A stretch of DNA of 64,000 nucleotides from an uncultured Lachnospiraceae bacterium (GTDB taxonomy: Bacteria > Bacillota > Clostridia > Lachnospirales > Lachnospiraceae): contig CALWSG010000059.1 of NCBI GenBank assembly GCA_944384155.1, forward strand, positions 1 to 64,000, written 5' to 3'. Positions within the stretch are counted from its first letter, which is position 1. Every line of letters starts with the position of its first letter. Made by a program: the position numbers and the translations under genes. Positions 1 to 64,000 of the stretch are shown here, piece after piece. The notes under the pieces were generated by a model. That model saw only the letters and a program-made list of their open reading frames with translations. It made no database searches and had not been told where the DNA came from.

Positions 1-197
1 TAGGTGAAAATGATGGAATTGCAAGCTGGCGTACCATGGAGACCCGAATTAATAATTTAAGTGCTATTGGCATTGACACTGAATTTCATAAATACACAGG
101 TCTTAATCATGGATTTGGTTTGGGCACAGGCACAGTAGCAGAGGGGTGGCTGGACGATGCTGCAGCATTTTGGGAAAACAAAATGAACAAATCATAA
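1..197 (+). CDS. Alpha/beta hydrolase (acetyl-esterase-like), C-terminal end only
   Basis: This is the 3' end of a gene that begins before the window; the open frame runs from base 3 to a TAA at 195-197, about 64 residues. The tail contains LNHGFGLGTGTVAEGW. That matches the segment around the catalytic histidine of the esterase/lipase alpha/beta hydrolases (Aes/BD-FAE type), where an HGF motif sits about 25 residues from the C-terminus, and WLDDAAAFWE forms the last helix. The nucleophile and oxyanion-hole segments lie outside the window, so activity cannot be judged. The next two genes downstream are both damaged, so this one may be too. Confidence 0.6.
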   Translation, partial: GENDGIASWRTMETRINNLSAIGIDTEFHKYTGLNHGFGLGTGTVAEGWLDDAAAFWENKMNKS

Positions 198-198
198 G

Positions 199-573
199 GA
201 GTACAGTGATGATGATTTAAACTGGACAGATGACAGCAGCAGGGTGGTATATGAGCATAATAATCCTGATGAAAGAGATGTGGAGCTTGTGGCAGCTACT
301 GTCCCGGATTGGGAATCATATGATACTGTGTTTATCGGCTATCCTATATGGTGGGGAATTGCTGCATGGCCTGTAGACGGATTTATTGAAGCAAATGATT
401 TTACAGGAAAAACAGTAGTACCTTTCTGCACTTCGGCAAGCTCGGGTTTGGGTCAAAGCGGTGAGCTGCTGGCTGAGGCGGCAGGAACAGGAAACTGGCT
501 GGAAGGCGGCAGATTTTCTTCCGGAGCTTCTGAAGCAACTATTCAGGCATGGCTGGAGGAGCTTGGGTTATAA
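199..573 (+). pseudogene. Flavodoxin family protein, N-terminal half missing
   Basis: The frame reads YSDDDLNWTDDSSR, then DYDTVFIG-like YDTVFIGYPIWWG, then a C-terminal Rossmann half with TVVPFCTSASSGLGQS. This is the second half of the lipoprotein/flavodoxin-like proteins common in Clostridia, in which the flavin-binding aromatic follows IGYPIWW. The first 45-70 residues, including the FMN phosphate loop (normally YFSxTGNT), are absent. Homology begins right after the stop codon of the upstream esterase, and further upstream the frame is closed by stops. The only start codon is a GTG at 244, with no convincing ribosome binding site. I read this as a deletion remnant that cannot bind FMN normally; a translated 109-residue fragment is possible. 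Confidence 0.7.
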
Positions 574-615
574 AAAGCTGTTTTCATAAACCTTGCGGTT
601 TGAGAAAGGAGCAGT

Positions 616-1374
616 ATGAAAAAAAGAAAAAAATGGCTGTTTGTGATAGCTGTACTGTTGATGGTTGGAATTGCAGGCCGGTATTTGTTTATTGGTGGTC
701 ACATTACAAACACACGGTTATATGACGGTGATTTGGGTTATGTTACAGAGGGAATTGAAGAATATCGGGGCTTTATGATTGATAATGTGCTTCATTCACC
801 AGATTATGGTGATATTCATTACAATGTTTATATACCGCAAAGCTATGACGGAAGTGAGCCATATGCCTTGTACTTTACACTTCCGGGTTATGAAGGGCTG
901 TATTTTCAAGGGGTAGCTGCTAATATACAATCAGAAGAATTTGGCTTTGAGGCACAAAAATATAACAGTAAGATGATTATTGTAGCTCCACAGCTTAGTG
1001 ATTGGGGAGAAACCATGTCAATCGTCATGGGAAAACGTCCTGATTTATTTACGGCATATTTGCATGTCAGTTCAAAGTGGGATGGAGAATATGAGCCTGT
1101 GGCAGAGAACCGGCTGCCTGTGTATTTTGCCATTGGCAGAAATGATGAATACTATGGTTCAAAGCCAACTATGGAGGCATATGATACACTTTATAAACTG
1201 TATGAGCAGCAGGGATTGACGGAAGATAAAATTGATGAGCTGCTTGTTTTGGACATTAAAGAACATGAATACTTTACAGCACGAAATGCAGCGGGGGAAC
1301 ACAGCGGAGGCGGCCTATTCGCCTATGACGAAGAAATAATGGGCTGGCTTTTCTCCCGGTCTGATACTCCGTAG
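616..1374 (+). pseudogene. Secreted/membrane-anchored prolyl-oligopeptidase-type hydrolase lacking its nucleophile segment
   Basis: 252 residues, RBS GAAAGGAGCAGT before ATG. A signal anchor (KKRKKWLFVIAVLLMVGIAG) is followed by an alpha/beta hydrolase fold: the first strands are YNVYIPQSYDGSEPYAL and YFTLPGYEG, then IIVAPQLSDWG. The acid region IGRNDEYYG and the histidine region EHSGGG are near the end. In relatives, DWG is followed by about 30-40 residues that include the nucleophile elbow (GYSGGGE) before MSIVMGKRPDLF. Here DWGET runs straight into MSIVMGKRP, so the catalytic serine loop has been lost in frame near base 1015. The frame is otherwise open. The product is probably inactive as a hydrolase. 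Confidence 0.65.
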
Positions 1375-1392
1375 TTCACAGCGGAGTATCAG
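1361..1392. terminator. Perfect 11-bp hairpin between convergent genes
   Basis: CTGATACTCCG and CGGAGTATCAG form a perfect 11-bp stem around a 10-base loop and overlap the stop codon of the upstream hydrolase remnant. Genes converge here. Neither side has a clear run of T, so a terminator function is plausible but not proven. Confidence 0.35.
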
Positions 1393-1402
1393 AAAATAGA
1401 AG

Positions 1403-2485
1403 TTAAAAAATATTATTAAAAATATCACTTGAGCTACTGCTGTAATAAAGTATCACAGATTCCTTGCATTTTATCAATAAATCTATTGCCTTAGGGTCAA
1501 ATATACCGCTGTCAATGGTAATTTCCTTAAGAACAAAATCAAACTGATACTCATTAAAGCTTTTTCTGCCAATGAATATACTGTCAAATTCAGAGATTAA
1601 ACGGCAAAGCTGAGTGTAAAAGTAATTATTTTGACCCTTTAAGCCATTAGGAAATCCCTGGCCGTCAAATCGTTCATGATGATGTAAGCACATATCCTCA
1701 CATATTTTAATAAAATGGCTGCATGAAGGAGAAGTGTTAAGCTGTACAAGCCGTGCTCCAAGAGAGGTGTGGCTTTCATAAAGGACTCTGTCGTTTGACG
1801 TTAAATTCTTTTCCTCCATAAGATTGTAAGGAATCAGTATGGAGCCAATATCATAAAAGTAAGCAGCCTGGCTGATAAGCATGATGTTGTTGTTATCTAA
1901 GCCTGCAGCATCAGATGAACGGGAATATTCTTTAAGTACAATTTCCATTAAATCTGAAGTACGAATGTATCTGCTGTCATCCATACCTCTGTTTATAAGG
2001 CAGGCTTTAAACAATTCTCTCAGTGCTTCAATATATTGTGATATTTCCTCTGTATTGGATTTGGAAAGATAACTATCCTTTTCAGGGGTGCTTGCACCGG
2101 AAGCGTCAATGTTAAACATAGTAAGAAGCCTTGGCAGTATAACACCTGCATTAAAAGGTTTGCTTATAAAGTGGGAAACATTGCTGTATTGAGAGGATTT
2201 TTGTACATTTTCCTTTGTAGCTTCAGAAGTGATGAGAATCACGGGAGTTTTGTCAATTCCGTTTTCCTTCATCAGTCTAAGTACGTTAAAGCCGTCAAGG
2301 ACAGGCATTGAAATGTCAAGAAGAACCGCATCAATATGGGGAATGTTTTTTGAAATTATTTCAAGGGCATTGTATCCGTTGTCAGTCTCCATAATCTCAA
2401 AATTATCCTGCAAAATATTCTTTAAAATTTCACGATCGATAACGGAATCATCTACAATTAATAATCTTTTGCGTAGGCTGCTCAT
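1403..2485 (-). CDS. Response regulator with degenerate HD-GYP output domain
   Basis: The start at 2485 is chosen because AAAGGAGAATACTAT precedes that ATG; it gives 360 residues. Residues 8-125 form a receiver domain with D12/D13 and phosphoacceptor D57 in VLLDISMP and lysine in SKPF. Residues 150-345 resemble an HD-GYP domain, the family that degrades cyclic-di-GMP. HHHERFDGQGFP (268-279) matches its second half. The defining metal-binding HD, however, is Y211-D212 (YFYDIGS instead of LHDIGK), and the later DxxDA motif is EFDSIF. It is therefore probably a sensor, scaffold or cyclic-di-GMP binder and not an active phosphodiesterase. It lies 34 bases after an HPt gene and divergent from a hybrid kinase, so it is the likely end of that phosphorelay. 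Confidence 0.85.
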   Translation of the reverse strand: MSSLRKRLLIVDDSVIDREILKNILQDNFEIMETDNGYNALEIISKNIPHIDAVLLDISMPVLDGFNVLRLMKENGIDKTPVILITSEATKENVQKSSQYSNVSHFISKPFNAGVILPRLLTMFNIDASGASTPEKDSYLSKSNTEEISQYIEALRELFKACLINRGMDDSRYIRTSDLMEIVLKEYSRSSDAAGLDNNNIMLISQAAYFYDIGSILIPYNLMEEKNLTSNDRVLYESHTSLGARLVQLNTSPSCSHFIKICEDMCLHHHERFDGQGFPNGLKGQNNYFYTQLCRLISEFDSIFIGRKSFNEYQFDFVLKEITIDSGIFDPKAIDLLIKCKESVILYYSSSSSDIFNNIF

Positions 2486-2519
2486 ATAGTATTCTCCTTT
2501 AAAAAATTTATGTATAATA

Positions 2520-2882
2520 TTAATTTGTTTGCTGCTCCAGCCATTTATTGAATGCAGCTGTAATTTTCTCATAAACAGCAGTAATCTCAGGCATCATAGC
2601 TATTGCCTTATCCCATTCACCGTTTCGCAGTAAAATTACCTGAGCTGTAAAAAGGTCAAAAAGAGTATTTATTGACATATTGCCGCAAATACCTTTTAGT
2701 GCGTGAGATGCGGCAATGGCATTGTCAGTGTCATTATTCAAAATGGCAGTCTTAAGCCGGGAGAAATTAGAATCCTTTAAAAAGGAAGCTATAAAATGAT
2801 TAAGTAACGATTCCTTACCCATAAGGCGTTTCAAAAATTCATCAACATTCATGCCGGCATTTGTTAAATCGGCGTAATTCAT
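2520..2882 (-). CDS. Histidine phosphotransfer (HPt) protein
   Basis: 120 residues, all-helical, with the HPt signature ASHALKGICGN centred on H60 (the phosphorylated histidine). These single-domain proteins carry phosphate from the receiver of a hybrid kinase to a separate response regulator. It is cotranscribed with the receiver/HD-GYP gene downstream and is read divergently from the hybrid kinase at 3062, so both partners are adjacent. RBS GGAGGACATAT precedes the ATG (seen as ATATGTCCTCC on the forward strand). No transmembrane segment. Confidence 0.88.
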   Translation of the reverse strand: MNYADLTNAGMNVDEFLKRLMGKESLLNHFIASFLKDSNFSRLKTAILNNDTDNAIAASHALKGICGNMSINTLFDLFTAQVILLRNGEWDKAIAMMPEITAVYEKITAAFNKWLEQQTN

Positions 2883-3061
2883 ATATGTCCTCCGTTATTA
2901 ATGATAAATTCATTATAGTGTAATTACTGATGCTTTACAAGGAAAATCTATAGATAAAAGAATTATTTTCATTGCCAATAATTATGGTTTATAGTATTAT
3001 TAAATAAATCTTATAGGTTTACTTTCGCATTTAAACAGTAAAATCCCAAGGAGAAATATAA

Positions 3062-5599
3062 ATGAGCAAGAAAAAATATTCAAAAACAGAGCTTCCTATA
3101 AAGTTAAACATTGCTCTTTTGATGGTTATAATTTTCCTCATTGGCTGGGGTATTATTCTTATCAGAGATAAGATATTAAACAATGCTAATGTTATGGGTA
3201 ATTATCTTGCGCAAAGCTATGCAGACGAGGAAGAGAAACGTATATCCGTATATAAAATGTTTATGCAGCTTGGGGCTAATTATATAAGTGAAAATATTGC
3301 CAATGGAAGTACCGGGGAGGATATACAGAAGTGGCTTTCAAGATATTCTTCTCAGGTGGAAAGATTGTTTGGAGGAGCAATAATCGACCCATATGTAATA
3401 GTTGACGGGGAGATTATTGCCGCAAAGCCGTGGATAGGTGATGACAATTATAATTATGCGGATACTGAATGGTATGAAAAAACTATTGAGGCAGACGGAG
3501 ACATAATTTTTACAGATGCCTACGAAGATGCTATTACAGGAAAATATGTTATTACAATATCAGTAAAGATAGATGATGATGACAATATTTTTGCCGCGGA
3601 CATACTTTTGGAAAACTTTCATATGTATAAAAACAAGAAATCCATTCCGGCTGACAGCTCATACTTTTTGTTTGACAGCAGCGGAAAACTTCTTTATATG
3701 TTAAGTGATTTATCCATAGATGATGAAAGTACCCGGGAATATGCAAAAAATCTTAGGGAGGGCATTGAAAACGGAGAGTATTTAAAGTATGATTCATCTA
3801 TTACAGACTTGGAGGGAAAGCAAAGAGGAATATACTATTATTACATGGAAAATGGCTGGCTTTCAGTGATAACAATTCCATTAGAGCAGATTTTTCAGGA
3901 GGATATGGACAACTTTATATTTGTAATAGCAGTAATAGGAGTTATTATTTTTATAACAATAGCGGCCTTTCTTATAAGAGAGTATATAAGGGAAAGAAAA
4001 ATAAAATATACAGTACAGACGCTCCAGATATTGGGAGATACTTATTATGCCATCTACCGCATTAATTATAAAAGCGGAACATACCTGTCAATAAAATCGT
4101 CAGATGATGTTAAGGAATATTTGGGTGATTCAGGGCAATATCAAAAGCTTATAGATGTGGTGAAAGGGTTTGTGGAGGAAAAAACCTACAAGGAATTTGA
4201 GAAAAGCTTTTCCATTGAAAACATTCAGGAGCTTGTAAACAGTCATATATATGAGTTTGGCGGTGATTATAAGAGAAGATTTGGGGATGAATATAAATGG
4301 GTAAGTATAAGAATTATATACAGTGAATCACTTGGTCTCAATGAAGTTCTTATGTGCTTTAGGGAGATAGACAGTGAGAAGAAAAGGCAAATTCAGCATA
4401 GTACACTCTTGGAGAGTACCTTGGAATCCATGAAAAAAATGACAAAGCAAAAAAGTATTTTTTTCAGTAATATGTCTCATGATATGAGAACGCCTCTTAA
4501 TGCAATAGTAGGTCTTACGGAGCTTGCAAAAAGAAATCCTGATGACACGGTAAAAGTCATGGAATATATGGATAAGATACAGATGTCGGGAAATCAGCTG
4601 TTAAATCTTATTAATGATATTCTTGATATGTCAAAGCTGGAGCTTGGCAGAGGCATGATGTTAGAGTATAAGCCCATGAATTTAAAAAAGTGTATAGAGG
4701 ATTCGGCAGCTATTTTTCATGAGCAGGCAAAATCGGAAAATAAAAGCCTTAATGTGGTTATTGATATTGAAAAGACTATGGTTTACGGAGATTCCTTCAG
4801 GTTAAATCAAATTTTAAATAATTTAATTTCAAATTCCTTAAAGTACAGTAACGAGGGGGCAGATATTACGGTAACCTTAAGGCAGCTGGCATGTGAAAAT
4901 AATCGCGGAAAATATCAGATTAAGGTTAAGGATACGGGAATCGGAATGTCACAGAAGTTTTTGGGGGAATTATTTGAACCCTTTGCAAGGGAAACAACAT
5001 TTTCACCAATTAACGTACAAGGAACAGGACTTGGAATGTCTATTGTAAAAAGTCTTGTTCAGCAAATGAGCGGAGAGATAGATGTAGAAAGCCGTCTCGG
5101 GGAGGGAAGCACATTTACCATTACACTGCCTCTTCAAATAGTGGAGAAGGAACAGGAGACTACACAGGATAATCTGGCTTCAGATAAAGTAATGATAAAA
5201 GGAAAAACCATACTTATAGCAGAGGATAATGAGATAAATATGGAGATTTCAACAGAGCTTCTTACCATGATGGGGGCAAAGGTGATACAGGCATGGAATG
5301 GCAGGGAGGCATTGGAGATATTTGAAGCCTCACAAATAAATTCAATAGATATAATTCTTATGGATATGCAGATGCCTGTTATGGACGGCTGTACATCATG
5401 TAGGGAGATACGAAGCCTTGAGAGAAATGATGCCAAAACGGTTCCTATTATAGCGGTTACAGCTAATGCATTTGCAGAGGATGTGGCAGAAACCGCAAAA
5501 GCAGGCATGAACGCACATATCAGCAAGCCTATAGATTTCAATCTCCTTTGTGATGAGTTAAGCAGAATTTCATCTAAGGGAACAGAGAATTTCTTATAA
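3062..5599 (+). CDS. Hybrid sensor histidine kinase (Cache-like sensor, HisKA, HATPase, REC)
   Basis: 845 residues, RBS AAGGAGAAATATAA. A transmembrane helix at about 14-34 and a second at about 283-305 enclose an extracytoplasmic double-Cache-like sensor (DTEWYEKTIEADGDIIFTD is typical, residues 130-180). A PAS-like segment follows, then the HisKA box with H473 in NMSHDMRTPLNAIVG. The ATPase N box is NQILNNLISNSLKYS and the G boxes are DTGIGM and GTGLGMSI. The C-terminal receiver (about 713-835) has D768 in ILMDMQMPVMDG. It probably senses a small external ligand and passes phosphate via its receiver to the HPt protein at 2520 and the regulator at 1403. The ligand is unknown. Confidence 0.92.
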   Translation: MSKKKYSKTELPIKLNIALLMVIIFLIGWGIILIRDKILNNANVMGNYLAQSYADEEEKRISVYKMFMQLGANYISENIANGSTGEDIQKWLSRYSSQVERLFGGAIIDPYVIVDGEIIAAKPWIGDDNYNYADTEWYEKTIEADGDIIFTDAYEDAITGKYVITISVKIDDDDNIFAADILLENFHMYKNKKSIPADSSYFLFDSSGKLLYMLSDLSIDDESTREYAKNLREGIENGEYLKYDSSITDLEGKQRGIYYYYMENGWLSVITIPLEQIFQEDMDNFIFVIAVIGVIIFITIAAFLIREYIRERKIKYTVQTLQILGDTYYAIYRINYKSGTYLSIKSSDDVKEYLGDSGQYQKLIDVVKGFVEEKTYKEFEKSFSIENIQELVNSHIYEFGGDYKRRFGDEYKWVSIRIIYSESLGLNEVLMCFREIDSEKKRQIQHSTLLESTLESMKKMTKQKSIFFSNMSHDMRTPLNAIVGLTELAKRNPDDTVKVMEYMDKIQMSGNQLLNLINDILDMSKLELGRGMMLEYKPMNLKKCIEDSAAIFHEQAKSENKSLNVVIDIEKTMVYGDSFRLNQILNNLISNSLKYSNEGADITVTLRQLACENNRGKYQIKVKDTGIGMSQKFLGELFEPFARETTFSPINVQGTGLGMSIVKSLVQQMSGEIDVESRLGEGSTFTITLPLQIVEKEQETTQDNLASDKVMIKGKTILIAEDNEINMEISTELLTMMGAKVIQAWNGREALEIFEASQINSIDIILMDMQMPVMDGCTSCREIRSLERNDAKTVPIIAVTANAFAEDVAETAKAGMNAHISKPIDFNLLCDELSRISSKGTENFL

Positions 5600-5639
5600 A
5601 ACGCTTAAAAAAATATGAGGAAGAAAAGGAAAAAGAAAA

Positions 5640-6506
5640 ATGACAAATACAGAGCAGACAGTGTCATTGCCTAAACAGGCTACAGAAGGAATAATGAAAG
5701 CAGGTAAGGAACGGACCAATATGCCTGTGGGAAAAATGATATTATTGGGAATTATGGCAGGTATATTTATTGCCATGGGTGCAGCTGCAAGCAGTATGGT
5801 ATCACACGGAGTGGACAATGGAAGCATTGCAAAGCTTATGTCAGGTATAGTATTTCCTGTAGGATTAATGATGATAGTACTGGCAGGCGGTGAGCTTTTT
5901 ACAGGGGACTGTATGATGATAATAGGTGTTTTGGATAGAAAATATACATTATTATCAATGATAAAGGTACTTTTAGTGGTGTATGCCGCTAATTTTGCAG
6001 GAGCCTTATTAACAGCATTTTTAGTATCCCAAAGCGGGCAGCTTGATTATACGGAAGGTCTTTTGGGGGCATATACCATTAAAATTGCAGTAGGTAAAAT
6101 ATCAATGTCCTTTGGAACATCATTTGTATCAGGAATAATGTGCAATATATTAGTGTGTGCGGCAGTCCTTATGTCATCTGCGGCAAAGGAGATAAGCGGC
6201 AAGGTGCTTACAATATTTTTTCCCATTATGGTATTTGTTGTAAGCGGATATGAGCATTGTGTTGCAAATATGTATTTTATACCTGCAGGAATTTTTGCGT
6301 CAGATAATAGTGCGTATGTGGAGAAGGCAATAGAATTGTACGGATACACGGCGGATAAAATAGGAGAATTAAGCTGGCAGAGCTTTCTTGTAAATAATAT
6401 ATTTCCTGTAACACTGGGAAATATGGCAGGAGGCATAATATTTGTGGGATTGCCTCTTTATTTAATACACTGCAAAAAAAGTAATGAAAAAAGGCATATG
6501 GCGTAA
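5640..6506 (+). CDS. Formate/nitrite transporter (FNT) family channel
   Basis: 288 residues, RBS GAAAAGGAAAAAGAAAA. It has six hydrophobic segments. FNT hallmarks are LAGGELFTGD in the second helix region and GYEHCVANMYFIPAG, which carries the central histidine that gates anion/proton movement, then NIFPVTLGNMAGG near the end. FNT channels export formate or import nitrite or hydrosulfide at the cytoplasmic membrane. In a fermenting anaerobe formate is the likely substrate, but the sequence alone does not fix specificity. The standard GFEHS is GYEHC here. It stands 40 bases after the kinase gene and before a metal transporter, and may be read as an independent unit. Confidence 0.88.
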   Translation: MTNTEQTVSLPKQATEGIMKAGKERTNMPVGKMILLGIMAGIFIAMGAAASSMVSHGVDNGSIAKLMSGIVFPVGLMMIVLAGGELFTGDCMMIIGVLDRKYTLLSMIKVLLVVYAANFAGALLTAFLVSQSGQLDYTEGLLGAYTIKIAVGKISMSFGTSFVSGIMCNILVCAAVLMSSAAKEISGKVLTIFFPIMVFVVSGYEHCVANMYFIPAGIFASDNSAYVEKAIELYGYTADKIGELSWQSFLVNNIFPVTLGNMAGGIIFVGLPLYLIHCKKSNEKRHMA

Positions 6507-6552
6507 AATATAGTAATACTAAATAATAAAAATTAGAAAAGGAGAAGATAAA

Positions 6553-7338
6553 TTGAGTGTTTTTATAGGATTAATGCTTCCATTTGCAGGAACGGCACTT
6601 GGGGCAGCCTGTGTTTTTCTTTTAAAGGATAAAATCAGTGAGGTTGTGGAAAAGTCATTGCTGGGCTTTGCATCAGGTGTTATGGTAGCAGCTTCAGTGT
6701 GGTCTCTTATAATACCTTCAATAGATATGTCAGAGAATATGGGAAGGCTTGCATTTGTTCCTGCTGCTGTGGGGCTGGCGGCCGGCGTCATATTCCTTCT
6801 TGCTATGGACAGGTTAATTCCCCATCTTCATGCCGGCAATGACAAGCCGGAGGGTTCAAAGAGTATAGGAAGTCATATGAAAAAAACTACTCTTCTTACA
6901 CTGGCTGTTACACTTCACAACGTGCCGGAGGGCATGGCGGTAGGAGTAGTATTTGCAGGTATGCTTTCAGGTGACGGAGAAATAACAATGGCGGCAGCCA
7001 TGGCACTAACCATAGGTATTGCAATTCAGAACTTTCCGGAAGGTGCAATTATATCAATGCCTCTAAAGACAGAGGGGCACAGCAGGATAAAGGGATTTCT
7101 ATATGGTGCATTATCAGGCATCGTTGAGCCGGCAGCAGCTCTTGTAACAATACTGCTTGCAGGTATTTTTACCCCTATTCTGCCTTATCTTCTTGCATTT
7201 TCAGCAGTAGCCATGCTGTATGTTGTGGTTGAGGAGCTGCTTCCGGAGGCTTCCGGAGGGGAGAAGGATGACATAACAACCATAGGCTTTGCATTAGGAT
7301 TTATAGCAATGATGATACTGGATGTGGCGTTGGGATAA
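6553..7338 (+). CDS. ZIP family divalent metal transporter
   Basis: 261 residues starting at TTG 6553, which is preceded by AAAGGAGAAGATAAA at good spacing; the next ATG would cut into the first helix. Eight membrane segments are predicted. The family signatures are HNVPEGMAVGV in helix 4 and QNFPEGAIIS in helix 5, whose H, N, P, E residues make the binuclear metal site, and the histidine-containing HLHAGN loop lies between helices 3 and 4. ZIP proteins bring zinc or iron into the cytoplasm. It is closest in layout to the ZupT/GufA branch. Clear family call; metal specificity not visible. Confidence 0.88.
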   Translation: MSVFIGLMLPFAGTALGAACVFLLKDKISEVVEKSLLGFASGVMVAASVWSLIIPSIDMSENMGRLAFVPAAVGLAAGVIFLLAMDRLIPHLHAGNDKPEGSKSIGSHMKKTTLLTLAVTLHNVPEGMAVGVVFAGMLSGDGEITMAAAMALTIGIAIQNFPEGAIISMPLKTEGHSRIKGFLYGALSGIVEPAAALVTILLAGIFTPILPYLLAFSAVAMLYVVVEELLPEASGGEKDDITTIGFALGFIAMMILDVALG

Positions 7339-7357
7339 CATTCTGTGTAAAAATATC

Positions 7358-7388
7358 TTGACTTAAACTTGACTTTAAGTGTTATTAT
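7358..7388 (+). promoter_or_regulatory. Possible promoter with overlapping inverted repeat
   Basis: TTGACT occurs twice (7358-7363 and 7369-7374), with TATTAT at 7383-7388, 19 bases after the first. ACTTAAA and TTTAAGT (7361-7367 and 7374-7380) form a perfect inverted repeat with a 6-base centre lying on the -35 region, which could be an operator for the phosphoesterase gene. No regulator can be named. Confidence 0.35.
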
Positions 7389-7429
7389 AAGCAGAGAAAA
7401 ATTATAATAAATAATCAAGGGAGAAGAAG

Positions 7430-8551
7430 ATGGGACGAATATTTATAATATTAGTGGTGGCTATGGTGCCTATAGGATTATATATGTACTTCTTTATAAA
7501 AAGAATATTTGCCACATTTAATGCACCGGTGGAGAAAAAAAGCATAAAAATTTTAATTATTGCAGCATCGGTGTGCCTAGCGGCAATGTGTATAAATATA
7601 TTCAGTGTTACGGCAATAATAGTTCTGCATATAGTTGTGGCAGCCATGGCAGTACAGTTTGTTAATTTTATAGTAAAGAAGATAGCAGGGGAGAAATACA
7701 ATGCTCTGAATATATGGAAAAAACTGTATGGCAGCGGTATAATCCCCCTGCTTATATCTGCGGTGCTTCTTATATGGGGATATTTCAATATGATGAATGT
7801 TACGGAAACCGATTATACTATATATACGGATAAATCCATAAGGGAGGAGGGCTACAGAACGGCTCTTATAGCGGACATACATTTTGGAGTGTCAGTGGAT
7901 ATAGAGGAGCTTAGGCAAAAGTGTGATGAGATAAGCGGCAAAAATCTTGATATAGTAGTGCTTTGCGGAGATATAGTTGACGAGAATACCGGCAAGGAAG
8001 ATATGGAAAAGGTTTTTGAAGCTCTTGGAGCAATAGAAAGCACGTACGGAACATATTTCGTGTATGGAAATCATGACAGGCAGCCTTACAGTGATAATAA
8101 GCTGTATACAGAGAGGGAGCTTGAGAATACTATAAGTCTGGCAGGAATAACAATATTGTCAGATGAGACATACACAATTAATAATGAATTTACCATTGTA
8201 GGAAGAGAGGATGCGTCAATAACGGGAGATTCCGGCAGGAAAACCATATCAGAACTTTTAGATAATGAAGATATGGACAATTTTATATTGGTTTTAGACC
8301 ATAAACCCACGGAGTACAAGGAAAACAGTGAGGCGGGAAGTGACCTTATTTTGTCGGGACATACCCATGCGGGACAAATATGGCCTGCCAATATATTGTT
8401 TCAAATAATGAAATTTGATGATGCAGTATACGGATACACAAAAATTAATGATACACAGGCATTGGTAACATCAGGTTTTGCAGGATGGGGCTACCCTATA
8501 AAAACAAGTGCTCCCGCCGAATATGTTATTATAGATATAAAATCAAGATAG
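7430..8551 (+). CDS. Membrane-anchored metallophosphoesterase
   Basis: 373 residues, RBS AAGGGAGAAGAAG. Four hydrophobic helices fill the first 130 residues. A calcineurin-like phosphoesterase domain follows, with all metal motifs in order: LIADIHFG, LCGDIVDE, YGNHDRQ, VLDHKP and LSGHTHAGQIW. This is the arrangement of YkuE/YaeI-type proteins, which act on membrane-surface phosphate or pyrophosphate esters such as lipid intermediates. Its stop is one base from the stop of the convergent PlsY-like gene, so transcripts from the two sides must overlap or end within the genes. The physiological substrate is unknown. Confidence 0.85.
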   Translation: MGRIFIILVVAMVPIGLYMYFFIKRIFATFNAPVEKKSIKILIIAASVCLAAMCINIFSVTAIIVLHIVVAAMAVQFVNFIVKKIAGEKYNALNIWKKLYGSGIIPLLISAVLLIWGYFNMMNVTETDYTIYTDKSIREEGYRTALIADIHFGVSVDIEELRQKCDEISGKNLDIVVLCGDIVDENTGKEDMEKVFEALGAIESTYGTYFVYGNHDRQPYSDNKLYTERELENTISLAGITILSDETYTINNEFTIVGREDASITGDSGRKTISELLDNEDMDNFILVLDHKPTEYKENSEAGSDLILSGHTHAGQIWPANILFQIMKFDDAVYGYTKINDTQALVTSGFAGWGYPIKTSAPAEYVIIDIKSR

Positions 8552-8552
8552 G

Positions 8553-9164
8553 CTATATTAAATTCAAGCCAAGAAATGACAGGGAAAACTTTTCTCCATG
8601 ATATTTTTTAATATGCTTTAAGATAACTATGACGGATATTATAAAGCATGATATTTTAATGGAAGCAGCAGATGTAAACAGATATGTAAGAATAAAAAAT
8701 ACTGCAAATGTCAGTATTGAACGGAATAAGTGAGGCTTAACAACAAGCACAAGTGAAAATACAATATATGTGGCTGCCAAAAACAGCACAGGTCTTACAT
8801 GAGGGAAAATACCCAAAAGGACGCCAAAAGAGACGGCAATAGCTTTGCCGCCTTTTTGTATGTCAAAAAACGGTGCTGCGTGTCCAAGCACCGGTGCTAT
8901 CATTACAGGTATAAAGAAAAAAGATGTTATATCTGTGTACCTTGATGCAACATATACGGGAACCAGCCCCTTTAAAAGTTCCATAATAAGTACGGCGGTG
9001 CCTGTGAAAAAGCCTCCTGCCTTATATGCATTGGCAGTGCCGGGATTTCCGTCACTGCTTGCTGTAAGTACATTTTTATTACAGAAGATAAGGGGAATCC
9101 AGTAGGCATATAATATACTTCCTGATACAAAGCCTATTATTGTAAAAATAAGATAAGCAAACAT
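8553..9164 (-). CDS. PlsY-like glycerol-3-phosphate acyltransferase, divergent
   Basis: 203 residues with five or six membrane helices. Diagnostic PlsY motifs are present in altered form: SDGNPGTANAYKAGG (canonical GSGNPGATNVLR), the LLKGLVP loop, and GHAAPFFDIQKGGKAIAVSFG (canonical GHxFPxFLxFKGGKGVAT). PlsY transfers an acyl group from acyl phosphate to glycerol-3-phosphate to begin phospholipid synthesis. The changed motifs and the coupling to a GT28 glycosyltransferase five bases upstream suggest a specialised paralogue, with the housekeeping copy elsewhere. That last point is inference. Confidence 0.75.
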   Translation of the reverse strand: MFAYLIFTIIGFVSGSILYAYWIPLIFCNKNVLTASSDGNPGTANAYKAGGFFTGTAVLIMELLKGLVPVYVASRYTDITSFFFIPVMIAPVLGHAAPFFDIQKGGKAIAVSFGVLLGIFPHVRPVLFLAATYIVFSLVLVVKPHLFRSILTFAVFFILTYLFTSAASIKISCFIISVIVILKHIKKYHGEKFSLSFLGLNLI

Positions 9165-9169
9165 TATGC

Positions 9170-10291
9170 TTAAGCCTCCTTACTTATAATATCTTCGCAA
9201 AATTTTATAATATTTGCGGCAGCATCTTTTTTTGCTTCCTGTGCCTGTCTTTCAATCATGGAATTTTTTAAATTTTCATTTTTAACAAGTGATATTCCAA
9301 GGCGTATCTGCTGCAGTATATGCTTGGAGGTAAAGGAAAGTCCCCGTTTGCTGAAAAATATCCTGTTTTTGCTTTCACAGCCCGGAATAGGTGATGTGTG
9401 TACTATAGGAATATTTTTCACAAGTGCTTCCGTGGAGGTAAGTCCTCCCGGTTTGGTAAATATAACATCACAGGAATCCATATACTCTGATACATGATTG
9501 GTGTAGCCTATAATGTGTACATTTGTGTTATTTTTAAACTGCTTACATAAGACGGAATATATTTTCTTGTTATTACCGCATATAATTACAATATTTTCCC
9601 CGTTTTTACACTGCTTTGCAAGGGCTGCGGAAAAAATAACAAGTTTTCCAAACCCCATGCTTCCGTTCATAATTAAATAGACAGGAACATCCTTTGGCAG
9701 TCTGCACTTAATACGGGCCTCATTCTTTGGAAGCTTTGATAAAAATGCTTGCTTTACAGGTATGCCGTAAGGCAGCAGTTTATCTTCCGGAACGCCTCTT
9801 TTTATATATTCATAAGCCAAATCCTTATGAGGTATCACGTAGTAATCACAGTCCGTTTCCTCCCAAAACGGAATACATGTATAATCGGTACCTATGGCTA
9901 TTGTCTTTGCAGTTATCATATTGTGACGCTTCATATATGTTATTGTTTCAGCCGGATATAAATGGGGCATTATCACTATGTCAATATTATTTTCATCTAT
10001 GTATTTCTTTAAGGGACCTGCAAGAAGTGAGTTGGCTCCGTATACGGGAGATTTCACATATCTGTTGCTTATAAGCATACCAAGCTTATATACAAGTCCG
10101 AAAAGAATAGGTGCGTGCTTAACGATATTTACATATGCACCACCAACTATATTAGAAGTGCGTTTTCCCTTTAGCATCATAACATCCATAAAGGTTACGG
10201 AATGCCCTCTGGAGATAGCCGCTTCTTCTACAGCATGACCGGCTGCGTTGTGTCCCTCACCTGTGTTACAGGATAAAATTAAAATATTCAT
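9170..10291 (-). CDS. GT28-type glycosyltransferase (MGDG synthase/UgtP-like)
   Basis: 373 residues, no signal peptide. The N-terminal half begins ILILSCNTGEGHNAAGHAV, the acceptor-side loop of the monogalactosyl-diacylglycerol synthase/UgtP branch, with GTDYTCIPFWEE and YGIPV further on. The C-terminal half has the sugar-nucleotide site: MNGSMGFGKL, VIICGNNKKIYS, IIGYTNHVSEYMDSCDV and TKPGGLTSTEAL. Such enzymes add glucose or galactose from a UDP-sugar to diacylglycerol at the inner membrane face. It is coupled to the PlsY-like gene, so the pair probably makes a glycolipid. Donor and acceptor are not determined by sequence. Confidence 0.82.
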   Translation of the reverse strand: MNILILSCNTGEGHNAAGHAVEEAAISRGHSVTFMDVMMLKGKRTSNIVGGAYVNIVKHAPILFGLVYKLGMLISNRYVKSPVYGANSLLAGPLKKYIDENNIDIVIMPHLYPAETITYMKRHNMITAKTIAIGTDYTCIPFWEETDCDYYVIPHKDLAYEYIKRGVPEDKLLPYGIPVKQAFLSKLPKNEARIKCRLPKDVPVYLIMNGSMGFGKLVIFSAALAKQCKNGENIVIICGNNKKIYSVLCKQFKNNTNVHIIGYTNHVSEYMDSCDVIFTKPGGLTSTEALVKNIPIVHTSPIPGCESKNRIFFSKRGLSFTSKHILQQIRLGISLVKNENLKNSMIERQAQEAKKDAAANIIKFCEDIISKEA

Positions 10292-10476
10292 GTAGCTATT
10301 TTAATACAAATATGGAATAAAAACAATAATCTTAAACATACTTTCTAAATAATTTATAATTGGCAGCCTGAATTTCCATAAATTAAAAATACCCAAACTC
10401 AAGAATCGGCAGATATTGTTTTTAGAAAAGGTGTATGATAATATGATAAAAGTATACATGTAAATTTGGTTAGAGT

Positions 10477-10538
10477 GCTGTTTGTGCAGGAGCGTCACAA
10501 ATAAGCATTGAGGGTTTAATAAACGCTCCGGAATGGAG
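10477..10538 (+). promoter_or_regulatory. Repeat element copy A: putative pseudoknot leader before an esterase gene
   Basis: Stem 1 is GCTGTTTGTG (10477-10486) with CACAAATAAGC (10496-10506). Its 9-base loop contains GGAGCGT (10489-10495), which is fully complementary to ACGCTCC (10523-10529). GGAG (10535-10538) follows at a fixed 5-base distance as ribosome binding site of the gene at 10546. CTCC (10526-10529) could alternatively pair with that GGAG. Related copies are at 11473, 16816, 19734-19805 (reverse) and 38152. Confidence 0.6.
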
Positions 10539-10545
10539 AATCAGA

Positions 10546-11493
10546 ATGGCGGAAAATACATGGGCATCAGATATGATTAAAAAAGCAATAAGGGAAACGG
10601 CAGAAAGGTTTAATAACAGCAGTATTGAAACGGCAGAGGATATGATACCTCATATGAGGACAAGAATGGGGGAGAAAAAATATCCTTTAAAATATATGGA
10701 AAATATACAGTATGATAACAGAGAAGATGCCAGAATGGATATATATTATCCTGATACGGGAGAAGGTCCGTTTCCTGTGTTTATAGAGGTTCACGGAGGT
10801 GCATGGTATTTCGGTCAGAAAAGCTCCATAGAGTTTGCACCGTTTTTAAGAGGACTAAAAAGAGGATATGTGTGTATTTCTTTGGGGTATACCCTCTCAC
10901 CTAAGGCAGTTTATCCACAGGCAGTCACAGAGATAAAAAAGGCAATAGGATACATAAAGAAAAACAGTGCTTATCTTAATATTAATCCTGATAAAATAGC
11001 ACTTTGGGGAGGCTCGGCAGGAGCACATCTTGCATCATTGGCAGCTTTAAGCCATGATACGGGATATCTGGAAAGGGAGTCAGGGGGCTGTGACAGTTCC
11101 GTAAATGTACTTGTTTTATGGTATGGCTGTTATAATTATTATCTTGGCAAAAGGCTTGACAGGTGGGTATATGAAAATTTTTTCGGAAAAAGAAACCTTA
11201 GTGAAGCAAGTAATGAAATATTACTGTCCAATCCTGGCTGCCATGTGACAAAGAAAGCACCGTATACCCTGCTGCAGCATGGATTATCAGATACGGTTGT
11301 GCCATACAGTCAGTCTGTATACCTTTATGATATTATAAAAAATATAGCCGGGGAGGAAAGATGTACTCTTGAGCTTATGGAAAAATGTGACCATGCAGAT
11401 ATAAAAATGTTTGCGGAAGGTAATATAAGCAGGGTATTTGATTATATTGACCAAAATATAAGCAGGCATAAAACGCTCCGGAATGGAGGTTAG
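10546..11493 (+). CDS. Alpha/beta hydrolase, acetyl-esterase/BD-FAE type
   Basis: 315 residues. The oxyanion-hole motif HGGAWYFGQ (about residues 83-91) and nucleophile elbow GGSAGAHLA (S about 164) are intact. The acid is in HGLSDTVVPYSQS and the base in KCDHADIKMF, so the triad looks complete, unlike the esterase remnants at the window start. Cytoplasmic, no signal peptide. Enzymes of this group remove acetyl or feruloyl groups from sugars or hydrolyse small esters. The ribosome binding site lies in repeat copy A. The last eight codons (HKTLRNGG) are written in repeat copy E, which also supplies the ribosome binding site of the next gene; the stop is one base before that gene's ATG. Confidence 0.85.
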   Translation: MAENTWASDMIKKAIRETAERFNNSSIETAEDMIPHMRTRMGEKKYPLKYMENIQYDNREDARMDIYYPDTGEGPFPVFIEVHGGAWYFGQKSSIEFAPFLRGLKRGYVCISLGYTLSPKAVYPQAVTEIKKAIGYIKKNSAYLNINPDKIALWGGSAGAHLASLAALSHDTGYLERESGGCDSSVNVLVLWYGCYNYYLGKRLDRWVYENFFGKRNLSEASNEILLSNPGCHVTKKAPYTLLQHGLSDTVVPYSQSVYLYDIIKNIAGEERCTLELMEKCDHADIKMFAEGNISRVFDYIDQNISRHKTLRNGG

Positions 11494-11494
11494 T
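11473..11494 (+). promoter_or_regulatory. Repeat element copy E: truncated, overlaps the end of the esterase gene
   Basis: ACGCTCCGGAATGGAGG followed by TTAGTATG (25 bases in all) is identical to the 3' end of copy C at 16828. The upstream sequence AAATATAAGCAGGCATAAA resembles the 3' strand of stem 1 in the full copies, but the 5' strand and GGAGCG loop are absent. It encodes the C-terminus of one protein and the ribosome binding site of the next. Confidence 0.55.
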
Positions 11495-12385
11495 ATGAGT
11501 AAATGCAGTATATGTCCCAGAAACTGTAATGCAGACAGAATCAACGGGGAAAAAGGAGTGTGCGGTGTATGTGGGGAAGGAATATACGTATCAAGAGCTG
11601 CACTGCATATGTGGGAGGAGCCTTGCATATCCGGAAGGTCAGGCTCAGGTACTATATTTTTTTCCGGGTGCAATTTAAAGTGTGTATATTGTCAGAATAA
11701 CAGTATATCAAGGGGAATCTGTGGAAAGGAAGTATCCGTGGACAGGCTTTCGGATATATGCATGGAGCTTGAGAAAAAGGGAGCAAATAATATAAACCTT
11801 GTGACTCCAACACATTATGCACTTCATATAAGAGATACAATCGTAAAAGCAAGGGAAAAAGGGCTTAAAATTCCCATTGTGTATAACAGCAGCGGATATG
11901 AAAGCTGTAAAACTTTAAATATGTTAAATGGTCTTATAGATATTTTCCTTGTGGATTTTAAATATATAAGGGAAGAAACGGCACGAAGGTATTCAAAAGC
12001 AAAGGATTACCCAAAGGCAGCAAAGGATGCCATAAGCTGTATGGTGAAGCAGACAGGAAGCTGTAGATTTAATAATGAAGGTCTTATGAGGAAAGGGGTT
12101 ATAGTAAGACATCTGCTCCTTCCCGGGCATGTTGCTGAGGGAAAAGAAATAATAAAATATCTTTATGACACATATGGAAATAATATATATGTTAGTATTA
12201 TGAATCAGTATACTCCCGTGTCAGGCATGGATGAATATCCTGAGATAAACAGAAAAGTTACAAAGAGAGAATATGACAGGCTTGTAAATTATGCCATAGA
12301 GCTTGGAATACAAAATGCATATATACAGGAGGGGGATACGGCAGCGGAAAGCTTTATCCCTAGCTTTGACTGTGAGGGTGTGTAA
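11495..12385 (+). CDS. Radical SAM protein, PflA-like (COG1313 type)
   Basis: The start at 11495 follows GGAGG with 5-base spacing; the ATG at 11483 lies inside the ribosome binding site. 296 residues. A cysteine-rich N-terminus (CSICPRNCNADR, GVCGVCG) precedes the radical SAM core with FFSGCNLKCVYCQNNSIS, whose CxxxCxxC binds the [4Fe-4S] cluster. THYALH, YNSSGYES and VDFKYI are typical of proteins related to pyruvate-formate-lyase activase. The class generates a glycyl or other protein radical or modifies a small substrate, but this subgroup has no settled role. It is cotranscribed with the esterase through the repeat element. It converges with, and overlaps by 26 bases, the XRE gene. Confidence 0.82.
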   Translation: MSKCSICPRNCNADRINGEKGVCGVCGEGIYVSRAALHMWEEPCISGRSGSGTIFFSGCNLKCVYCQNNSISRGICGKEVSVDRLSDICMELEKKGANNINLVTPTHYALHIRDTIVKAREKGLKIPIVYNSSGYESCKTLNMLNGLIDIFLVDFKYIREETARRYSKAKDYPKAAKDAISCMVKQTGSCRFNNEGLMRKGVIVRHLLLPGHVAEGKEIIKYLYDTYGNNIYVSIMNQYTPVSGMDEYPEINRKVTKREYDRLVNYAIELGIQNAYIQEGDTAAESFIPSFDCEGV

Positions 12386-12866
12386 TGACTTTTATGTTTT
12401 TTTGAGCCCATATTTTAAGTGCTGCAGCATTTGTGGATATTTTATCAAGGGAATCAAGAATAGAATTAAACTCCTCCCACTCTGTTTCATCTATGACACC
12501 GTCTTCGGAAATAGCTATAAGTGAGGCTCTTATATCGTCAATATCCTTAAGAGAGCCTAAGACCTTCAGGGCAAGCCTGTCAAAATCATCGATTACAACC
12601 TCTCTTACGGTAAGACGTCCTATGGGGCATTCCTTGGCACAGTATGAATTGCAAAGCTCAGGGCAGTTATATGCCTTTGACATGGCAAGAACCTCCTCAG
12701 GATATGGATTTATCTTTCCAAGCTCTATACGTGCAAGGCGTGTTCTGTCCATTCCCATGATTTCGGAGGCCTTTTCTCTGCTTTCAAAGTCATTGTTTTT
12801 TTCTCCTGCCTCATACCTTGCCATACAATACATATTTCCTGCTGCCTTTGTAGCTTTCTTTCCCAT
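12360..12866 (-). CDS. XRE-family helix-turn-helix regulator with helical C-terminal domain
   Basis: 168 residues. Residues 10-75 form a Cro/C1-like helix-turn-helix: ARYEAGEKNNDFESREKASE, MGMDRTRLARIE and YPEEVLAMSKAYNCPEL. A small cysteine group follows (CNSYCAKECPIG, three or four Cys), which could bind metal or form disulfides. The second half is a helical segment ending KIWAQKNIKV. RBS AAAGGAGCTATTTGAA (reverse strand). Its 3' end overlaps the radical SAM gene tail to tail, so the two transcripts are antisense there. Target genes are unknown; a TATAAT lies upstream on the reverse strand at 12914-12909 without a strong -35. Confidence 0.75.
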   Translation of the reverse strand: MGKKATKAAGNMYCMARYEAGEKNNDFESREKASEIMGMDRTRLARIELGKINPYPEEVLAMSKAYNCPELCNSYCAKECPIGRLTVREVVIDDFDRLALKVLGSLKDIDDIRASLIAISEDGVIDETEWEEFNSILDSLDKISTNAAALKIWAQKNIKVITHPHSQS

Positions 12867-13082
12867 TTCAAATAGCTCCTTTTCCGTTTATAAATAGAAT
12901 TTTATCATATTATAATGAAAAAACAATATTAAAATAAATTTAGTTTTACCATTTCTGATTTATAGCGGCAAAAGCGTGTGCCGTACCTTTTTCCACACTG
13001 AAAATTTAATTTATGGAAAATAAAGTTAATAATATGTCATAAATTTATATATAAAAAAATTATAAATTATTATATAATAAGT

Positions 13083-13111
13083 TTGACAAAATAATTTAAT
13101 TGTAATATAAA
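13083..13111 (+). promoter_or_regulatory. Sigma-A promoter of the lipoprotein gene
   Basis: TTGACA (13083-13088), 17-base spacer, TATAAA (13106-13111). It lies 50 bases before the lipoprotein start in a very AT-rich stretch. Confidence 0.7.
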
Positions 13112-13161
13112 CTAGTTGTATGCATAAATGTGTTTATATGTAGGAAGAATGGAGGAACAAT

Positions 13162-14739
13162 ATGAAATTAAAAAAACTGGCTGCTATTTTTATGACAGCT
13201 GTAATGACAACAGCAATGCTTACGGCATGCGGCAGTGATGATGACAATGAGAAACAGGAACAAACAGGCTCATTTAAAACTTCCATTGAGGAAGGAATGA
13301 ACATAGGCAGCTGCACTTATGAAGGAAAGATTAGTTTTTCCGTTGAGGGAGAGTCATTTTCAGGACAGTTAGATGACGATTTAAAATCCATATTAGGTAT
13401 AGAGGACAATGCATTAGAGCTGGCGATTACGTTAAAGGGAAATGCAGATAAGGAAAACGGCAATGGAGACACTACTATGGGTATTTCCATTAATGATGCG
13501 GTAAATACTGATATATTTGAGCTTATATTAGTAGATGATACAGCATACATAGGAGTTGAAACATTGGTTCAGGGCGTTGCGGATATGGCAGAGCAGCTTA
13601 CAGGAGAAGATGTTTCACAGATGTTTGAAAGCTCACTTCCGGAGGGAGCATATCTTAAGGTTACTAAAGATATGCTTCAGGATATTTTAAATCTGACAGA
13701 GATTGAAATAAACGGAAATACATCATTGGATTTATTTGAATATAATATTTCAAGTGAAGAGCAGGAAAAGGCAGAGGAGCTTATTGAGTATTTTGCAGAT
13801 ATACTTGACAAGGGAATCAAGAAGGGAGCAAAATCTGCATATTCAAATGACGGAGATACTTATAAGCTCACTATTAACAATGACAATATAAACGGTATTG
13901 TTGAAGGACTTGCAGATGTTGTTGCAGCAAGAAGTGATGATATAAGCAAAAAGCTTTCAGATATATTGGGAACAGAGGTTGTTGACGGTGATACATTAAA
14001 ATCTTCAGCAGGGCTGTTAAAGTCATATGATGTAAATTCAATGCTTGGTGATGTAGACTTTGAGATTGTTATTACAACAATGTATAAAGATGATGTATGG
14101 GAGTTAGGCTTTACGGCATCAGTTAAGGAAGGTACAGACCAATTAGGCGTGGGCTTTGAATACAAAGCAGTAAAGGCAGATGATTTAGATATAAAGGCTC
14201 CTACAGACCTGATTTCCGAAGAAGACACGGAAGCCATTATGAATATGATAACACAGAACATAGACGCCCTTGAGGAAGGAAATACAGATTACGACAGTAT
14301 ATATGATGATTATGATGACAGCCTGTATGATGATGCAGACGATTATGATGACAGTCTGTATGATGATGTGTATAATGATAATACATCAGACGAATACACA
14401 TACAGCAGTATAGATGAGTATGTAAGCTCCGAAGAATTCCAGTCTGCCATAGAAAGCCTTATGTCATCATTGGAAAGTCAGGGCATGAAAATGGATATAA
14501 CAGGTGAAGACAACAAGCTGATTTATACCTATACCTACACAACAATTACTGTAGATGATGATACAAGGGAGACTATGGTAGAATCTCTTGAAAGCGGATT
14601 AGCTTCACAATCCTCACAATTTACGTCACTTGCAGCATCTCTTTCAGATATAGTGGATGTTAAAGACCCTGTGGTACAGATTAAGTATATTGACGCGGAG
14701 GGAACGCTTATTTACGAAGCAGAGTTTACTGCTGAATAA
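13162..14739 (+). CDS. Large acidic lipoprotein, function unknown
   Basis: 525 residues, RBS ATGGAGGAACAAT. A lipoprotein signal peptide ends at LTAC (Cys about 22), so the protein is anchored to the outer face of the membrane. The body is acidic, beta-rich and without recognisable catalytic motifs. Near residue 375-400 is a short linker of repeated YDDSLYDD units, followed by a C-terminal domain with a T/Y-rich strand (YTYTYTTITVDDDT). Its size and fold hints resemble clostridial lipoproteins with two related lobes. It has its own promoter and terminator, so it is monocistronic. I do not recognise a named family. Confidence 0.75.
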   Translation: MKLKKLAAIFMTAVMTTAMLTACGSDDDNEKQEQTGSFKTSIEEGMNIGSCTYEGKISFSVEGESFSGQLDDDLKSILGIEDNALELAITLKGNADKENGNGDTTMGISINDAVNTDIFELILVDDTAYIGVETLVQGVADMAEQLTGEDVSQMFESSLPEGAYLKVTKDMLQDILNLTEIEINGNTSLDLFEYNISSEEQEKAEELIEYFADILDKGIKKGAKSAYSNDGDTYKLTINNDNINGIVEGLADVVAARSDDISKKLSDILGTEVVDGDTLKSSAGLLKSYDVNSMLGDVDFEIVITTMYKDDVWELGFTASVKEGTDQLGVGFEYKAVKADDLDIKAPTDLISEEDTEAIMNMITQNIDALEEGNTDYDSIYDDYDDSLYDDADDYDDSLYDDVYNDNTSDEYTYSSIDEYVSSEEFQSAIESLMSSLESQGMKMDITGEDNKLIYTYTYTTITVDDDTRETMVESLESGLASQSSQFTSLAASLSDIVDVKDPVVQIKYIDAEGTLIYEAEFTAE

Positions 14740-14785
14740 AATTTCCGGTAAGCAGAAAGGTAAATTAACAAATACAGATTTAATT

Positions 14786-14829
14786 AAGCAGAATTAGAAG
14801 ATAGCCGGTATTTTCTAATTCTGCTTTTT
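14786..14829 (+). terminator. Rho-independent terminator of the lipoprotein gene
   Basis: AAGCAGAATTAGAA (14786-14799) pairs perfectly with TTCTAATTCTGCTT (14813-14826), followed by TTT and a T-rich stretch. Confidence 0.9.
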
Positions 14830-14879
14830 ATTTAAGGAAATAATAAATCCATAACAGAGTGTTTGACTGTAAAAAAATA

Positions 14880-14903
14880 ACCCACCGGTTGCAGCCGGTG
14901 GGT
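14880..14903 (-). terminator. GC-rich hairpin with T-tract on the reverse strand
   Basis: ACCCACCGG-TTGCAG-CCGGTGGGT is a perfect 9-bp stem with a 6-base loop. On the reverse strand it is followed by TTATTTTTTTACAG, the form of an intrinsic terminator, yet no reverse-strand gene is seen between here and 17736. It could end an unrecognised reverse RNA or be part of a forward leader. Confidence 0.5.
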
Positions 14904-15116
14904 CAAAGGGGGAGTTATGAAAATATGAAAAAATTTATTATCAATAGCTTAATTGCTTTTGATGAGTATATAGTAAACAAAAAATGTGGCTAAATTGTGT
15001 TTTCTAAATGAAGTATTTATAAATTAAAAATTATAATAATATTAATTGTAAGCATGGTATGGTATGTGCTTTTGGCAGTATAAATTAAAAATCGGGAGGC
15101 TAAAATAATAAAACAC
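14904..15116 (+). other. Intergenic stretch with a possible 22-residue reading frame
   Basis: After the hairpin, GGGGGAG and two ATGs are followed by a frame at 14925-14993 reading MKKFIINSLIAFDEYIVNKK plus CG. Its ribosome binding site is plausible, but the frame is too short to judge from sequence. The rest is AT-rich and shows no gene. Confidence 0.25.
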
Positions 15117-15145
15117 TTTACAAAACATACGTTCTGTGATATAGT
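15117..15145 (+). promoter_or_regulatory. Sigma-A promoter of the DNA-repair pair
   Basis: TTTACA (15117-15122), 17-base spacer, TATAGT (15140-15145). The expected start of transcription, about 15152, abuts the LexA-type box at 15154. Confidence 0.7.
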
Positions 15146-15153
15146 GGCATTAA

Positions 15154-15165
15154 GAACGTTTGTTC
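15154..15165 (+). promoter_or_regulatory. LexA (SOS) operator-like site
   Basis: GAACGTTTGTTC fits the GAAC-N4-GTTC core of the Gram-positive LexA/DinR box (CGAACATATGTTCG type). It lies at the expected transcription start and 32 bases before the radical SAM repair gene, where a bound repressor would block initiation. Confidence 0.65.
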
Positions 15166-15197
15166 ACAAATGCGTTATGGAATAAGAGGTGATAACA

Positions 15198-16763
15198 ATG
15201 GAATTAAATGGAACAGATACAGATAAAAGTACAGAGCATATGACAGTGGATGCATGCAGGGAAGGGAAGCCTGTATCCGGTACTATACTTGCAGAAAATA
15301 TCAGCATGGAGGAAAAGCTTAGAATATTAAGTGACGCGGCAAAGTATGATGTGGCGTGTACATCAAGCGGAGTTGACAGAAAAGGAAACGGAAAAACCAT
15401 GGGAAGTACAGTGGGCTGCGGCATATGTCATTCCTTTACTCCCGACGGCAGATGTGTTTCTCTTTTGAAGATACTTTTTACAAATGAATGTATATTTGAC
15501 TGTAAATATTGTATTAACAGGTCATCTAATGATGTTCCAAGGGCAACGTTTACACCTGATGAGATTTGCAGACTTACAATAGAATTTTACAGGAGAAATT
15601 ATATAGAGGGATTGTTTTTAAGCTCAGGTATACTTAGAAGCCCCAATTATACAATGGAGCTTATGTATGAAACAATATATAAGCTTAGAAAGGAGTGGAG
15701 ATTTAACGGATATGTCCATGTAAAGGCAATACCGGGTGCCGATTCCATTCTGGTTGAAAACATAGGGTATCTGGCAGACCGTATGAGTGTTAATCTGGAA
15801 TTTCCCACAGCAGACGGATTAAAAAAGCTTGCACCCCACAAAAACAGAAAAAATATACTGACTCCAATGAAGGAAATACAGACAGGTATAGAAAATAACA
15901 GACATATGAATGGTATAGACAATAAATATACCCGTATGGAGATAGATGATGCAAAATATCTTGAGGAGAGCAGGAACATACTGGAGGACAGGCTGGGGCT
16001 TAATAAATATACTCTGAATGGTCCGGAGTCCCATATTCCCCATAATGAAGTGAATATAGGAAAAAAAACATCACTTACAGGGGGATATGTGGGAACAAAA
16101 AGCAGATATTTTGTTCCGGCAGGTCAGAGTACACAGATGATAGTAGGAGCCACAGATGAGAGTGATTATCATATTATAAATGTTACGGAAGCATTGTATG
16201 ATAATTATGATTTAAAAAGAGTGTTCTATTCGGCATTTATTAATGTAAATAATGATGCGGATTTGCCGTCAACAGTAAACGGTGCTGGGCTGTTAAGAGA
16301 ACACAGATTATATCAGGCAGACTGGCTGTTAAGATTTTATGGCTTTAAGGCAAAAGAACTGCTATCGGAGGACAACCCTTATTTTAATGATAAGATAGAT
16401 CCTAAATGTGATTGGGCAGTGAGACATTTGGAGCACTTTCCGGTGGAGATAAATAAAGCCGACTATTATACCCTGTTGAGAGTCCCGGGAATAGGCGTTA
16501 AAAGTGCCAAGAGGATAATTGCCGCAAGACGGCACGGCAGTTTAACCTTTGATGATATAAAAAAGATGGGAGTGGTATTAAAAAGGGCACTTTATTTTAT
16601 TACCTGCAAAGGAAGAATGATGTATCAGACAAAGCTTGAGGAGAAATATATAACAAATCACCTTATATATAATGAGCCTCCTCATAGTATGCTTGCAGGT
16701 GGAAGCAGTGTAACATATACCCAAATGAATATTAGTGACTTTATATCTTGTGAGGACTGGTGA
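15198..16763 (+). CDS. Putative DNA modification/repair radical SAM protein (TIGR03916 type)
   Basis: Start at ATG 15198 after AAGAGGTGATAACA; the GTG at 15189 lies inside the ribosome binding site. 521 residues. The radical SAM cluster motif is CIFDCKYCINRSS (C-x3-C-x2-C, about residues 101-108), preceded by the cysteine-rich TVGCGICHSFTPDGRC. SVNLEFPT and GAGLLREHRLYQADWLLRFY are typical of the family TIGR03916 ('rSAM_link_UDG'). A C-terminal helix-hairpin-helix (LLRVPGIGVKSAKRIIAARR, about 433-452) implies DNA contact. The next gene is its usual partner, TIGR03915. The upstream SOS-like box agrees with a role in DNA damage. The reaction is unknown. Confidence 0.88.
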   Translation: MELNGTDTDKSTEHMTVDACREGKPVSGTILAENISMEEKLRILSDAAKYDVACTSSGVDRKGNGKTMGSTVGCGICHSFTPDGRCVSLLKILFTNECIFDCKYCINRSSNDVPRATFTPDEICRLTIEFYRRNYIEGLFLSSGILRSPNYTMELMYETIYKLRKEWRFNGYVHVKAIPGADSILVENIGYLADRMSVNLEFPTADGLKKLAPHKNRKNILTPMKEIQTGIENNRHMNGIDNKYTRMEIDDAKYLEESRNILEDRLGLNKYTLNGPESHIPHNEVNIGKKTSLTGGYVGTKSRYFVPAGQSTQMIVGATDESDYHIINVTEALYDNYDLKRVFYSAFINVNNDADLPSTVNGAGLLREHRLYQADWLLRFYGFKAKELLSEDNPYFNDKIDPKCDWAVRHLEHFPVEINKADYYTLLRVPGIGVKSAKRIIAARRHGSLTFDDIKKMGVVLKRALYFITCKGRMMYQTKLEEKYITNHLIYNEPPHSMLAGGSSVTYTQMNISDFISCEDW

Positions 16764-16815
16764 GAAAAATAAGCTTGATACCTTATTTTTCACAAGCTAT
16801 GCACAACTTGGCTTT

Positions 16816-16844
16816 GGCTGTTTTGTTACGCTCCGGAATGGAGG
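16816..16844 (+). promoter_or_regulatory. Repeat element copy C: truncated, inside the repair operon
   Basis: GGCTGTTTTGT (16816-16826) matches the 5' strand of stem 1, then runs directly into TACGCTCCGGAATGGAGG, so the GGAGCG loop and the 3' strand are missing. Upstream, TTTTTCACAAGCTATGCA (16787-16804) resembles the outer part of copy B. GGAGG (16840-16844) is the ribosome binding site of the next gene. Confidence 0.55.
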
Positions 16845-16849
16845 TTAGT

Positions 16850-17671
16850 ATGGAAGAAAAATTAGTTTTACTGTGTGATGGTACTATAGATGGAATATTG
16901 ACTGCGGTTTATGAAGGCTTTGTAATAAAAAATCAAAGGTTCGGCATGGAGAGCAGAGAATATAGGGATAATATAGATATTTGTGTATCATGTAATTACA
17001 ACAGCTATATGTTTGCTGAGTATATAGATATACCAAAGGACTATGACAAATCTCTTAAAACCGCAGCAGCCATAAGAAAGAAAATAGGTGAGGAGGCATA
17101 TAATATGGTCATAAAAGCACTTTGTCACTATGACGAGGAAAGAGCATCATTAGTATTTGGTTTTCTGGTGAGAGGCTTTAAGCTGGGTAAGGGTGTAGTA
17201 AATATGCTGGGAGATAAGTATGTTATGAAGGTTATGGAGCTTTCACGAAAGGCAGGAAATGAGGCATACAGGTTTATAGAGCATATAAGATTTAAGGATA
17301 TGGGAGAAGCATTATACAGTGTCATAGAGCCTAAGTGCAGAGTAATACCTTTAATAGGAGCTCATTTTGATGAAAGATATCCAAATGAAAACTGGATAAT
17401 ATATGATAAGACAAACAGGGAGGCGGCATTGCATAAGTGCTTTCAGCCTTGGATAATAGTGTCAGGGGATGCCTTTGACCGCAGTAGTGCCTTTTATGAT
17501 AATATATCAGGGAGAAATTCCCGGAATTTACAGTGTTATGAAGAGGATAATTATGAGGAGCTATGGAAGACCTTTCTTGATTCTCTTTATATAAAAGAAA
17601 GAAAAAATGAAAGGTGTCAGAATAATCTTTTGCCTAAATGGTACAGAAAGAATATGACAGAATTTATGTAA
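16850..17671 (+). CDS. Probable DNA metabolism protein, DUF4130 (TIGR03915 type)
   Basis: ATG 16850 is chosen because GGAATGGAGGTTAGT precedes it; an in-frame ATG at 16760 would translate through the repeat element. 273 residues. LLCDGTIDGILTAVYEGF at the start and NENWIIYDKTNREAALHK later are the conserved blocks of TIGR03915/DUF4130, which is found next to the TIGR03916 radical SAM gene and is often fused to a uracil-DNA-glycosylase-like domain. Here the glycosylase part is absent, since the protein ends shortly after the DUF. The pair probably acts on damaged or modified DNA bases, but this remains a context-based inference. Confidence 0.85.
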   Translation: MEEKLVLLCDGTIDGILTAVYEGFVIKNQRFGMESREYRDNIDICVSCNYNSYMFAEYIDIPKDYDKSLKTAAAIRKKIGEEAYNMVIKALCHYDEERASLVFGFLVRGFKLGKGVVNMLGDKYVMKVMELSRKAGNEAYRFIEHIRFKDMGEALYSVIEPKCRVIPLIGAHFDERYPNENWIIYDKTNREAALHKCFQPWIIVSGDAFDRSSAFYDNISGRNSRNLQCYEEDNYEELWKTFLDSLYIKERKNERCQNNLLPKWYRKNMTEFM

Positions 17672-17685
17672 AAATATGTAAAAAA

Positions 17686-17721
17686 GCAGAAGTCCCGTAA
17701 ACCGTAGTGGAGGACTTCTGC
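17686..17721. terminator. Terminator between convergent genes
   Basis: GCAGAAGTCC (17686-17695) and GGACTTCTGC (17712-17721) form a perfect 10-bp stem. On the reverse strand it is followed by TTTTTTACATATTTTT, so it best serves the surface-protein gene at 17736; forward termination is weaker. Confidence 0.75.
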
Positions 17722-17735
17722 CTTAGGAATTACTT

Positions 17736-19727
17736 TTAAATTTGGGTGCTGTTATTGCCGTTATTATTTTGGCTGTTATAGTTATTGTAGTTATTGTAGT
17801 CTGTGTAAGGCGGAACATTATAATACATATTTTGAGAGCTCTGACGTTTTTTTCTGCCTTTTATTATTATAAGAATAATTGTAAGAATTATGGCAATTAA
17901 GGTAATGACTATTGCTCCTATTAGGATGCATACGGTAACAATCAGATATGTATCTGCCTTTTTCAGTGATTCATATGCAAGCTCTATATAAGACGTACTG
18001 TTCTCAAATATTTTTCTTACAATAAACAGTATCCACATTAAGACTGAAAGAATCCAGCATATAATGTCTGCTGCCGGAAGCAGCAAACCGGCCTTTTTGC
18101 CTTTCTTCTGCCTTTTGCTTTCAGCAGGAGTGGTGTTGGCAGTGTGGTTAATATTTACAGCATTGCTTTTTTTCTTTTTCCTTCGAGTCATAAGCAGAGT
18201 AATTGTTATTCCTGCCACGGATAATAAAAGACCTATTCCTAAAGGAATAAAAGGATTATAATTACTGCTGTCTGTTGAAAGAATGTTGGCAGTTTTCTTT
18301 GTTACGGTTGCTGTAAGAGAAGTACTGCTGTCACCTGAGGAGGCCGTAAGGACAATGGAATTTTTTCCATCCTTAAGCTCATACACATATGAAAATACAC
18401 CGTTATCTATATTAACATCTTCATCATTTACAGTCAGTGATGAGCCGCTTGTTGTTCCTGCGATAATAATAGTATCATTTGATGTAGTTACGCCATCTAA
18501 TTCCTTAATAAGCTCAAGAGTAGGTGCAGTATTGCTGATATTAGCCATTCTGTTATATATATGAGTGTAGCCATTACTGTCAATATAGGAAATCTCTATA
18601 GTATTTCTTGTTTCCGGAAGAGTAAGTGATTTGCTTCCGTCACCGTCAAGGGTGTATGTTTGGGCGTCGCCGTTTATATTAAAGGTAACTTCCGTGTCAT
18701 TGGCATTTTTATATTGGAATGACCATATTTCAGAACCGGTTTTTCCGCTTTCAGGTATGATAAGAGATATGGAATTGCTGTCATCTAAAGGAATGTCAAA
18801 TGACTTAAAGCCGGATGATATCCCATTATTATTTTTAACGCTTATTTTTAATGACAGAGTCTTTGAATCCTCCTCATAAGTAAAAAAGCCTGTTGTTCCC
18901 TCTGATACAGGATATTCCTGTGAACTTATCTGCTCATTGTCTATGTAATATTCCACAAATACACTGTCTGTATCATATCCTATATAATTGCCCCAATCAG
19001 CCGTCACAGACCTGGTATCATGTGATATGGTAATATCTGCGTCGTCTATTGAATCAGGAGTTTCGGGATTTGTGTAATCAAAGCTGCTGCTGTAGCTGTA
19101 ATCAAATACTTCAGAGCCGTTTTGGCTGTATGATACATACAGCAGTAAGTAATATTCACTGTAAGTGCTGACACTGTCAAGGGATATGTCCTCGGCAATA
19201 GTTTCACCTACGGTTCCCGTTCCTGTGGCCAGTGTTTTTCCGGTGAGGGATTGTGTATCTGTTGTAATCATAACAGAGTAGGAGTAGGTTTCAGCTTTTG
19301 AGCCTGTCACACTAAAGGTTACCGGAATTTTACCGTCTGCTATATCCCCTTTATTAAATGAGGTTATCCAAAATGAAGAATCTTGGATTCCCGCGTGAAT
19401 TGTTATGCTTTCATTGGAGCCTTTATCATATTTAATTTTCCATTGTCCAGCCTCAGCATTGCCTATAAATATGATTGTTGAGGAAGAACCGCTAAATACA
19501 GTAATATTTTCAGTGTCCGTATCCTTTGTTATCTCAGAACCTGAGGGAGATATAAGCTTAAAGGATATATCATTATGCTCGTATTGAATAAAAACGGCTA
19601 TATCCTGGGTTGTATCATTGTTAAATAAATCAGCTTCCGTTTCCGCACCGGATACAGTCATAAGCAGTGACATTACGGTAATTATTGATATAAGAAAGAC
19701 TGATGTATATTTTTTTAATTTTTCCAT
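17736..19727 (-). CDS. Secreted/membrane protein with Ig-like repeats and C-terminal membrane helices
   Basis: The start is taken at 19727, behind the GGAG of repeat copy B; the ATG four codons earlier overlaps that site. 663-664 residues. A signal peptide (about 1-30) leads a long Ser/Thr/Asp-rich extracellular part made of beta-sandwich-like modules (about 35-480). A membrane helix follows at about 489-511, then KKKK and a cytoplasmic linker. Two more hydrophobic segments lie at about 547-570 and 592-620, and the tail is Asn/Tyr-rich. No catalytic motif is visible. It is encoded 121 bases after the vWA protein on the same strand and probably works with it at the cell surface; the intergenic spacer is occupied by repeat copy B. 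Confidence 0.75.
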   Translation of the reverse strand: MEKLKKYTSVFLISIITVMSLLMTVSGAETEADLFNNDTTQDIAVFIQYEHNDISFKLISPSGSEITKDTDTENITVFSGSSSTIIFIGNAEAGQWKIKYDKGSNESITIHAGIQDSSFWITSFNKGDIADGKIPVTFSVTGSKAETYSYSVMITTDTQSLTGKTLATGTGTVGETIAEDISLDSVSTYSEYYLLLYVSYSQNGSEVFDYSYSSSFDYTNPETPDSIDDADITISHDTRSVTADWGNYIGYDTDSVFVEYYIDNEQISSQEYPVSEGTTGFFTYEEDSKTLSLKISVKNNNGISSGFKSFDIPLDDSNSISLIIPESGKTGSEIWSFQYKNANDTEVTFNINGDAQTYTLDGDGSKSLTLPETRNTIEISYIDSNGYTHIYNRMANISNTAPTLELIKELDGVTTSNDTIIIAGTTSGSSLTVNDEDVNIDNGVFSYVYELKDGKNSIVLTASSGDSSTSLTATVTKKTANILSTDSSNYNPFIPLGIGLLLSVAGITITLLMTRRKKKKSNAVNINHTANTTPAESKRQKKGKKAGLLLPAADIICWILSVLMWILFIVRKIFENSTSYIELAYESLKKADTYLIVTVCILIGAIVITLIAIILTIILIIIKGRKKRQSSQNMYYNVPPYTDYNNYNNYNSQNNNGNNSTQI

Positions 19728-19733
19728 ATAAAT

Positions 19734-19826
19734 CTCCATTCCAGAGCGTTTATGTCACAGGGTTTTTATTATGGCTTATTTGTGACGCTCCGGCACCAAT
19801 AAGCCAGAGCCATTATTTGCATGGCT
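19734..19826 (-). promoter_or_regulatory. Repeat element copy B: putative pseudoknot leader, longest copy
   Basis: Read on the reverse strand: a small perfect hairpin AGCCAT/ATGGCT (19826-19808), then stem 1 GGCTTATTGGTG (19805-19794) with CACAAATAAGCC (19784-19773), 11 of 12 pairs. The loop contains CCGGAGCG (19793-19786), which pairs with CGCTCTGG (19748-19741, one G-U). After GGAAT comes GGAG (19737-19734), the ribosome binding site of the gene starting at 19727. Confidence 0.6.
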
Positions 19827-19848
19827 TGTGAAATGTAAGCTTCTTAAA

Positions 19849-22800
19849 TTAGTAAAGGGTTACGGCAGGAAACCAGTCGCCCTTTGTAAAAGTTACCCTT
19901 ACTCCGGCGTCATTGCCGCTTGAGTAATTATCACCTTTTACAAGTATGGTAAACTGGGAAGCGTTGTTATGTATGCCTATTAAGAAGTTTCCTTCAAGGT
20001 CACCGGTAAATTGTTTGAAAAGCTTTAATTTGTAATTTACCTTTCCATTGCTCATAACACCTGCAAACATATTGTTTATATCTATTTGTGCAAAACCGCT
20101 TACGTTAAATTTAAGATTATTGCCAAAATCAAGATTTAGGCTGTTTGAGGTTTTTATGTGAATACCTGCTGCCTCTGAATCAATGCCCAAAAGATAATTC
20201 TTATAATTGTAATTACCTAAATCAACTTCCAACTGTCCAAGGTTTGCAACTTCAAAAAGCTTTGCCGTAGTGTCAAGAGATATATTAAAGTTGCTTATTC
20301 TAAGGCTAAGCTTTGTATCATCAAAGGATAGAATAGTAATATCAAGTATATCGCCAAGCAGGGAATCAAGCCCTGGTATAATTTGATTAAGCTTAAAGAA
20401 GTTTACGTCGCATTGTCCATACCATGTGGCACCTAAAAGTCTGGCACTAAAGGAGGAATCCTGAGTTTCTGAGGACAATCCCTCAACTCCGGCGTTGAAA
20501 TCTGCCAGTGATACAGGCGGTGAGGCAATAATAGGAACATCTATGTCGGCACCAAGCTCAAGGGAGTCGAAATTACCGCCTTTAATTCCTATTCCGAAGC
20601 CGAATTTAACTCCATCGGAATCCTTGAAAACAGATATTCCTTTAATGCCTACAGACATTTCAAGACCGTAATCGTTTTTTGCGGTATCTATGTTAAGAGT
20701 AAATGAAGCTGTTTCAAGTTTTGCAGGTCCAAGCTTTAAGTTTCCGATACTTGCATCAGACTCAAGCTTATAAATAATTCCTGCCTTGTCCTTTGTAAGA
20801 ACTACAGACTTTTCCTCTCCTGTAGCGGATATTGGTGATTCAACATAGTCAAGCAGATTATTTAAGAGAGGAAAGTCAAAGGATACATTCTTCAGCGTCA
20901 TTTTAATGTAATCTGAATGAAGCTCCATATATGGGTCATATATGGCAAGAGGACCATAGTATGATTTGCCATGTATATAGCACTTATCATATGTATCACC
21001 GGAGCTATATAGGGTAACATTTGTCATGGCAGGTATATATAGGGTATTGTCAAAAAATGTTCCCAAAAGTCCCGGAAGAGTGTCGTTATATACTATGTAA
21101 GAGCCGCTGTACTCGCTTAACACAATAGTATTGCCGCTTAAGCTTCCTGTAAGCGTGACATCACCGTTAAAATGGAGATAATTATTCATTGTCACATTGC
21201 CCTTAAGATACGTAGTATTTCCTTCAGTTGATATTGACATTGCAGTAAAGGTGTATTCTCCAAAGGATATTGAAGATGAAGCCCCCGGTTTAAGTATGGA
21301 TAATCCCTTTAAGGAATATTTCCCTCCGTTTATGTTTACCGTCACATTATATGTTCCGTAAGAAGTATTTGATGGAATAGTGACAGTCAGTTTCTTATCA
21401 TTTGTCACAGTGCAGGAAAGATTAGAGTATTCCTTATCACCTGATATTGAAACAGCTATGCCGTCCGCCTTATCAAAGCCGGAACCAAGAATGGTAAATG
21501 AAGCAGGCTCTGAAGCTCCCTTTATTATGGTGCTTATGCCAAGACGTGATACCGATATGCCGTCGGGATTATCACTTAATCCGTTTTCATCATCAGACTC
21601 CAAGTCATCTTCATAGTTTAATGAATATTCACGTTTTCCTATATAACCATCCGCCGTATTTTCAATGGTAAGAACTCTGTTATGGGAAGTAACAGTATCT
21701 TTTGCCTTATATGTGACAAGGTATACGTTGTCAAGCTGATTATGAATAAAAGAATATAATTCTTCAAGCTGAACACTGTCACTGCTGTATATAAAGCTTC
21801 CCATTCCGGCATCGGCAACACTGCTAAGATAGTCTGCACTTACATCACCTAAGCCTATAGTATAAAGAATAACATTATTATCGATGCATTTTTGTCTAAG
21901 CTGGTTTAACAATGACTGAGAGGAATATGAGCTGTCCTGACCGTCAGTCATAACAATGAAAACATTAAAGGAGTTGTCCTTTGATGAAATGCCGGAAAAT
22001 CCTGCATCAATTCCTGCCCCCATGTTGGTGCCTCCAAAAGAGTTAAAAGCATCTGCAGCACTGAGCAGTGTGTCAGTGTCATTTGTCAGCCCGGTGTTTA
22101 TAATAACAGAGCTGTCAAATGTGATTATTCCAATTTCTTCCTTACTGCCTTTTGTATTAACAAATTTTTCCACGGCTGCTTTGAGTGAATCAATATTCCC
22201 CTCCATACTGCCGGAATTATCACATATAAGATAAATCTGTGCAAGGTCATACTGAACTCTTTCAATTGTGTAATCTTCTATAACCATACCGCAATCTGTT
22301 AAGATAAGATTATCCTTGTCTGTAAGATTAGTTCCGCTTGTGGAAACATATGCCTTGATTTCCGGAAAATCCTCTGTATTTACAATGCCGATATTAATCA
22401 TGGCACGTTTTTGGTTTACATATGAATTGCTGGTGTTTAGGTATGATTCAGGTACGGTTATGGTATTGTCATCGAGAGGAAGTGAAGCTTTATATGCATC
22501 CTCCAGATAGTCATTAAGATTTGTAATATTATCTGTGGATGATGAGTTATCTATTATGCTGCTAATTTCCTCAAGGGCAGTTTTAAGTCTATCATTATCA
22601 CTTTCATTTATATGATTTAATGCCTCCTCAAGACTCAGGGCGGCTGCCTCCTTGTCCAAAAGCTCACTGTTTATGCCGGAATCCTGAATATACATATCTG
22701 CCTGATTTGCGGAATCAGCACTTTCAGGAGTAAGCCTGTTTTCAAGCTCAGACAGTACAGGCTGATTATTTTTGATTTCTGCCGATTCTACAAAGTCCTT

Positions 22801-23865
22801 TAGGGAATCAATTTCAGCATTTGTATAATCTTCTCTGTCTAAATCATTAAAAATTTTCTTACATCTTTTTATTACGTTAGAATAGTCTGACGAATCACAG
22901 AAGTCTGATGGAAAATCTCTGTCTGTTATCTTTCCGGAGATGTACAGGTTAGCAATAGCTGCAATAGCAGTATTGTCATTAGAATCTATGCCGTACTCAA
23001 TAAGAGAATCGTATTCTTCTGTAGTTACAAGTCCGAGAATATATGCATCACGTACTTCCGGAAGAGTAAAAATTTCATCGTCATTTATATAGGCAGCATG
23101 AAGAAGTCTTGTAAGCTTTTTAATTTCTATTATGTAAGATGATGAATCATCAGATGAGCCGGTCATTTGGCTGTATATTTCATTGATTTTTGCAGCATTG
23201 TTTACTGCAGACTGCAAAACCGTTCCTGAGGAATCGTCACGGCTGTATTCATCAATATCTTCCTGAAGGCTGTTAAGGACGTTTTCCTTAAGCTGCTGTT
23301 CACTGCTCAGTGCAGATGAAATGTCACTGTCTGAGATTTGGCTGTATCCGTAGTCGGCAGGATTGACGCCTGCATTTTCAAGCTCTGCATACATAGCTTG
23401 TGATGCCAGGAGTGCTCCTGATGATATGAAGCTGTCATTGACGGCGCTTTCCACAAAGTCCTTTTCAAAGCCGCTTAATCCTGTGTTGCTTTTTTCCATA
23501 TACACAGAGAGGGTTTTAGCCATTATCTTTGCACGTTCCATATCTCCCTGCAATATACTAAGTCTCATATAAGACAGAAGTCCCTCATATGTATCACCTG
23601 CCGATTTGTAAAGGGTATTTAAATAACCCTCTGCTTTGTCCGTGTTACCTGAAACCATATTTATATTGGCAAGATAATTAAGACGAAGGGGTGACATTGA
23701 TGTTTGTTTATTGCTGTCTGAGGGTATAAAAAGACAGGCAATAATGGCGATACATGAAAAAAGCAGTGAAATCACTGGAAATAAATATATTCTTTTCTTT
23801 ATCATATAGATAACGGAAAAAATTATGAGAGGTGAAAGACCTGCTAATAAAAGTAAGCTATTCAT
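19849..23865 (-). CDS. Large surface protein with TPR-like, von Willebrand A and IPT/TIG-like domains
   Basis: 1338 residues, RBS AAAGGAGGATTTATGG. Two N-terminal membrane helices (about 3-22 and 28-47) anchor it. Residues 55-480 are helical, beginning with a TPR-like stretch (YLANINMVSGNTDKAEGYLN). A von Willebrand A domain spans about 545-735 with a complete metal-ion site: DNSGS (about 552), GGTNMGAGID (about 613) and MTDGQD (about 640). A TIG/IPT-like beta domain follows (about 775-860, containing FTILGSGFDKADGIAV), then a long beta-rich C-terminal half. It is likely an adhesion or complex-assembly protein at the cell surface. It is divergent from the ATP synthase operon. The ligand is unknown. 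Confidence 0.8.
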   Translation of the reverse strand: MNSLLLLAGLSPLIIFSVIYMIKKRIYLFPVISLLFSCIAIIACLFIPSDSNKQTSMSPLRLNYLANINMVSGNTDKAEGYLNTLYKSAGDTYEGLLSYMRLSILQGDMERAKIMAKTLSVYMEKSNTGLSGFEKDFVESAVNDSFISSGALLASQAMYAELENAGVNPADYGYSQISDSDISSALSSEQQLKENVLNSLQEDIDEYSRDDSSGTVLQSAVNNAAKINEIYSQMTGSSDDSSSYIIEIKKLTRLLHAAYINDDEIFTLPEVRDAYILGLVTTEEYDSLIEYGIDSNDNTAIAAIANLYISGKITDRDFPSDFCDSSDYSNVIKRCKKIFNDLDREDYTNAEIDSLKDFVESAEIKNNQPVLSELENRLTPESADSANQADMYIQDSGINSELLDKEAAALSLEEALNHINESDNDRLKTALEEISSIIDNSSSTDNITNLNDYLEDAYKASLPLDDNTITVPESYLNTSNSYVNQKRAMINIGIVNTEDFPEIKAYVSTSGTNLTDKDNLILTDCGMVIEDYTIERVQYDLAQIYLICDNSGSMEGNIDSLKAAVEKFVNTKGSKEEIGIITFDSSVIINTGLTNDTDTLLSAADAFNSFGGTNMGAGIDAGFSGISSKDNSFNVFIVMTDGQDSSYSSQSLLNQLRQKCIDNNVILYTIGLGDVSADYLSSVADAGMGSFIYSSDSVQLEELYSFIHNQLDNVYLVTYKAKDTVTSHNRVLTIENTADGYIGKREYSLNYEDDLESDDENGLSDNPDGISVSRLGISTIIKGASEPASFTILGSGFDKADGIAVSISGDKEYSNLSCTVTNDKKLTVTIPSNTSYGTYNVTVNINGGKYSLKGLSILKPGASSSISFGEYTFTAMSISTEGNTTYLKGNVTMNNYLHFNGDVTLTGSLSGNTIVLSEYSGSYIVYNDTLPGLLGTFFDNTLYIPAMTNVTLYSSGDTYDKCYIHGKSYYGPLAIYDPYMELHSDYIKMTLKNVSFDFPLLNNLLDYVESPISATGEEKSVVLTKDKAGIIYKLESDASIGNLKLGPAKLETASFTLNIDTAKNDYGLEMSVGIKGISVFKDSDGVKFGFGIGIKGGNFDSLELGADIDVPIIASPPVSLADFNAGVEGLSSETQDSSFSARLLGATWYGQCDVNFFKLNQIIPGLDSLLGDILDITILSFDDTKLSLRISNFNISLDTTAKLFEVANLGQLEVDLGNYNYKNYLLGIDSEAAGIHIKTSNSLNLDFGNNLKFNVSGFAQIDINNMFAGVMSNGKVNYKLKLFKQFTGDLEGNFLIGIHNNASQFTILVKGDNYSSGNDAGVRVTFTKGDWFPAVTLY

Positions 23866-24035
23866 TCCATAAATCCTCCTTTGGTAAAATCAGTTTATGC
23901 AGTATAAGGGTATATATAGCACTAACTACTATTAAACATATCACAAAAGGGATATAAAATCCAGCTAAAAAAAGAAGTATACAGGGTGCCTGCAATGACT
24001 TAATGCACAAAAAATAAAAAAATTAAATTTACAAA

Positions 24036-24064
24036 TTGACTTTGGAAAACAGTAGAGTTACAAT
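24036..24064 (+). promoter_or_regulatory. Sigma-A promoter of the ATP synthase operon
   Basis: TTGACT (24036-24041), exactly 17 bases, TACAAT (24059-24064). Transcription would begin near 24071, which rules out start codons for atpB before that point. Confidence 0.8.
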
Positions 24065-24137
24065 ACCACGCAAGGGAAAGAAAAAAATACATTTATGGAA
24101 AGGATGTGATATTACGGGTAATCTGGCAGAGGAGCTT

Positions 24138-24800
24138 ATGGAGGAACTGGAATGTGAAACCGTTTTTACAATTCCCATATTTGGAGGAATTGAGATTTCC
24201 GAGTCTACCGTAGTGACATGGATTATTATGGCAGTGCTGACATTGGTCTGCATCATACTGGTAAGAAATCTTAAGATTGAAAATCCGGGAAGAAAGCAGA
24301 TTGCACTGGAAGCCATTGTAGGCGGTATACATAAGTTTTTATACGGCTTGGTAGGTGAACACGGAAAAAGGTATATTCCATATCTTATGACTGTGATAAT
24401 TTATCTGGGCATTTCCAACCTTATAGGCTATTTCGGCTTTAAGCCGCCGACAAAGGATTTAAACGTAACACTGGGACTATCAATTATGAGCATTCTCATT
24501 ATAGAGTATGCCGGCATACACAGGAAGGGTGTAAAGGGCTGGTTAAAGAGCTTTGCACAGCCTATTCCAATTATATTACCGATTAATATATTGGAATTAT
24601 TTATAAAGCCGTTATCTTTATGTATGCGACTTTTTGGCAATGTACTGGGTGCATTTGTCATTATGGAATTAATTAAGATAGTTATTCCAATAGGGGTGCC
24701 TGTTCCCTTTAGTCTTTACTTTGACTTGTTTGACGGACTTATACAGGCATACGTATTTGTTTTCCTTACTTCACTGTTTATAGAAGAAGCAATGGAATAG
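24138..24800 (+). CDS. atpB: ATP synthase F0 subunit a
   Basis: 221 residues from ATG 24138, which has GAGGAG just before it. The frame is open further upstream to a TTG that overlaps the promoter, so it cannot all be translated. An ATT at 24111 behind AAAGGA is the only other nearby candidate. Subunit a forms the ion half-channels next to the c-ring. Five or six helices are present, with the essential arginine in SLCMRLFGN and the terminal helix ending AYVFVFLTSLFIEEAME. It is the first gene of the operon; no atpI precedes it. Confidence 0.9.
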   Translation: MEELECETVFTIPIFGGIEISESTVVTWIIMAVLTLVCIILVRNLKIENPGRKQIALEAIVGGIHKFLYGLVGEHGKRYIPYLMTVIIYLGISNLIGYFGFKPPTKDLNVTLGLSIMSILIIEYAGIHRKGVKGWLKSFAQPIPIILPINILELFIKPLSLCMRLFGNVLGAFVIMELIKIVIPIGVPVPFSLYFDLFDGLIQAYVFVFLTSLFIEEAME

Positions 24801-24846
24801 TATTAAGATAAAATTAACTTTTAGAAAGAAAATGGAGGATAAAATC

Positions 24847-25065
24847 ATGACATTATTAGCAATAGCAGCAGGTATAGCAGTATTAACAGGTATTGGAGCA
24901 GGTGTAGGCATAGGAATTGCAACAGCAAAATCAGCAGACGCAATAGCAAGACAGCCGGAAGCATCAGATAAAATAAGAACATCACTTCTGTTAGGCTGTG
25001 CACTGGCAGAGGCAACGGCTATCTATGGCTTTGTTATTGCATTATTACTTGTATTAAAGCTGTAA
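24847..25065 (+). CDS. atpE: ATP synthase F0 subunit c
   Basis: 72 residues from ATG 24847, RBS ATGGAGGATAAAATC. It is a helical hairpin with the polar loop ARQPEA and the ion-binding carboxylate E55 in ALAEATAIY. Sodium-type c subunits have a glutamine in helix 1 and Glu-Ser-Thr in helix 2. Here the glutamine position is isoleucine (GVGIG) and the serine is alanine (A56), while T57 and Y60 remain. That pattern favours proton coupling, though it is inference from the ligand set. It lies 46 bases after atpB. Confidence 0.95.
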   Translation: MTLLAIAAGIAVLTGIGAGVGIGIATAKSADAIARQPEASDKIRTSLLLGCALAEATAIYGFVIALLLVLKL

Positions 25066-25129
25066 TCATTAAGGATGGAGCAAAATGTTTTCGGCTTTAA
25101 GTTAAAATGCCGGGCAGGAGGAACAAGAT

Positions 25130-25621
25130 ATGCTTAAAATAGATTGGAATCTTTTATTTACTATTATAAATCTTGTTATTTTGTATGCGTTAATGAGAAA
25201 GTTCCTGTATAAGCCTGTTATGAGTATAATGGAAAAAAGGCAGGAAATGATAGACAATCAGTTTAAAAGTGCAAAAGAGGCTGAAGACAAGGCAAATCTT
25301 CTCAGAGATAAGTGGGAGGAAAGCATGGCAGGAATCGAAGCAGAAAAATCACGTATTTTGGATAGTGCCAATGAGAGGGCAAAGGCAGAGTACGAGGAGA
25401 TAATTGCAAATGCAAACAATCAGGCTTCCTATATTATCGATAATGCAAACAAGAAGATTGCGGCAGACAAGGAAAAGACTTTAAGAGAGATTGAAGGTCA
25501 GATTGCAGGGATAGCAATGCTTGCTGCTGCGAAGATAGTAAATGACAAGAGCAGGGAATTAGATAACAGCCCTATTTATGATGAATTTTTGGCAGGCAGC
25601 GGGAAAAGCGAGAAGAATTAA
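25130..25621 (+). CDS. atpF: ATP synthase F0 subunit b
   Basis: 163 residues, RBS GGCAGGAGGAACAAGAT. One N-terminal membrane helix (WNLLFTIINLVILYALM) is followed by the characteristic RKFLYKPV and a long charged coiled coil rich in Ala, Glu and Lys, which forms the peripheral stalk linking subunit a to delta and alpha. Length is normal for the family. Only 14 bases separate it from atpH. Confidence 0.95.
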   Translation: MLKIDWNLLFTIINLVILYALMRKFLYKPVMSIMEKRQEMIDNQFKSAKEAEDKANLLRDKWEESMAGIEAEKSRILDSANERAKAEYEEIIANANNQASYIIDNANKKIAADKEKTLREIEGQIAGIAMLAAAKIVNDKSRELDNSPIYDEFLAGSGKSEKN

Positions 25622-25635
25622 AGGAGTTTAAATAT

Positions 25636-26136
25636 ATGACTCAATTATCAAAAAATTATGGAAGAGTTTTATATGAATTAGGCATTTCTCCCGAAGCAGT
25701 AAAAGAAGCCATGGAGCTTATACATTGTGAGGAGCTTATGGAAGCACTTAAAAATCCCACAGTGTCAAAAAAGGCAAAGCATAATATAGTAGACAGAGTG
25801 TTTCCGGAGGAAATGCATAATTTTATGAAGCTGCTTTGCGATTACGGCAGCGTAAGTTATATAGAAGAAATACTTGATGCATATGACGCTTACGTTAATG
25901 AACAAAAGGGAATCATTACGGCAAGCCTTATCTGCGTTACACCTCCTGAAAAGGAGCAAAAGGAAAAAATAGAGAGCTTTTTAATGAGTGAATACGGGAA
26001 GTCAGGCGTCAGACTTAATATAGTGACAGATGAAAGTCTTATTGGAGGCTTTGTCTTAAGGGTAAATGATATTGAGTATGACTGGAGCCTTAAAGGGCGT
26101 ATATCACAGTTGACCGGTCACTTAAAAAATATTTAG
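25636..26136 (+). CDS. atpH: ATP synthase F1 subunit delta
   Basis: 166 residues, RBS AAAGGAGTTTAAATA. The N-terminal helical domain carries [13 protein letters not shown] (canonical YAxALFELA) and the C-terminal domain ends with [20 protein letters not shown] and LKGRISQL, the standard delta/OSCP signature. It joins the b stalk to the top of F1. Slightly shorter than the usual 175-180 residues. Confidence 0.93.
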
Positions 26137-26155
26137 CAGATGGAAGGTGAATAAG

Positions 26156-27658
26156 GTGAGTGCCATTAATTCAGAAGAAATTATATCTATTCTGAAAACG
26201 GAAATAGAAAATTACCAGATGCATACACAGGCAAATGAGGTTGGCTCCGTTATATGGGTAGGTGATGGTATAGTTACCGTATATGGAATTGACCATGCTA
26301 TGTATGGTGAAATAGTAATATTTGAAAATGGTGTCAAAGGAATGGTTCAGGACATCAGAAGAAATGAGATAGGCTGTATACTTTTCGGTAAGGATACAGG
26401 CATCAGAGAAGGCACAAAGGTAACGCGTACGGGGAAGAAGGCAGGCATACCTGTAGGCAGTGCTTATGTGGGAAGAATAATAGATGCACTTGGTGCACCT
26501 ATAGACGGCAAAGGAGATATACCTGCCGAGGATTATCGCCCAATAGAAAATGATGCACCGGGCATTATAGACAGAAAGTCAGTTAATCAACCTATGGAGA
26601 CAGGTATACTTGCCATTGATTCAATGTTTCCTATAGGAAGGGGACAGAGAGAGCTTATAATAGGTGACAGGCAGACGGGAAAGACATCAATAGCTACAGA
26701 TACAATTATTAATCAGAAGGGCAAGGATGTTATATGTATATATGTTGCAATAGGACAGAAGGCATCAACTGTGGCAAAGATAGTAAACACTCTGTCAAAG
26801 CATGGTGCTATGGATTACACTATTATAGTATCGGCTACAGCAAGTGATCCGGCTCCTTTGCAGTATATAGCACCATATTCGGGAACTGCCCTTGCTGAGC
26901 ATTTTATGTATCAGGGAAAAGATGTTCTTATAGTATATGATGATTTAAGCAAGCACGCAGTGGCATACCGTGCATTATCACTGCTGCTGGAGCGTTCTCC
27001 CGGACGTGAGGCTTATCCCGGAGATGTATTTTATCTTCATTCAAGGCTTCTTGAAAGGTCAAGCCGTTTAAGTGATGAAAAAGGGGGAGGTTCCATTACC
27101 GCACTTCCCATTATAGAGACACAGGCAGGAGATGTATCGGCATATATACCTACCAATGTTATATCCATAACTGACGGACAGATATTCCTTGAGAGCGATT
27201 TGTTTTTCTCAGGTATGAGACCGGCTGTTAATGTAGGACTGTCAGTATCCCGTGTAGGTGGTGCTGCACAGACAAAGGCAATGAAAAAGGCAGCGGGAAG
27301 TATAAGAATTGATTTGGCACAATACCGTGAGATGGAGGTGTTTACCCAGTTCAGTTCAGACCTTGATGAGGGTACTAAGGAGCAGCTTCAGTATGGAAAA
27401 GGACTTATGGAGCTTTTAAAGCAGCCTCTTTGTAATCCTTTAAGCCTTCATGAGCAGGTTATTACACTTGTTCTTGCCACAAATAAGGTATTTTTAAATG
27501 TGGATGTTAAGAAGCTTAAAGGCGTTCAGGGAAGCCTGCTGAAATATTTTGAGGAAAATCATAAGGATATAGTAGATGAAATAGAAAACACAAAGGCGTT
27601 AAGTGATGAATTAAAGACAAGGATAATAGAGGCAGGAAAAGCATATATGGAGGCATAA
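26156..27658 (+). CDS. atpA: ATP synthase F1 subunit alpha
   Basis: The start is a GTG at 26156 behind GGAAGGTGA; another GTG at 26147 lies within that ribosome binding site. 500 residues. The nucleotide-binding P-loop is [13 protein letters not shown], with the alpha signature [20 protein letters not shown] and [19 protein letters not shown]. Alpha subunits hold non-catalytic nucleotide sites in the alpha3beta3 ring. Full length, two bases before atpG. Confidence 0.96.
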
Positions 27659-27660
27659 TT

Positions 27661-29977
<2,317 letters not shown>

Positions 29978-29990
29978 AAAGGCGGAAGAT

Positions 29991-30401
29991 ATGAGTACTT
30001 TTGAGCTTAAAATAATAGCAAGTGACAGAGAATTCTATAACGGCTATGCTGAAAGCCTTGTAATCCCTGTGGAGGATGGGGAGAAGGCAATACTTGCCCA
30101 CCATGAAAATATGGTTATTGCCACTGTTATAGGAGAGCTTAGATTTACGAGAGATGACGGAGCAAAAGAAGAGGCTGTTGTGGGTTATGGCTTTACCAGG
30201 ATAATGAATAACAGGGTTTTGGTGCTTGTAGACAGTGCAGAGCATCCGGATGAGATTGATGTAAGGCGTGCACAGGAGGCAGAGGAAAGGGCGAAGGAGA
30301 AGCTTCGCCAGAAGCAGAGTATACGGGAATATTACCATTCACAGGCATCATTGGCAAGGGCAATGTCAAGGCTTAAGGTTACCGGAAAATATAACAGATA
30401 G
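29991..30401 (+). CDS. atpC: ATP synthase F1 subunit epsilon
   Basis: 136 residues, RBS AAAGGCGGAAGAT. The N-terminal beta-sandwich (FELKIIASDREFYNG, LPVxxGE region as IPVEDGEKAILAHHENMV) and the C-terminal helical pair (AQEAEERAKEKLRQKQ) are both present, so the regulatory helices that can inhibit ATP hydrolysis are retained. Last gene of the operon, followed by a terminator. Confidence 0.94.
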   Translation: MSTFELKIIASDREFYNGYAESLVIPVEDGEKAILAHHENMVIATVIGELRFTRDDGAKEEAVVGYGFTRIMNNRVLVLVDSAEHPDEIDVRRAQEAEERAKEKLRQKQSIREYYHSQASLARAMSRLKVTGKYNR

Positions 30402-30438
30402 TATTATTACAGAGGGTAATATATTGCATATGTGTAAG

Positions 30439-30485
30439 AATGTCACTTTTATGATTAAAATAAAAATCATAAGGGTGACATTTTT
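30439..30485 (+). terminator. Terminator of the ATP synthase operon
   Basis: AATGTCACTTTTATGATT (30439-30456) pairs with AATCATAAGGGTGACATT (30465-30482), mostly Watson-Crick with a few G-U pairs, followed by TTT. Confidence 0.88.
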
Positions 30486-30556
30486 CGATTAAACTTGACT
30501 TTTTTAATTATTAAGATTAGGATATTAGTAATGTATTTTATTAGAGGTTGTGTGAA

Positions 30557-31291
30557 ATGATAAGGATAGCAGTTTGTGATGATGTAAAGCAGGATATGGA
30601 AAACATAACAAAATATATACGTATAGCTGAGGTGAAGCTTAGAATAAAAGAAAAGATAGAGATAGCATATTACTTTTCAGGAGAAGATATTGTGGCGGCT
30701 GTAAAAGAAGAACCCGAAAAATACCATATAATTATTATGGATGTGCAGCTTGGGGGAATAACGGGAAAAAGGGCAGCCAGAGAAATAAGAAAACTAAACA
30801 GTGATGTGATTATATGCATAATGACAAGAAATGATATGCCTGTTCCGGCAGATTTCAGATTAAATGCTTACAGATATATAATGAAGGATGACAGCCAAGA
30901 GGCTATAATACGGGATATGAAAAGTACGTTAGAGGAGTGCTGCAGGCTGAATTCAAGAAAGCATATTTTCCTTCAAACCGCACAGGGAAGTATAAGAGTA
31001 AATATTCGTGATATTATGTACATATCAAAGTTAAAAAGGGGAAGTCAGGTGCATCTGAGGGATGACAGTATAATAAGTGTAAAGGAGTGTGTATCGGAGC
31101 TGCAGGAAAAGCTGGGGGATATGGGGTTTGCCATGGCACATAACAGTTATATGGTAAACTATAGTGCAGTAACGGCATTTATTGATCATGGAAAGGTAGT
31201 GAGAGTAGAAAACGGAGAGGAACTTAATGTATCAAAGAAATATAAGGACTCATTTATGAGAGGTCATTTTAAGATAAATTGCAGAGATTAG
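30557..31291 (+). CDS. LytTR-family response regulator (AgrA-like)
   Basis: Start at ATG 30557 after TTAGAGGTTGTGTGAA; a TTG three codons upstream is less likely. 244 residues. The receiver domain begins IRIAVCDDVKQDMENI and has its phosphoacceptor in IIIMDVQLGG (about D57). The C-terminal LytTR DNA-binding domain (about 135-240) contains HIFLQTAQGSIRVNIRDIMY, HNSYMVNYSAV and LNVSKKYKDSF. Such regulators control peptide-related or surface functions. The partner kinase follows at 31327, and the exporter cluster starting at 32757 is the likely target. Confidence 0.9.
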   Translation: MIRIAVCDDVKQDMENITKYIRIAEVKLRIKEKIEIAYYFSGEDIVAAVKEEPEKYHIIIMDVQLGGITGKRAAREIRKLNSDVIICIMTRNDMPVPADFRLNAYRYIMKDDSQEAIIRDMKSTLEECCRLNSRKHIFLQTAQGSIRVNIRDIMYISKLKRGSQVHLRDDSIISVKECVSELQEKLGDMGFAMAHNSYMVNYSAVTAFIDHGKVVRVENGEELNVSKKYKDSFMRGHFKINCRD

Positions 31292-31326
31292 TATACGGTT
31301 AAGATGAAAGTAATCAGGAGGCAAAT

Positions 31327-32655
31327 GTGCAGGATATAGTAATGTGTTTTTGTATAGCAGTGTTTGAAACTATAATAATACATACGCTGTTTAATAAAAT
31401 ATTTCATGTAAAGGAAAATTGTATAAATCTTATTGTGCTTGGAGATATTTGTATAGGTATAATCATTTTTCTTATGGAAATGAAGGGAGAGGGAATATTA
31501 ATAGTGATTGCAGAAACAGCAGCGGTTCTGCTGTATGGCTGTCTTTTATTTGCAGGCAATATTTATAAAAGGGTATTTTATGGTATTATGTATTCCCTGA
31601 TTTACCTTGCGGGACATTTGATAATTTATTTCTTGTATATTATAAATTCAAACATAGACAGAGAAAGAGGAGTATTTGGGTGGAGTATATATGTAGATAC
31701 GTTATTTATCGAAATAGTAACATTTCTTTTGATGCTGTTTATGATATATAAAAGCAAAAAAAGCTATGGCAGGGAGCAGTACGGAGATACATTTAAAATA
31801 TTTATTATAGTTCCTGCATCTTCCATATTACTGCTTGTATCCCTGTATAACTCTGATGTCTATAAATATGCTGTAAAAAGGAGTTCAGGGCTTCTGCTTT
31901 TATCTATATTCTTTATAGTTATATCAAATATAATAGTTCAGAATATGCTTGAAAATTATGCTTCAATAAAATACAATGAATATGTAGGAAGCGTGGAAAA
32001 GCTTCAGTCGGAGATGGAGCATAAGTATTATAAAAGAATAGAAAAAAGCAATAAGGAATATATGGAGCTTATACATAATATAAAGCAGCACTTTACCGTA
32101 ATATATGCCATGTCAGGAGATAATGAGTATGTGCAGAATTATTTGAGAGGTATAGATGACAGGCTTAATTCAGTTGCAAAGATAATGTATTGCGACAATC
32201 AGATATTAAATGCCATATTATCGGAAAAAAAGGATGCTGCTGAGCTTAAGGGCATATTATGTGACATTAAAATAGACAAGGATGTAAATACAGGAACGAT
32301 ATCAGATATAGACATAATAGAGATAGTGGGAAATATGTTTGACAATGCCATAGAGGCATCGGAAAAGATAAAGGATATGGAGAGCAGAAAAATATGGATA
32401 AAGGGATATATGACTAATGACAAAAGATTTTTCAGCTTTAGCATAGAGAACCTTTGCGATACACTTCCCGAAGAAATTAACGGAGTATATAAAACCTCCA
32501 AGGCTGACGGTAAAAATCATGGCATAGGCATAACAAGCATAAAGAAGATAGCAGATAAAAATAACGGTTATGTTGATATAATGGTTCGCGAAAAGTCAGA
32601 AAAGGAGCATTATAATACATTTAAGATTGTAATTATGCTTCCGATTTTGCCCTAA
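31327..32655 (+). CDS. GHKL sensor histidine kinase (AgrC-like)
   Basis: 442 residues from GTG 31327 (RBS AGGAGGCAAAT). Six hydrophobic helices occupy about 1-205. A coiled linker and an AgrC-type histidine box follow, ELIHNIKQHFTVIYAM, where canonical members have HDxxNH. The GHKL ATPase has N box GNMFDNAIEASEK and G box GIGITSIKKIADKNNG. These kinases usually sense peptides or envelope stress. No AgrD-like peptide gene is seen between the kinase and the next operon. Confidence 0.87.
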   Translation: MQDIVMCFCIAVFETIIIHTLFNKIFHVKENCINLIVLGDICIGIIIFLMEMKGEGILIVIAETAAVLLYGCLLFAGNIYKRVFYGIMYSLIYLAGHLIIYFLYIINSNIDRERGVFGWSIYVDTLFIEIVTFLLMLFMIYKSKKSYGREQYGDTFKIFIIVPASSILLLVSLYNSDVYKYAVKRSSGLLLLSIFFIVISNIIVQNMLENYASIKYNEYVGSVEKLQSEMEHKYYKRIEKSNKEYMELIHNIKQHFTVIYAMSGDNEYVQNYLRGIDDRLNSVAKIMYCDNQILNAILSEKKDAAELKGILCDIKIDKDVNTGTISDIDIIEIVGNMFDNAIEASEKIKDMESRKIWIKGYMTNDKRFFSFSIENLCDTLPEEINGVYKTSKADGKNHGIGITSIKKIADKNNGYVDIMVREKSEKEHYNTFKIVIMLPILP

Positions 32656-32712
32656 AACTGTCTAAAATTTCCATGTATGTTGAAAAGATAAAAATGGGTA
32701 TGATAGTATAAA

Positions 32713-32732
32713 AAAAATAAGCGCTTATTTTT
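32713..32732. promoter_or_regulatory. Perfect 20-bp palindrome before the exported-protein gene
   Basis: AAAAATAAGC/GCTTATTTTT is a perfect palindrome with no spacer, between the kinase stop and the ATG at 32757. It could be an operator, or with its AT arms a weak terminator for the kinase gene. No consensus LytTR direct repeats were clear nearby. Confidence 0.4.
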
Positions 32733-32756
32733 ATTAAACTTACTAAGGAGATTATT

Positions 32757-33221
32757 ATGAAAAAATTATTAAAAAAATTAGCTAAATGTGCAATATGTGC
32801 CGTGATATGTGTAAGCGTGCTTACACCGGGAGCAATATTTGCTAATAATGCAACTGCAAGTTATACATTTTCCGTAGCCCTCAGCGGTTCGGGATATGTT
32901 TCCACAGCAGGAAGGGCTAAGGATAACGCTTCCCAAGTGTTTATAAACTGTACAAGCGTATCATCATCGACAGGTGCTTATAGTGCAACATTTTACGTAA
33001 CACCATACGGAAAAAAATCTACAGACAGCTCATTTAGAAATATGACGTATACACAGAATGGAGTTACTTATTCCGCACCTACATATGTTTTGAAAAGGGG
33101 AGAGTCAAAATATATGACAAATTATATATATCAGGCAGGGGGAAGGCTGGCAAACGTATATTTTAATACTACAGCCACATACGTTACATACAAGGGAGTG
33201 TGGAGTGCAGATTCATATTAA
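32757..33221 (+). CDS. Small exported protein, DUF2712-like
   Basis: 154 residues, RBS TAAGGAGATTATT. A signal peptide (KLLKKLAKCAICAVICVSVL, cleavage probably after IFA or ANN) precedes a Ser/Thr/Tyr-rich beta protein. SYTFSVALSGSGYVSTAGRA at the start and YKGVWSADSY at the very end match the pattern I recall for DUF2712 proteins, exported proteins found next to LytTR systems and ABC exporters in Firmicutes. It has a single cysteine. The function of that family is unknown; a bacteriocin or signal role has been suggested only by context. Confidence 0.65.
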   Translation: MKKLLKKLAKCAICAVICVSVLTPGAIFANNATASYTFSVALSGSGYVSTAGRAKDNASQVFINCTSVSSSTGAYSATFYVTPYGKKSTDSSFRNMTYTQNGVTYSAPTYVLKRGESKYMTNYIYQAGGRLANVYFNTTATYVTYKGVWSADSY

Positions 33222-33252
33222 AGTTAAATAAATGCACATGTGATTAGTAAGT

Positions 33253-33309
33253 AAAGATTTGCTTTGGGGCAGGGAAAACTTAAATATTATGCCCCAAATG
33301 CGAATCTTT
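33253..33309 (+). repeat. Long imperfect hairpin between exported protein and lipoprotein genes
   Basis: AAAGATTTGCTTTGGGGCA (33253-33271) and TGCCCCAAATGCGAATCTTT (33290-33309) are inverted repeats that pair over about 19 bp with one bulge and one mismatch around an 18-base loop. It lacks a T-tract, so it is more likely an RNA-processing or attenuation structure that limits expression of the distal genes. Confidence 0.6.
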
Positions 33310-33356
33310 AAATATTTAGGGGACAGAGTGACAGTGTGAAAAGTAAGGAGAATTAT

Positions 33357-34187
33357 ATGGCAAAAAAACTAAGTATTTGTATAACAGTGTTCTTTGCTTT
33401 AGTAAGCTTATGGGGCTGTGACTACAGGGAAAAGATGGAGTCGGGGGAGATAGAGAGCTATAAAAGTGCATTAATATTAGCTGAGACGGGAGAAAGTGAT
33501 ACCATGGAGACATCATCATGGGAGAGCCATATAGATGAGGGTGAGTACTGGACGGAGGATAGACTGGCAGACAATGATTATACAGGCTTTGTTAATGAGC
33601 AGTACTTTTTTGATGGTGATGAAAAGGCAATTTATTACCAGGAGGATATATACGGAACAGGCGGAGACTTAAAGCTTGGGGTAAACTGGGCAAGGTCATA
33701 TGACAGCAAGGGTGAAATTTCAGAATATTTTAACAATTCAGCCTCTAAGGAAGAATATATAGCTATAGATGTTATTCCTGAGGAGCAGATGTCATACGTG
33801 GCAGTTAATATATCCTTGAAGAATCTGTCGGATAATACTCTGGAAATGTGTATAGCAGACTTTGGCATATGCGAACGAATTAAATCTGACAAGGGCACAG
33901 AGCTTGACTTTCCCGATAACAGAGTATTGACCCTCTCAACGGGCTTTGATTATGATTACGGTGAAAAGCTGGATAATGAGACAGGCTTTTACTGGTTTTA
34001 CTTAGAGGGAGGACAGGAGATAACAACAACACTGTGCTTTAAGATAGAAACACTAAAGTTAGACAATGACTTATACTTATATAACGGTGCAGCGCCGGGA
34101 GCTTACATTAATGAGGATGAGGATTACGTGTATAAGCCTGAAAATGCTGCGGACAGGTATATAAGCTTAGAGATAGATAATAATTAA
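33357..34187 (+). CDS. Lipoprotein of the exporter cluster
   Basis: Start at 33357 after AAGGAGAATTAT. 276 residues. The lipoprotein signal ends at SLWGC (Cys about 19). An acidic linker leads to a beta-sandwich-like domain with SYVAVNISLKNLSDNTLEM, the alternating pattern seen in DUF4352-type Ig-like lipoproteins. It probably sits outside the membrane beside the ABC exporter and may shield the cell or bind the exported protein; this is inferred only from position. It shares a general pattern with the anchored protein at 34999. Confidence 0.65.
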   Translation: MAKKLSICITVFFALVSLWGCDYREKMESGEIESYKSALILAETGESDTMETSSWESHIDEGEYWTEDRLADNDYTGFVNEQYFFDGDEKAIYYQEDIYGTGGDLKLGVNWARSYDSKGEISEYFNNSASKEEYIAIDVIPEEQMSYVAVNISLKNLSDNTLEMCIADFGICERIKSDKGTELDFPDNRVLTLSTGFDYDYGEKLDNETGFYWFYLEGGQEITTTLCFKIETLKLDNDLYLYNGAAPGAYINEDEDYVYKPENAADRYISLEIDNN

Positions 34188-34205
34188 AGGCTATGGAGGA
34201 ATAGT

Positions 34206-35012
34206 ATGTTTAAGGTGGAGTTAAAAAGAGTGATTAAAAATCCCTTTACGTATGCAGCACTGCTTGCAGGCATAGTAATTTGCCTTGTGGAAATAATTGT
34301 TGATGTGATTCCCGAGCTTAAGTTTCTTAAAGGACGGGCAATAATGGAGTACCCTGATACAGTGTTTGATAAGGGGATGTTGTTTGGAATATCGAAATTT
34401 CAGAGAATATATTATACAGTTATTCCCCTGTTAGCTGTTATTCCCGGGGGAGCCAACTTTTACAGTGACTTAAAAAGCGGATACATACGTCACATTGTTA
34501 CAAGGAAAAACCGTATAAGATATTATGGGGCGTCATATGCCGTAAATTTTTTGACGGCAGGGTTTGTGGCTGTTATACCTCTTATAATTAATTTTATGAT
34601 ATGTATGGCACTGCTTCCGTCAACACTGCCTCAGCCGGGAGTGTCTCGCATAGGAATGGACAGCGAGAATATGTTTGGTGAGCTTTATTACAGTATGCCG
34701 TATTTATATGTGTTTGTTTATCTGGCAATAATTTTTGTGATTTCAGGGCTTATAGTAAGCTTTGCAGTGAGCATAGCATGGGTTGCCTTCTCAAAGTATT
34801 TAGTATTGTTTATTCCCTTTATTATATATTATATCCTGCATTTTAGCTTTCAATATATAGGTCATATGGAATGGTCTCCTTTGATGATAATATATGCAAA
34901 TCAGGGCATTGTGCCAATACAGTTTTGGAAGGTATGTGTTATGATTATAGCATTGCTTTCGGCTTCCATAATAACATTTATAGTGGGAGGAAAAAAGAAT
35001 GAGGTGCTGTAA
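34206..35012 (+). CDS. ABC-2 type exporter permease (first)
   Basis: 268 residues, RBS TATGGAGGAATAGT. The N-terminus FKVELKRVIKNPFTYAALLA is the usual amphipathic entry to an ABC-2 permease, followed by six hydrophobic helices; the cytoplasmic segment YSDLKSGYIRHIVTRKNR is typical of this permease type. It probably forms a transport unit with the ATPase at 35586 and the permeases at 36266 and 36964. Its last 14 bases overlap the next gene, indicating translational coupling. Confidence 0.75.
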   Translation: MFKVELKRVIKNPFTYAALLAGIVICLVEIIVDVIPELKFLKGRAIMEYPDTVFDKGMLFGISKFQRIYYTVIPLLAVIPGGANFYSDLKSGYIRHIVTRKNRIRYYGASYAVNFLTAGFVAVIPLIINFMICMALLPSTLPQPGVSRIGMDSENMFGELYYSMPYLYVFVYLAIIFVISGLIVSFAVSIAWVAFSKYLVLFIPFIIYYILHFSFQYIGHMEWSPLMIIYANQGIVPIQFWKVCVMIIALLSASIITFIVGGKKNEVL

Positions 35013-35559
35013 ATATATTGTGGCGGTGGCAGTAATAGCATTGCTTGGAATATGGGGATATTTTGTCTATGATATAAATGATGCATACCCTTCTCCTGAA
35101 GAGAAATGTTATAGCATAAATGAAGAATTTGAATATTACGGATTAAATATAAAGGGAAGGTCAATAGAGCTGTATGAATATGAGGAGTTTGCAGAAGGGT
35201 ATGATAAATGTGAGGAAAGTCTTATTTATGATGAGAATAAGGAAGACTATCTGTATGTGGTAGTCACATTACATATAACCAATATGACAGGTCATGACAT
35301 ATTAGTGAACGGTAATCCGGTGTATGCATGGATGATAGAAACGGGAATTGATGCAAATGGAATTGACGAAATACTTTTGGAGGTAGTTAATTTCAGCGAG
35401 GATATTTTTCACGGAGACTTTGAGGGAGATATTGAGCTGCCCTTCAAAATACCCGAGTATCTGACAGAGGGAAAGTCAAAGGAGGATATTTTAAAGGAAG
35501 GCGTTAAGGTAATTGTGAGCTACTATCCTTATAAGGAATATATAAGCTTTAAGAAATAG
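34999..35559 (+). CDS. Membrane-anchored extracytoplasmic protein
   Basis: 186 residues. One N-terminal helix (RCCKYIVAVAVIALLGIWGY) with two cysteines before it anchors a soluble outer domain. YLYVVVTLHITNMTGHDILV followed by a conserved Trp is the same beta-sandwich pattern as the lipoprotein at 33357 (YVAVNISLKNLSDN). It may belong to the DUF5028-like proteins seen in related clusters, but I cannot confirm this. It overlaps the preceding permease by 14 bases. Confidence 0.6.
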   Translation: MRCCKYIVAVAVIALLGIWGYFVYDINDAYPSPEEKCYSINEEFEYYGLNIKGRSIELYEYEEFAEGYDKCEESLIYDENKEDYLYVVVTLHITNMTGHDILVNGNPVYAWMIETGIDANGIDEILLEVVNFSEDIFHGDFEGDIELPFKIPEYLTEGKSKEDILKEGVKVIVSYYPYKEYISFKK

Positions 35560-35585
35560 GTGACAATGGGAAAGGACGGAGCATT

Positions 35586-36221
35586 ATGTATGTAGAGGTT
35601 AAAAATTACAGCAAGGTTATAAAGGGTATAGCTGTGCTTAAGGATATAAATGTAAGATTTGAACAGGGAATAGTATACGGACTTCAAGGCAAAAACGGCT
35701 CAGGGAAAACTATGCTTATGAGAGCTATATGCGGACTTATAAGACCTACTGAGGGAAGCGTTATAATTGACGGCAAGGTATTGGGAAAGGATATGTCCTT
35801 TCCCGAAAGTATCGGCGTACTTATAGAAAATCCGTCATTTCTTGCAAATTGCACAGGCTATGAAAATCTTGAGATATTGGCATCTATTCAGAAGAAAATA
35901 GGTAAAGAAGAAATAGAAGAAACCTTAAGAGCAGTGGGATTGGAGCCGTCGGATAAGAGAAAGTATAAAAAATATTCTCTTGGAATGAAGCAGAAGCTTG
36001 GAATAGCTGCAGCGGTCATGGAGCATCCTGACATTATTATTCTTGATGAGCCTATAAATGCCATAGACGAGGAGGGAGTAGGTCTTGTGGAGGATATATT
36101 GGAGAACGAAAGAAAGCGTGGCGCAGTTATTATTATAGCCTGTCACGATAAGGAAGAAATGGAGAGATTGGCAGATGAGATTATATGCATAGAAGATGGG
36201 AAAATTGCAGAGAAGAAATAA
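35586..36221 (+). CDS. ABC transporter ATP-binding protein
   Basis: 211 residues, RBS AAAGGACGGAGCATT. Walker A GLQGKNGSGKTMLM, signature YSLGMKQKLGIAAAV, Walker B IIILDEPINAID and the H-loop in ACHDKEEME are all present. SLGMKQKLG is the form typical of bacitracin/lantibiotic-type exporters (BcrA/LolD-like drug and peptide systems). Length is short but complete. It supplies energy for the permeases on either side. Confidence 0.88.
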   Translation: MYVEVKNYSKVIKGIAVLKDINVRFEQGIVYGLQGKNGSGKTMLMRAICGLIRPTEGSVIIDGKVLGKDMSFPESIGVLIENPSFLANCTGYENLEILASIQKKIGKEEIEETLRAVGLEPSDKRKYKKYSLGMKQKLGIAAAVMEHPDIIILDEPINAIDEEGVGLVEDILENERKRGAVIIIACHDKEEMERLADEIICIEDGKIAEKK

Positions 36222-36265
36222 AGAGTATAAATAAAGCAATATTAAAAAACAGCGAGGGGGTGTTT

Positions 36266-36982
36266 ATGGCTGTTATGCTTATGACAGCTCTTGTGGCAGT
36301 TACAATGCTGTATAAAAGGTGGCTGTGTGATATATGTTATGTAGATGTGTTTGCCATATATTCGTATGAAAGGCAAAGAGTTATTATTCCATTTGCAGTT
36401 ATGGCAGTAATGTTTTTTATTAAAAACGATTTTAGCAGGAACAGAATAGTAAGGTACACAAAAGTGAGGAGTGTATGGCTTGCAACTGTAAAGAAAATAT
36501 CTGTTATAAGTATTTATTTAACAGGTGTGATTACAGTGACGGCAGGTTTGTGCGGCAAGCTATTTTCATATTGTGAGTTTAATTGGAATCAGCCCTATAC
36601 ATATTTTTGGCAGATGACAGGGGGAAGTGTTGTGGAGAGTGTTTTTTATCCTCTGATTCTATTGGTATTTTTTATATCTATGTTTTTTTCAATATGTATA
36701 TGTGCAGTTGGGGAGTACCTTATGTTTTGGCTTACAGGCTCCCACATAGCAGGTATTTTGGCTGTGCTTGCCATATGCCTTACATCAGAGGAAACCGGTA
36801 TATTTCATAAATATTTTTCAGCAGATTTTACAATATGGACAGACAATATTAACTGGTTTAAGCAGTTAGTGGTTCCAATGGTCATACTGGCGCTGTTGGT
36901 ATTTGCAGGCTGGCTTTTTGTAAAAAATAAGGAGTTTGGAGTTAAGAAAAAGAGGAGATTAATATGCGGGAGGGCAGGTTAA
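36266..36982 (+). CDS. ABC exporter permease (second)
   Basis: Start at 36266 after GAGGGGGTGTTT; the frame is open to an ATG at 36185 inside the ATPase gene, and residues such as KSINKAILKNSEG there could be the real amphipathic N-terminus. About 239 residues with six hydrophobic helices and no motif beyond the general ABC-2 pattern. It overlaps the third permease by 19 bases. Confidence 0.65.
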   Translation: MAVMLMTALVAVTMLYKRWLCDICYVDVFAIYSYERQRVIIPFAVMAVMFFIKNDFSRNRIVRYTKVRSVWLATVKKISVISIYLTGVITVTAGLCGKLFSYCEFNWNQPYTYFWQMTGGSVVESVFYPLILLVFFISMFFSICICAVGEYLMFWLTGSHIAGILAVLAICLTSEETGIFHKYFSADFTIWTDNINWFKQLVVPMVILALLVFAGWLFVKNKEFGVKKKRRLICGRAG

Positions 36983-37794
36983 AGGGTATACACGGAGTGG
37001 CAAATGCCATATGGTATGATTTAAGACAGGGAATTTTAAAAAGATATTATGTTTATTTAATTGCCGCAGTTCCTTTTATTATGCTGTCCCTTCAGGCAGT
37101 ACAAACTATAGAGTTTATCGGTGAAAAGGTAACATTTTTAAATATACTTATAGTAATGTTTAAGGGCTGCATGGAGTTTTTGGGGCAGGATAATAACTTT
37201 CGTATCCCCCTTGAATATATGACCATTATAATAATGTGCAGCCTTATCCATGGCTGGTATGTGAAAAATGAATTTAGGGGAAGAGGAACCCTGGTGGTTT
37301 TGCGAATGAAAAATATGTCTTACTGGTGGCTTGGTAAGTGTGTGTGGGGAATATCCAGTGTTGTTTTATACATGATAACTCTGTATATATGTGTTTTTTT
37401 CATAAATATATTGTGGGGTGATGGGAGCATAGGCTGGACGGAGGGGATAAACAATATTATGGAAAGTCCTATTACGGCAGCAGACAATAAGGATATTGTT
37501 ATGTATACGGTACTGCTGCCCTGTGTTACACTCATTGCAATAACCGGACTTCAGATTTTTATACAGCTTTTGGCGTCTCCTATGGCGGCAATGGTAGTTA
37601 ACATAATAATTATGGTGACATCAGCCTTTGAGTTTAAATGGTATGCAATAGGCAACAATTTCATGCTTTTAAGGAGTAAACTGGTAAGAGAGGACGGAGC
37701 AGAGCTTAAATTTTCCCTTATAATATCTATGGCAGTATTTATACTAACAGCAGTCTTGGGAAAAAGGTATACAGAAAGAAAAGAGCTTTTATAA
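36964..37794 (+). CDS. ABC exporter permease (third)
   Basis: 276 residues with six hydrophobic helices; the N-terminus ANAIWYDLRQGILKRYYVYL is an ABC-2-type entry helix. ENEFRGRG-like VKNEFRGRGTLVVLRMKNMS is the cytoplasmic loop seen in the first permease too. It ends the cluster seven bases before the promoter of the valS leader. Three permeases for one ATPase imply that the pump is not a simple homodimer. Confidence 0.68.
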   Translation: MREGRLKGIHGVANAIWYDLRQGILKRYYVYLIAAVPFIMLSLQAVQTIEFIGEKVTFLNILIVMFKGCMEFLGQDNNFRIPLEYMTIIIMCSLIHGWYVKNEFRGRGTLVVLRMKNMSYWWLGKCVWGISSVVLYMITLYICVFFINILWGDGSIGWTEGINNIMESPITAADNKDIVMYTVLLPCVTLIAITGLQIFIQLLASPMAAMVVNIIIMVTSAFEFKWYAIGNNFMLLRSKLVREDGAELKFSLIISMAVFILTAVLGKRYTERKELL

Positions 37795-37801
37795 AAAACT
37801 G

Positions 37802-37830
37802 TTGACAAATACAGAAACCTTGCGTAAACT
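37802..37830 (+). promoter_or_regulatory. Promoter of the valS leader
   Basis: TTGACA (37802-37807), 17-base spacer, TAAACT (37825-37830). Confidence 0.65.
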
Positions 37831-37849
37831 TACTTTTATAAATATATAA

Positions 37850-38131
37850 ATGTAATGCCAAAGAGGAGTAGGAGAATAACCCTTTAAGAGAGAATGGCTC
37901 ATCGGCTGAAAGGTCATTTAAGGCAGTGTTCTTTGAAGGTAGCTTTGAAACAGCATATCCGAGAAAGCAGTGTTTAAATTTCATTGGAGGTAGGATATGA
38001 CGGCTCGTCACCGTTAAAGGATAAGATAAGTAAAAATCAAGGTGGTACCGCGTTCATTTCGCCCTTGTGATGTGAAAGCCGGTATGACATTATAAAGTAA
38101 AATAAATGGCAGAGCTTTTGCTCTGCTTTTA
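37850..38131 (+). ncRNA. T-box riboswitch controlling valS
   Basis: Stem I begins near AGAGGAGTAGGAG (AGTA element) with the distal loop around AAGAGAGAATGGCTC. GAAG-GTA-GCTTTGAA at 37935-37949 has the layout of a specifier loop, and GTA (37939-37941) is a valine codon, matching the gene downstream. The conserved T-box AAGGTGGTACCGCG is at 38039-38052. A terminator GCAGAGC-TTTT-GCTCTGC with TTTT ends at about 38130. Uncharged tRNA-Val would stabilise the antiterminator and allow valS transcription. Confidence 0.93.
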
Positions 38132-38151
38132 TTTTATCAGATTTTTCACAG

Positions 38152-38208
38152 GGCTGTTTGTGTAAAAACTCACAAATAAGCCTGTTATAAATAGCTTTGA
38201 AATGGAGG
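38152..38208 (+). promoter_or_regulatory. Repeat element copy D: diverged pseudoknot leader before valS
   Basis: Stem 1 is GGCTGTTTGTG (38152-38162) with CACAAATAAGCC (38171-38182). The 8-base loop holds AAAACT (38165-38170), opposite AGCTTT (38193-38198): five of six pairs, with a different sequence from GGAGCG/CGCTCC in copies A and B. GAAAT and then GGAGG (38204-38208) lead to the valS ATG at 38215. It lies downstream of the T-box terminator, so it is present only in full-length valS mRNA. Confidence 0.6.
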
Positions 38209-38214
38209 AACACT

Positions 38215-40854
38215 ATGAAAAAGGAATTGGAAAAGACCTACAATCCTGCCGATATTGAGACAAGGACATATGAAAAATGGCTTAAGAAAAAGTATTTTCA
38301 TGCAGAGGTAAAAAAGGACAAAAAGCCATTTACCATTGTTATGCCGCCTCCAAATATTACGGGACAGCTTCATATGGGTCATGCACTTGACAATACATTG
38401 CAGGATATTATTATCAGAATGAAAAGAATGCAGGGCTATGAGGCACTGTGGCTTCCCGGCACGGACCATGCATCTATAGCAACGGAGGCAAAGGTAGTAG
38501 AGGCAATTAAAAAGGAAGGCTTATCAAAGGAAGATCTTGGCAGGGAAAAGTTTCTTGACAGGGTATGGGATTGGAAAAAGCAGTATGGAGGAAGAATAGT
38601 ATCCCAGCTTAAGAAAATCGGCTCATCATGCGACTGGGACAGAGAACGGTTTACAATGGACGAAGGCTGCAGCAGGGCTGTAAAGGAAGTGTTTGTAAAT
38701 CTTTATAATAAGGGGCTGATTTACAGAGGAGAAAGGATAATAAACTGGTGTCCTAAGTGTCTTACCTCCATATCAGATGCCGAGGTTGAGTATGAGGATC
38801 AGGCAGGACATTTCTGGCATTTAAGATACAAACTGTCTGACGGAAGCGGATATATTAATCTTGCCACAACAAGACCGGAAACACTTTTGGGAGACACTGC
38901 AATAGCAGTAAATCCAAAGGACGAAAGATATAAAAATATTGTTGGAAAGACAGTTGTTCTTCCTATAGTACACAGGGAGATACCTGTAGTTGCAGATGAT
39001 TATGTAGAGATGGACTTTGGAACAGGCGTTGTTAAAATTACTCCTGCACATGACCCTAATGACTTTGAGGTGGGTGCAAGACATAATCTTCCTATTATCA
39101 ATGTAATGACAGATGATGCGAGGATAACAGAGGATTACCCTAAATATGCGGGAATGGACAGATATGAGGCAAGAAAGGCAATTGTTGAGGACCTTGAGGC
39201 AGAAGGAGCTCTGGTAAAGGTTGAGGATTACAGCCACAATGTGGGAACCTGTTACAGATGCGGTACAACAGTAGAGCCAAGAGTATCAAAGCAGTGGTTT
39301 GTTAAGATGAAGCCTTTGGCAGGACCTGCCATAGATGCGGTAAAGAAAAGTGAGACAAGATTTATTCCTCCTCATTTTGAAAAGACATATTTTCACTGGC
39401 TTGAAAATATCAGAGACTGGTGTATATCAAGACAGCTTTGGTGGGGACATCAGATACCTGCATTCTACTGTGACGAATGTGGAGAAACTGTAGTTACGAA
39501 GGAGAATCACACAGTTTGTCCTAAGTGTGGAAAGCCTATGAGACAAGACCCTGACACACTTGATACCTGGTTCTCATCAGCACTGTGGCCGTTTTCAACA
39601 CTTGGATGGCCTGAGAAGACAGAAGAAATGAAATATTTCTATCCTACAAATGTTCTTGTAACAGGATATGATATTATTCCTTTCTGGGTAATGAGAATGA
39701 TGTTTTCAGGTATAGAAAATACAGGGCAGGTACCATTTGATACAGTATTTATACATGGGCTTGTGAGAGATTCTCTTGGAAGAAAAATGAGTAAATCCTT
39801 AGGAAACGGAATAGACCCTCTCGAGGTAATAGAAAAGTACGGTGCAGATGCGTTAAGATTTACCCTTGTAACAGGAAATGCGCCGGGAAATGATATGAGA
39901 TTCTACTGGGAGAGAGTAGAGGCAAGCAGAAACTTTGCAAACAAAGTATGGAATGCATCAAGATTTATAATGATGAATCTTGAGAAGGCAGAAAATGTAA
40001 ATGAAAATGATGCAGAGCTTACAGATGCAGATAAGTGGATAATCTCCAAGATGAATACTCTTGTAAAAGAAGTAACGGAAAATATGGAGAAGTATGAGCT
40101 TGGTGTTGCAGTGTCAAAGCTTTATGATTTTATCTGGGAGGAATTTTGCGACTGGTATATTGAGATGGTTAAGCCAAGGCTTTACAATGATGGGGATACT
40201 ACAAAAAATGCAGCAATATATACTTTGAAGACAGTGCTTATCAATTCATTAAAGCTCCTTCACCCTTATATGCCGTTTATTACAGAGGAAATATTCTGCA
40301 ATCTTCAGGACAAAGAGGAATCAATAATGATTTCAAAGTGGCCTGAATATAAGGAGGAATATAACTTTAAAGATGAAGAGGAAGCTATAGAAATCATAAA
40401 GACGGCAGTGAGAAATATAAGAAACCTTCGTGCTGATATGAATGTGCCGCCAAGCAGAAAGGCAAAGGTATTTGTAGTGTCAGAAAGTGACAGGGTAAAG
40501 GAGATATTTGAAAAAGGCAGTGTGTTCTTTGGAACCCTTGGCTATGCAGGCGAAGTTGTAATACAGTCAGACAAAACGGGAATAGATGATGACGCAGTAT
40601 CAACGGTTATTCCTGAGGCAGTTATATATATGCCGTTTGCGGAGCTTGTAGATATAGACAAGGAGATAGAACGTCTTACAAAGGAAAAGGAAAGACTGAT
40701 AAAGGAGCTTAAGAGAGTTGAAGGTATGCTTGGAAATCCTAACTTTGTAAATAAGGCGCCTGAGGCAAAGATAAATGAGGAGAGGGAAAAGCAAAATAAA
40801 TACTCTCAGATGATGAAGCAGGTAGAGGAAAGACTTAATCATCTTGTTAAATGA
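38215..40854 (+). CDS. valS: Valyl-tRNA synthetase
   Basis: 879 residues. The start at 38215 follows AATGGAGGAACACT; an ATG six codons earlier overlaps the repeat element. Class I signatures are [14 protein letters not shown] (HIGH motif) and [10 protein letters not shown] (KMSKS). The editing domain carries [12 protein letters not shown] and the zinc-ribbon cysteines are in CYRCGT and CDECGE/CPKCGK. The C-terminal coiled coil ([20 protein letters not shown]) binds tRNA-Val. Expression is set by the upstream T-box. Confidence 0.98.
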
Positions 40855-40908
40855 TAAAAATGTCAAATAATGCGACAGCAAACAGTTGAATAAAAAAAAC
40901 AATGTGAT

Positions 40909-40948
40909 AAAATGTTAGGGTGAAAGATTTCTTTCACCCTAACATTTT
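40909..40948 (+). terminator. 18-bp perfect hairpin between valS and folC
   Basis: AAAATGTTAGGGTGAAAG (40909-40926) and CTTTCACCCTAACATTTT (40931-40948) pair perfectly around ATTT. The A-rich and T-rich ends allow termination in both directions, although no extra T-tract follows. Confidence 0.75.
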
Positions 40949-40970
40949 GTTGGTAAAAGGAAAAAGGAAA

Positions 40971-42296
40971 ATGACATATGATGAAGCTATAAAATATTTG
41001 TATAATATACCAAGGTTTTCAAAAAAGACAACCTTAGACAATACCGGGGCGATACTTAAGCTTTTGGATAATCCTCAGGAAAAAATAGAATTTTTTCATG
41101 TGGCAGGCTCTAACGGAAAAGGCTCGGTATGTGCATTTATTAACAGTATTCTTATAAATTCAGGTATACATACGGGTCTGTTTACATCTCCCCACCTTGT
41201 CAAGGCAAATGAGAGAATAAGCATAGACGGGGAAAACGTCAGTGACAGTGAGTTTACATGGGCATTTAACCGGGTGTATAACGTAATTAAGGAAAATGAA
41301 AGTTATGGAATAGTTCACCCTTCATTTTTTGAGTTTATATTCCTTATGTGCCTTGTAATATTTAAAAAGAATAATGTTAAGTGTGGGATTATTGAGGTAG
41401 GACTCGGAGGAAGGCTTGATGCCACTAATGTGATAAAAAATCCGGCAGTATCTGTTATTACATCTATAAGTCTTGAGCATACAGAGATACTTGGAGATAC
41501 AATAGGAAAAATTGCAGAAGAAAAAGCAGGGATAATAAAAAAGAGTGTGCCTGTAGTATATGATGGAACAGACAAAGAGGCAGAAAGGATAATAAGGCTG
41601 CGGGCAAAGGAAAAAGGCTCGGAAGTATATCCGGTTTATCCTGAAAATATAAAAATAATAAAAAAAGAAGATAAATATATTGATTTTTCTCTAAATACTG
41701 TTTATTATGATAATGATACCCTTAAAATTCCATTTCCGGCACCCTATCAGACTATAAATGCAGCACTTGCCGGGGTGGCGGTAAAGATAGCGAAAAAAAG
41801 ATGTCATGAGCTTTGTGAACTTTCTGACACAAATATTTATGAGGGAATTAAAAATACAGTCTGGGCAGGAAGAATGGAGCTTATAAAAGATAATAACAGA
41901 AATATCTATATTGATGGGGCACATAATGTCTCAGGCATAAAAAGATTTGTAGAAGCAGTAAACATAATAAAGACAGAGGGAAGAAAATATCTGTTGTTCG
42001 GAGTAGTTAGGGAAAAGGATTATGAGCATATGATACCTATGCTGGTGAAAGGCACAGCATGGGAAAAAATATATATTACAGGTATGAAAACCAGCAGGGG
42101 AACAGATACAAAGCAGCTTAAGCGTATGTTTGAACAGTCAGGTGCATGTAATGTAATATGTGCAGATGCTTCAGGGGAGGCATATGATATGGCGGTAAGC
42201 GAAATGGAAGATAAGGATGTGCTGTTTTGCGCAGGCTCCTTGTACCTTGCAGGAGAAATAAAGAAGCATATAAGAAAAGAGGAAAAGTATGATTAA
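40971..42296 (+). CDS. folC: Folylpolyglutamate synthase/dihydrofolate synthase
   Basis: The start at 40971 follows AAAAGGAAAAAGGAAA; an earlier GTG would translate the terminator hairpin. 441 residues. The Mur-ligase-like ATP loop is VAGSNGKGSVCAF, followed by TGLFTSPHL, NERI, GLGGRLDATN and the C-terminal IDGAHNVSGIKRF. The enzyme adds glutamates to folates in the cytoplasm, and often also makes dihydrofolate from dihydropteroate. Its last bases overlap the start of a 47-residue gene. Confidence 0.95.
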   Translation: MTYDEAIKYLYNIPRFSKKTTLDNTGAILKLLDNPQEKIEFFHVAGSNGKGSVCAFINSILINSGIHTGLFTSPHLVKANERISIDGENVSDSEFTWAFNRVYNVIKENESYGIVHPSFFEFIFLMCLVIFKKNNVKCGIIEVGLGGRLDATNVIKNPAVSVITSISLEHTEILGDTIGKIAEEKAGIIKKSVPVVYDGTDKEAERIIRLRAKEKGSEVYPVYPENIKIIKKEDKYIDFSLNTVYYDNDTLKIPFPAPYQTINAALAGVAVKIAKKRCHELCELSDTNIYEGIKNTVWAGRMELIKDNNRNIYIDGAHNVSGIKRFVEAVNIIKTEGRKYLLFGVVREKDYEHMIPMLVKGTAWEKIYITGMKTSRGTDTKQLKRMFEQSGACNVICADASGEAYDMAVSEMEDKDVLFCAGSLYLAGEIKKHIRKEEKYD

Positions 42297-42432
42297 TTTT
42301 GATGAAGAAATAAAAAAATTTCATCCCAGCCTTGAGATAGACGAGGCAGAGGATGCCATATATAATAACAACATAACTGACCTTACGGATATATTGCTTG
42401 AGATGATGAAGGAAACTGAGGAAAAGAAATAA
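42289..42432 (+). CDS. Small protein, 47 residues, coupled to folC
   Basis: ATG 42289 lies within the final codons of folC, with GAGGAAAAG as ribosome binding site and an overlap of 8 bases. The sequence is MINFDEEIKKFHPSLEIDEA and continues acidic and amphipathic, ending MKETEEKK. It is predicted helical, soluble, without Cys or signal. It lies between folC and a zinc-ribbon/TPR gene with no gap, so it is probably translated. Function unknown; short acidic proteins of this type are annotated near folC in some Lachnospiraceae, but I cannot verify the match. Confidence 0.6.
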   Translation: MINFDEEIKKFHPSLEIDEAEDAIYNNNITDLTDILLEMMKETEEKK

Positions 42433-42449
42433 TTAATTGGAGGCTCTAA

Positions 42450-43823
42450 ATGAGATGCTATAGATGTGGAAGCGTTCTGTCAGAAACAGATTACTGCAAT
42501 AGCTGTGGGACAGATGTTGCTGTGTATAAGAAAATAGTAAGGCTGTCCAACACATATTATAATATGGGCTTGGAAAAGGCTAAAATAAGGGATTTGTCAG
42601 GTGCGGCAGATTTACTCAGACGAAGTGTGAGGATGGATAAAAAAAATATACAGGCAAGAAATCTTTTAGGGCTTGTATATTATGAGATGGGCGAATTTGT
42701 GGAGGCGCTGAGCCAGTGGGTTATAAGCAAGAATATTCAGCCTGATAAGAATGTGGCAGATGAATATTTAAAGGACGCCCAGTCTAATCCAACAAGGCTT
42801 GAGGCAATGAATATGACCATAAAAAAATATAATACAGCGTTAAAATATGCTCTTGAGGGAAGTGACGATTTAGGAATTATACAGTTAAAAAAGGTAATAA
42901 ACTTAAATCCTAAGTTCGTAAAGGCATATCAGCTTTTATCACTTCTTTATATGAAAAAAGAGGAGTATGGAAGGGCAAAAAAGTATCTTAATAAGTCGCT
43001 TACCATAGATTACAACAATACATTAAGCAAGAAGTATTTAGGAGAGATAGAAAAGCTTACAGAGGGAAATGATACAAAGCGTGTAAAAGAGGAGAAGGAA
43101 AGACAGGCATTAAGCGGAAATGATGTCATTATACCGGAGACAGGATATAAGGATATAAATTATGGTGTGATGCAGTTTGTCACAATAATTGTGGGTATAT
43201 TGATAGGTGCCGCAATGGTATATTTTCTTATAACACCTGCCAAGGAAAACAGGGCAACGGCAGAGTATAAAGAAACAATTAATGATTATTCCGATAATAT
43301 TTCAAAGCTGAATATTACAATTAATGAGCTTCAAAGCAATATAGACGCATTAACTGCGGAAAATGAAAGCCTTGCCGCACAGGTGACGGAGGCAGAGTCT
43401 GCGAAAGATATAGAAAGTGCATATACTGCCATAATAGAGGCGGCAGTTTTATATGCAAGGGACGATAATGTAAATGCAGCGCTTAAGCTTATGGAAATTA
43501 CTGATTTGACGGGCAAGAGCCAGACATATACAGACCTTTACAATGAGCTTAAGTCAAAGACATATGAAGAAGCATACAGAAGCTATTATAATCAGGCATA
43601 TCAGGCAGAAAATTCATCAAGGTATCAGGATGCCATAGATGCATTTCTGGTATGTGAGAAGGTACAGCCTGAAAATCCGGAAATACTTTATCATTTGGGA
43701 AAAAATTATACTATGTTAAATAACGGCGAGGCAGACGAGAATGCAATAGCATATTATAACAAGGTTATACAGGTTGCGCCTAATTCAGAATTTGCCGGCT
43801 GGTCAAGACAATATGTTCAATAG
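42450..43823 (+). CDS. Zinc-ribbon, TPR and coiled-coil membrane protein
   Basis: 457 residues, RBS ATTGGAGGCTCTAA. An N-terminal zinc ribbon (CYRCGSVLSETDYCNSCG, four Cys) is followed by TPR helices (about 30-210: ARNLLGLVYYEMGEFVEALS, AYQLLSLLYMKKEEYGRAKK). A single membrane helix (about 242-262, FVTIIVGILIGAAMVYFL) leads to a coiled coil (NIDALTAENESLAAQ) and then a second TPR group outside (about 320-450). It probably organises proteins across the membrane. No enzyme motif. Confidence 0.8.
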   Translation: MRCYRCGSVLSETDYCNSCGTDVAVYKKIVRLSNTYYNMGLEKAKIRDLSGAADLLRRSVRMDKKNIQARNLLGLVYYEMGEFVEALSQWVISKNIQPDKNVADEYLKDAQSNPTRLEAMNMTIKKYNTALKYALEGSDDLGIIQLKKVINLNPKFVKAYQLLSLLYMKKEEYGRAKKYLNKSLTIDYNNTLSKKYLGEIEKLTEGNDTKRVKEEKERQALSGNDVIIPETGYKDINYGVMQFVTIIVGILIGAAMVYFLITPAKENRATAEYKETINDYSDNISKLNITINELQSNIDALTAENESLAAQVTEAESAKDIESAYTAIIEAAVLYARDDNVNAALKLMEITDLTGKSQTYTDLYNELKSKTYEEAYRSYYNQAYQAENSSRYQDAIDAFLVCEKVQPENPEILYHLGKNYTMLNNGEADENAIAYYNKVIQVAPNSEFAGWSRQYVQ

Positions 43824-43843
43824 GAATACATTTTACGTAAGAT

Positions 43844-43878
43844 AAGGATAACCGAAATAAGGTTATCCTTTTATTTTA
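43844..43878 (+). terminator. Terminator after the TPR gene
   Basis: AAGGATAACC (43844-43853), loop GAAATA, GGTTATCCTT (43861-43870), then TTATTTTA. Confidence 0.88.
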
Positions 43879-43904
43879 TATATAAAATTAAATGGAGGAT
43901 TATT

Positions 43905-44228
43905 ATGGAACAACAGTTGACAAAGTATAGTATTAGCGGAGATACTATGGTGGTGGAGCTTACAAAGGAATTAGACCATCATAATTCAGTATCAATAAGG
44001 GAGGAGATTGACAGGCAGATATACAACGGCAAGGTGAAAAATATTATATTTGATTTTAAAAATACAACCTTTATGGATAGCTCAGGGGTGGGAGTGATAC
44101 TTGGAAGACACAGGATACTAAAAAACGTAGGGGGAGTTATTGCCGTTACAAATGTCAATAAAGCTGTGGACAGGCTTTTTATGATTTCAGGTCTTTATAA
44201 AATAGTGGAAAAAAGCAGTGAAATTTAA
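43905..44228 (+). CDS. spoIIAA: Anti-sigma-F factor antagonist
   Basis: 107 residues, STAS domain, RBS ATGGAGGATTATT. The phosphorylated serine is in FMDSSGVGVILGRHR. In sporulation this protein, once dephosphorylated, binds SpoIIAB and releases sigma-F in the forespore. First gene of the conserved three-gene spoIIA operon. Confidence 0.96.
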   Translation: MEQQLTKYSISGDTMVVELTKELDHHNSVSIREEIDRQIYNGKVKNIIFDFKNTTFMDSSGVGVILGRHRILKNVGGVIAVTNVNKAVDRLFMISGLYKIVEKSSEI

Positions 44229-44276
44229 AATATTAAACAAAATCACATTTAACAAGCGAAGGGAGTATAAGTTATT

Positions 44277-44702
44277 ATGTATAGAAACAGAATGTATTTA
44301 GAGTTTGAGAGCAAATCTGAAAACGAAAAGTTTGCAAGAGTTACAGTGGCAGCATTTGTCACCAGATTAAACCCTATTTTGGAAGAACTGGCAGATATAA
44401 AGACGGCGGTGTCCGAGGCAGTGACAAATGCTATTGTACACGGATATAACGGCGGTGATGGAACTGTAGGTCTTGAATGTATTATAGAGGATAATGTTCT
44501 TACGGTAATAGTTGAGGATAAGGGAGTGGGAATACCGGATATAGAGAAGGCAAAAAAGCCTCTGTACACAACAAAGCCTGAGCAGGACCGCTCGGGAATG
44601 GGATTTATGTTTATGGAGGTATTTATGGATGAGATGGAGGTTATTTCACAGGTAGGCAAGGGAACCAAGGTTATAATGAAGAAGGCAATAGGAGCAAAAT
44701 AA
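44277..44702 (+). CDS. spoIIAB: Anti-sigma-F factor, serine kinase
   Basis: 141 residues, RBS GAAGGGAGTATAAGTTATT. The GHKL ATPase motifs are [15 protein letters not shown] (N box), [14 protein letters not shown] and [14 protein letters not shown]. SpoIIAB binds and inhibits sigma-F and phosphorylates SpoIIAA. It lies between its two partners in the operon, 48 bases after spoIIAA. Confidence 0.96.
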
Positions 44703-44719
44703 ATCAGAGGTAAGGCATT

Positions 44720-45430
44720 ATGGAAACCATTGAACTTTTAATAAAGGCACACAATGGGGATAAAGAAGCCAGAGATTTATTGGTTTCAGATAACGTAGGA
44801 TTAATCTGGAGTGTAGTCAGAAGGTTTGCAGGAAGAGGCCATGATATGGAGGATTTGTTTCAGATAGGCTGTATAGGCATGATAAAAGCAATAGATAAAT
44901 TTGATTTTTCCTTTGATGTAAAGTTTTCTACATATGCAGTACCTATGATAAGTGGTGAGATAAAACGATTTTTAAGAGATGACGGAATTATAAAGGTGTC
45001 AAGAAGCATAAAGGAAAACGGATGGAAAATTCAAAGGGCAAGTGAGATGTTTTCTAATAAGTACGGCAGAGACGCAACCTTGGAGGAGCTGGCAGCAGCA
45101 ACAGAGCTTAGTGTGGAGGATATAGTTGTTGCAATGGATGCAGGAATGGAGGTTGACTCAATATACAAGTCCATATACCAAAGCGATGGAAATGAAATAT
45201 GTCTTGTGGATAAGATTCCAAAGGCTAAGGACGACAATGAGGAGATGCTGAATCATATGCTTCTTAAGCAGCTTTTGGAGCAGCTTAACGACAATGAGAA
45301 AAAGCTTATAGAGCTTAGGTATTTTCAGGATAAAACACAGATGGAGGTGGCAAAAATCATGGGAATAAGCCAGGTTCAGGTAAGCAGAATGGAAAAAAAG
45401 ATACTGTTAAGGATGAGAAATAGTCTGTGA
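44720..45430 (+). CDS. sigF: RNA polymerase sigma-F factor (early forespore)
   Basis: 236 residues. Region 2 has HDMEDLFQIGCIGMIKAIDK and KFSTYAVPMISGEIKRFLRDD, region 3 RSIKENGWKIQRA, and region 4 TQMEVAKIMGISQVQVSRME for -35 recognition. It drives early forespore genes and is held inactive by SpoIIAB. The operon shows that the host makes, or once made, endospores. Confidence 0.96.
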   Translation: METIELLIKAHNGDKEARDLLVSDNVGLIWSVVRRFAGRGHDMEDLFQIGCIGMIKAIDKFDFSFDVKFSTYAVPMISGEIKRFLRDDGIIKVSRSIKENGWKIQRASEMFSNKYGRDATLEELAAATELSVEDIVVAMDAGMEVDSIYKSIYQSDGNEICLVDKIPKAKDDNEEMLNHMLLKQLLEQLNDNEKKLIELRYFQDKTQMEVAKIMGISQVQVSRMEKKILLRMRNSL

Positions 45431-45454
45431 TATATTGAGTTTATTTTTATATGG

Positions 45455-45502
45455 AAAAAATGGCTTAAACCTAATTTAATCAAGGTTTAAAGCCATTTTT
45501 TA
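45455..45502. terminator. Bidirectional terminator between sigF and tRNA-Leu
   Basis: AAAAAATGGCTTAAACCT (45455-45472) pairs with AGGTTTAAAGCCATTTTTT (45483-45501) with one bulged base; A and T runs flank both sides, suiting both the forward sigF gene and the reverse tRNA gene. Confidence 0.85.
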
Positions 45503-45503
45503 A

Positions 45504-45583
45504 TGCGGATGACAGGAATCGAACCTGCACGGTTGCCCGCTAGATCCTAAGTCTAGTGCGTCTGCCAGTTCCGCCACATCCGC
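45504..45583 (-). tRNA. tRNA-Leu (anticodon UAG)
   Basis: The reverse strand folds into an acceptor stem GCGGATG/CATCCGC, a D arm with GGCAGA, an anticodon arm CTAGA-CTTAGGA-TCTAG (anticodon TAG, reading CUA), a class II variable arm (CGGGCAACCGT) and T loop TTCGAAT. 80 bases with discriminator A; the 3' CCA is not encoded. Confidence 0.97.
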
Positions 45584-45593
45584 ATGCCATAAA

Positions 45594-45622
45594 ATAATAC
45601 AAAATATAAAAACAAATGTCAA
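45594..45622 (-). promoter_or_regulatory. Promoter of tRNA-Leu
   Basis: On the reverse strand TTGACA (45622-45617), 17-base spacer, TATTAT (45599-45594), ten bases before the tRNA 5' end. Confidence 0.85.
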
Positions 45623-45720
45623 GAGTTTTATTATAAACCTTGCAAAAAATTGTGTTTAATCGTAAACTATATACTGAACTATACATTACTAAAGTAATAC
45701 ATATAAACGGAGGCAGTGTT

Positions 45721-46224
45721 ATGTATAATGAGCTTACTCAAAGCGATATAGATAAAATGAAAAAGGAAATAGAATACAGAAAATGTGTGGTGAGAAAGGA
45801 AGCACTGGAGGCTGTGAAGGAGGCAAGGGCACACGGTGATTTAAGTGAGAACTTTGAATATCATGCGGCAAAAAAGGACAAGAATAAAAATGAAAGCCGC
45901 ATAAGGTATCTTGAAAAAATGATAAAGACTGCAACAGTTATATCCGATACATCAAATGACGATGAAGTAGGGCTTAACAATCAGGTAGAGTTATATTTTG
46001 AGGAGGATGATGAGACTGAAACCTTTAAGCTTGTAACAACTGTAAGGGAGGACTCCCTTAAGGGGATGATTAGCACAGAATCACCTATAGGCAGTGCCAT
46101 ACTTGGAAAGCATATAAATGACAGAGTTTATATAAGGGTAAATGATAATTACGGATATTATGTTGTTATAAAGAAAATAGACAAAAATTTAGGTGATGAG
46201 AATGATGCTATAAGAAGTTTCTAA
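45721..46224 (+). CDS. GreA/GreB-family transcription elongation factor
   Basis: Start at 45721 after ACGGAGGCAGTGTT; the frame is open upstream without a signal. 167 residues. An N-terminal coiled coil contains AHGDLSENFEYHAAKKDK, the GreA tip motif with the acidic pair that reaches the polymerase active site, and the C-terminal FKBP-like domain includes STESPIGSAILGKHINDRVY. Gre factors rescue backtracked RNA polymerase. Divergence from housekeeping GreA (for example SENFEYHAA in place of SENAEYDAA) suggests a second family member. Confidence 0.85.
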   Translation: MYNELTQSDIDKMKKEIEYRKCVVRKEALEAVKEARAHGDLSENFEYHAAKKDKNKNESRIRYLEKMIKTATVISDTSNDDEVGLNNQVELYFEEDDETETFKLVTTVREDSLKGMISTESPIGSAILGKHINDRVYIRVNDNYGYYVVIKKIDKNLGDENDAIRSF

Positions 46225-46241
46225 CAGAAAGGAAAGGAAAA

Positions 46242-46685
46242 GTGGAAATAGAAAGAAAATATCTTATCTGTAAGGATAAGCTTCCCGTCAATTACAGTGA
46301 ATATCCCTGTCTTATAATAGAGCAGGCGTATCTGTGCAGAGAGCCTGTTGTAAGAGTGAGAAAGCAAAATAATGAATATTATCTCACATATAAGTCGAAG
46401 GGGCTTATGGAAAGGGAGGAATATAATCTTCCCCTTACAGAGGAAAGCTATAATCATCTTTTAAAAAAAGCAGACGGAGCAATTATAAAAAAGAAAAGGT
46501 ATCTTATACCCCTTAAGCCATATACTATCGAGTTGGATGTGTTTCAGGGAAAGCATGAGGGATTAATACTGGCAGAGGTGGAATTTAGAAGCAGAGAGGA
46601 AGCGGAAGAATTTAATCCTCCTGTCTGGTTTGGAGAAGATGTGACCTTTAGCAGCAAATATCACAACAGTACATTGAGTCAGTAA
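46242..46685 (+). CDS. CYTH-domain protein (triphosphate tunnel metalloenzyme)
   Basis: 147 residues from GTG 46242 (RBS GAAAGGAAAGGAAAA). It begins with the defining ExExK motif, MEIERKYLI. Further triphosphate-tunnel residues are in RVRKQNNEYYLTYKSKG and ELDVFQGKHEGLILAEVEF. CYTH proteins hydrolyse inorganic triphosphate or thiamine triphosphate, or make cAMP; the substrate cannot be told from sequence. It lies 17 bases after the GreA-like gene. Confidence 0.87.
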   Translation: MEIERKYLICKDKLPVNYSEYPCLIIEQAYLCREPVVRVRKQNNEYYLTYKSKGLMEREEYNLPLTEESYNHLLKKADGAIIKKKRYLIPLKPYTIELDVFQGKHEGLILAEVEFRSREEAEEFNPPVWFGEDVTFSSKYHNSTLSQ

Positions 46686-46698
46686 AGGAGGAAATATA

Positions 46699-47250
46699 AT
46701 GAAAAAAATAGCGGCAATGATGGCAGACGGCTTTGAGGAGGTTGAAGCACTGGCAGTTATAGACATTTTAAGAAGAGCTTCCATAGAGATTACAATGATT
46801 TCGGTTATGGGAGGAAGAAATCAGGTGACAGGTGCACACGGTATTACTGTAATGACAGATGCAGTAATTGAGGATATTGATTTCTCCCATTATGACGGGA
46901 TATTTTTGCCGGGAGGCATGCCGGGGACAAATAATCTTGACAAATGCGGCAGGCTTTGTGATGAGATAATACGCTTTAACAATGAAAGAAAGCTTTTGGC
47001 GGCAATATGTGCGGCACCTAAGGTATACGGCAGGCTTGGAATATTAAACGGAAAAAAAGCCACCTGTTTTCCGGGCTTTGAAAATGATTTGCTTGGAGCA
47101 CAAACAGTACATGACAGAGTAGTTGCAGATGGCAATGTTATTACAAGCAGGGGAATGGGAACGGCAATAGATTTGGGATTAAAGCTTGTGGAGATTCTTA
47201 AAGGTGAAGGCGAGTCAAAGGAACTGGCAAGAGCAATACAGTATAAATAG
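46699..47250 (+). CDS. DJ-1/PfpI family protein
   Basis: 183 residues, RBS AAAGGAGGAAATATA. FEEVEALAVIDILRRA, LPGGMPGTNNL and AAICAAPKVYGRLGIL (the nucleophilic cysteine in the elbow, about C102) mark the DJ-1 branch, usually called 4-methyl-5(beta-hydroxyethyl)-thiazole biosynthesis or YajL-type proteins. Suggested roles are protein/nucleotide deglycation or chaperone; none is certain. Confidence 0.88.
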   Translation: MKKIAAMMADGFEEVEALAVIDILRRASIEITMISVMGGRNQVTGAHGITVMTDAVIEDIDFSHYDGIFLPGGMPGTNNLDKCGRLCDEIIRFNNERKLLAAICAAPKVYGRLGILNGKKATCFPGFENDLLGAQTVHDRVVADGNVITSRGMGTAIDLGLKLVEILKGEGESKELARAIQYK

Positions 47251-47284
47251 AAATAATGCTTAACGGCAGGGAAATGAGGAGAAC

Positions 47285-48277
47285 ATGAGAAAAATAGGAA
47301 TAATATGTGGGGCAGTAATGATTATTATGATTGCAGGCTGCAACAACACAGAAGATACAAGGGAGCCTGTAAAAATAGAATACAGTGAAGAAAAGGGAAC
47401 AGTGTCAGGGGTGGCTGATTTTTCAAGTGAGACGCCAAATATAGTAATAAGTGACATTGTGGCATATGTAGGCAGTGACATAGATTATTCATCAGGTGTA
47501 AAGGTGACAAATGCTGACAGCTTTGATGATTTTCAGATGTGGATTGATGCTTCAAAGGTAGATATCTATACAGAGGGAACATATGAAGCAGTATACAGGT
47601 TTGTATATGACGGCGAAACTATAGAAAAAACCATAAAGGTTACTATGATACAGGACACCAGAGAGCCTTCGGGGGACTGGCAGAATAACGGAAATACAAG
47701 CGTAAGCCAAAACGGCAATCAGAATAATAACGGAAGCGGAAACGTAAACAGTAGCGGAAGTGAGCAGACTACCGTAAGTACATCTGACGCAGGAGGAAGC
47801 AGTAATACAAATGCAGGGGGAGAGAACAGCCAAAATGCAGGAGATGGCGGAAACAACGGCAGTTCAGGAAGTAGCGGAAATGCGGGAGGAAATGGCAGCA
47901 GTTCAGGAAGTAACGGAAATGCGGGAGGAAATGGCAGCAGTTCAGGCGGAAATGGAAATACGGGAGGAAATGGCAGCAGCAATAATTCCGGACAGACAGC
48001 AGCAAATACAGAGAATAAGGAGACAACAAGGAGACAGATAATAACAAGCAGCAACACTGATAAGACTAAAGCTTATACACTTGGATATATGGATATAGAG
48101 CTTTTAAGCGGTTCAACAGTTAAGATTAAATGTACATCATCAAAATATATTGTATCTACAAGGACAGATATATCTAATATTACAAAAAACGGAGTAAACT
48201 ATAAAGTATATGAGCTTATAATTACATATAATACAGGTGCAGAGCAGGTTCTTGAGGCTTACGAGGAAAAACAGTAG
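47285..48277 (+). CDS. Lipoprotein with Gly/Asn/Ser-repeat spacer
   Basis: 330 residues. The lipoprotein signal ends at IAGC (about C19). A beta-rich domain (about 45-125, with GTYEAVYRFVYDGETIEKTI, Ig-like) is followed by a flexible Asn/Gly/Ser-rich spacer (about 135-245) that includes a 13-residue repeat NAGGNGSSSGSNG. A final C-terminal domain covers about 250-330. The spacer probably lifts the outer domain through the cell wall. It precedes the MoxR/DUF58 genes by 21 bases and is probably in their operon. Confidence 0.78.
   Translation: MRKIGIICGAVMIIMIAGCNNTEDTREPVKIEYSEEKGTVSGVADFSSETPNIVISDIVAYVGSDIDYSSGVKVTNADSFDDFQMWIDASKVDIYTEGTYEAVYRFVYDGETIEKTIKVTMIQDTREPSGDWQNNGNTSVSQNGNQNNNGSGNVNSSGSEQTTVSTSDAGGSSNTNAGGENSQNAGDGGNNGSSGSSGNAGGNGSSSGSNGNAGGNGSSSGGNGNTGGNGSSNNSGQTAANTENKETTRRQIITSSNTDKTKAYTLGYMDIELLSGSTVKIKCTSSKYIVSTRTDISNITKNGVNYKVYELIITYNTGAEQVLEAYEEKQ
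47879..47985 (+). repeat. 39-bp tandem repeat inside the lipoprotein gene
   Basis: Units start at 47879, 47918 and 47957 (39 bp each, AATGCGGGAGGAAATGGCAG...), keeping the reading frame; the last is shortened. The copy number may vary between strains. Confidence 0.85.
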
Positions 48278-48297
48278 ATAGGGGATGGAGGATTGTC

Positions 48298-49257
48298 GTG
48301 AATATTGAGAATGCAGCAGACGTAAAAAAAATGGCAGATATGCTTACGGAAAATATTGAGAAGGTTATTATAGGAAAAACCCAAACTGTACGAATGGTTG
48401 TAGCAGCAATGCTTGCAGAGGGTCATATTTTGCTGGAGGACGTGCCGGGAAGCGGAAAGACTATGTTAGCCAAGACTCTTGCAAAATCCATAGATGGACA
48501 GTTTAAGAGAATACAGATGACACCGGATCTGCTTCCGGCAGATATAACAGGTATAAATTTTTTTAATATGAAGGAATCTGAGTTTCAGTTTGTAAAGGGA
48601 CCTGTTTTTTCAAATATTCTTATAGCTGATGAGATAAACAGGGCAACACCAAAGACCCAGGCAGGACTTTTGGAGGCTATGGAGGAAAGGCAGGTTACGG
48701 TTGACGGAGCTACATATAATCTTGAGAGGCCATTTCTGGTTATAGCAACGGAAAATCCCATAGATACCCAGGGAGTATTTCCGCTTCCGGAGGCACAGAT
48801 AGACAGATTTACCGTAAAGCTGTCTATGAGTTATCCAAGCCATTATCATATGATAAACATTATGAAAACTCATATGGGAGAGGACATGCTTAAATATGTT
48901 GAGCCGGTGATTAATAAAGATGACATTATAAGTAGTGCACAGGTGGTAAGAAATATAAGAGTGAATGATGACCTTATAGAATATGTTGTAAATATATTGG
49001 AAAAGACAAGGGAAAATGACAAGGTAATTCTTGGAATAAGCCAAAGAGGAGGTTTGGCACTGATATCAGTTGCAAGAAGTCTTGCAGCTATGGACGGAAG
49101 AGAGTATGTTCTTCCCGATGACATAAAAAAAGCAGCTCCGTTTGTTTGTTCTCACAGGCTGATTCTTAAAAACAGTGAAAGAATAAAGGAAAATCCTGAG
49201 AATCGGGTAATGGAACAGATACTGAGTGAGGTGCCTGTTCCTACAGAGGAGCTGTAA
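48298..49257 (+). CDS. MoxR-type AAA+ ATPase
   Basis: 319 residues from GTG 48298 (RBS ATGGAGGATTGTC). Walker A EDVPGSGKTMLAKTLA, Walker B ILIADEINRATPK, sensor 1 VIATENPIDTQGVFPLPEAQ and sensor 2 region are as in MoxR proteins. They act as chaperones for vWA or DUF58 partners; the DUF58 gene follows five bases later. Confidence 0.94.
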   Translation: MNIENAADVKKMADMLTENIEKVIIGKTQTVRMVVAAMLAEGHILLEDVPGSGKTMLAKTLAKSIDGQFKRIQMTPDLLPADITGINFFNMKESEFQFVKGPVFSNILIADEINRATPKTQAGLLEAMEERQVTVDGATYNLERPFLVIATENPIDTQGVFPLPEAQIDRFTVKLSMSYPSHYHMINIMKTHMGEDMLKYVEPVINKDDIISSAQVVRNIRVNDDLIEYVVNILEKTRENDKVILGISQRGGLALISVARSLAAMDGREYVLPDDIKKAAPFVCSHRLILKNSERIKENPENRVMEQILSEVPVPTEEL

Positions 49258-49261
49258 GGAT

Positions 49262-50410
49262 ATGGGGTTTTTATTAGAGCAGGATGTAACGGGAACGGAG
49301 GATATAATACGTTTTGTTATATATATTGTGGAGGCAGCCATTATACTGGCATTGCTAATCTGTGCCTCATATGCTGCATACAGACTGTTAAGATGGTATT
49401 GTTTTAAAAATCTTGAGTATAAAAGATATTTTTCGGAAAAAGGAGCCTTTGAGGAGCAGGAAATTTATCTTATAGAGGAATTTACAAATCATTCTATACT
49501 GCCTATGTTCAGGGTAGACGTGGAAACACATATAACATCAAAGCTTTATGTGCCGGGATTGGCAGCATTATATGATACGGAGAGAGAAACTGATACATAT
49601 CAGGAGTTTATCAGCCGTTTTTTTATTATGCCATATACCAAAATAAGAAGGCGTCACAGGATAATATGTAAAAAGCGGGGATTATACCGGCTGGAATCTG
49701 CAAAAATAAGCTTTATGAGAATAGAGATTTTTCTTGACAGTACGGCAGAGCTTAAGGTATATCCGAGAGAGCTTAAAATTGACGGTATAAATACAATAAA
49801 TAACTGTATATATACAAATGCCGTTGCAAAAAGACCTGTAATAAAAGATGTCTTTTCACTTGCGAAAGTCAGGGAATATAATTACGGTGATGCCATGAAT
49901 ACCATAAATCACAAGGCAACGGCAAAATCGGGAAAGCTTATGGTAAATGAATGTGAGTTTGTTATGGGTAGGCGAATGATAATATATCTTAACTTCGAGG
50001 CCGGAAATACAGGTATATCGGCAGAAGCATTTCAGAATATAATGGAAAAATCAATGGAATATGTGGCATATATAGCAGGGGAGGCACTTAGAGAGGGCTG
50101 GCAGATAGGCTACAGGGCAAACTGCAAAATGGAAGACGGCAGCCGTTTTGTAAGAATAGGAATAGGTGCAGGCTATGGAAAGTATATAGAAATACTGGAA
50201 GCATTGGCAGAAACAAGAACTGTATTCGGTAATTCCATAGGATATGTATTTAACATGGACATAGATGCCTTTATATCCAATACGGAAATTTTTATATTTA
50301 CTGCATATACTGACTTAAGTATACAGGAGAGAATAGAAAAACTTGAAAGCATGGGAAATAAAGTATATGTAATAGATTTAAAGGAGGTAACGGTCTATGA
50401 AGAAGATTAA
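49262..50410 (+). CDS. DUF58 protein, MoxR partner
   Basis: Start at 49262 after AGCTGTAAGGAT; upstream codons overlap the MoxR gene. 382 residues. One or two N-terminal membrane helices lead to the DUF58 core KVREYNYGDAMNTINHKATA (canonical REYQPGDSLRRINWKAsA) and a vWA-like fold after it (RRMIIYLNFEAG). The protein probably anchors a membrane complex controlled by MoxR. It overlaps the next gene by 14 bases. Confidence 0.9.
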   Translation: MGFLLEQDVTGTEDIIRFVIYIVEAAIILALLICASYAAYRLLRWYCFKNLEYKRYFSEKGAFEEQEIYLIEEFTNHSILPMFRVDVETHITSKLYVPGLAALYDTERETDTYQEFISRFFIMPYTKIRRRHRIICKKRGLYRLESAKISFMRIEIFLDSTAELKVYPRELKIDGINTINNCIYTNAVAKRPVIKDVFSLAKVREYNYGDAMNTINHKATAKSGKLMVNECEFVMGRRMIIYLNFEAGNTGISAEAFQNIMEKSMEYVAYIAGEALREGWQIGYRANCKMEDGSRFVRIGIGAGYGKYIEILEALAETRTVFGNSIGYVFNMDIDAFISNTEIFIFTAYTDLSIQERIEKLESMGNKVYVIDLKEVTVYEED

Positions 50411-51029
50411 GCCTTCAGATATATTTACAAAGAGACGTATAACGGGGCTGGTGTTTCTGGCAGGAGCACTTATAACAGCGTGGGCTGCTCTTCATACAAA
50501 AGGCTTTATGCAGCAGATGCTTTCTGTGCTTAGTATATTTTTTGATATAGGGGCACTTTACTGTATCTGTATATCCATGGAGAGTGAACGGAAATGTGCA
50601 AAAAGAATAAAATCCTTTATGGTGAGCTTTACAAGGGCTGTATTTAAATTTATAAAAAAGGTAATGGATAAGCTGTCACTGTCACATGGAAAATCCTTTA
50701 ATACAGTGAAAATGATAAAGGGCTATAATGATGTGACAGAAAAGGCAGGCGGTGATTATGCAGATAAAAAGAAGAAAAAGAAGCATAAGCGGTATAAGTA
50801 TATGGACAATGTGGAAAAGGTAAGGTTTCTGTATGAAAAGAGGGTAACAGGCGCAATAAAGAATGGCATAGAAATAGAAGAATCAATGACGCCTATAGAG
50901 GCAGGAGACATTATGGCAAGGGAAAAATATATGAAAGATAATAACGATATACTTATTGAAACATATAATCAGGCACGCTATGATGATAAGTCAGTAATTA
51001 CAGATGATATGGTTAAAAAAATTCAGTAA
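50397..51029 (+). CDS. DUF4129-like membrane protein without transglutaminase domain
   Basis: 210 residues. Two hydrophobic helices (about 16-33 and 40-60) lead to a Lys-rich stretch. The C-terminal VRFLYEKRVTGAIKNGIEI, MTPIEAGDIM and YNQARYDD match the end domain (DUF4129) of the long transglutaminase proteins that normally follow MoxR-DUF58. Here the transglutaminase core is absent and only the anchor and tail remain. It may tether the complex. Last gene of the operon. Confidence 0.7.
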   Translation: MKKIKPSDIFTKRRITGLVFLAGALITAWAALHTKGFMQQMLSVLSIFFDIGALYCICISMESERKCAKRIKSFMVSFTRAVFKFIKKVMDKLSLSHGKSFNTVKMIKGYNDVTEKAGGDYADKKKKKKHKRYKYMDNVEKVRFLYEKRVTGAIKNGIEIEESMTPIEAGDIMAREKYMKDNNDILIETYNQARYDDKSVITDDMVKKIQ

Positions 51030-51060
51030 TAAACCTTGGAAAATGAGAAAATATAAGTGC

Positions 51061-51089
51061 TGGACAATTTAGGAAGCTTATGATATAAT
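51061..51089 (+). promoter_or_regulatory. Promoter of tig
   Basis: TGGACA (51061-51066), 17 bases, TATAAT (51084-51089), with TGA just before the -10 (extended -10). Confidence 0.88.
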
Positions 51090-51128
51090 ACACTGATGCT
51101 ATAGGCGTTTAAGGAGGAAATTAAAAAC

Positions 51129-52412
51129 ATGAGTTTACAAATTGAAAAATTAGAGAAAAATATGGCTAAACTTACAATCGAGGTTTCAGCAGAGGAATTT
51201 GAAAAGGCAGTAGAGAAGGCTTATCAGAAAAATAAGGGTAAAATGAGCATTCCGGGCTTTAGAAAAGGAAAGGTTCCTCGTCAGATGCTTGAGAAGATGT
51301 ACGGTGCGGAAATCTTTTTTGAGGATGCTGCAAATGAAGTTATTCCAGAGGCATATTCAGAGGAAGCATCTAACTGCGAGCTTGATATTGTGTCACAGCC
51401 TAAAATAGATGTAGTACAGATTGGAAAGGGAAAATCTTTTATATTTACGGCAGAGGTTGCAACAAAGCCTGAAGTGGAGCTTGGAGAATATAAAGGAATA
51501 AAGGTTGAGAAGCCTTCTGTGGAAGTGACAGACGAGGATATAAACGCAGAGCTTGAAAACGTGAGAAAGCAGAATTCAAGAACCATACCTGTAGAAGATA
51601 GAGCCGTAGAGGACGGAGATATTGCAACTATTGATTTTGAAGGATTTGTGGATGGAGAGCCATTTGAGGGAGGCAAGGGAACAGATTATCCTCTTACTAT
51701 AGGTTCTCATTCATTTATTGATACATTTGAGCAGCAGTTAATCGGCAAAAATATCGGAGAGGAAGTGGAAGTAAATGTTACCTTCCCGGAAGATTATCAG
51801 GCTGAGAATTTAAAAGGAAAGCCTGCAATGTTTAAGGTTACTGTTAAGGAAATCAAGAAGGTTGAGCTTCCGGAGTTAGATGATGATTTTGCACAGGATG
51901 TGTCAGAGTTTGATACATTAGCTGAGTACAGAGAGGATATAAAGAATAAGCTTGCACAGAAGAAGGAAGCTGAAGCTAAGACAGAGATAGAGAACAAGGC
52001 TGTTGACGCATTGATAGAGTCCTCTAAGATGGATATACCTGAACCAATGATAGATCTTCAGGTTCGCCAGATGGCAGATGATTTTGCAAGAAGAATCCAG
52101 TCTCAGGGAATTTCCATAGAGCAGTACTTTCAGTTTACGGGTCTTACATCAGACAAAATGCTTGAGCAGATGAGACCTCAGGCATTAAAGAGAATTCAAA
52201 GCAGACTTGTCCTTGAGGCAGTTGCTAAGGCGGAAAATTTTGATATAACGGAAGAAGATATAAATGCTGAGATAGATAAAATGGCATCAATGTATCAAAT
52301 GGAAGCAGATAAGCTTAAGGAAATGATAACAGATGCAGAGAAAGATTCTATGAAGCAGGATATAGGAGTACAGAAAGCAGTAGATTTTATTGTTGCTAAT
52401 GTACAGGGCTAA
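51129..52412 (+). CDS. tig: Trigger factor
   Basis: 427 residues, RBS AAGGAGGAAATTAAAAAC. The ribosome-binding loop is MSIPGFRKGKVPRQMLEKMY, followed by a peptidyl-prolyl isomerase domain (GDIATIDFEGFVDGEPFEGG) and the long helical C-terminal chaperone domain. It binds nascent chains at the exit tunnel. It leads the clpP-clpX-lon-ysxC protein-quality group and has its own strong promoter. Confidence 0.97.
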   Translation: MSLQIEKLEKNMAKLTIEVSAEEFEKAVEKAYQKNKGKMSIPGFRKGKVPRQMLEKMYGAEIFFEDAANEVIPEAYSEEASNCELDIVSQPKIDVVQIGKGKSFIFTAEVATKPEVELGEYKGIKVEKPSVEVTDEDINAELENVRKQNSRTIPVEDRAVEDGDIATIDFEGFVDGEPFEGGKGTDYPLTIGSHSFIDTFEQQLIGKNIGEEVEVNVTFPEDYQAENLKGKPAMFKVTVKEIKKVELPELDDDFAQDVSEFDTLAEYREDIKNKLAQKKEAEAKTEIENKAVDALIESSKMDIPEPMIDLQVRQMADDFARRIQSQGISIEQYFQFTGLTSDKMLEQMRPQALKRIQSRLVLEAVAKAENFDITEEDINAEIDKMASMYQMEADKLKEMITDAEKDSMKQDIGVQKAVDFIVANVQG

Positions 52413-52445
52413 TAATAAAAATATTGTAGATATGGAGGTATAAGT

Positions 52446-53033
52446 ATGAGTTTAGTGCCATATGTCATTGAACAGACAAGCAGGGGGGAAAGATCCTACG
52501 ATATCTATTCAAGGCTTTTAAAGGATAGAATAATATTTTTAGGCGAGGAGGTAAATGATGCCTCAGCCAGTATAGTAGTAGCGCAGTTGTTGTTTTTAGA
52601 GTCAGAGGATCCTAATAAAGACATCCATTTATATATAAACAGTCCGGGAGGCTCTGTTACGGCAGGAATGGCTATATATGACACTATGAATTATATTAAG
52701 TGTGATGTTTCAACTATTTGTATAGGGATGGCTGCAAGTATGGGTGCATTTCTTTTATCAAGCGGTGCAAAAGGTAAGAGAATGGCACTTCCTAATGCAG
52801 AGGTAATGATACATCAGCCTCTTGGCGGTGCCAAGGGTCAGGCTACTGAGATACAGATAGCCTGTGAGCAGATTTTAAAGACAAAGAAGAAGTTAAATGA
52901 GATTCTTGCCAAGAACACAGGCAAGCCTTTGGAGGTTATTCAGGCAGATACAGAGAGAGATAACTATATGACAGCAGAAGAAGCCAGGGAATATGGTCTG
53001 GTGGATATAGTAATTGAAAAAAGAGAAGCCTAA
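52446..53033 (+). CDS. clpP: ATP-dependent Clp protease proteolytic subunit
   Basis: 195 residues, RBS ATGGAGGTATAAGT. The catalytic serine is in [14 protein letters not shown], histidine in [14 protein letters not shown] and aspartate in TERDNYM. Tetradecameric chamber protease fed by ClpX. It is 33 bases after tig and 52 bases before clpX. Confidence 0.98.
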
Positions 53034-53085
53034 AATAAGGCGGAAATGAAATGTATTAATGGTGGAAAGAGGTGAAAGGACATTT

Positions 53086-54360
53086 ATGGCAGGAAAGGAT
53101 AAGGATATAGATGCAAAGCAGTTAAGATGCTCCTTCTGCGGTAAGCCAAGTAATCAGGTAAGAAGAAAGCTTATTGCAGGACCTAACGGTGTATATATAT
53201 GCGACGAGTGTATAGATATATGTGCAGACATTCTTGAGGAGGAGCTTGAGGAAGAATATGAAGAGGATGGCATGCCGATAGACAAAATAAATCTTCTGAA
53301 GCCAAAGGAAATAAAAGAATTTCTTGATGAATATGTTATAGGTCAGGATGAAGCAAAAAAGGTCTTGTCAGTGGCAGTTTACAATCATTATAAGAGAGTA
53401 ATGTCTGGAAGAGACCTTGATGTTGAGATACAAAAGAGTAATATACTGATGCTTGGACCTACCGGCTCAGGAAAAACATATATAGCCCAGACACTTGCAA
53501 AGCTTTTAAATGTACCTTTTGCCATAGCAGATGCAACGGCGCTTACAGAAGCAGGATATGTAGGTGAGGACGTTGAAAATATTTTACTTAAGCTTATACA
53601 GGCTGCCGATTACAATGTGGAAAAGGCAGAGTATGGAATTATTTACATTGATGAGATAGATAAGATTACAAAGAAGTCGGAAAATGTTTCCATAACCAGA
53701 GACGTATCGGGAGAAGGTGTGCAGCAGGCACTTTTAAAGATACTTGAGGGAACCGTTGCTTCAGTTCCGCCTCAGGGAGGACGTAAGCATCCTCATCAGG
53801 AGCTTATACCTATAGATACTACTAATATATTATTTATATGCGGTGGTGCCTTTGAGGGGCTGGATAAGATTATTGAAACAAGAATAGATAAAAAATCCAT
53901 AGGCTTTAATGCAGAGATAGGAACAGGAACACAGGAGGAGGAAGATGAGCTTCTTCACAAGGTTATGCCTCAGGATTTAATGAAGTTTGGTCTTATTCCT
54001 GAATTTATCGGACGTGTACCAGCCATAGTTACATTGGATTTACTAAGAAAGGAAGACTTAGTAAGGATATTAAAGGAACCTAAAAACGCCATAGCAAAGC
54101 AGTATAAAAAGTTGTTTGAGTTAGATGATGTAGAGCTGGAATTTACCGATGATGCACTGGAGGCCATAGCCGATAAAGCAGTGGAGAGAAAAACAGGAGC
54201 ACGAGGCTTAAGGGCTATTATGGAAGGCAGCATGACAGATATTATGTATGAGATACCGTCAGATAATTCTATTGAGAAATGTATTATTGACAGAGATGTG
54301 ATAGTAAACGGTACAGAGCCTAAGGTGATTTATAAAAAAAAGGCACTTAAGCAGGCATAA
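53086..54360 (+). CDS. clpX: ATP-dependent Clp protease ATP-binding subunit
   Basis: Start at 53086 after GGTGAAAGGACATTT; an upstream in-frame ATG at 53059 is less supported. 424 residues. The N-terminal zinc-binding domain has [13 protein letters not shown] and CDECIDIC. The AAA+ module has Walker [14 protein letters not shown], Walker B YIDEIDKI and sensor 2 [10 protein letters not shown]. It unfolds substrates for ClpP. A terminator follows. Confidence 0.98.
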
Positions 54361-54376
54361 ATAATTTAGGCAGGTG

Positions 54377-54411
54377 CAGGGAGATGTTGAAAAATGTCTC
54401 CCTGTAATTTT
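54377..54411 (+). terminator. Terminator between clpX and lon
   Basis: CAGGGAGA (54377-54384) and TCTCCCTG (54397-54404) with a 12-base loop, then TAATTTTAA. Confidence 0.75.
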
Positions 54412-54461
54412 AACTTACAGGAAAATATTTGGGATAGACAGCTTGGGAATGGAGGATTAGT

Positions 54462-56804
54462 ATGGGTGAAATGGTATATGGAATACCTGTAATTACATTA
54501 AAGGGTCTGACTATACTGCCGGGTATGGCAGTTCATTTTGATGTGCTTAGAAAACGGTCTGTAGCAGCATTGGAGGCGGCAATGAAGGATGACCAAAAGG
54601 TTTTTCTTGTGGCACAGCAAAACAGTGAGGAAAATGAGCCTCAGATGCAGGATTTATATAAAGTGGGAGTGGTAGCAGAGATAAAACAGTTGATTAAGCT
54701 GCCAAGCGGAGTAATAAGAGTACTGGTAGATGATGGTAAAAGAGGGAAAATAGCAGAGCTTTATGATGAGGCTCCTTACATAAAGGCAGATGTAGAATGT
54801 CTTGAAGTGGAAATGGAGGATGTAGACCCTGTGGAGGGTGAGGCTATGTGCCGTGTAATAAAAGAGCTGTTAGGACAGTATGTATTTGAAAATCCTAAGC
54901 TTAATAAAGATGCTGTGAGAAATATTATCCAGACAAGAGACGTAAAAAGTCTTATGGAGCAGACTATAAACTGTATTCCTCTTTATTACGATAGTAAGCA
55001 GCAGTTTCTTGAGGCGGATACTGTACGGGAGCAATACCGGCTGCTGACGGAGTTTTTATCTGATGAAATACATATAAGCAGAATCAGAAAGGACTTTCAG
55101 GAGAAGGTTAAGGAGAAGGTAGAAAAAAACCAAAAGGAATATATTTTAAGAGAGCAGATGAAGCTTATAAGGCAGGAGCTTGGCGAGGAGGATACTGTTT
55201 CGGAGGCTGACACATATTTTGAGGAATTAAGGAGTCTTAATGCTTCAGATGAGGTAAAGGAAAAAATAGAAAAAGAAATAAAGCGGTTTAAAAATCTTTC
55301 ATCAGGCTCATCAGAAAGCAATGTTGTAAGGGGCTATATAGAAACACTTCTTGAGATGCCATGGAATAATATGTCTGAGGATAATCTTGACATAAAAAAT
55401 GCGGAGAGAATATTAAACAGGGATCATTACGGCTTGGAGAAGGTCAAGGAGCGTATGCTTGAATTTTTGGCAGTGAGGGCATTTGCCATTAAGAATAATA
55501 AAGGAAAGGATTTAGACGGCAAAAGAGTAAGTCCCATTATATGTCTTGTAGGACCTCCGGGAACAGGCAAAACCTCTATTGTAAAGTCAATAGCAGAGGC
55601 GCTTAACAAAAAATATGTAAGGCTGTGTCTTGGAGGAGTGAGAGATGAGGCAGAGATAAGGGGACACAGAAAAACATATGTAGGTGCAATGCCGGGAAGA
55701 ATAGCCGCCGCATTAAAGCAGGCAGGTGTAAATAATCCTCTTATGCTGTTAGATGAGATAGACAAAATGGGTAATGATTATAAGGGAGATCCTGCAAGTG
55801 CAATGCTGGAGGTACTTGACAGTGAACAGAATTCCCATTTTAGGGATAATTATATAGAGATACCTATAGACCTTTCCAATGTAATGTTTATAGCAACTGC
55901 AAATGATTTGCATACAATTCCAAGACCACTTTTAGACAGAATGGAGGTCATTGAAATCTCAGGATATACTGAGAATGAAAAGGAGCATATAGCAAGAGAG
56001 CATCTTGTGAGCAAGCAGAAGAAGTCTCACTGTCTGAAAGGCTCCCAGCTGACAATAACAAAGAGTGCCATTAATGCCATTATTAGATCGTATACAAGAG
56101 AGGCAGGAGTGAGAAATCTTGAAAGAATGATAGGAAAGGTGTGCAGAAAGGCTGCTAAGGAGATACTGGAGGGAGAGGCTGACAGTATAAAGGTTACAAA
56201 TAAAAATTTAAGGGAATATCTCGGAAAGGAAAAATATACCTTAGACAAGGCGTCAGGCAGAGATGAGGTAGGAATAGTAAGGGGACTTGCATGGACCAGT
56301 GTTGGAGGAGACACTTTAGAAATAGAGGTAAATACATACAAGGGAAAAGGGGAGGTCATCCTTACGGGACAGCTTGGAGAAGTAATGCAGGAATCGGCAC
56401 AGGCAGGAATTTCATATATTCGTTCCATGGCACAAAAATATAATATATCAGATGAGTTTTTTAAAGAAAATGATATTCATATTCATATTCCGGAGGGGGC
56501 GGTACCAAAGGACGGACCGTCTGCGGGAATAACAATGGCAACGGCTGTCATATCTGCAATAACGGGAAGAAAAGTTAAAGCTGCAGTGGCAATGACAGGA
56601 GAGATAACCTTGAGAGGGAGAGTGCTTCCTATAGGTGGTTTAAAGGAAAAGCTCCTTGCAGCCAAGACGGCAGGTATAAAAACTGTTCTTGTTCCAAAGA
56701 AGAATACTGCTGATATTGAAGAGATAGACTCTGAGATAAAAGAAGGACTTGACATTAAGTATGTTGAAAATATGGAACAGGTTATTAAGGAGGCAATAGT
56801 GTGA
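54462..56804 (+). CDS. lon: Lon protease
   Basis: 780 residues, RBS AATGGAGGATTAGT. The N-terminal substrate domain (to about 210) is followed by a coiled-coil segment and an AAA+ module with Walker A GPPGTGKTSIVKS and Walker B LLDEIDKM. The C-terminal protease has catalytic serine in PKDGPSAGITMATA and lysine in GGLKEKLLAAK. It degrades misfolded and regulatory proteins. It overlaps ysxC by four bases. No CtsR or CIRCE operator was seen upstream. Confidence 0.97.
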   Translation: MGEMVYGIPVITLKGLTILPGMAVHFDVLRKRSVAALEAAMKDDQKVFLVAQQNSEENEPQMQDLYKVGVVAEIKQLIKLPSGVIRVLVDDGKRGKIAELYDEAPYIKADVECLEVEMEDVDPVEGEAMCRVIKELLGQYVFENPKLNKDAVRNIIQTRDVKSLMEQTINCIPLYYDSKQQFLEADTVREQYRLLTEFLSDEIHISRIRKDFQEKVKEKVEKNQKEYILREQMKLIRQELGEEDTVSEADTYFEELRSLNASDEVKEKIEKEIKRFKNLSSGSSESNVVRGYIETLLEMPWNNMSEDNLDIKNAERILNRDHYGLEKVKERMLEFLAVRAFAIKNNKGKDLDGKRVSPIICLVGPPGTGKTSIVKSIAEALNKKYVRLCLGGVRDEAEIRGHRKTYVGAMPGRIAAALKQAGVNNPLMLLDEIDKMGNDYKGDPASAMLEVLDSEQNSHFRDNYIEIPIDLSNVMFIATANDLHTIPRPLLDRMEVIEISGYTENEKEHIAREHLVSKQKKSHCLKGSQLTITKSAINAIIRSYTREAGVRNLERMIGKVCRKAAKEILEGEADSIKVTNKNLREYLGKEKYTLDKASGRDEVGIVRGLAWTSVGGDTLEIEVNTYKGKGEVILTGQLGEVMQESAQAGISYIRSMAQKYNISDEFFKENDIHIHIPEGAVPKDGPSAGITMATAVISAITGRKVKAAVAMTGEITLRGRVLPIGGLKEKLLAAKTAGIKTVLVPKKNTADIEEIDSEIKEGLDIKYVENMEQVIKEAIV

Positions 56805-57409
56805 AAATAAGAAACCTTACCCTTGAAAATGTCTGCGGTATTACAAGCAGCCTGCCCGAAAATACAAAGCCTGAGATAGCCTTTGCAGGAAAGTCAAATG
56901 TAGGTAAATCTTCACTTATAAATGCACTTTTAAACAGAAAATCATTTGCAAGGACATCAGCACAGCCGGGAAAAACACAGACCATTAATTTTTATAATAT
57001 AAATGATTTTATGTATTGTGTTGATTTGCCGGGATATGGATATGCCAAGGTGTCAAAGGAAATTCAGGAAAAGTGGGGACGTATGATAGAAAATTATCTT
57101 CACGGCTCCAAAATGCTTAGGGCAGTATTTTTGCTTGTTGATATACGCCATGAGCCATCGGCTAACGACAGGGATATGTATAACTGGATAATGCATTACG
57201 GATATAAACCTATTATTATTGCCACCAAGCTTGACAAAATAAAGAGAAGCCAGCTTCAAAAGCAGCTTAAAGCTATAAGGGAAGGTCTTGGTGCCGGCAA
57301 GGAAACTGTTATTATACCATTTTCAGCACAGACAAAGCAGGGAAGAGAGGAAATATGGAGTCTGATAGATAGCATAGTGGAATGGCAGGAGCCTGAAAAA
57401 AACAGCTAA
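56801..57409 (+). CDS. ysxC: Ribosome biogenesis GTPase YsxC (EngB)
   Basis: 202 residues from a GTG that overlaps the lon stop (GTGA), RBS AAGGAGGCAATA. GTPase motifs: G1 AGKSNVGKSSLINAL, G3 DLPGYGYAKV, G4 ATKLDKIK and G5 FSAQTK. It is needed for 50S subunit assembly. Lon-ysxC coupling is common in Firmicutes. Convergent with rho. Confidence 0.96.
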   Translation: MKIRNLTLENVCGITSSLPENTKPEIAFAGKSNVGKSSLINALLNRKSFARTSAQPGKTQTINFYNINDFMYCVDLPGYGYAKVSKEIQEKWGRMIENYLHGSKMLRAVFLLVDIRHEPSANDRDMYNWIMHYGYKPIIIATKLDKIKRSQLQKQLKAIREGLGAGKETVIIPFSAQTKQGREEIWSLIDSIVEWQEPEKNS

Positions 57410-57429
57410 AGGGTTTATGTTGAAAAAAA

Positions 57430-57474
57430 GTGGGTATATATTGGTGACAAATAAACCAATATATACCCGCTTTT
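57430..57474. terminator. Terminator between ysxC and rho
   Basis: GTGGGTATATATTGGT (57430-57445) pairs with ACCAATATATACCCGC (57455-57470), one G-U, around a 9-base loop, followed by TTTT; an A-tract at 57423-57429 makes it bidirectional. Confidence 0.88.
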
Positions 57475-57514
57475 AAAAATATTTAATTTAAATATATTTA
57501 AATTAAATATTTTT
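57475..57514. repeat. 40-bp perfect palindrome made only of A and T
   Basis: The left half AAAAATATTTAATTTAAATA is mirrored exactly by TATTTAAATTAAATATTTTT with no spacer; the last two bases belong to the rho stop codon. It sits directly beside the terminator hairpin. Confidence 0.9.
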
Positions 57515-59333
57515 AAATATTTTGTTTTATGATAGTCTGGCAGAATTCCTTGTTGTCTGATGTTTTGGCAAATAGATTTAATATTGCCTCCACAGAGTCA
57601 TCAGGTCTCATATTGCTTGAAGCCTTTTTAATGATTTCTGAAGCAGCTATCTCATCCTCTGAAAGAAGCAAATCATCTCGTCTTGTTCCTGACTTTAATA
57701 TATCAATGGCAGGAAATACACGCTTCTCAGAAAGCTTTCTGTTTAACACAAGCTCCATATTGCCTGTTCCCTTAAATTCTTCAAATACTACATCATCCAT
57801 CTTGCTGCCTGTTTCCACTAAGGCTGTGGCAAGAATGGTTAAGCTTCCGCCTTCCCGCATATTTCTTGCAGCACCAAAAAATTTTTTAGGCATATGCAGT
57901 GCAGCAGGGTCAAGACCGCCTGAAAGAGTACGTCCGCTTGGAGGAACTATCAGGTTATATGCCCTTGCAAGTCTTGTTATGCTGTCTAGGAGAATAACAA
58001 CGTCTTTTCCATGCTCAACAAGACGTTTGCCCCTCTCAATAACCATCTCGGATACTCTCTTGTGATGTTCAGGAAGCTCATCAAATGTAGAATAGATAAC
58101 CTCCACGTTTTCACCTTCTATGGCCTCCTTAATGTCAGTTACCTCCTCAGGGCGTTCATCTATAAGTAAAATAATCATATGCATTTCAGGATTGTTTACG
58201 GTAATTGAACGTGCAATTTCCTTCAGAAGTGTTGTTTTTCCTGCTTTAGGAGGAGATACAATCATGCCTCTCTGACCTTTTCCAATAGGAGAAACAATAT
58301 CAAGTATACGCATTGCCGTGTTATGGCTGTCTGTTTCCATGGTTATCTTTTCATTAGGGAATATAGGAGTCAGATCCTCAAAGCATGGGCGTGTAAGTAC
58401 TTCATTTATATTATATCCGTTTACAGTGGTTACATAGAGAAGAGCTGCAAACTTTTCTGTTGGAGTTTTAACTTTAACCTTTCCCAATATAATATCACCT
58501 GTTTTAAGATTTAATTTTTTAATCTGCATTGGAGATACATATATGTCGTTATCTCCGGGAAGATAATTTTCACAGCGGATAAAGCCAAATCCGTCAGGCA
58601 TAACTTCTAAAATACCGTGGGCTTCAATACCGCTGTCAAGGTTAGGGTCAAACTCGTCCGTACTTCTTTCGTATGTACGGTTGTCACGATATGCCGGTCT
58701 GTCCTGAGTGTAGCTTCTGTTTTCCTGAGAACGTTCAAAGGCTCTGTCCTGAGAATAACTTCTGTTTTCCTGAGGACGCTCAAAGGCTCTGTCCTGAGTG
58801 TAGACTCTGCTTTCCTGAGGGCGTTCAAAGGCTCTGTCCTGAGTATAGCTTCTGCCTTCCTGTGTGCCGTAGCTTCTGTCGTATGAGCGTGCAGGACGTT
58901 CATATGAGGTGTAGGAACGCTGTCTTGGCTCATAGCTGCTTGTGTAAGCCGAAGCAGTGTAGGGCTGTCTTGGAATTGAATCTCCGGCAGTGTAAGACTG
59001 GGAACGTACTACAGACTCTCCCGCATTGTATGTGTGCTGACGCGGAGCGTTATCCATAGAAGAATATGCCTGAATACGTGGAGAAGATTCCACTGCAGTA
59101 TGTGTATAAGCAGTATGTGCAGGAGCTTCCTGGGAAACAGTTGTTGCAGAATATCCGGGGATTGCCGGTGAAGACTGCTCTGTATTTTCAGAAGCTGTGT
59201 CAGTATTATCTGTTACTTCAATAATTTTATCAATTAAGGCTGCCTTACGCATAGTGGTAACACTTTTAATGCCATTAGCCTTTGCTATTTCCCGCAATTC
59301 GGTCATAGGTAATGTTTGTAATTTTTCTCTCAT
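57513..59333 (-). CDS. rho: Transcription termination factor Rho with long disordered insert
   Basis: 606 residues, against about 420 for typical Rho. The N-terminal SAP-like part (LPMTELREIAKANGIKSVTT) is followed at about 45-215 by a low-complexity stretch rich in Tyr, Arg, Ser, Gln and Thr. Its end holds four 15-residue units of the form RAFERPQENRSYSQD. The RNA-binding cold-shock domain (MPDGFGFIRCENYLPGDNDI) and the RecA-like ATPase follow, with Walker A SPPKAGKTTLLKEI and DERPEEVTD. Rho is a hexameric RNA helicase that ends transcription. The insert may promote assembly or RNA binding. RBS AAAGGATGTATATTTT. Confidence 0.95.
   Translation of the reverse strand: MREKLQTLPMTELREIAKANGIKSVTTMRKAALIDKIIEVTDNTDTASENTEQSSPAIPGYSATTVSQEAPAHTAYTHTAVESSPRIQAYSSMDNAPRQHTYNAGESVVRSQSYTAGDSIPRQPYTASAYTSSYEPRQRSYTSYERPARSYDRSYGTQEGRSYTQDRAFERPQESRVYTQDRAFERPQENRSYSQDRAFERSQENRSYTQDRPAYRDNRTYERSTDEFDPNLDSGIEAHGILEVMPDGFGFIRCENYLPGDNDIYVSPMQIKKLNLKTGDIILGKVKVKTPTEKFAALLYVTTVNGYNINEVLTRPCFEDLTPIFPNEKITMETDSHNTAMRILDIVSPIGKGQRGMIVSPPKAGKTTLLKEIARSITVNNPEMHMIILLIDERPEEVTDIKEAIEGENVEVIYSTFDELPEHHKRVSEMVIERGKRLVEHGKDVVILLDSITRLARAYNLIVPPSGRTLSGGLDPAALHMPKKFFGAARNMREGGSLTILATALVETGSKMDDVVFEEFKGTGNMELVLNRKLSEKRVFPAIDILKSGTRRDDLLLSEDEIAASEIIKKASSNMRPDDSVEAILNLFAKTSDNKEFCQTIIKQNI
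58697..58864 (-). repeat. 45-bp tandem repeat inside rho
   Basis: Units start at 58697, 58742, 58787 and 58832 (45 bp each, last one shortened), encoding the RAFERPQENRSYSQD-type unit without breaking frame. Confidence 0.88.
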
Positions 59334-59523
59334 AAAATATACATCCTTTCAATGTTTCGATGGGTAAATACAGCGAAAATACTGTATACGATAATAAGAT
59401 TAATGCTTATATAATCATAGTATACAGCATTTGAAAAAAAAAAGATAGTATAAAATAAAAAAATATGATAATATAGATATACTGATTTAAATTTGGAATA
59501 AGAATATGAAAGGAAGTAAAAAA

Positions 59524-60681
59524 ATGGCAGCCAGCGAGAAAGCACTAATGTTGCATGAACAATGGAATGGAAAGATTTCAACAGAATCTAAATGTGAAAT
59601 AAAGACAAGGGAGGATTTGGCACTTGCATATACTCCGGGAGTTGCAGAGCCATGCAAGGTTATAGCTAAAGAGCCTGATAGTGCTTACAAATATACAATT
59701 AAGTCTAATACTGTGGCAGTAGTTTCAGACGGCTCGGCAGTGCTTGGTCTTGGCAATATAGGACCATTGGCGGCAATGCCTGTAATGGAAGGAAAAGCAG
59801 TACTTTTTAAGGAGTTTGGAGGAGTAAATGCATTTCCTATATGTCTTGACACTCAGGACACGGAGGAAATTATTAAAACGGTAGTAAATATAGCGCCTGC
59901 TTTTGGCGGAATAAATCTTGAGGATATATCTGCCCCAAGGTGCTTTGAGATAGAGACAAGGCTTAAGGAGCTGCTTGATATTCCCGTATTTCATGATGAC
60001 CAGCACGGAACGGCAATAGTAGTTCTTGCGGGAATTATTAACAGTCTGAAGGTAACGGGAAAAAATAAAGAGGATTGCAGGGTAGTGGTAAATGGTGCAG
60101 GCTCTGCCGGTATAGCTATATCAAAGCTTTTGCTTACGTATGGATTTAAGCATCTTATGCTTTGTGATAAGTGCGGAATAATATCAAAGAATACTGAAGG
60201 TTTGAATTATATGCAAAAGTCAATGACAGAGGTTACCAATCTTGAGGGAAAGCAGGGAAGCCTTGCGGACGCCATGAAAGGGGCAGATATATTTGTGGGA
60301 GTGTCGGCTCCGGGAATCGTTACGGCAGATATGGTAAAATCCATGAATAAAGATGCCATTATTTTCGCTATGGCGAATCCTGTTCCTGAGATTATGCCTG
60401 ATGTGGCAAAGGAGGCAGGAGCGAAGGTTGTAGGTACGGGACGCTCCGACTTTCCTAATCAGGTAAATAATGTTGTAGCCTTTCCGGGAATATTTAAGGG
60501 GGCACTTGAGGGAAGAGCAAAACAGATAACGGAGAAAATGAAGTTAGCTGCTGCAGAGGCAATAGCAGGTCTTGTGGATAAGGACAGGCTGAGTGAGGAA
60601 TTTATACTTCCGGAAGCTTTTGACAAAAGAGTGGTTGAAGCAGTGAGCAATGCAGTCAGAGAAAATATCGGCAATAATTAA
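59524..60681 (+). CDS. NAD(P)-dependent malic enzyme
   Basis: Start at 59524 after GAAAGGAAGTAAAAAA. 385 residues. The malate site is in [14 protein letters not shown], the metal and catalytic region in [16 protein letters not shown], and the dinucleotide site in [17 protein letters not shown]. The short bacterial form decarboxylates malate to pyruvate. Cytoplasmic. Three bases separate it from the radical SAM gene, so they form an operon. Confidence 0.95.
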
Positions 60682-60683
60682 AA

Positions 60684-61613
60684 ATGAAAGTGAATTTACT
60701 TAGTGGCTATCTAAAGCAGGTATATGGTCATAAGATTTATAAGATTTCCTTAAATGGAGGAATGTCCTGCCCAAACAGAGATGGAAAATTAGGAACAGGA
60801 GGATGTATTTTCTGCAGTGCCGGAGGTTCCGGGGATTTTGCACCTTCTCCGCTTATGTCTGTTACAAATCAGATAGAGGAGGGAAAAAAGCAGATAGAAA
60901 ATAAGTATAAGGGGAGCGGCTATATAGCATACTTTCAGGCATATTCAAATACATATGGAGATATGGATTATCTGAGGAAAATTTTTACGGAGGCAATAAG
61001 CCATCCACAGGTAGAAATCCTTTCAATAGCAACGAGACCTGACTGTATAGACAGGGAAAGAGCCATGCTCATAGGAGAGTTAAACAAAATAAAGCCTGTG
61101 TGGGTTGAGCTTGGGTTACAGACATCAAATGAGAAAAGTGCAAAATATATAAAAAGAGGGTATGATAACAGTGTGTTTGAAGATGCAGTTGAAATGCTTG
61201 CCAAGCAGAATGTGGAATGTATAGTACATATGATTATAGGGCTTCCCTGTGAGACAAGAGAAGACATGATAAATACTGTTAAGTATATTAACGGTTTTAA
61301 TATTAAGGGAATAAAATTTCAGCTTCTTCATGTGCTTAAGGGAACAAGTCTGGCTGAAATATATAATAGGGAAAAATTTCATATTTATTCATTGGAGGAG
61401 TATACAGATATACTGTTGGAGCTTATTGAGTATTTAAGGGAAGATATTGTTATTCATCGGATGACTGGGGATGGTCCGAAGAAACTGCTTATTGAGCCTT
61501 TGTGGACAGGCAATAAGAGAATGGTTTTAAACAGTATAAACAGGGAATTTAGCAGGAGAAATATTATACAGGGAAGTAAGTGGGCTAATGTTCACAAGCA
61601 GCAGTGTTTTTAA
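60684..61613 (+). CDS. Radical SAM protein, TIGR01212/YtqA type
   Basis: 309 residues. SLNGGMSCPNRDGKLGTGGC and FCSAGGSGDFA hold the cluster cysteines (C-x-N..C-x2-C arrangement of the TIGR01212 family). YFQAYSNTY, VELGLQTS and HMIIGLPCETREDM are the standard later blocks. In Bacillus subtilis, to my recollection, the homologue YtqA acts in tRNA wobble-uridine side-chain maturation together with the methyltransferase YtqB. No YtqB-like gene is visible next to it here. Family certain, role recalled and not shown by sequence. Confidence 0.88.
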   Translation: MKVNLLSGYLKQVYGHKIYKISLNGGMSCPNRDGKLGTGGCIFCSAGGSGDFAPSPLMSVTNQIEEGKKQIENKYKGSGYIAYFQAYSNTYGDMDYLRKIFTEAISHPQVEILSIATRPDCIDRERAMLIGELNKIKPVWVELGLQTSNEKSAKYIKRGYDNSVFEDAVEMLAKQNVECIVHMIIGLPCETREDMINTVKYINGFNIKGIKFQLLHVLKGTSLAEIYNREKFHIYSLEEYTDILLELIEYLREDIVIHRMTGDGPKKLLIEPLWTGNKRMVLNSINREFSRRNIIQGSKWANVHKQQCF

Positions 61614-61631
61614 AAGTTGGAGGAAAGCAGC

Positions 61632-62189
61632 ATGGCAATAGATTCAATGACCTTATATAAGTTCATGACGCTGTATATGCTTAATAAGGTTAATTTCCCG
61701 TTGACTAACACACAAATATCTAATTTTTTTCTGGATAAGGATTATGCCACGTATTTTGTTTTTCAGCAGGTTATTACAGAGCTGCTGGAGGCAGAGCTTA
61801 TATCTGCAGAAACGGTGAGAAATACATCATATTATAGAATAACAGATTCAGGAATAGAAACCATTGAGCTGTTTATGGATAAAATTCCGGTGGCAGTTGT
61901 AGATGATATGGATATATATCTTATTGAAAATAAGTATGAGATGAGAAATGAGGTTGGTACAACATCTGATTATTATTTGGCGGCCAATAATCAGGATTAT
62001 ATAGTTACCTGCCAGATAAAGGAGGGGGGCAGCAATCTTATAGATTTAAATATTTCTGTCCCCTCTGAAGATGTGGCAGAGATAATGTGCAATAACTGGA
62101 GAGACGCCAGTCAGGATATATATTCCATAATTATGAAAACATTAATGAAGGATAAAAAAGTACTGCCCGGTGAGAAGCAGTCTAAGTAG
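61632..62189 (+). CDS. DUF4364 protein (winged-helix-like)
   Basis: Start at 61632 after TTGGAGGAAAGCAGC. 185 residues. The N-terminal part (LYKFMTLYMLNKVNFPLTNT, ISNFFLDKDYATYF, ISAETVRNTSYYRITDSG) has the layout of a winged-helix DNA-binding domain, followed by a beta-rich C-terminal half. DUF4364 proteins are widespread in Clostridia; they look like transcription regulators but none has a clear role. Confidence 0.78.
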   Translation: MAIDSMTLYKFMTLYMLNKVNFPLTNTQISNFFLDKDYATYFVFQQVITELLEAELISAETVRNTSYYRITDSGIETIELFMDKIPVAVVDDMDIYLIENKYEMRNEVGTTSDYYLAANNQDYIVTCQIKEGGSNLIDLNISVPSEDVAEIMCNNWRDASQDIYSIIMKTLMKDKKVLPGEKQSK

Positions 62190-62304
62190 AAATCAGTAAA
62201 AAGTCCTTGCAATTATTACATTCATATGATATATTGTTATAGTTGTTAGAAAAGACGTAATTGGTAAAGTCCAATTCCGCAAGTATATAGAAGAGGTGAA
62301 AAAA

Positions 62305-62514
62305 ATGAAAGAAGGAATACATCCGTCATATTATCAGGCAACAGTTGAGTGTAACTGTGGAAACACATTTGTAACAGGCTCAACAAAGGAGAATATCCAC
62401 GTAGAAATTTGTTCTAAGTGCCATTCATTCTATACAGGACAGCAGAAGGCTACAGCTGCCCGCGGACGTATTGATAAGTTCAATCGTAAGTATGGCGTTA
62501 AGACAGAAGCATAA
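62305..62514 (+). CDS. rpmE: Ribosomal protein L31, zinc-binding form
   Basis: Start at 62305 after AAGAGGTGAAAAAA; 69 residues. Cys pairs in VECNCGNTF and [12 protein letters not shown] bind zinc (C+ form). Own terminator follows. Confidence 0.97.
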
Positions 62515-62526
62515 GCAGTAAAAGAC

Positions 62527-62558
62527 AAGGTTGAGGATGTGATTCTCAACCTTTTTTT
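62527..62558 (+). terminator. Terminator of rpmE
   Basis: AAGGTTGAG (62527-62535), 9-base loop, CTCAACCTT (62545-62553), then TTTTT. Confidence 0.93.
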
Positions 62559-62619
62559 CTAAAAACTAAATGGTAAATATTAACAATAACACAGGTAATA
62601 TACAGATGAGAGGTAAGAC

Positions 62620-63612
62620 ATGGAGAAGAAATCGTCAGGGATAGGCGGTCAGGCAGTGCTTGAGGGTATTATGATGAAGAATAAAAATAAGTATGCCGTC
62701 GCCGTTAGAAAGCCTGATAAGGAAATAGAGATAGACGTTAAGGAATACAAAGGGATAGCAGGAAAAAGCAAAATATTAAACCTTCCATTTATAAGGGGAA
62801 TATTCAGCTTTGTTGATTCCCTTGTTCTTGGAATAAAGACGCTTACTTATTCGGCAGAGTTTTTTGATGAGGAAATAGAGACGGCCGAGGATAAAACTGT
62901 AGATAAGGTGGCAAAGTCTGCATTTAAGGAAAAGGCAGAGAGCTTTCTTATGGGGATTACTGTTTTTGTTTCCATAGTGCTGTCAGTGGCACTGTTTATA
63001 GTTTTGCCTTATTATGTATCTGAATTTTTTAAATGGATAATGAGCATTAATTCAAATGCACTTTTGGCAGTGATAGAGGGAATTGCAAGAATATTAATAT
63101 TTGTTTTATATCTTGTTTTAATTTCACGAATGAAGGATATTCAAAGAACCTTTATGTATCACGGTGCGGAGCATAAATGTATTAACTGTATTGAAAACGG
63201 ATATGAATTAAATATTGATAATGTTCGTATAAGCTCAAGACAGCATAGAAGGTGCGGAACAAGCTTTCTTTTATTTGTAATGGTTATAAGTGTTATAGCA
63301 TATATTCTTGTTTCAGCACTGATGCCGTCAGATGTCACAAGACTTGTTAAAGTAGGAGTAAGACTTTTGCTTGTTCCTCTTATAGCAGGTATAGCCTATG
63401 AGATTATACGTTTGGCAGGAAGAAGTGATAACTTATTTGTGAGGATTTTAAGTGCTCCGGGGCTTCTTATGCAGAGGCTTACAACAAAGGAGCCTGATGA
63501 CGATATGATAGAGGTGGGAATAAGGGCTGTTGAAGCTGTGTTTGATTGGAGAGAGTATCAGAGGAATATGGGAATTGACAGTGCATTAAGTGAGGGAGCT
63601 ATGGAAGAGTGA
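62620..63612 (+). CDS. DUF1385 membrane protein (YqhQ-like)
   Basis: 330 residues, RBS ATGAGAGGTAAGAC. SGIGGQAVLEGIMMKN at the start and YHGAEHKCINCIENGYEL, RQHRRCGTSF in the middle are the hallmark blocks of DUF1385; four hydrophobic segments follow. Metal binding by the His/Cys cluster is likely. It is part of the rpmE-DUF1385-prmC order common in Lachnospiraceae. Function unknown. Confidence 0.93.
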   Translation: MEKKSSGIGGQAVLEGIMMKNKNKYAVAVRKPDKEIEIDVKEYKGIAGKSKILNLPFIRGIFSFVDSLVLGIKTLTYSAEFFDEEIETAEDKTVDKVAKSAFKEKAESFLMGITVFVSIVLSVALFIVLPYYVSEFFKWIMSINSNALLAVIEGIARILIFVLYLVLISRMKDIQRTFMYHGAEHKCINCIENGYELNIDNVRISSRQHRRCGTSFLLFVMVISVIAYILVSALMPSDVTRLVKVGVRLLLVPLIAGIAYEIIRLAGRSDNLFVRILSAPGLLMQRLTTKEPDDDMIEVGIRAVEAVFDWREYQRNMGIDSALSEGAMEE

Positions 63613-64000
63613 GCCGTTATATAGATATTTTAAACCGTGGCAGGGAAATTTTAAAATTTTGTGAAATAGAGGATTTTGACACTGATGCATGGCTTTTGTT
63701 TGAATATGTGTTTGAAATGAACAGAACATCATATTTCCTTCATCAGCTTGATGAAAATCATAATATATCATTAGAAAATAAATATATTGAATTAATAAAG
63801 GCAAGATGCAGCAGGCTTCCGCTTCAGCATATTACGGGGCATCAGGAATTTATGGGCTTTGATTTTTTCGTTAACGAGAATACTCTTATTCCAAGGCAGG
63901 ACACGGAAATATTGGCAGAGAAGGCATTGGAATATATAAGGAAATATATGGATTTGAAAAGTGCAAATTCAGACAATACCGGTGTAAGCATTATGGATAT
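63609..64000 (+). CDS. prmC: Release factor glutamine methyltransferase, N-terminal part
   Basis: Starts at GTG 63609, overlapping the DUF1385 stop by four bases (GTGA), and runs off the window after about 130 residues. SRLPLQHITGHQEFMGFDF and LIPRQDTEILAEKAL are the N-terminal domain of PrmC/HemK, which methylates the glutamine of the GGQ motif in release factors. The methyltransferase core lies outside the window. A prfA gene is expected next. Confidence 0.93.
   Translation, partial: MSRYIDILNRGREILKFCEIEDFDTDAWLLFEYVFEMNRTSYFLHQLDENHNISLENKYIELIKARCSRLPLQHITGHQEFMGFDFFVNENTLIPRQDTEILAEKALEYIRKYMDLKSANSDNTGVSIMD

Follow-up and report, generated by a model that had tools for sequence, protein, structure and literature searches.

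Copies in the window

The window, by which we mean the whole 64,000-nt stretch of DNA that was analysed, holds six members of a repeat family, each situated 5' of a gene start. The genes that follow them encode a BD-FAE esterase, a radical SAM protein, a DUF4130 protein, a Glucodextran_B-domain protein, ValS and Lon (Pfam confirms valS and lon) and are unrelated, as the initial annotation of this DNA had remarked. Most of the six are truncated remnants, the best complete copies being found elsewhere in the host genome; hairpins H1 and H4 and the optional H2 belong to the complete element and were not discernible from the window at that stage. The features are the following.

10476..10507 (+): copy A, hairpin H3, TGCTGTTTGTG / CACAAATAAGCA, with the loop GGAGCG at 10489-10494 (from the sequence and the covariation of this helix in the family)
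10524..10529 (+): copy A, pseudoknot strand CGCTCC, pairing with the loop at 10489-10494 (from the sequence and, in the family, the co-evolution of loop and strand)
10530..10538 (+): copy A, right end GGAATGGAG, with the Shine-Dalgarno (SD) sequence GGAG at 10535-10538, 7 nt 5' of the esterase ATG at 10546
11470..11488 (+): copy B, right end alone (AAAACGCTCCGGAATGGAG), without H3, 5' of the radical SAM gene start at 11495
16760..16843 (+): copy C, H1 kept (16760-16795), only the 5' arm left of H3, right end CGCTCCGGAATGGAG (covariance model, E 5e-8)
19734..19828 (-): copy D, remnant of H2 and full H3 (19805-19774) (covariance model, E 3e-10)
38151..38207 (+): copy E, H3 stem 38151-38162 / 38171-38182, right end AGCTTTGAAATGGAG, 5' of the valS start at 38215
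54441..54454 (+): copy F, right end alone, GCTTGGGAATGGAG, 5' of the lon start at 54462

Copy A is matched by the covariance model at 10441-10538 (+) with 44.5 bits (E 1e-10), whereas the matches of copy B (11419-11488, +, E 0.011) and copy E (38100-38207, +, E 0.028) are weak. Copy C precedes the DUF4130 gene start at 16850, and copy D carries, on the minus strand, the loop GGAGCG at 19791-19786, the pseudoknot strand CGCTCT at 19748-19743 and an SD at 19737-19734 before the ATG at 19727. The initial annotation had listed five copies, all of which are matched by the model, two of them weakly; the sixth, at 54441, was not among them. It had also placed a GGAGCG loop in the third stem-bearing copy (the one with CTTT, 38152), where the loop is in fact TAAAAAC, the copy being degenerate and its pseudoknot lost. 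Within the window, only the copies at 10477 and 19805 (-) possess both the GGAGCG loop of H3 and the strand with which it pairs.

Copy number and distribution

The repeats before start codons are real and more numerous than first claimed. The motif GCTYYGGAATGGAG, allowing at most one mismatch, has 60 matches in the 2.21-Mb host genome as compared to one for the reversed pattern, with about one expected in the window, and a chance repeat was rejected on these counts; the hairpin TTTGTGNNGGAGCGTCACAAAT occurs 30 times in the same genome. The suggestion to look for further copies with a covariance model in the host and its relatives proved fruitful: with a search model in which the pseudoknot was not encoded, 195 relatives were screened and 24 of them have the element, frequently with a minimum of 12-17 copies. 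The distribution is patchy even among congeners (17 copies in G001, zero in G002 and G003), and class-wide the element was found in 4 of 391 genomes, all four within the host's family. Motif counts follow the presence of the element, with 60 in G000 and 62 in G064 but, in the element-free sample, 3-6 in seven genomes and 2 in G005, the congeners G002 and G003 having 3 and 5. The hairpin pattern had no match in IMG/VR, arguing against phage carriage, and a plasmid search found the element in no plasmid.

Anatomy and fold

A full copy comprises about 131 nt (complete host copies of 131 nt are for example L020 and L206) and consists of H1, in some copies H2, H3, H4, the partner strand of the H3 loop, and the right end GGAATGGAG, followed by the start codon. 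Read from the left, the native SD is followed by NNT, an A and H1 (GTGTGAAAAAT..ATTTTTCACAC, of the form A-GTGTG..CACAC) and the optional H2; then come H3 (GGCTATTTGTG-CCGGAGCGT-CACAAATAGCC), H4 (GGCAGACGCGAAT..ATTCGCGTCGCC) and a spacer; and finally CGCTCCGG, AATGGAG, NNT and the start codon. The element itself contains no open reading frame.

All three hairpins, H1, H3 and H4, covary. In 106 model-aligned sequences 94.2% of the cells are paired, and 467 cells show two-sided changes as compared to 126 ± 7.5 after shuffling, distributed over 31 of 37 pairs, although such an alignment is biased toward its model. In an independent MAFFT alignment of 30 sequences 94.9% of the cells pair and 20 pairs show two-sided changes, as compared to 11.2 after shuffling. 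In slid controls the paired cells drop to 38-52%. The minimum free energy of a full host copy has a z-score of -7.4. In H3 the sequence of the lower stem and of the loop varies hardly at all.

Several derivatives were observed. A recurrent short form in the host (L004, L006, L009, L015, L030) has the 5' arm of H3 (TTTGTG) joined straight to ACGCTCCGGAATGGAG, as if the region between the two had been deleted, and short internal-deletion derivatives are found in the left flank of L308 and at L368. In tandem or nested copies (L195, L199, L109, L123, L018) the SD region of one right end is the left flank of the next copy.

The pseudoknot

The initial annotation had proposed an H-type pseudoknot between the H3 loop and the strand before the SD. 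The first sequence set was chosen on the H3 loop itself, and for this reason relatives were searched with a model lacking the pseudoknot and loop variants were fetched; the pseudoknot is not encoded in this model, but its consensus retains the usual loop letters. Compensatory changes between the loop and the 3' strand are present in many independent forms: CCGGAGCG/CGCTCCGG, CTGAGCG/CGCTCAG, CTGAGCAA/TTGCTCAG, CCGCAGGCG and CCGCAGACG/CGTCTGCGG, TCGGAGC/GCTCCGA, CCGAAGC/GCTTCGG, CCGGAGCAC/GTGCTCCGG and ACGGGCT/AGCTCGT. Loops paired with their own strands reach a duplex score of 20.5, as compared to 13.9 ± 0.8 for permuted pairs with a maximum of 17.2 in 20,000 permutations, and with one representative per strand type the values are 19.2 and 14.2 ± 0.6. 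The two arms co-evolve despite being 60-80 nt apart with other hairpins between them.

Position at gene starts and empty sites

Of 199 copies, 180 precede a start codon that opens a frame of 60 codons or more, the distance between SD and start codon being exactly 6 nt in 135, whereas only 16.8% of control GGAG sites in the same loci pass this test. A frame on the same strand ends at most 60 nt upstream in 118 of the 199 copies, indicating that many copies lie inside operons. Genes downstream, from translations read by eye, include trpE, pyrF, pyrK, acyP, hflC, fliJ, znuB, coaE, uvrB, rbfA, plsY and holB. The element lies directly 3' of a native SD, which is kept on its left side (parB AGAAATGGAGA, moxR GGAGGAGTA), and supplies an SD of its own at the right end, so that an SD still lies some 6 nt 5' of the gene's start codon.

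There are orthologous sites of conserved synteny at which the element is absent. The orthologues of moxR, znuB, hflC, fliJ, acyP and pyrK in G001 have short ordinary leaders without the element and the same upstream neighbours wherever these could be read. Similarly, G195 and G196 lack the element at ispG, rpiB, lspA and other genes, and G195 lacks it at parB, where G141 carries near-identical copies. These comparisons involve congeners at roughly 70-80% nucleotide identity rather than strains, and locus-by-locus loss in the congener is therefore possible; G078 and G168 are too diverged to give clean empty sites. In the lspA leader of G141 (L239/L317) a copy of the CTGCGG subtype is inserted behind the right end of a copy of the CGCTCAG subtype, so that two subtypes have been active within one genome.

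We consider it probable (roughly 0.8) that the family is a folded mobile element, non-autonomous and about 131 nt long, that targets ribosome-binding sites and has reached dozens of copies in some Lachnospiraceae. The alternative of a mobile, RNA-structured leader, already raised in the initial annotation, is backed by the empty syntenic sites. At the level of sequence this reading rests on copy number, fold, co-evolution of the pseudoknot, position at start codons, empty sites, the native SD outside the element and a partial 3-nt repeat. The element would insert directly 3' of a gene's SD (GGAG-NNT|) in the orientation of the gene, moved in trans by an enzyme with specificity for the folded strand; the fold would be maintained largely for mobility, and the built-in SD would render insertions tolerable. 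Such an element would be specialised for the narrow gap between SD and start codon and survive by virtue of its own ribosome-binding site, and in common gut bacteria housekeeping genes by the dozen, unrelated to one another, would now share one folded leader. The family makes it possible to test how a sequence inserts at ribosome-binding sites, what moves folded repeats of high copy number where no transposase is resident, and whether insertions rewire translation within operons. Against a mobile element stand the failure to find a transposase or other mobiliser among those sought, the lack of inverted terminal repeats and the incomplete flanking repeat. Moreover, the conserved left SD and an NTG in H1 could reflect a functional leader ORF rather than a target preference, and a stable G.U in the pseudoknot of one subtype suits RNA better.

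Junctions and a possible recombinase route

Identity between left and right flanks exceeds permutation only at positions -4, -3 and -2 before H1 (z 3.9, 4.3 and 6.6) and is at permutation level at -1 and within the SDs. A first permutation test had suggested a long target-site duplication, which the per-position analysis restricts to identity over 3 nt. Exact 4-mer flank matches number 26 as compared to 8.3 ± 2.4. The 3-nt repeat, preceded by an SD on both sides, matches fully in about one third of the copies and is mismatched in three of nine near-identical (young) copies of G141; this pattern fits either a duplication of 3 nt that changed afterwards or an insertion mechanism with coupling sequences. 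The left end AGTGTGAAAAAT does not match the reverse complement of the right end CTCCATTCCGGAGCG, that is, there are no terminal inverted repeats. No autonomous copy was seen among 30 H1 loci from three genomes, since H3 adjoins H1 in 29 and the remaining locus is a short deletion derivative.

Tyrosine recombinases of some conjugative elements insert with coupling sequences through an excised circle. It could be imagined that a recombinase of this kind leaves 3-nt coupling sequences (the NNT after GGAG on both sides), a route that would account for the restriction of flank identity to three bases, for the partial match in young copies and for the tandem arrays with shared SD junctions (L195, L199, L109). 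However, no recombinase is linked to the copies, an excised circle was not seen and an overlap of 3 nt would be unusual, and we regard this route as possible but improbable.

A proposed translational switch

The initial annotation had also envisaged a cis-regulatory switch, in which the formed pseudoknot frees the SD and the broken pseudoknot lets CTCC mask GGAG. On this reading the element would be selected for regulation of the downstream genes. Consistent with such a switch, the pseudoknot strand ends 3 nt 5' of the SD in nearly all copies, the element lies in sense orientation and the SD-start spacing is fixed at 6 nt. The masking hairpin itself is a different matter: CTCC/GGAG shows no two-sided change in 30 sequences, its co-evolution test is marginal (p = 0.04), and it cannot form in the CTGCGGAATGGAG (CTGCGG) subtype (G141, G017, G009), which keeps pseudoknot and SD. 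The switch as drawn is therefore unsupported, its SD hairpin showing no covariation and being missing from an entire subtype; a conserved anti-SD pairing that covaries and excludes another helix, the mark of an SD-sequestering switch, was not found. Further points against regulation as the selected function are the random housekeeping genes downstream, the same genes without the element in congeners and the loss of H3 with retention of the SD in many copies. Taken together, such a switch is unlikely.

The idea of mutually exclusive pairings nevertheless survives in another form. A small hairpin immediately upstream, H5, competes for the pseudoknot strand, of which it takes up the 5' portion, and the two pairings exclude each other. 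H5 takes the forms GCG-UAAA-CGC, GCAA-UAAA-UUGC, GACGC-AUAA-GCGUC and GCAC-AGAA-GUGC and co-evolves (own score 9.35 versus 8.05 ± 0.26, p < 5e-5). Two exclusive states of the element, other than those first proposed, are plausible for this reason. A putative regulatory role for the downstream genes is possible and might operate through the pseudoknot and H5 states, or through ribosomes that start at the native SD, translate into the element and then re-initiate.

Constraint on DNA or RNA

At well-paired positions 63 G.U and 48 A.C combinations were counted among 3366 cells, G.U being hardly commoner, as compared to 8.5% G.U in 11 tRNAs of the same loci, a small control biased by the caller and indicative only. 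The near-equal rarity of G.U and A.C is a hint of a constraint acting on the hairpins at the DNA level, or of their upkeep through quasi-palindrome correction, and suits mobility more than regulation. On the other hand, the stable G.U within the G141-type pseudoknot fits RNA better than DNA. If the two-sided changes in H1, H3 and H4 arose by quasi-palindrome correction, that is, template switching at imperfect DNA hairpins, and not by selection for the fold, few G.U intermediates would be expected, as observed. Such correction does not explain why pseudoknot arms so far apart, across other hairpins, co-evolve, or why H3 shows almost no variation in its lower stem and loop, and it is quite unlikely as the source of these changes.

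Proposed target recognition and a possible transposase

It is a speculative and very doubtful proposal that the mobile element finds its targets by pairing with the SD, the CUCC-bearing right end binding the gene's GGAG during insertion, either as RNA or as folded single-stranded DNA. The pseudoknot formed with the H3 loop would restrain the right end; if true, insertion by SD pairing would spread a portable translation-initiation module through the genome.

A MITE-like derivative of the IS200/IS605 family, moved by a Y1 (HUH) transposase that acts on a folded single strand and inserts it 3' of a fixed target without true duplication, would share with our element the subterminal hairpins, the fixed target in the left flank and the lack of inverted repeats, and the near parity of G.T and A.C would agree with it. 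Yet PF01797 (Y1 transposase) had no match in the high-copy genomes G000, G001, G045, G063, G141 and G145, while many copy-free genomes have one, and the architecture of the ends differs and the 3-nt flank correlation is unexpected, which makes this origin highly improbable.

An NTG start codon (GTG, TTG, ATG, once CTG) is located at H1 positions 3-5 in 79 of 90 copies at normal spacing from the native SD, from which translation may consequently run into the element. A conserved small leader ORF starting there is hardly credible despite the correct spacing, as frame and length vary, the stop falls variously in H1/H2, in H3, in H4, in the pseudoknot/SD region or past the start, H1 lineages use different frames, and a conserved leader peptide is accordingly disfavoured.

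Relation to known systems

No Rfam family was matched by the element at the gathering threshold, only tRNA being found, which bears out the earlier statement that no known family was recognised, and the open papers that were searched contain no description that fits. Within the reach of this search, the landing site, the own SD and the pseudoknot are new features.

BOX, ERIC, NEMIS, bcr1 and MITEs are small structured interspersed repeats of bacteria, and these are by analogy the closest known kinds. Compared by general description, they are likewise short, non-coding, folded, of high copy number, patchy, non-autonomous and close to genes. The element differs in having no inverted terminal repeats, an exact landing behind the SD, its own SD, a long-range pseudoknot and no known mobiliser. 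A MITE of a DDE transposon would have terminal inverted repeats, missing here, and a target-site duplication of constant length; in our element flank identity above permutation spans 3 nt, with about one third of copies matching. Riboswitch-type leaders controlling SD access also have a pseudoknot beside the SD and one strand with a competing pairing, whereas the element is mobile, precedes unrelated genes and has no conserved anti-SD pairing.

TD-2 RNA (RF03162), a Treponema denticola motif, also has three hairpins in a row. It matches G063-type copies (L256, L257, L258, L260) with 36-39 bits (E 0.01-0.05), below the gathering threshold of 48.7; the main matches are antisense to the element, the sense strand reaching 25.8 bits and not the 48.7 bits of a member, and only one subtype matches. 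Palindromic hairpins produce such spurious matches on both strands.

Three records labelled UNVERIFIED Bacteriophage carry the element, MT836788.1 (L391), MT837007.1 (L392) and MT838414.1 (L393). MT837007.1 appears to be bacterial chromosome (acyltransferase-like frame), as does MT836788.1, where frames read by eye resemble FeoB, cysteine desulfurase (iscS) and enolase and the copy of the element precedes eno.
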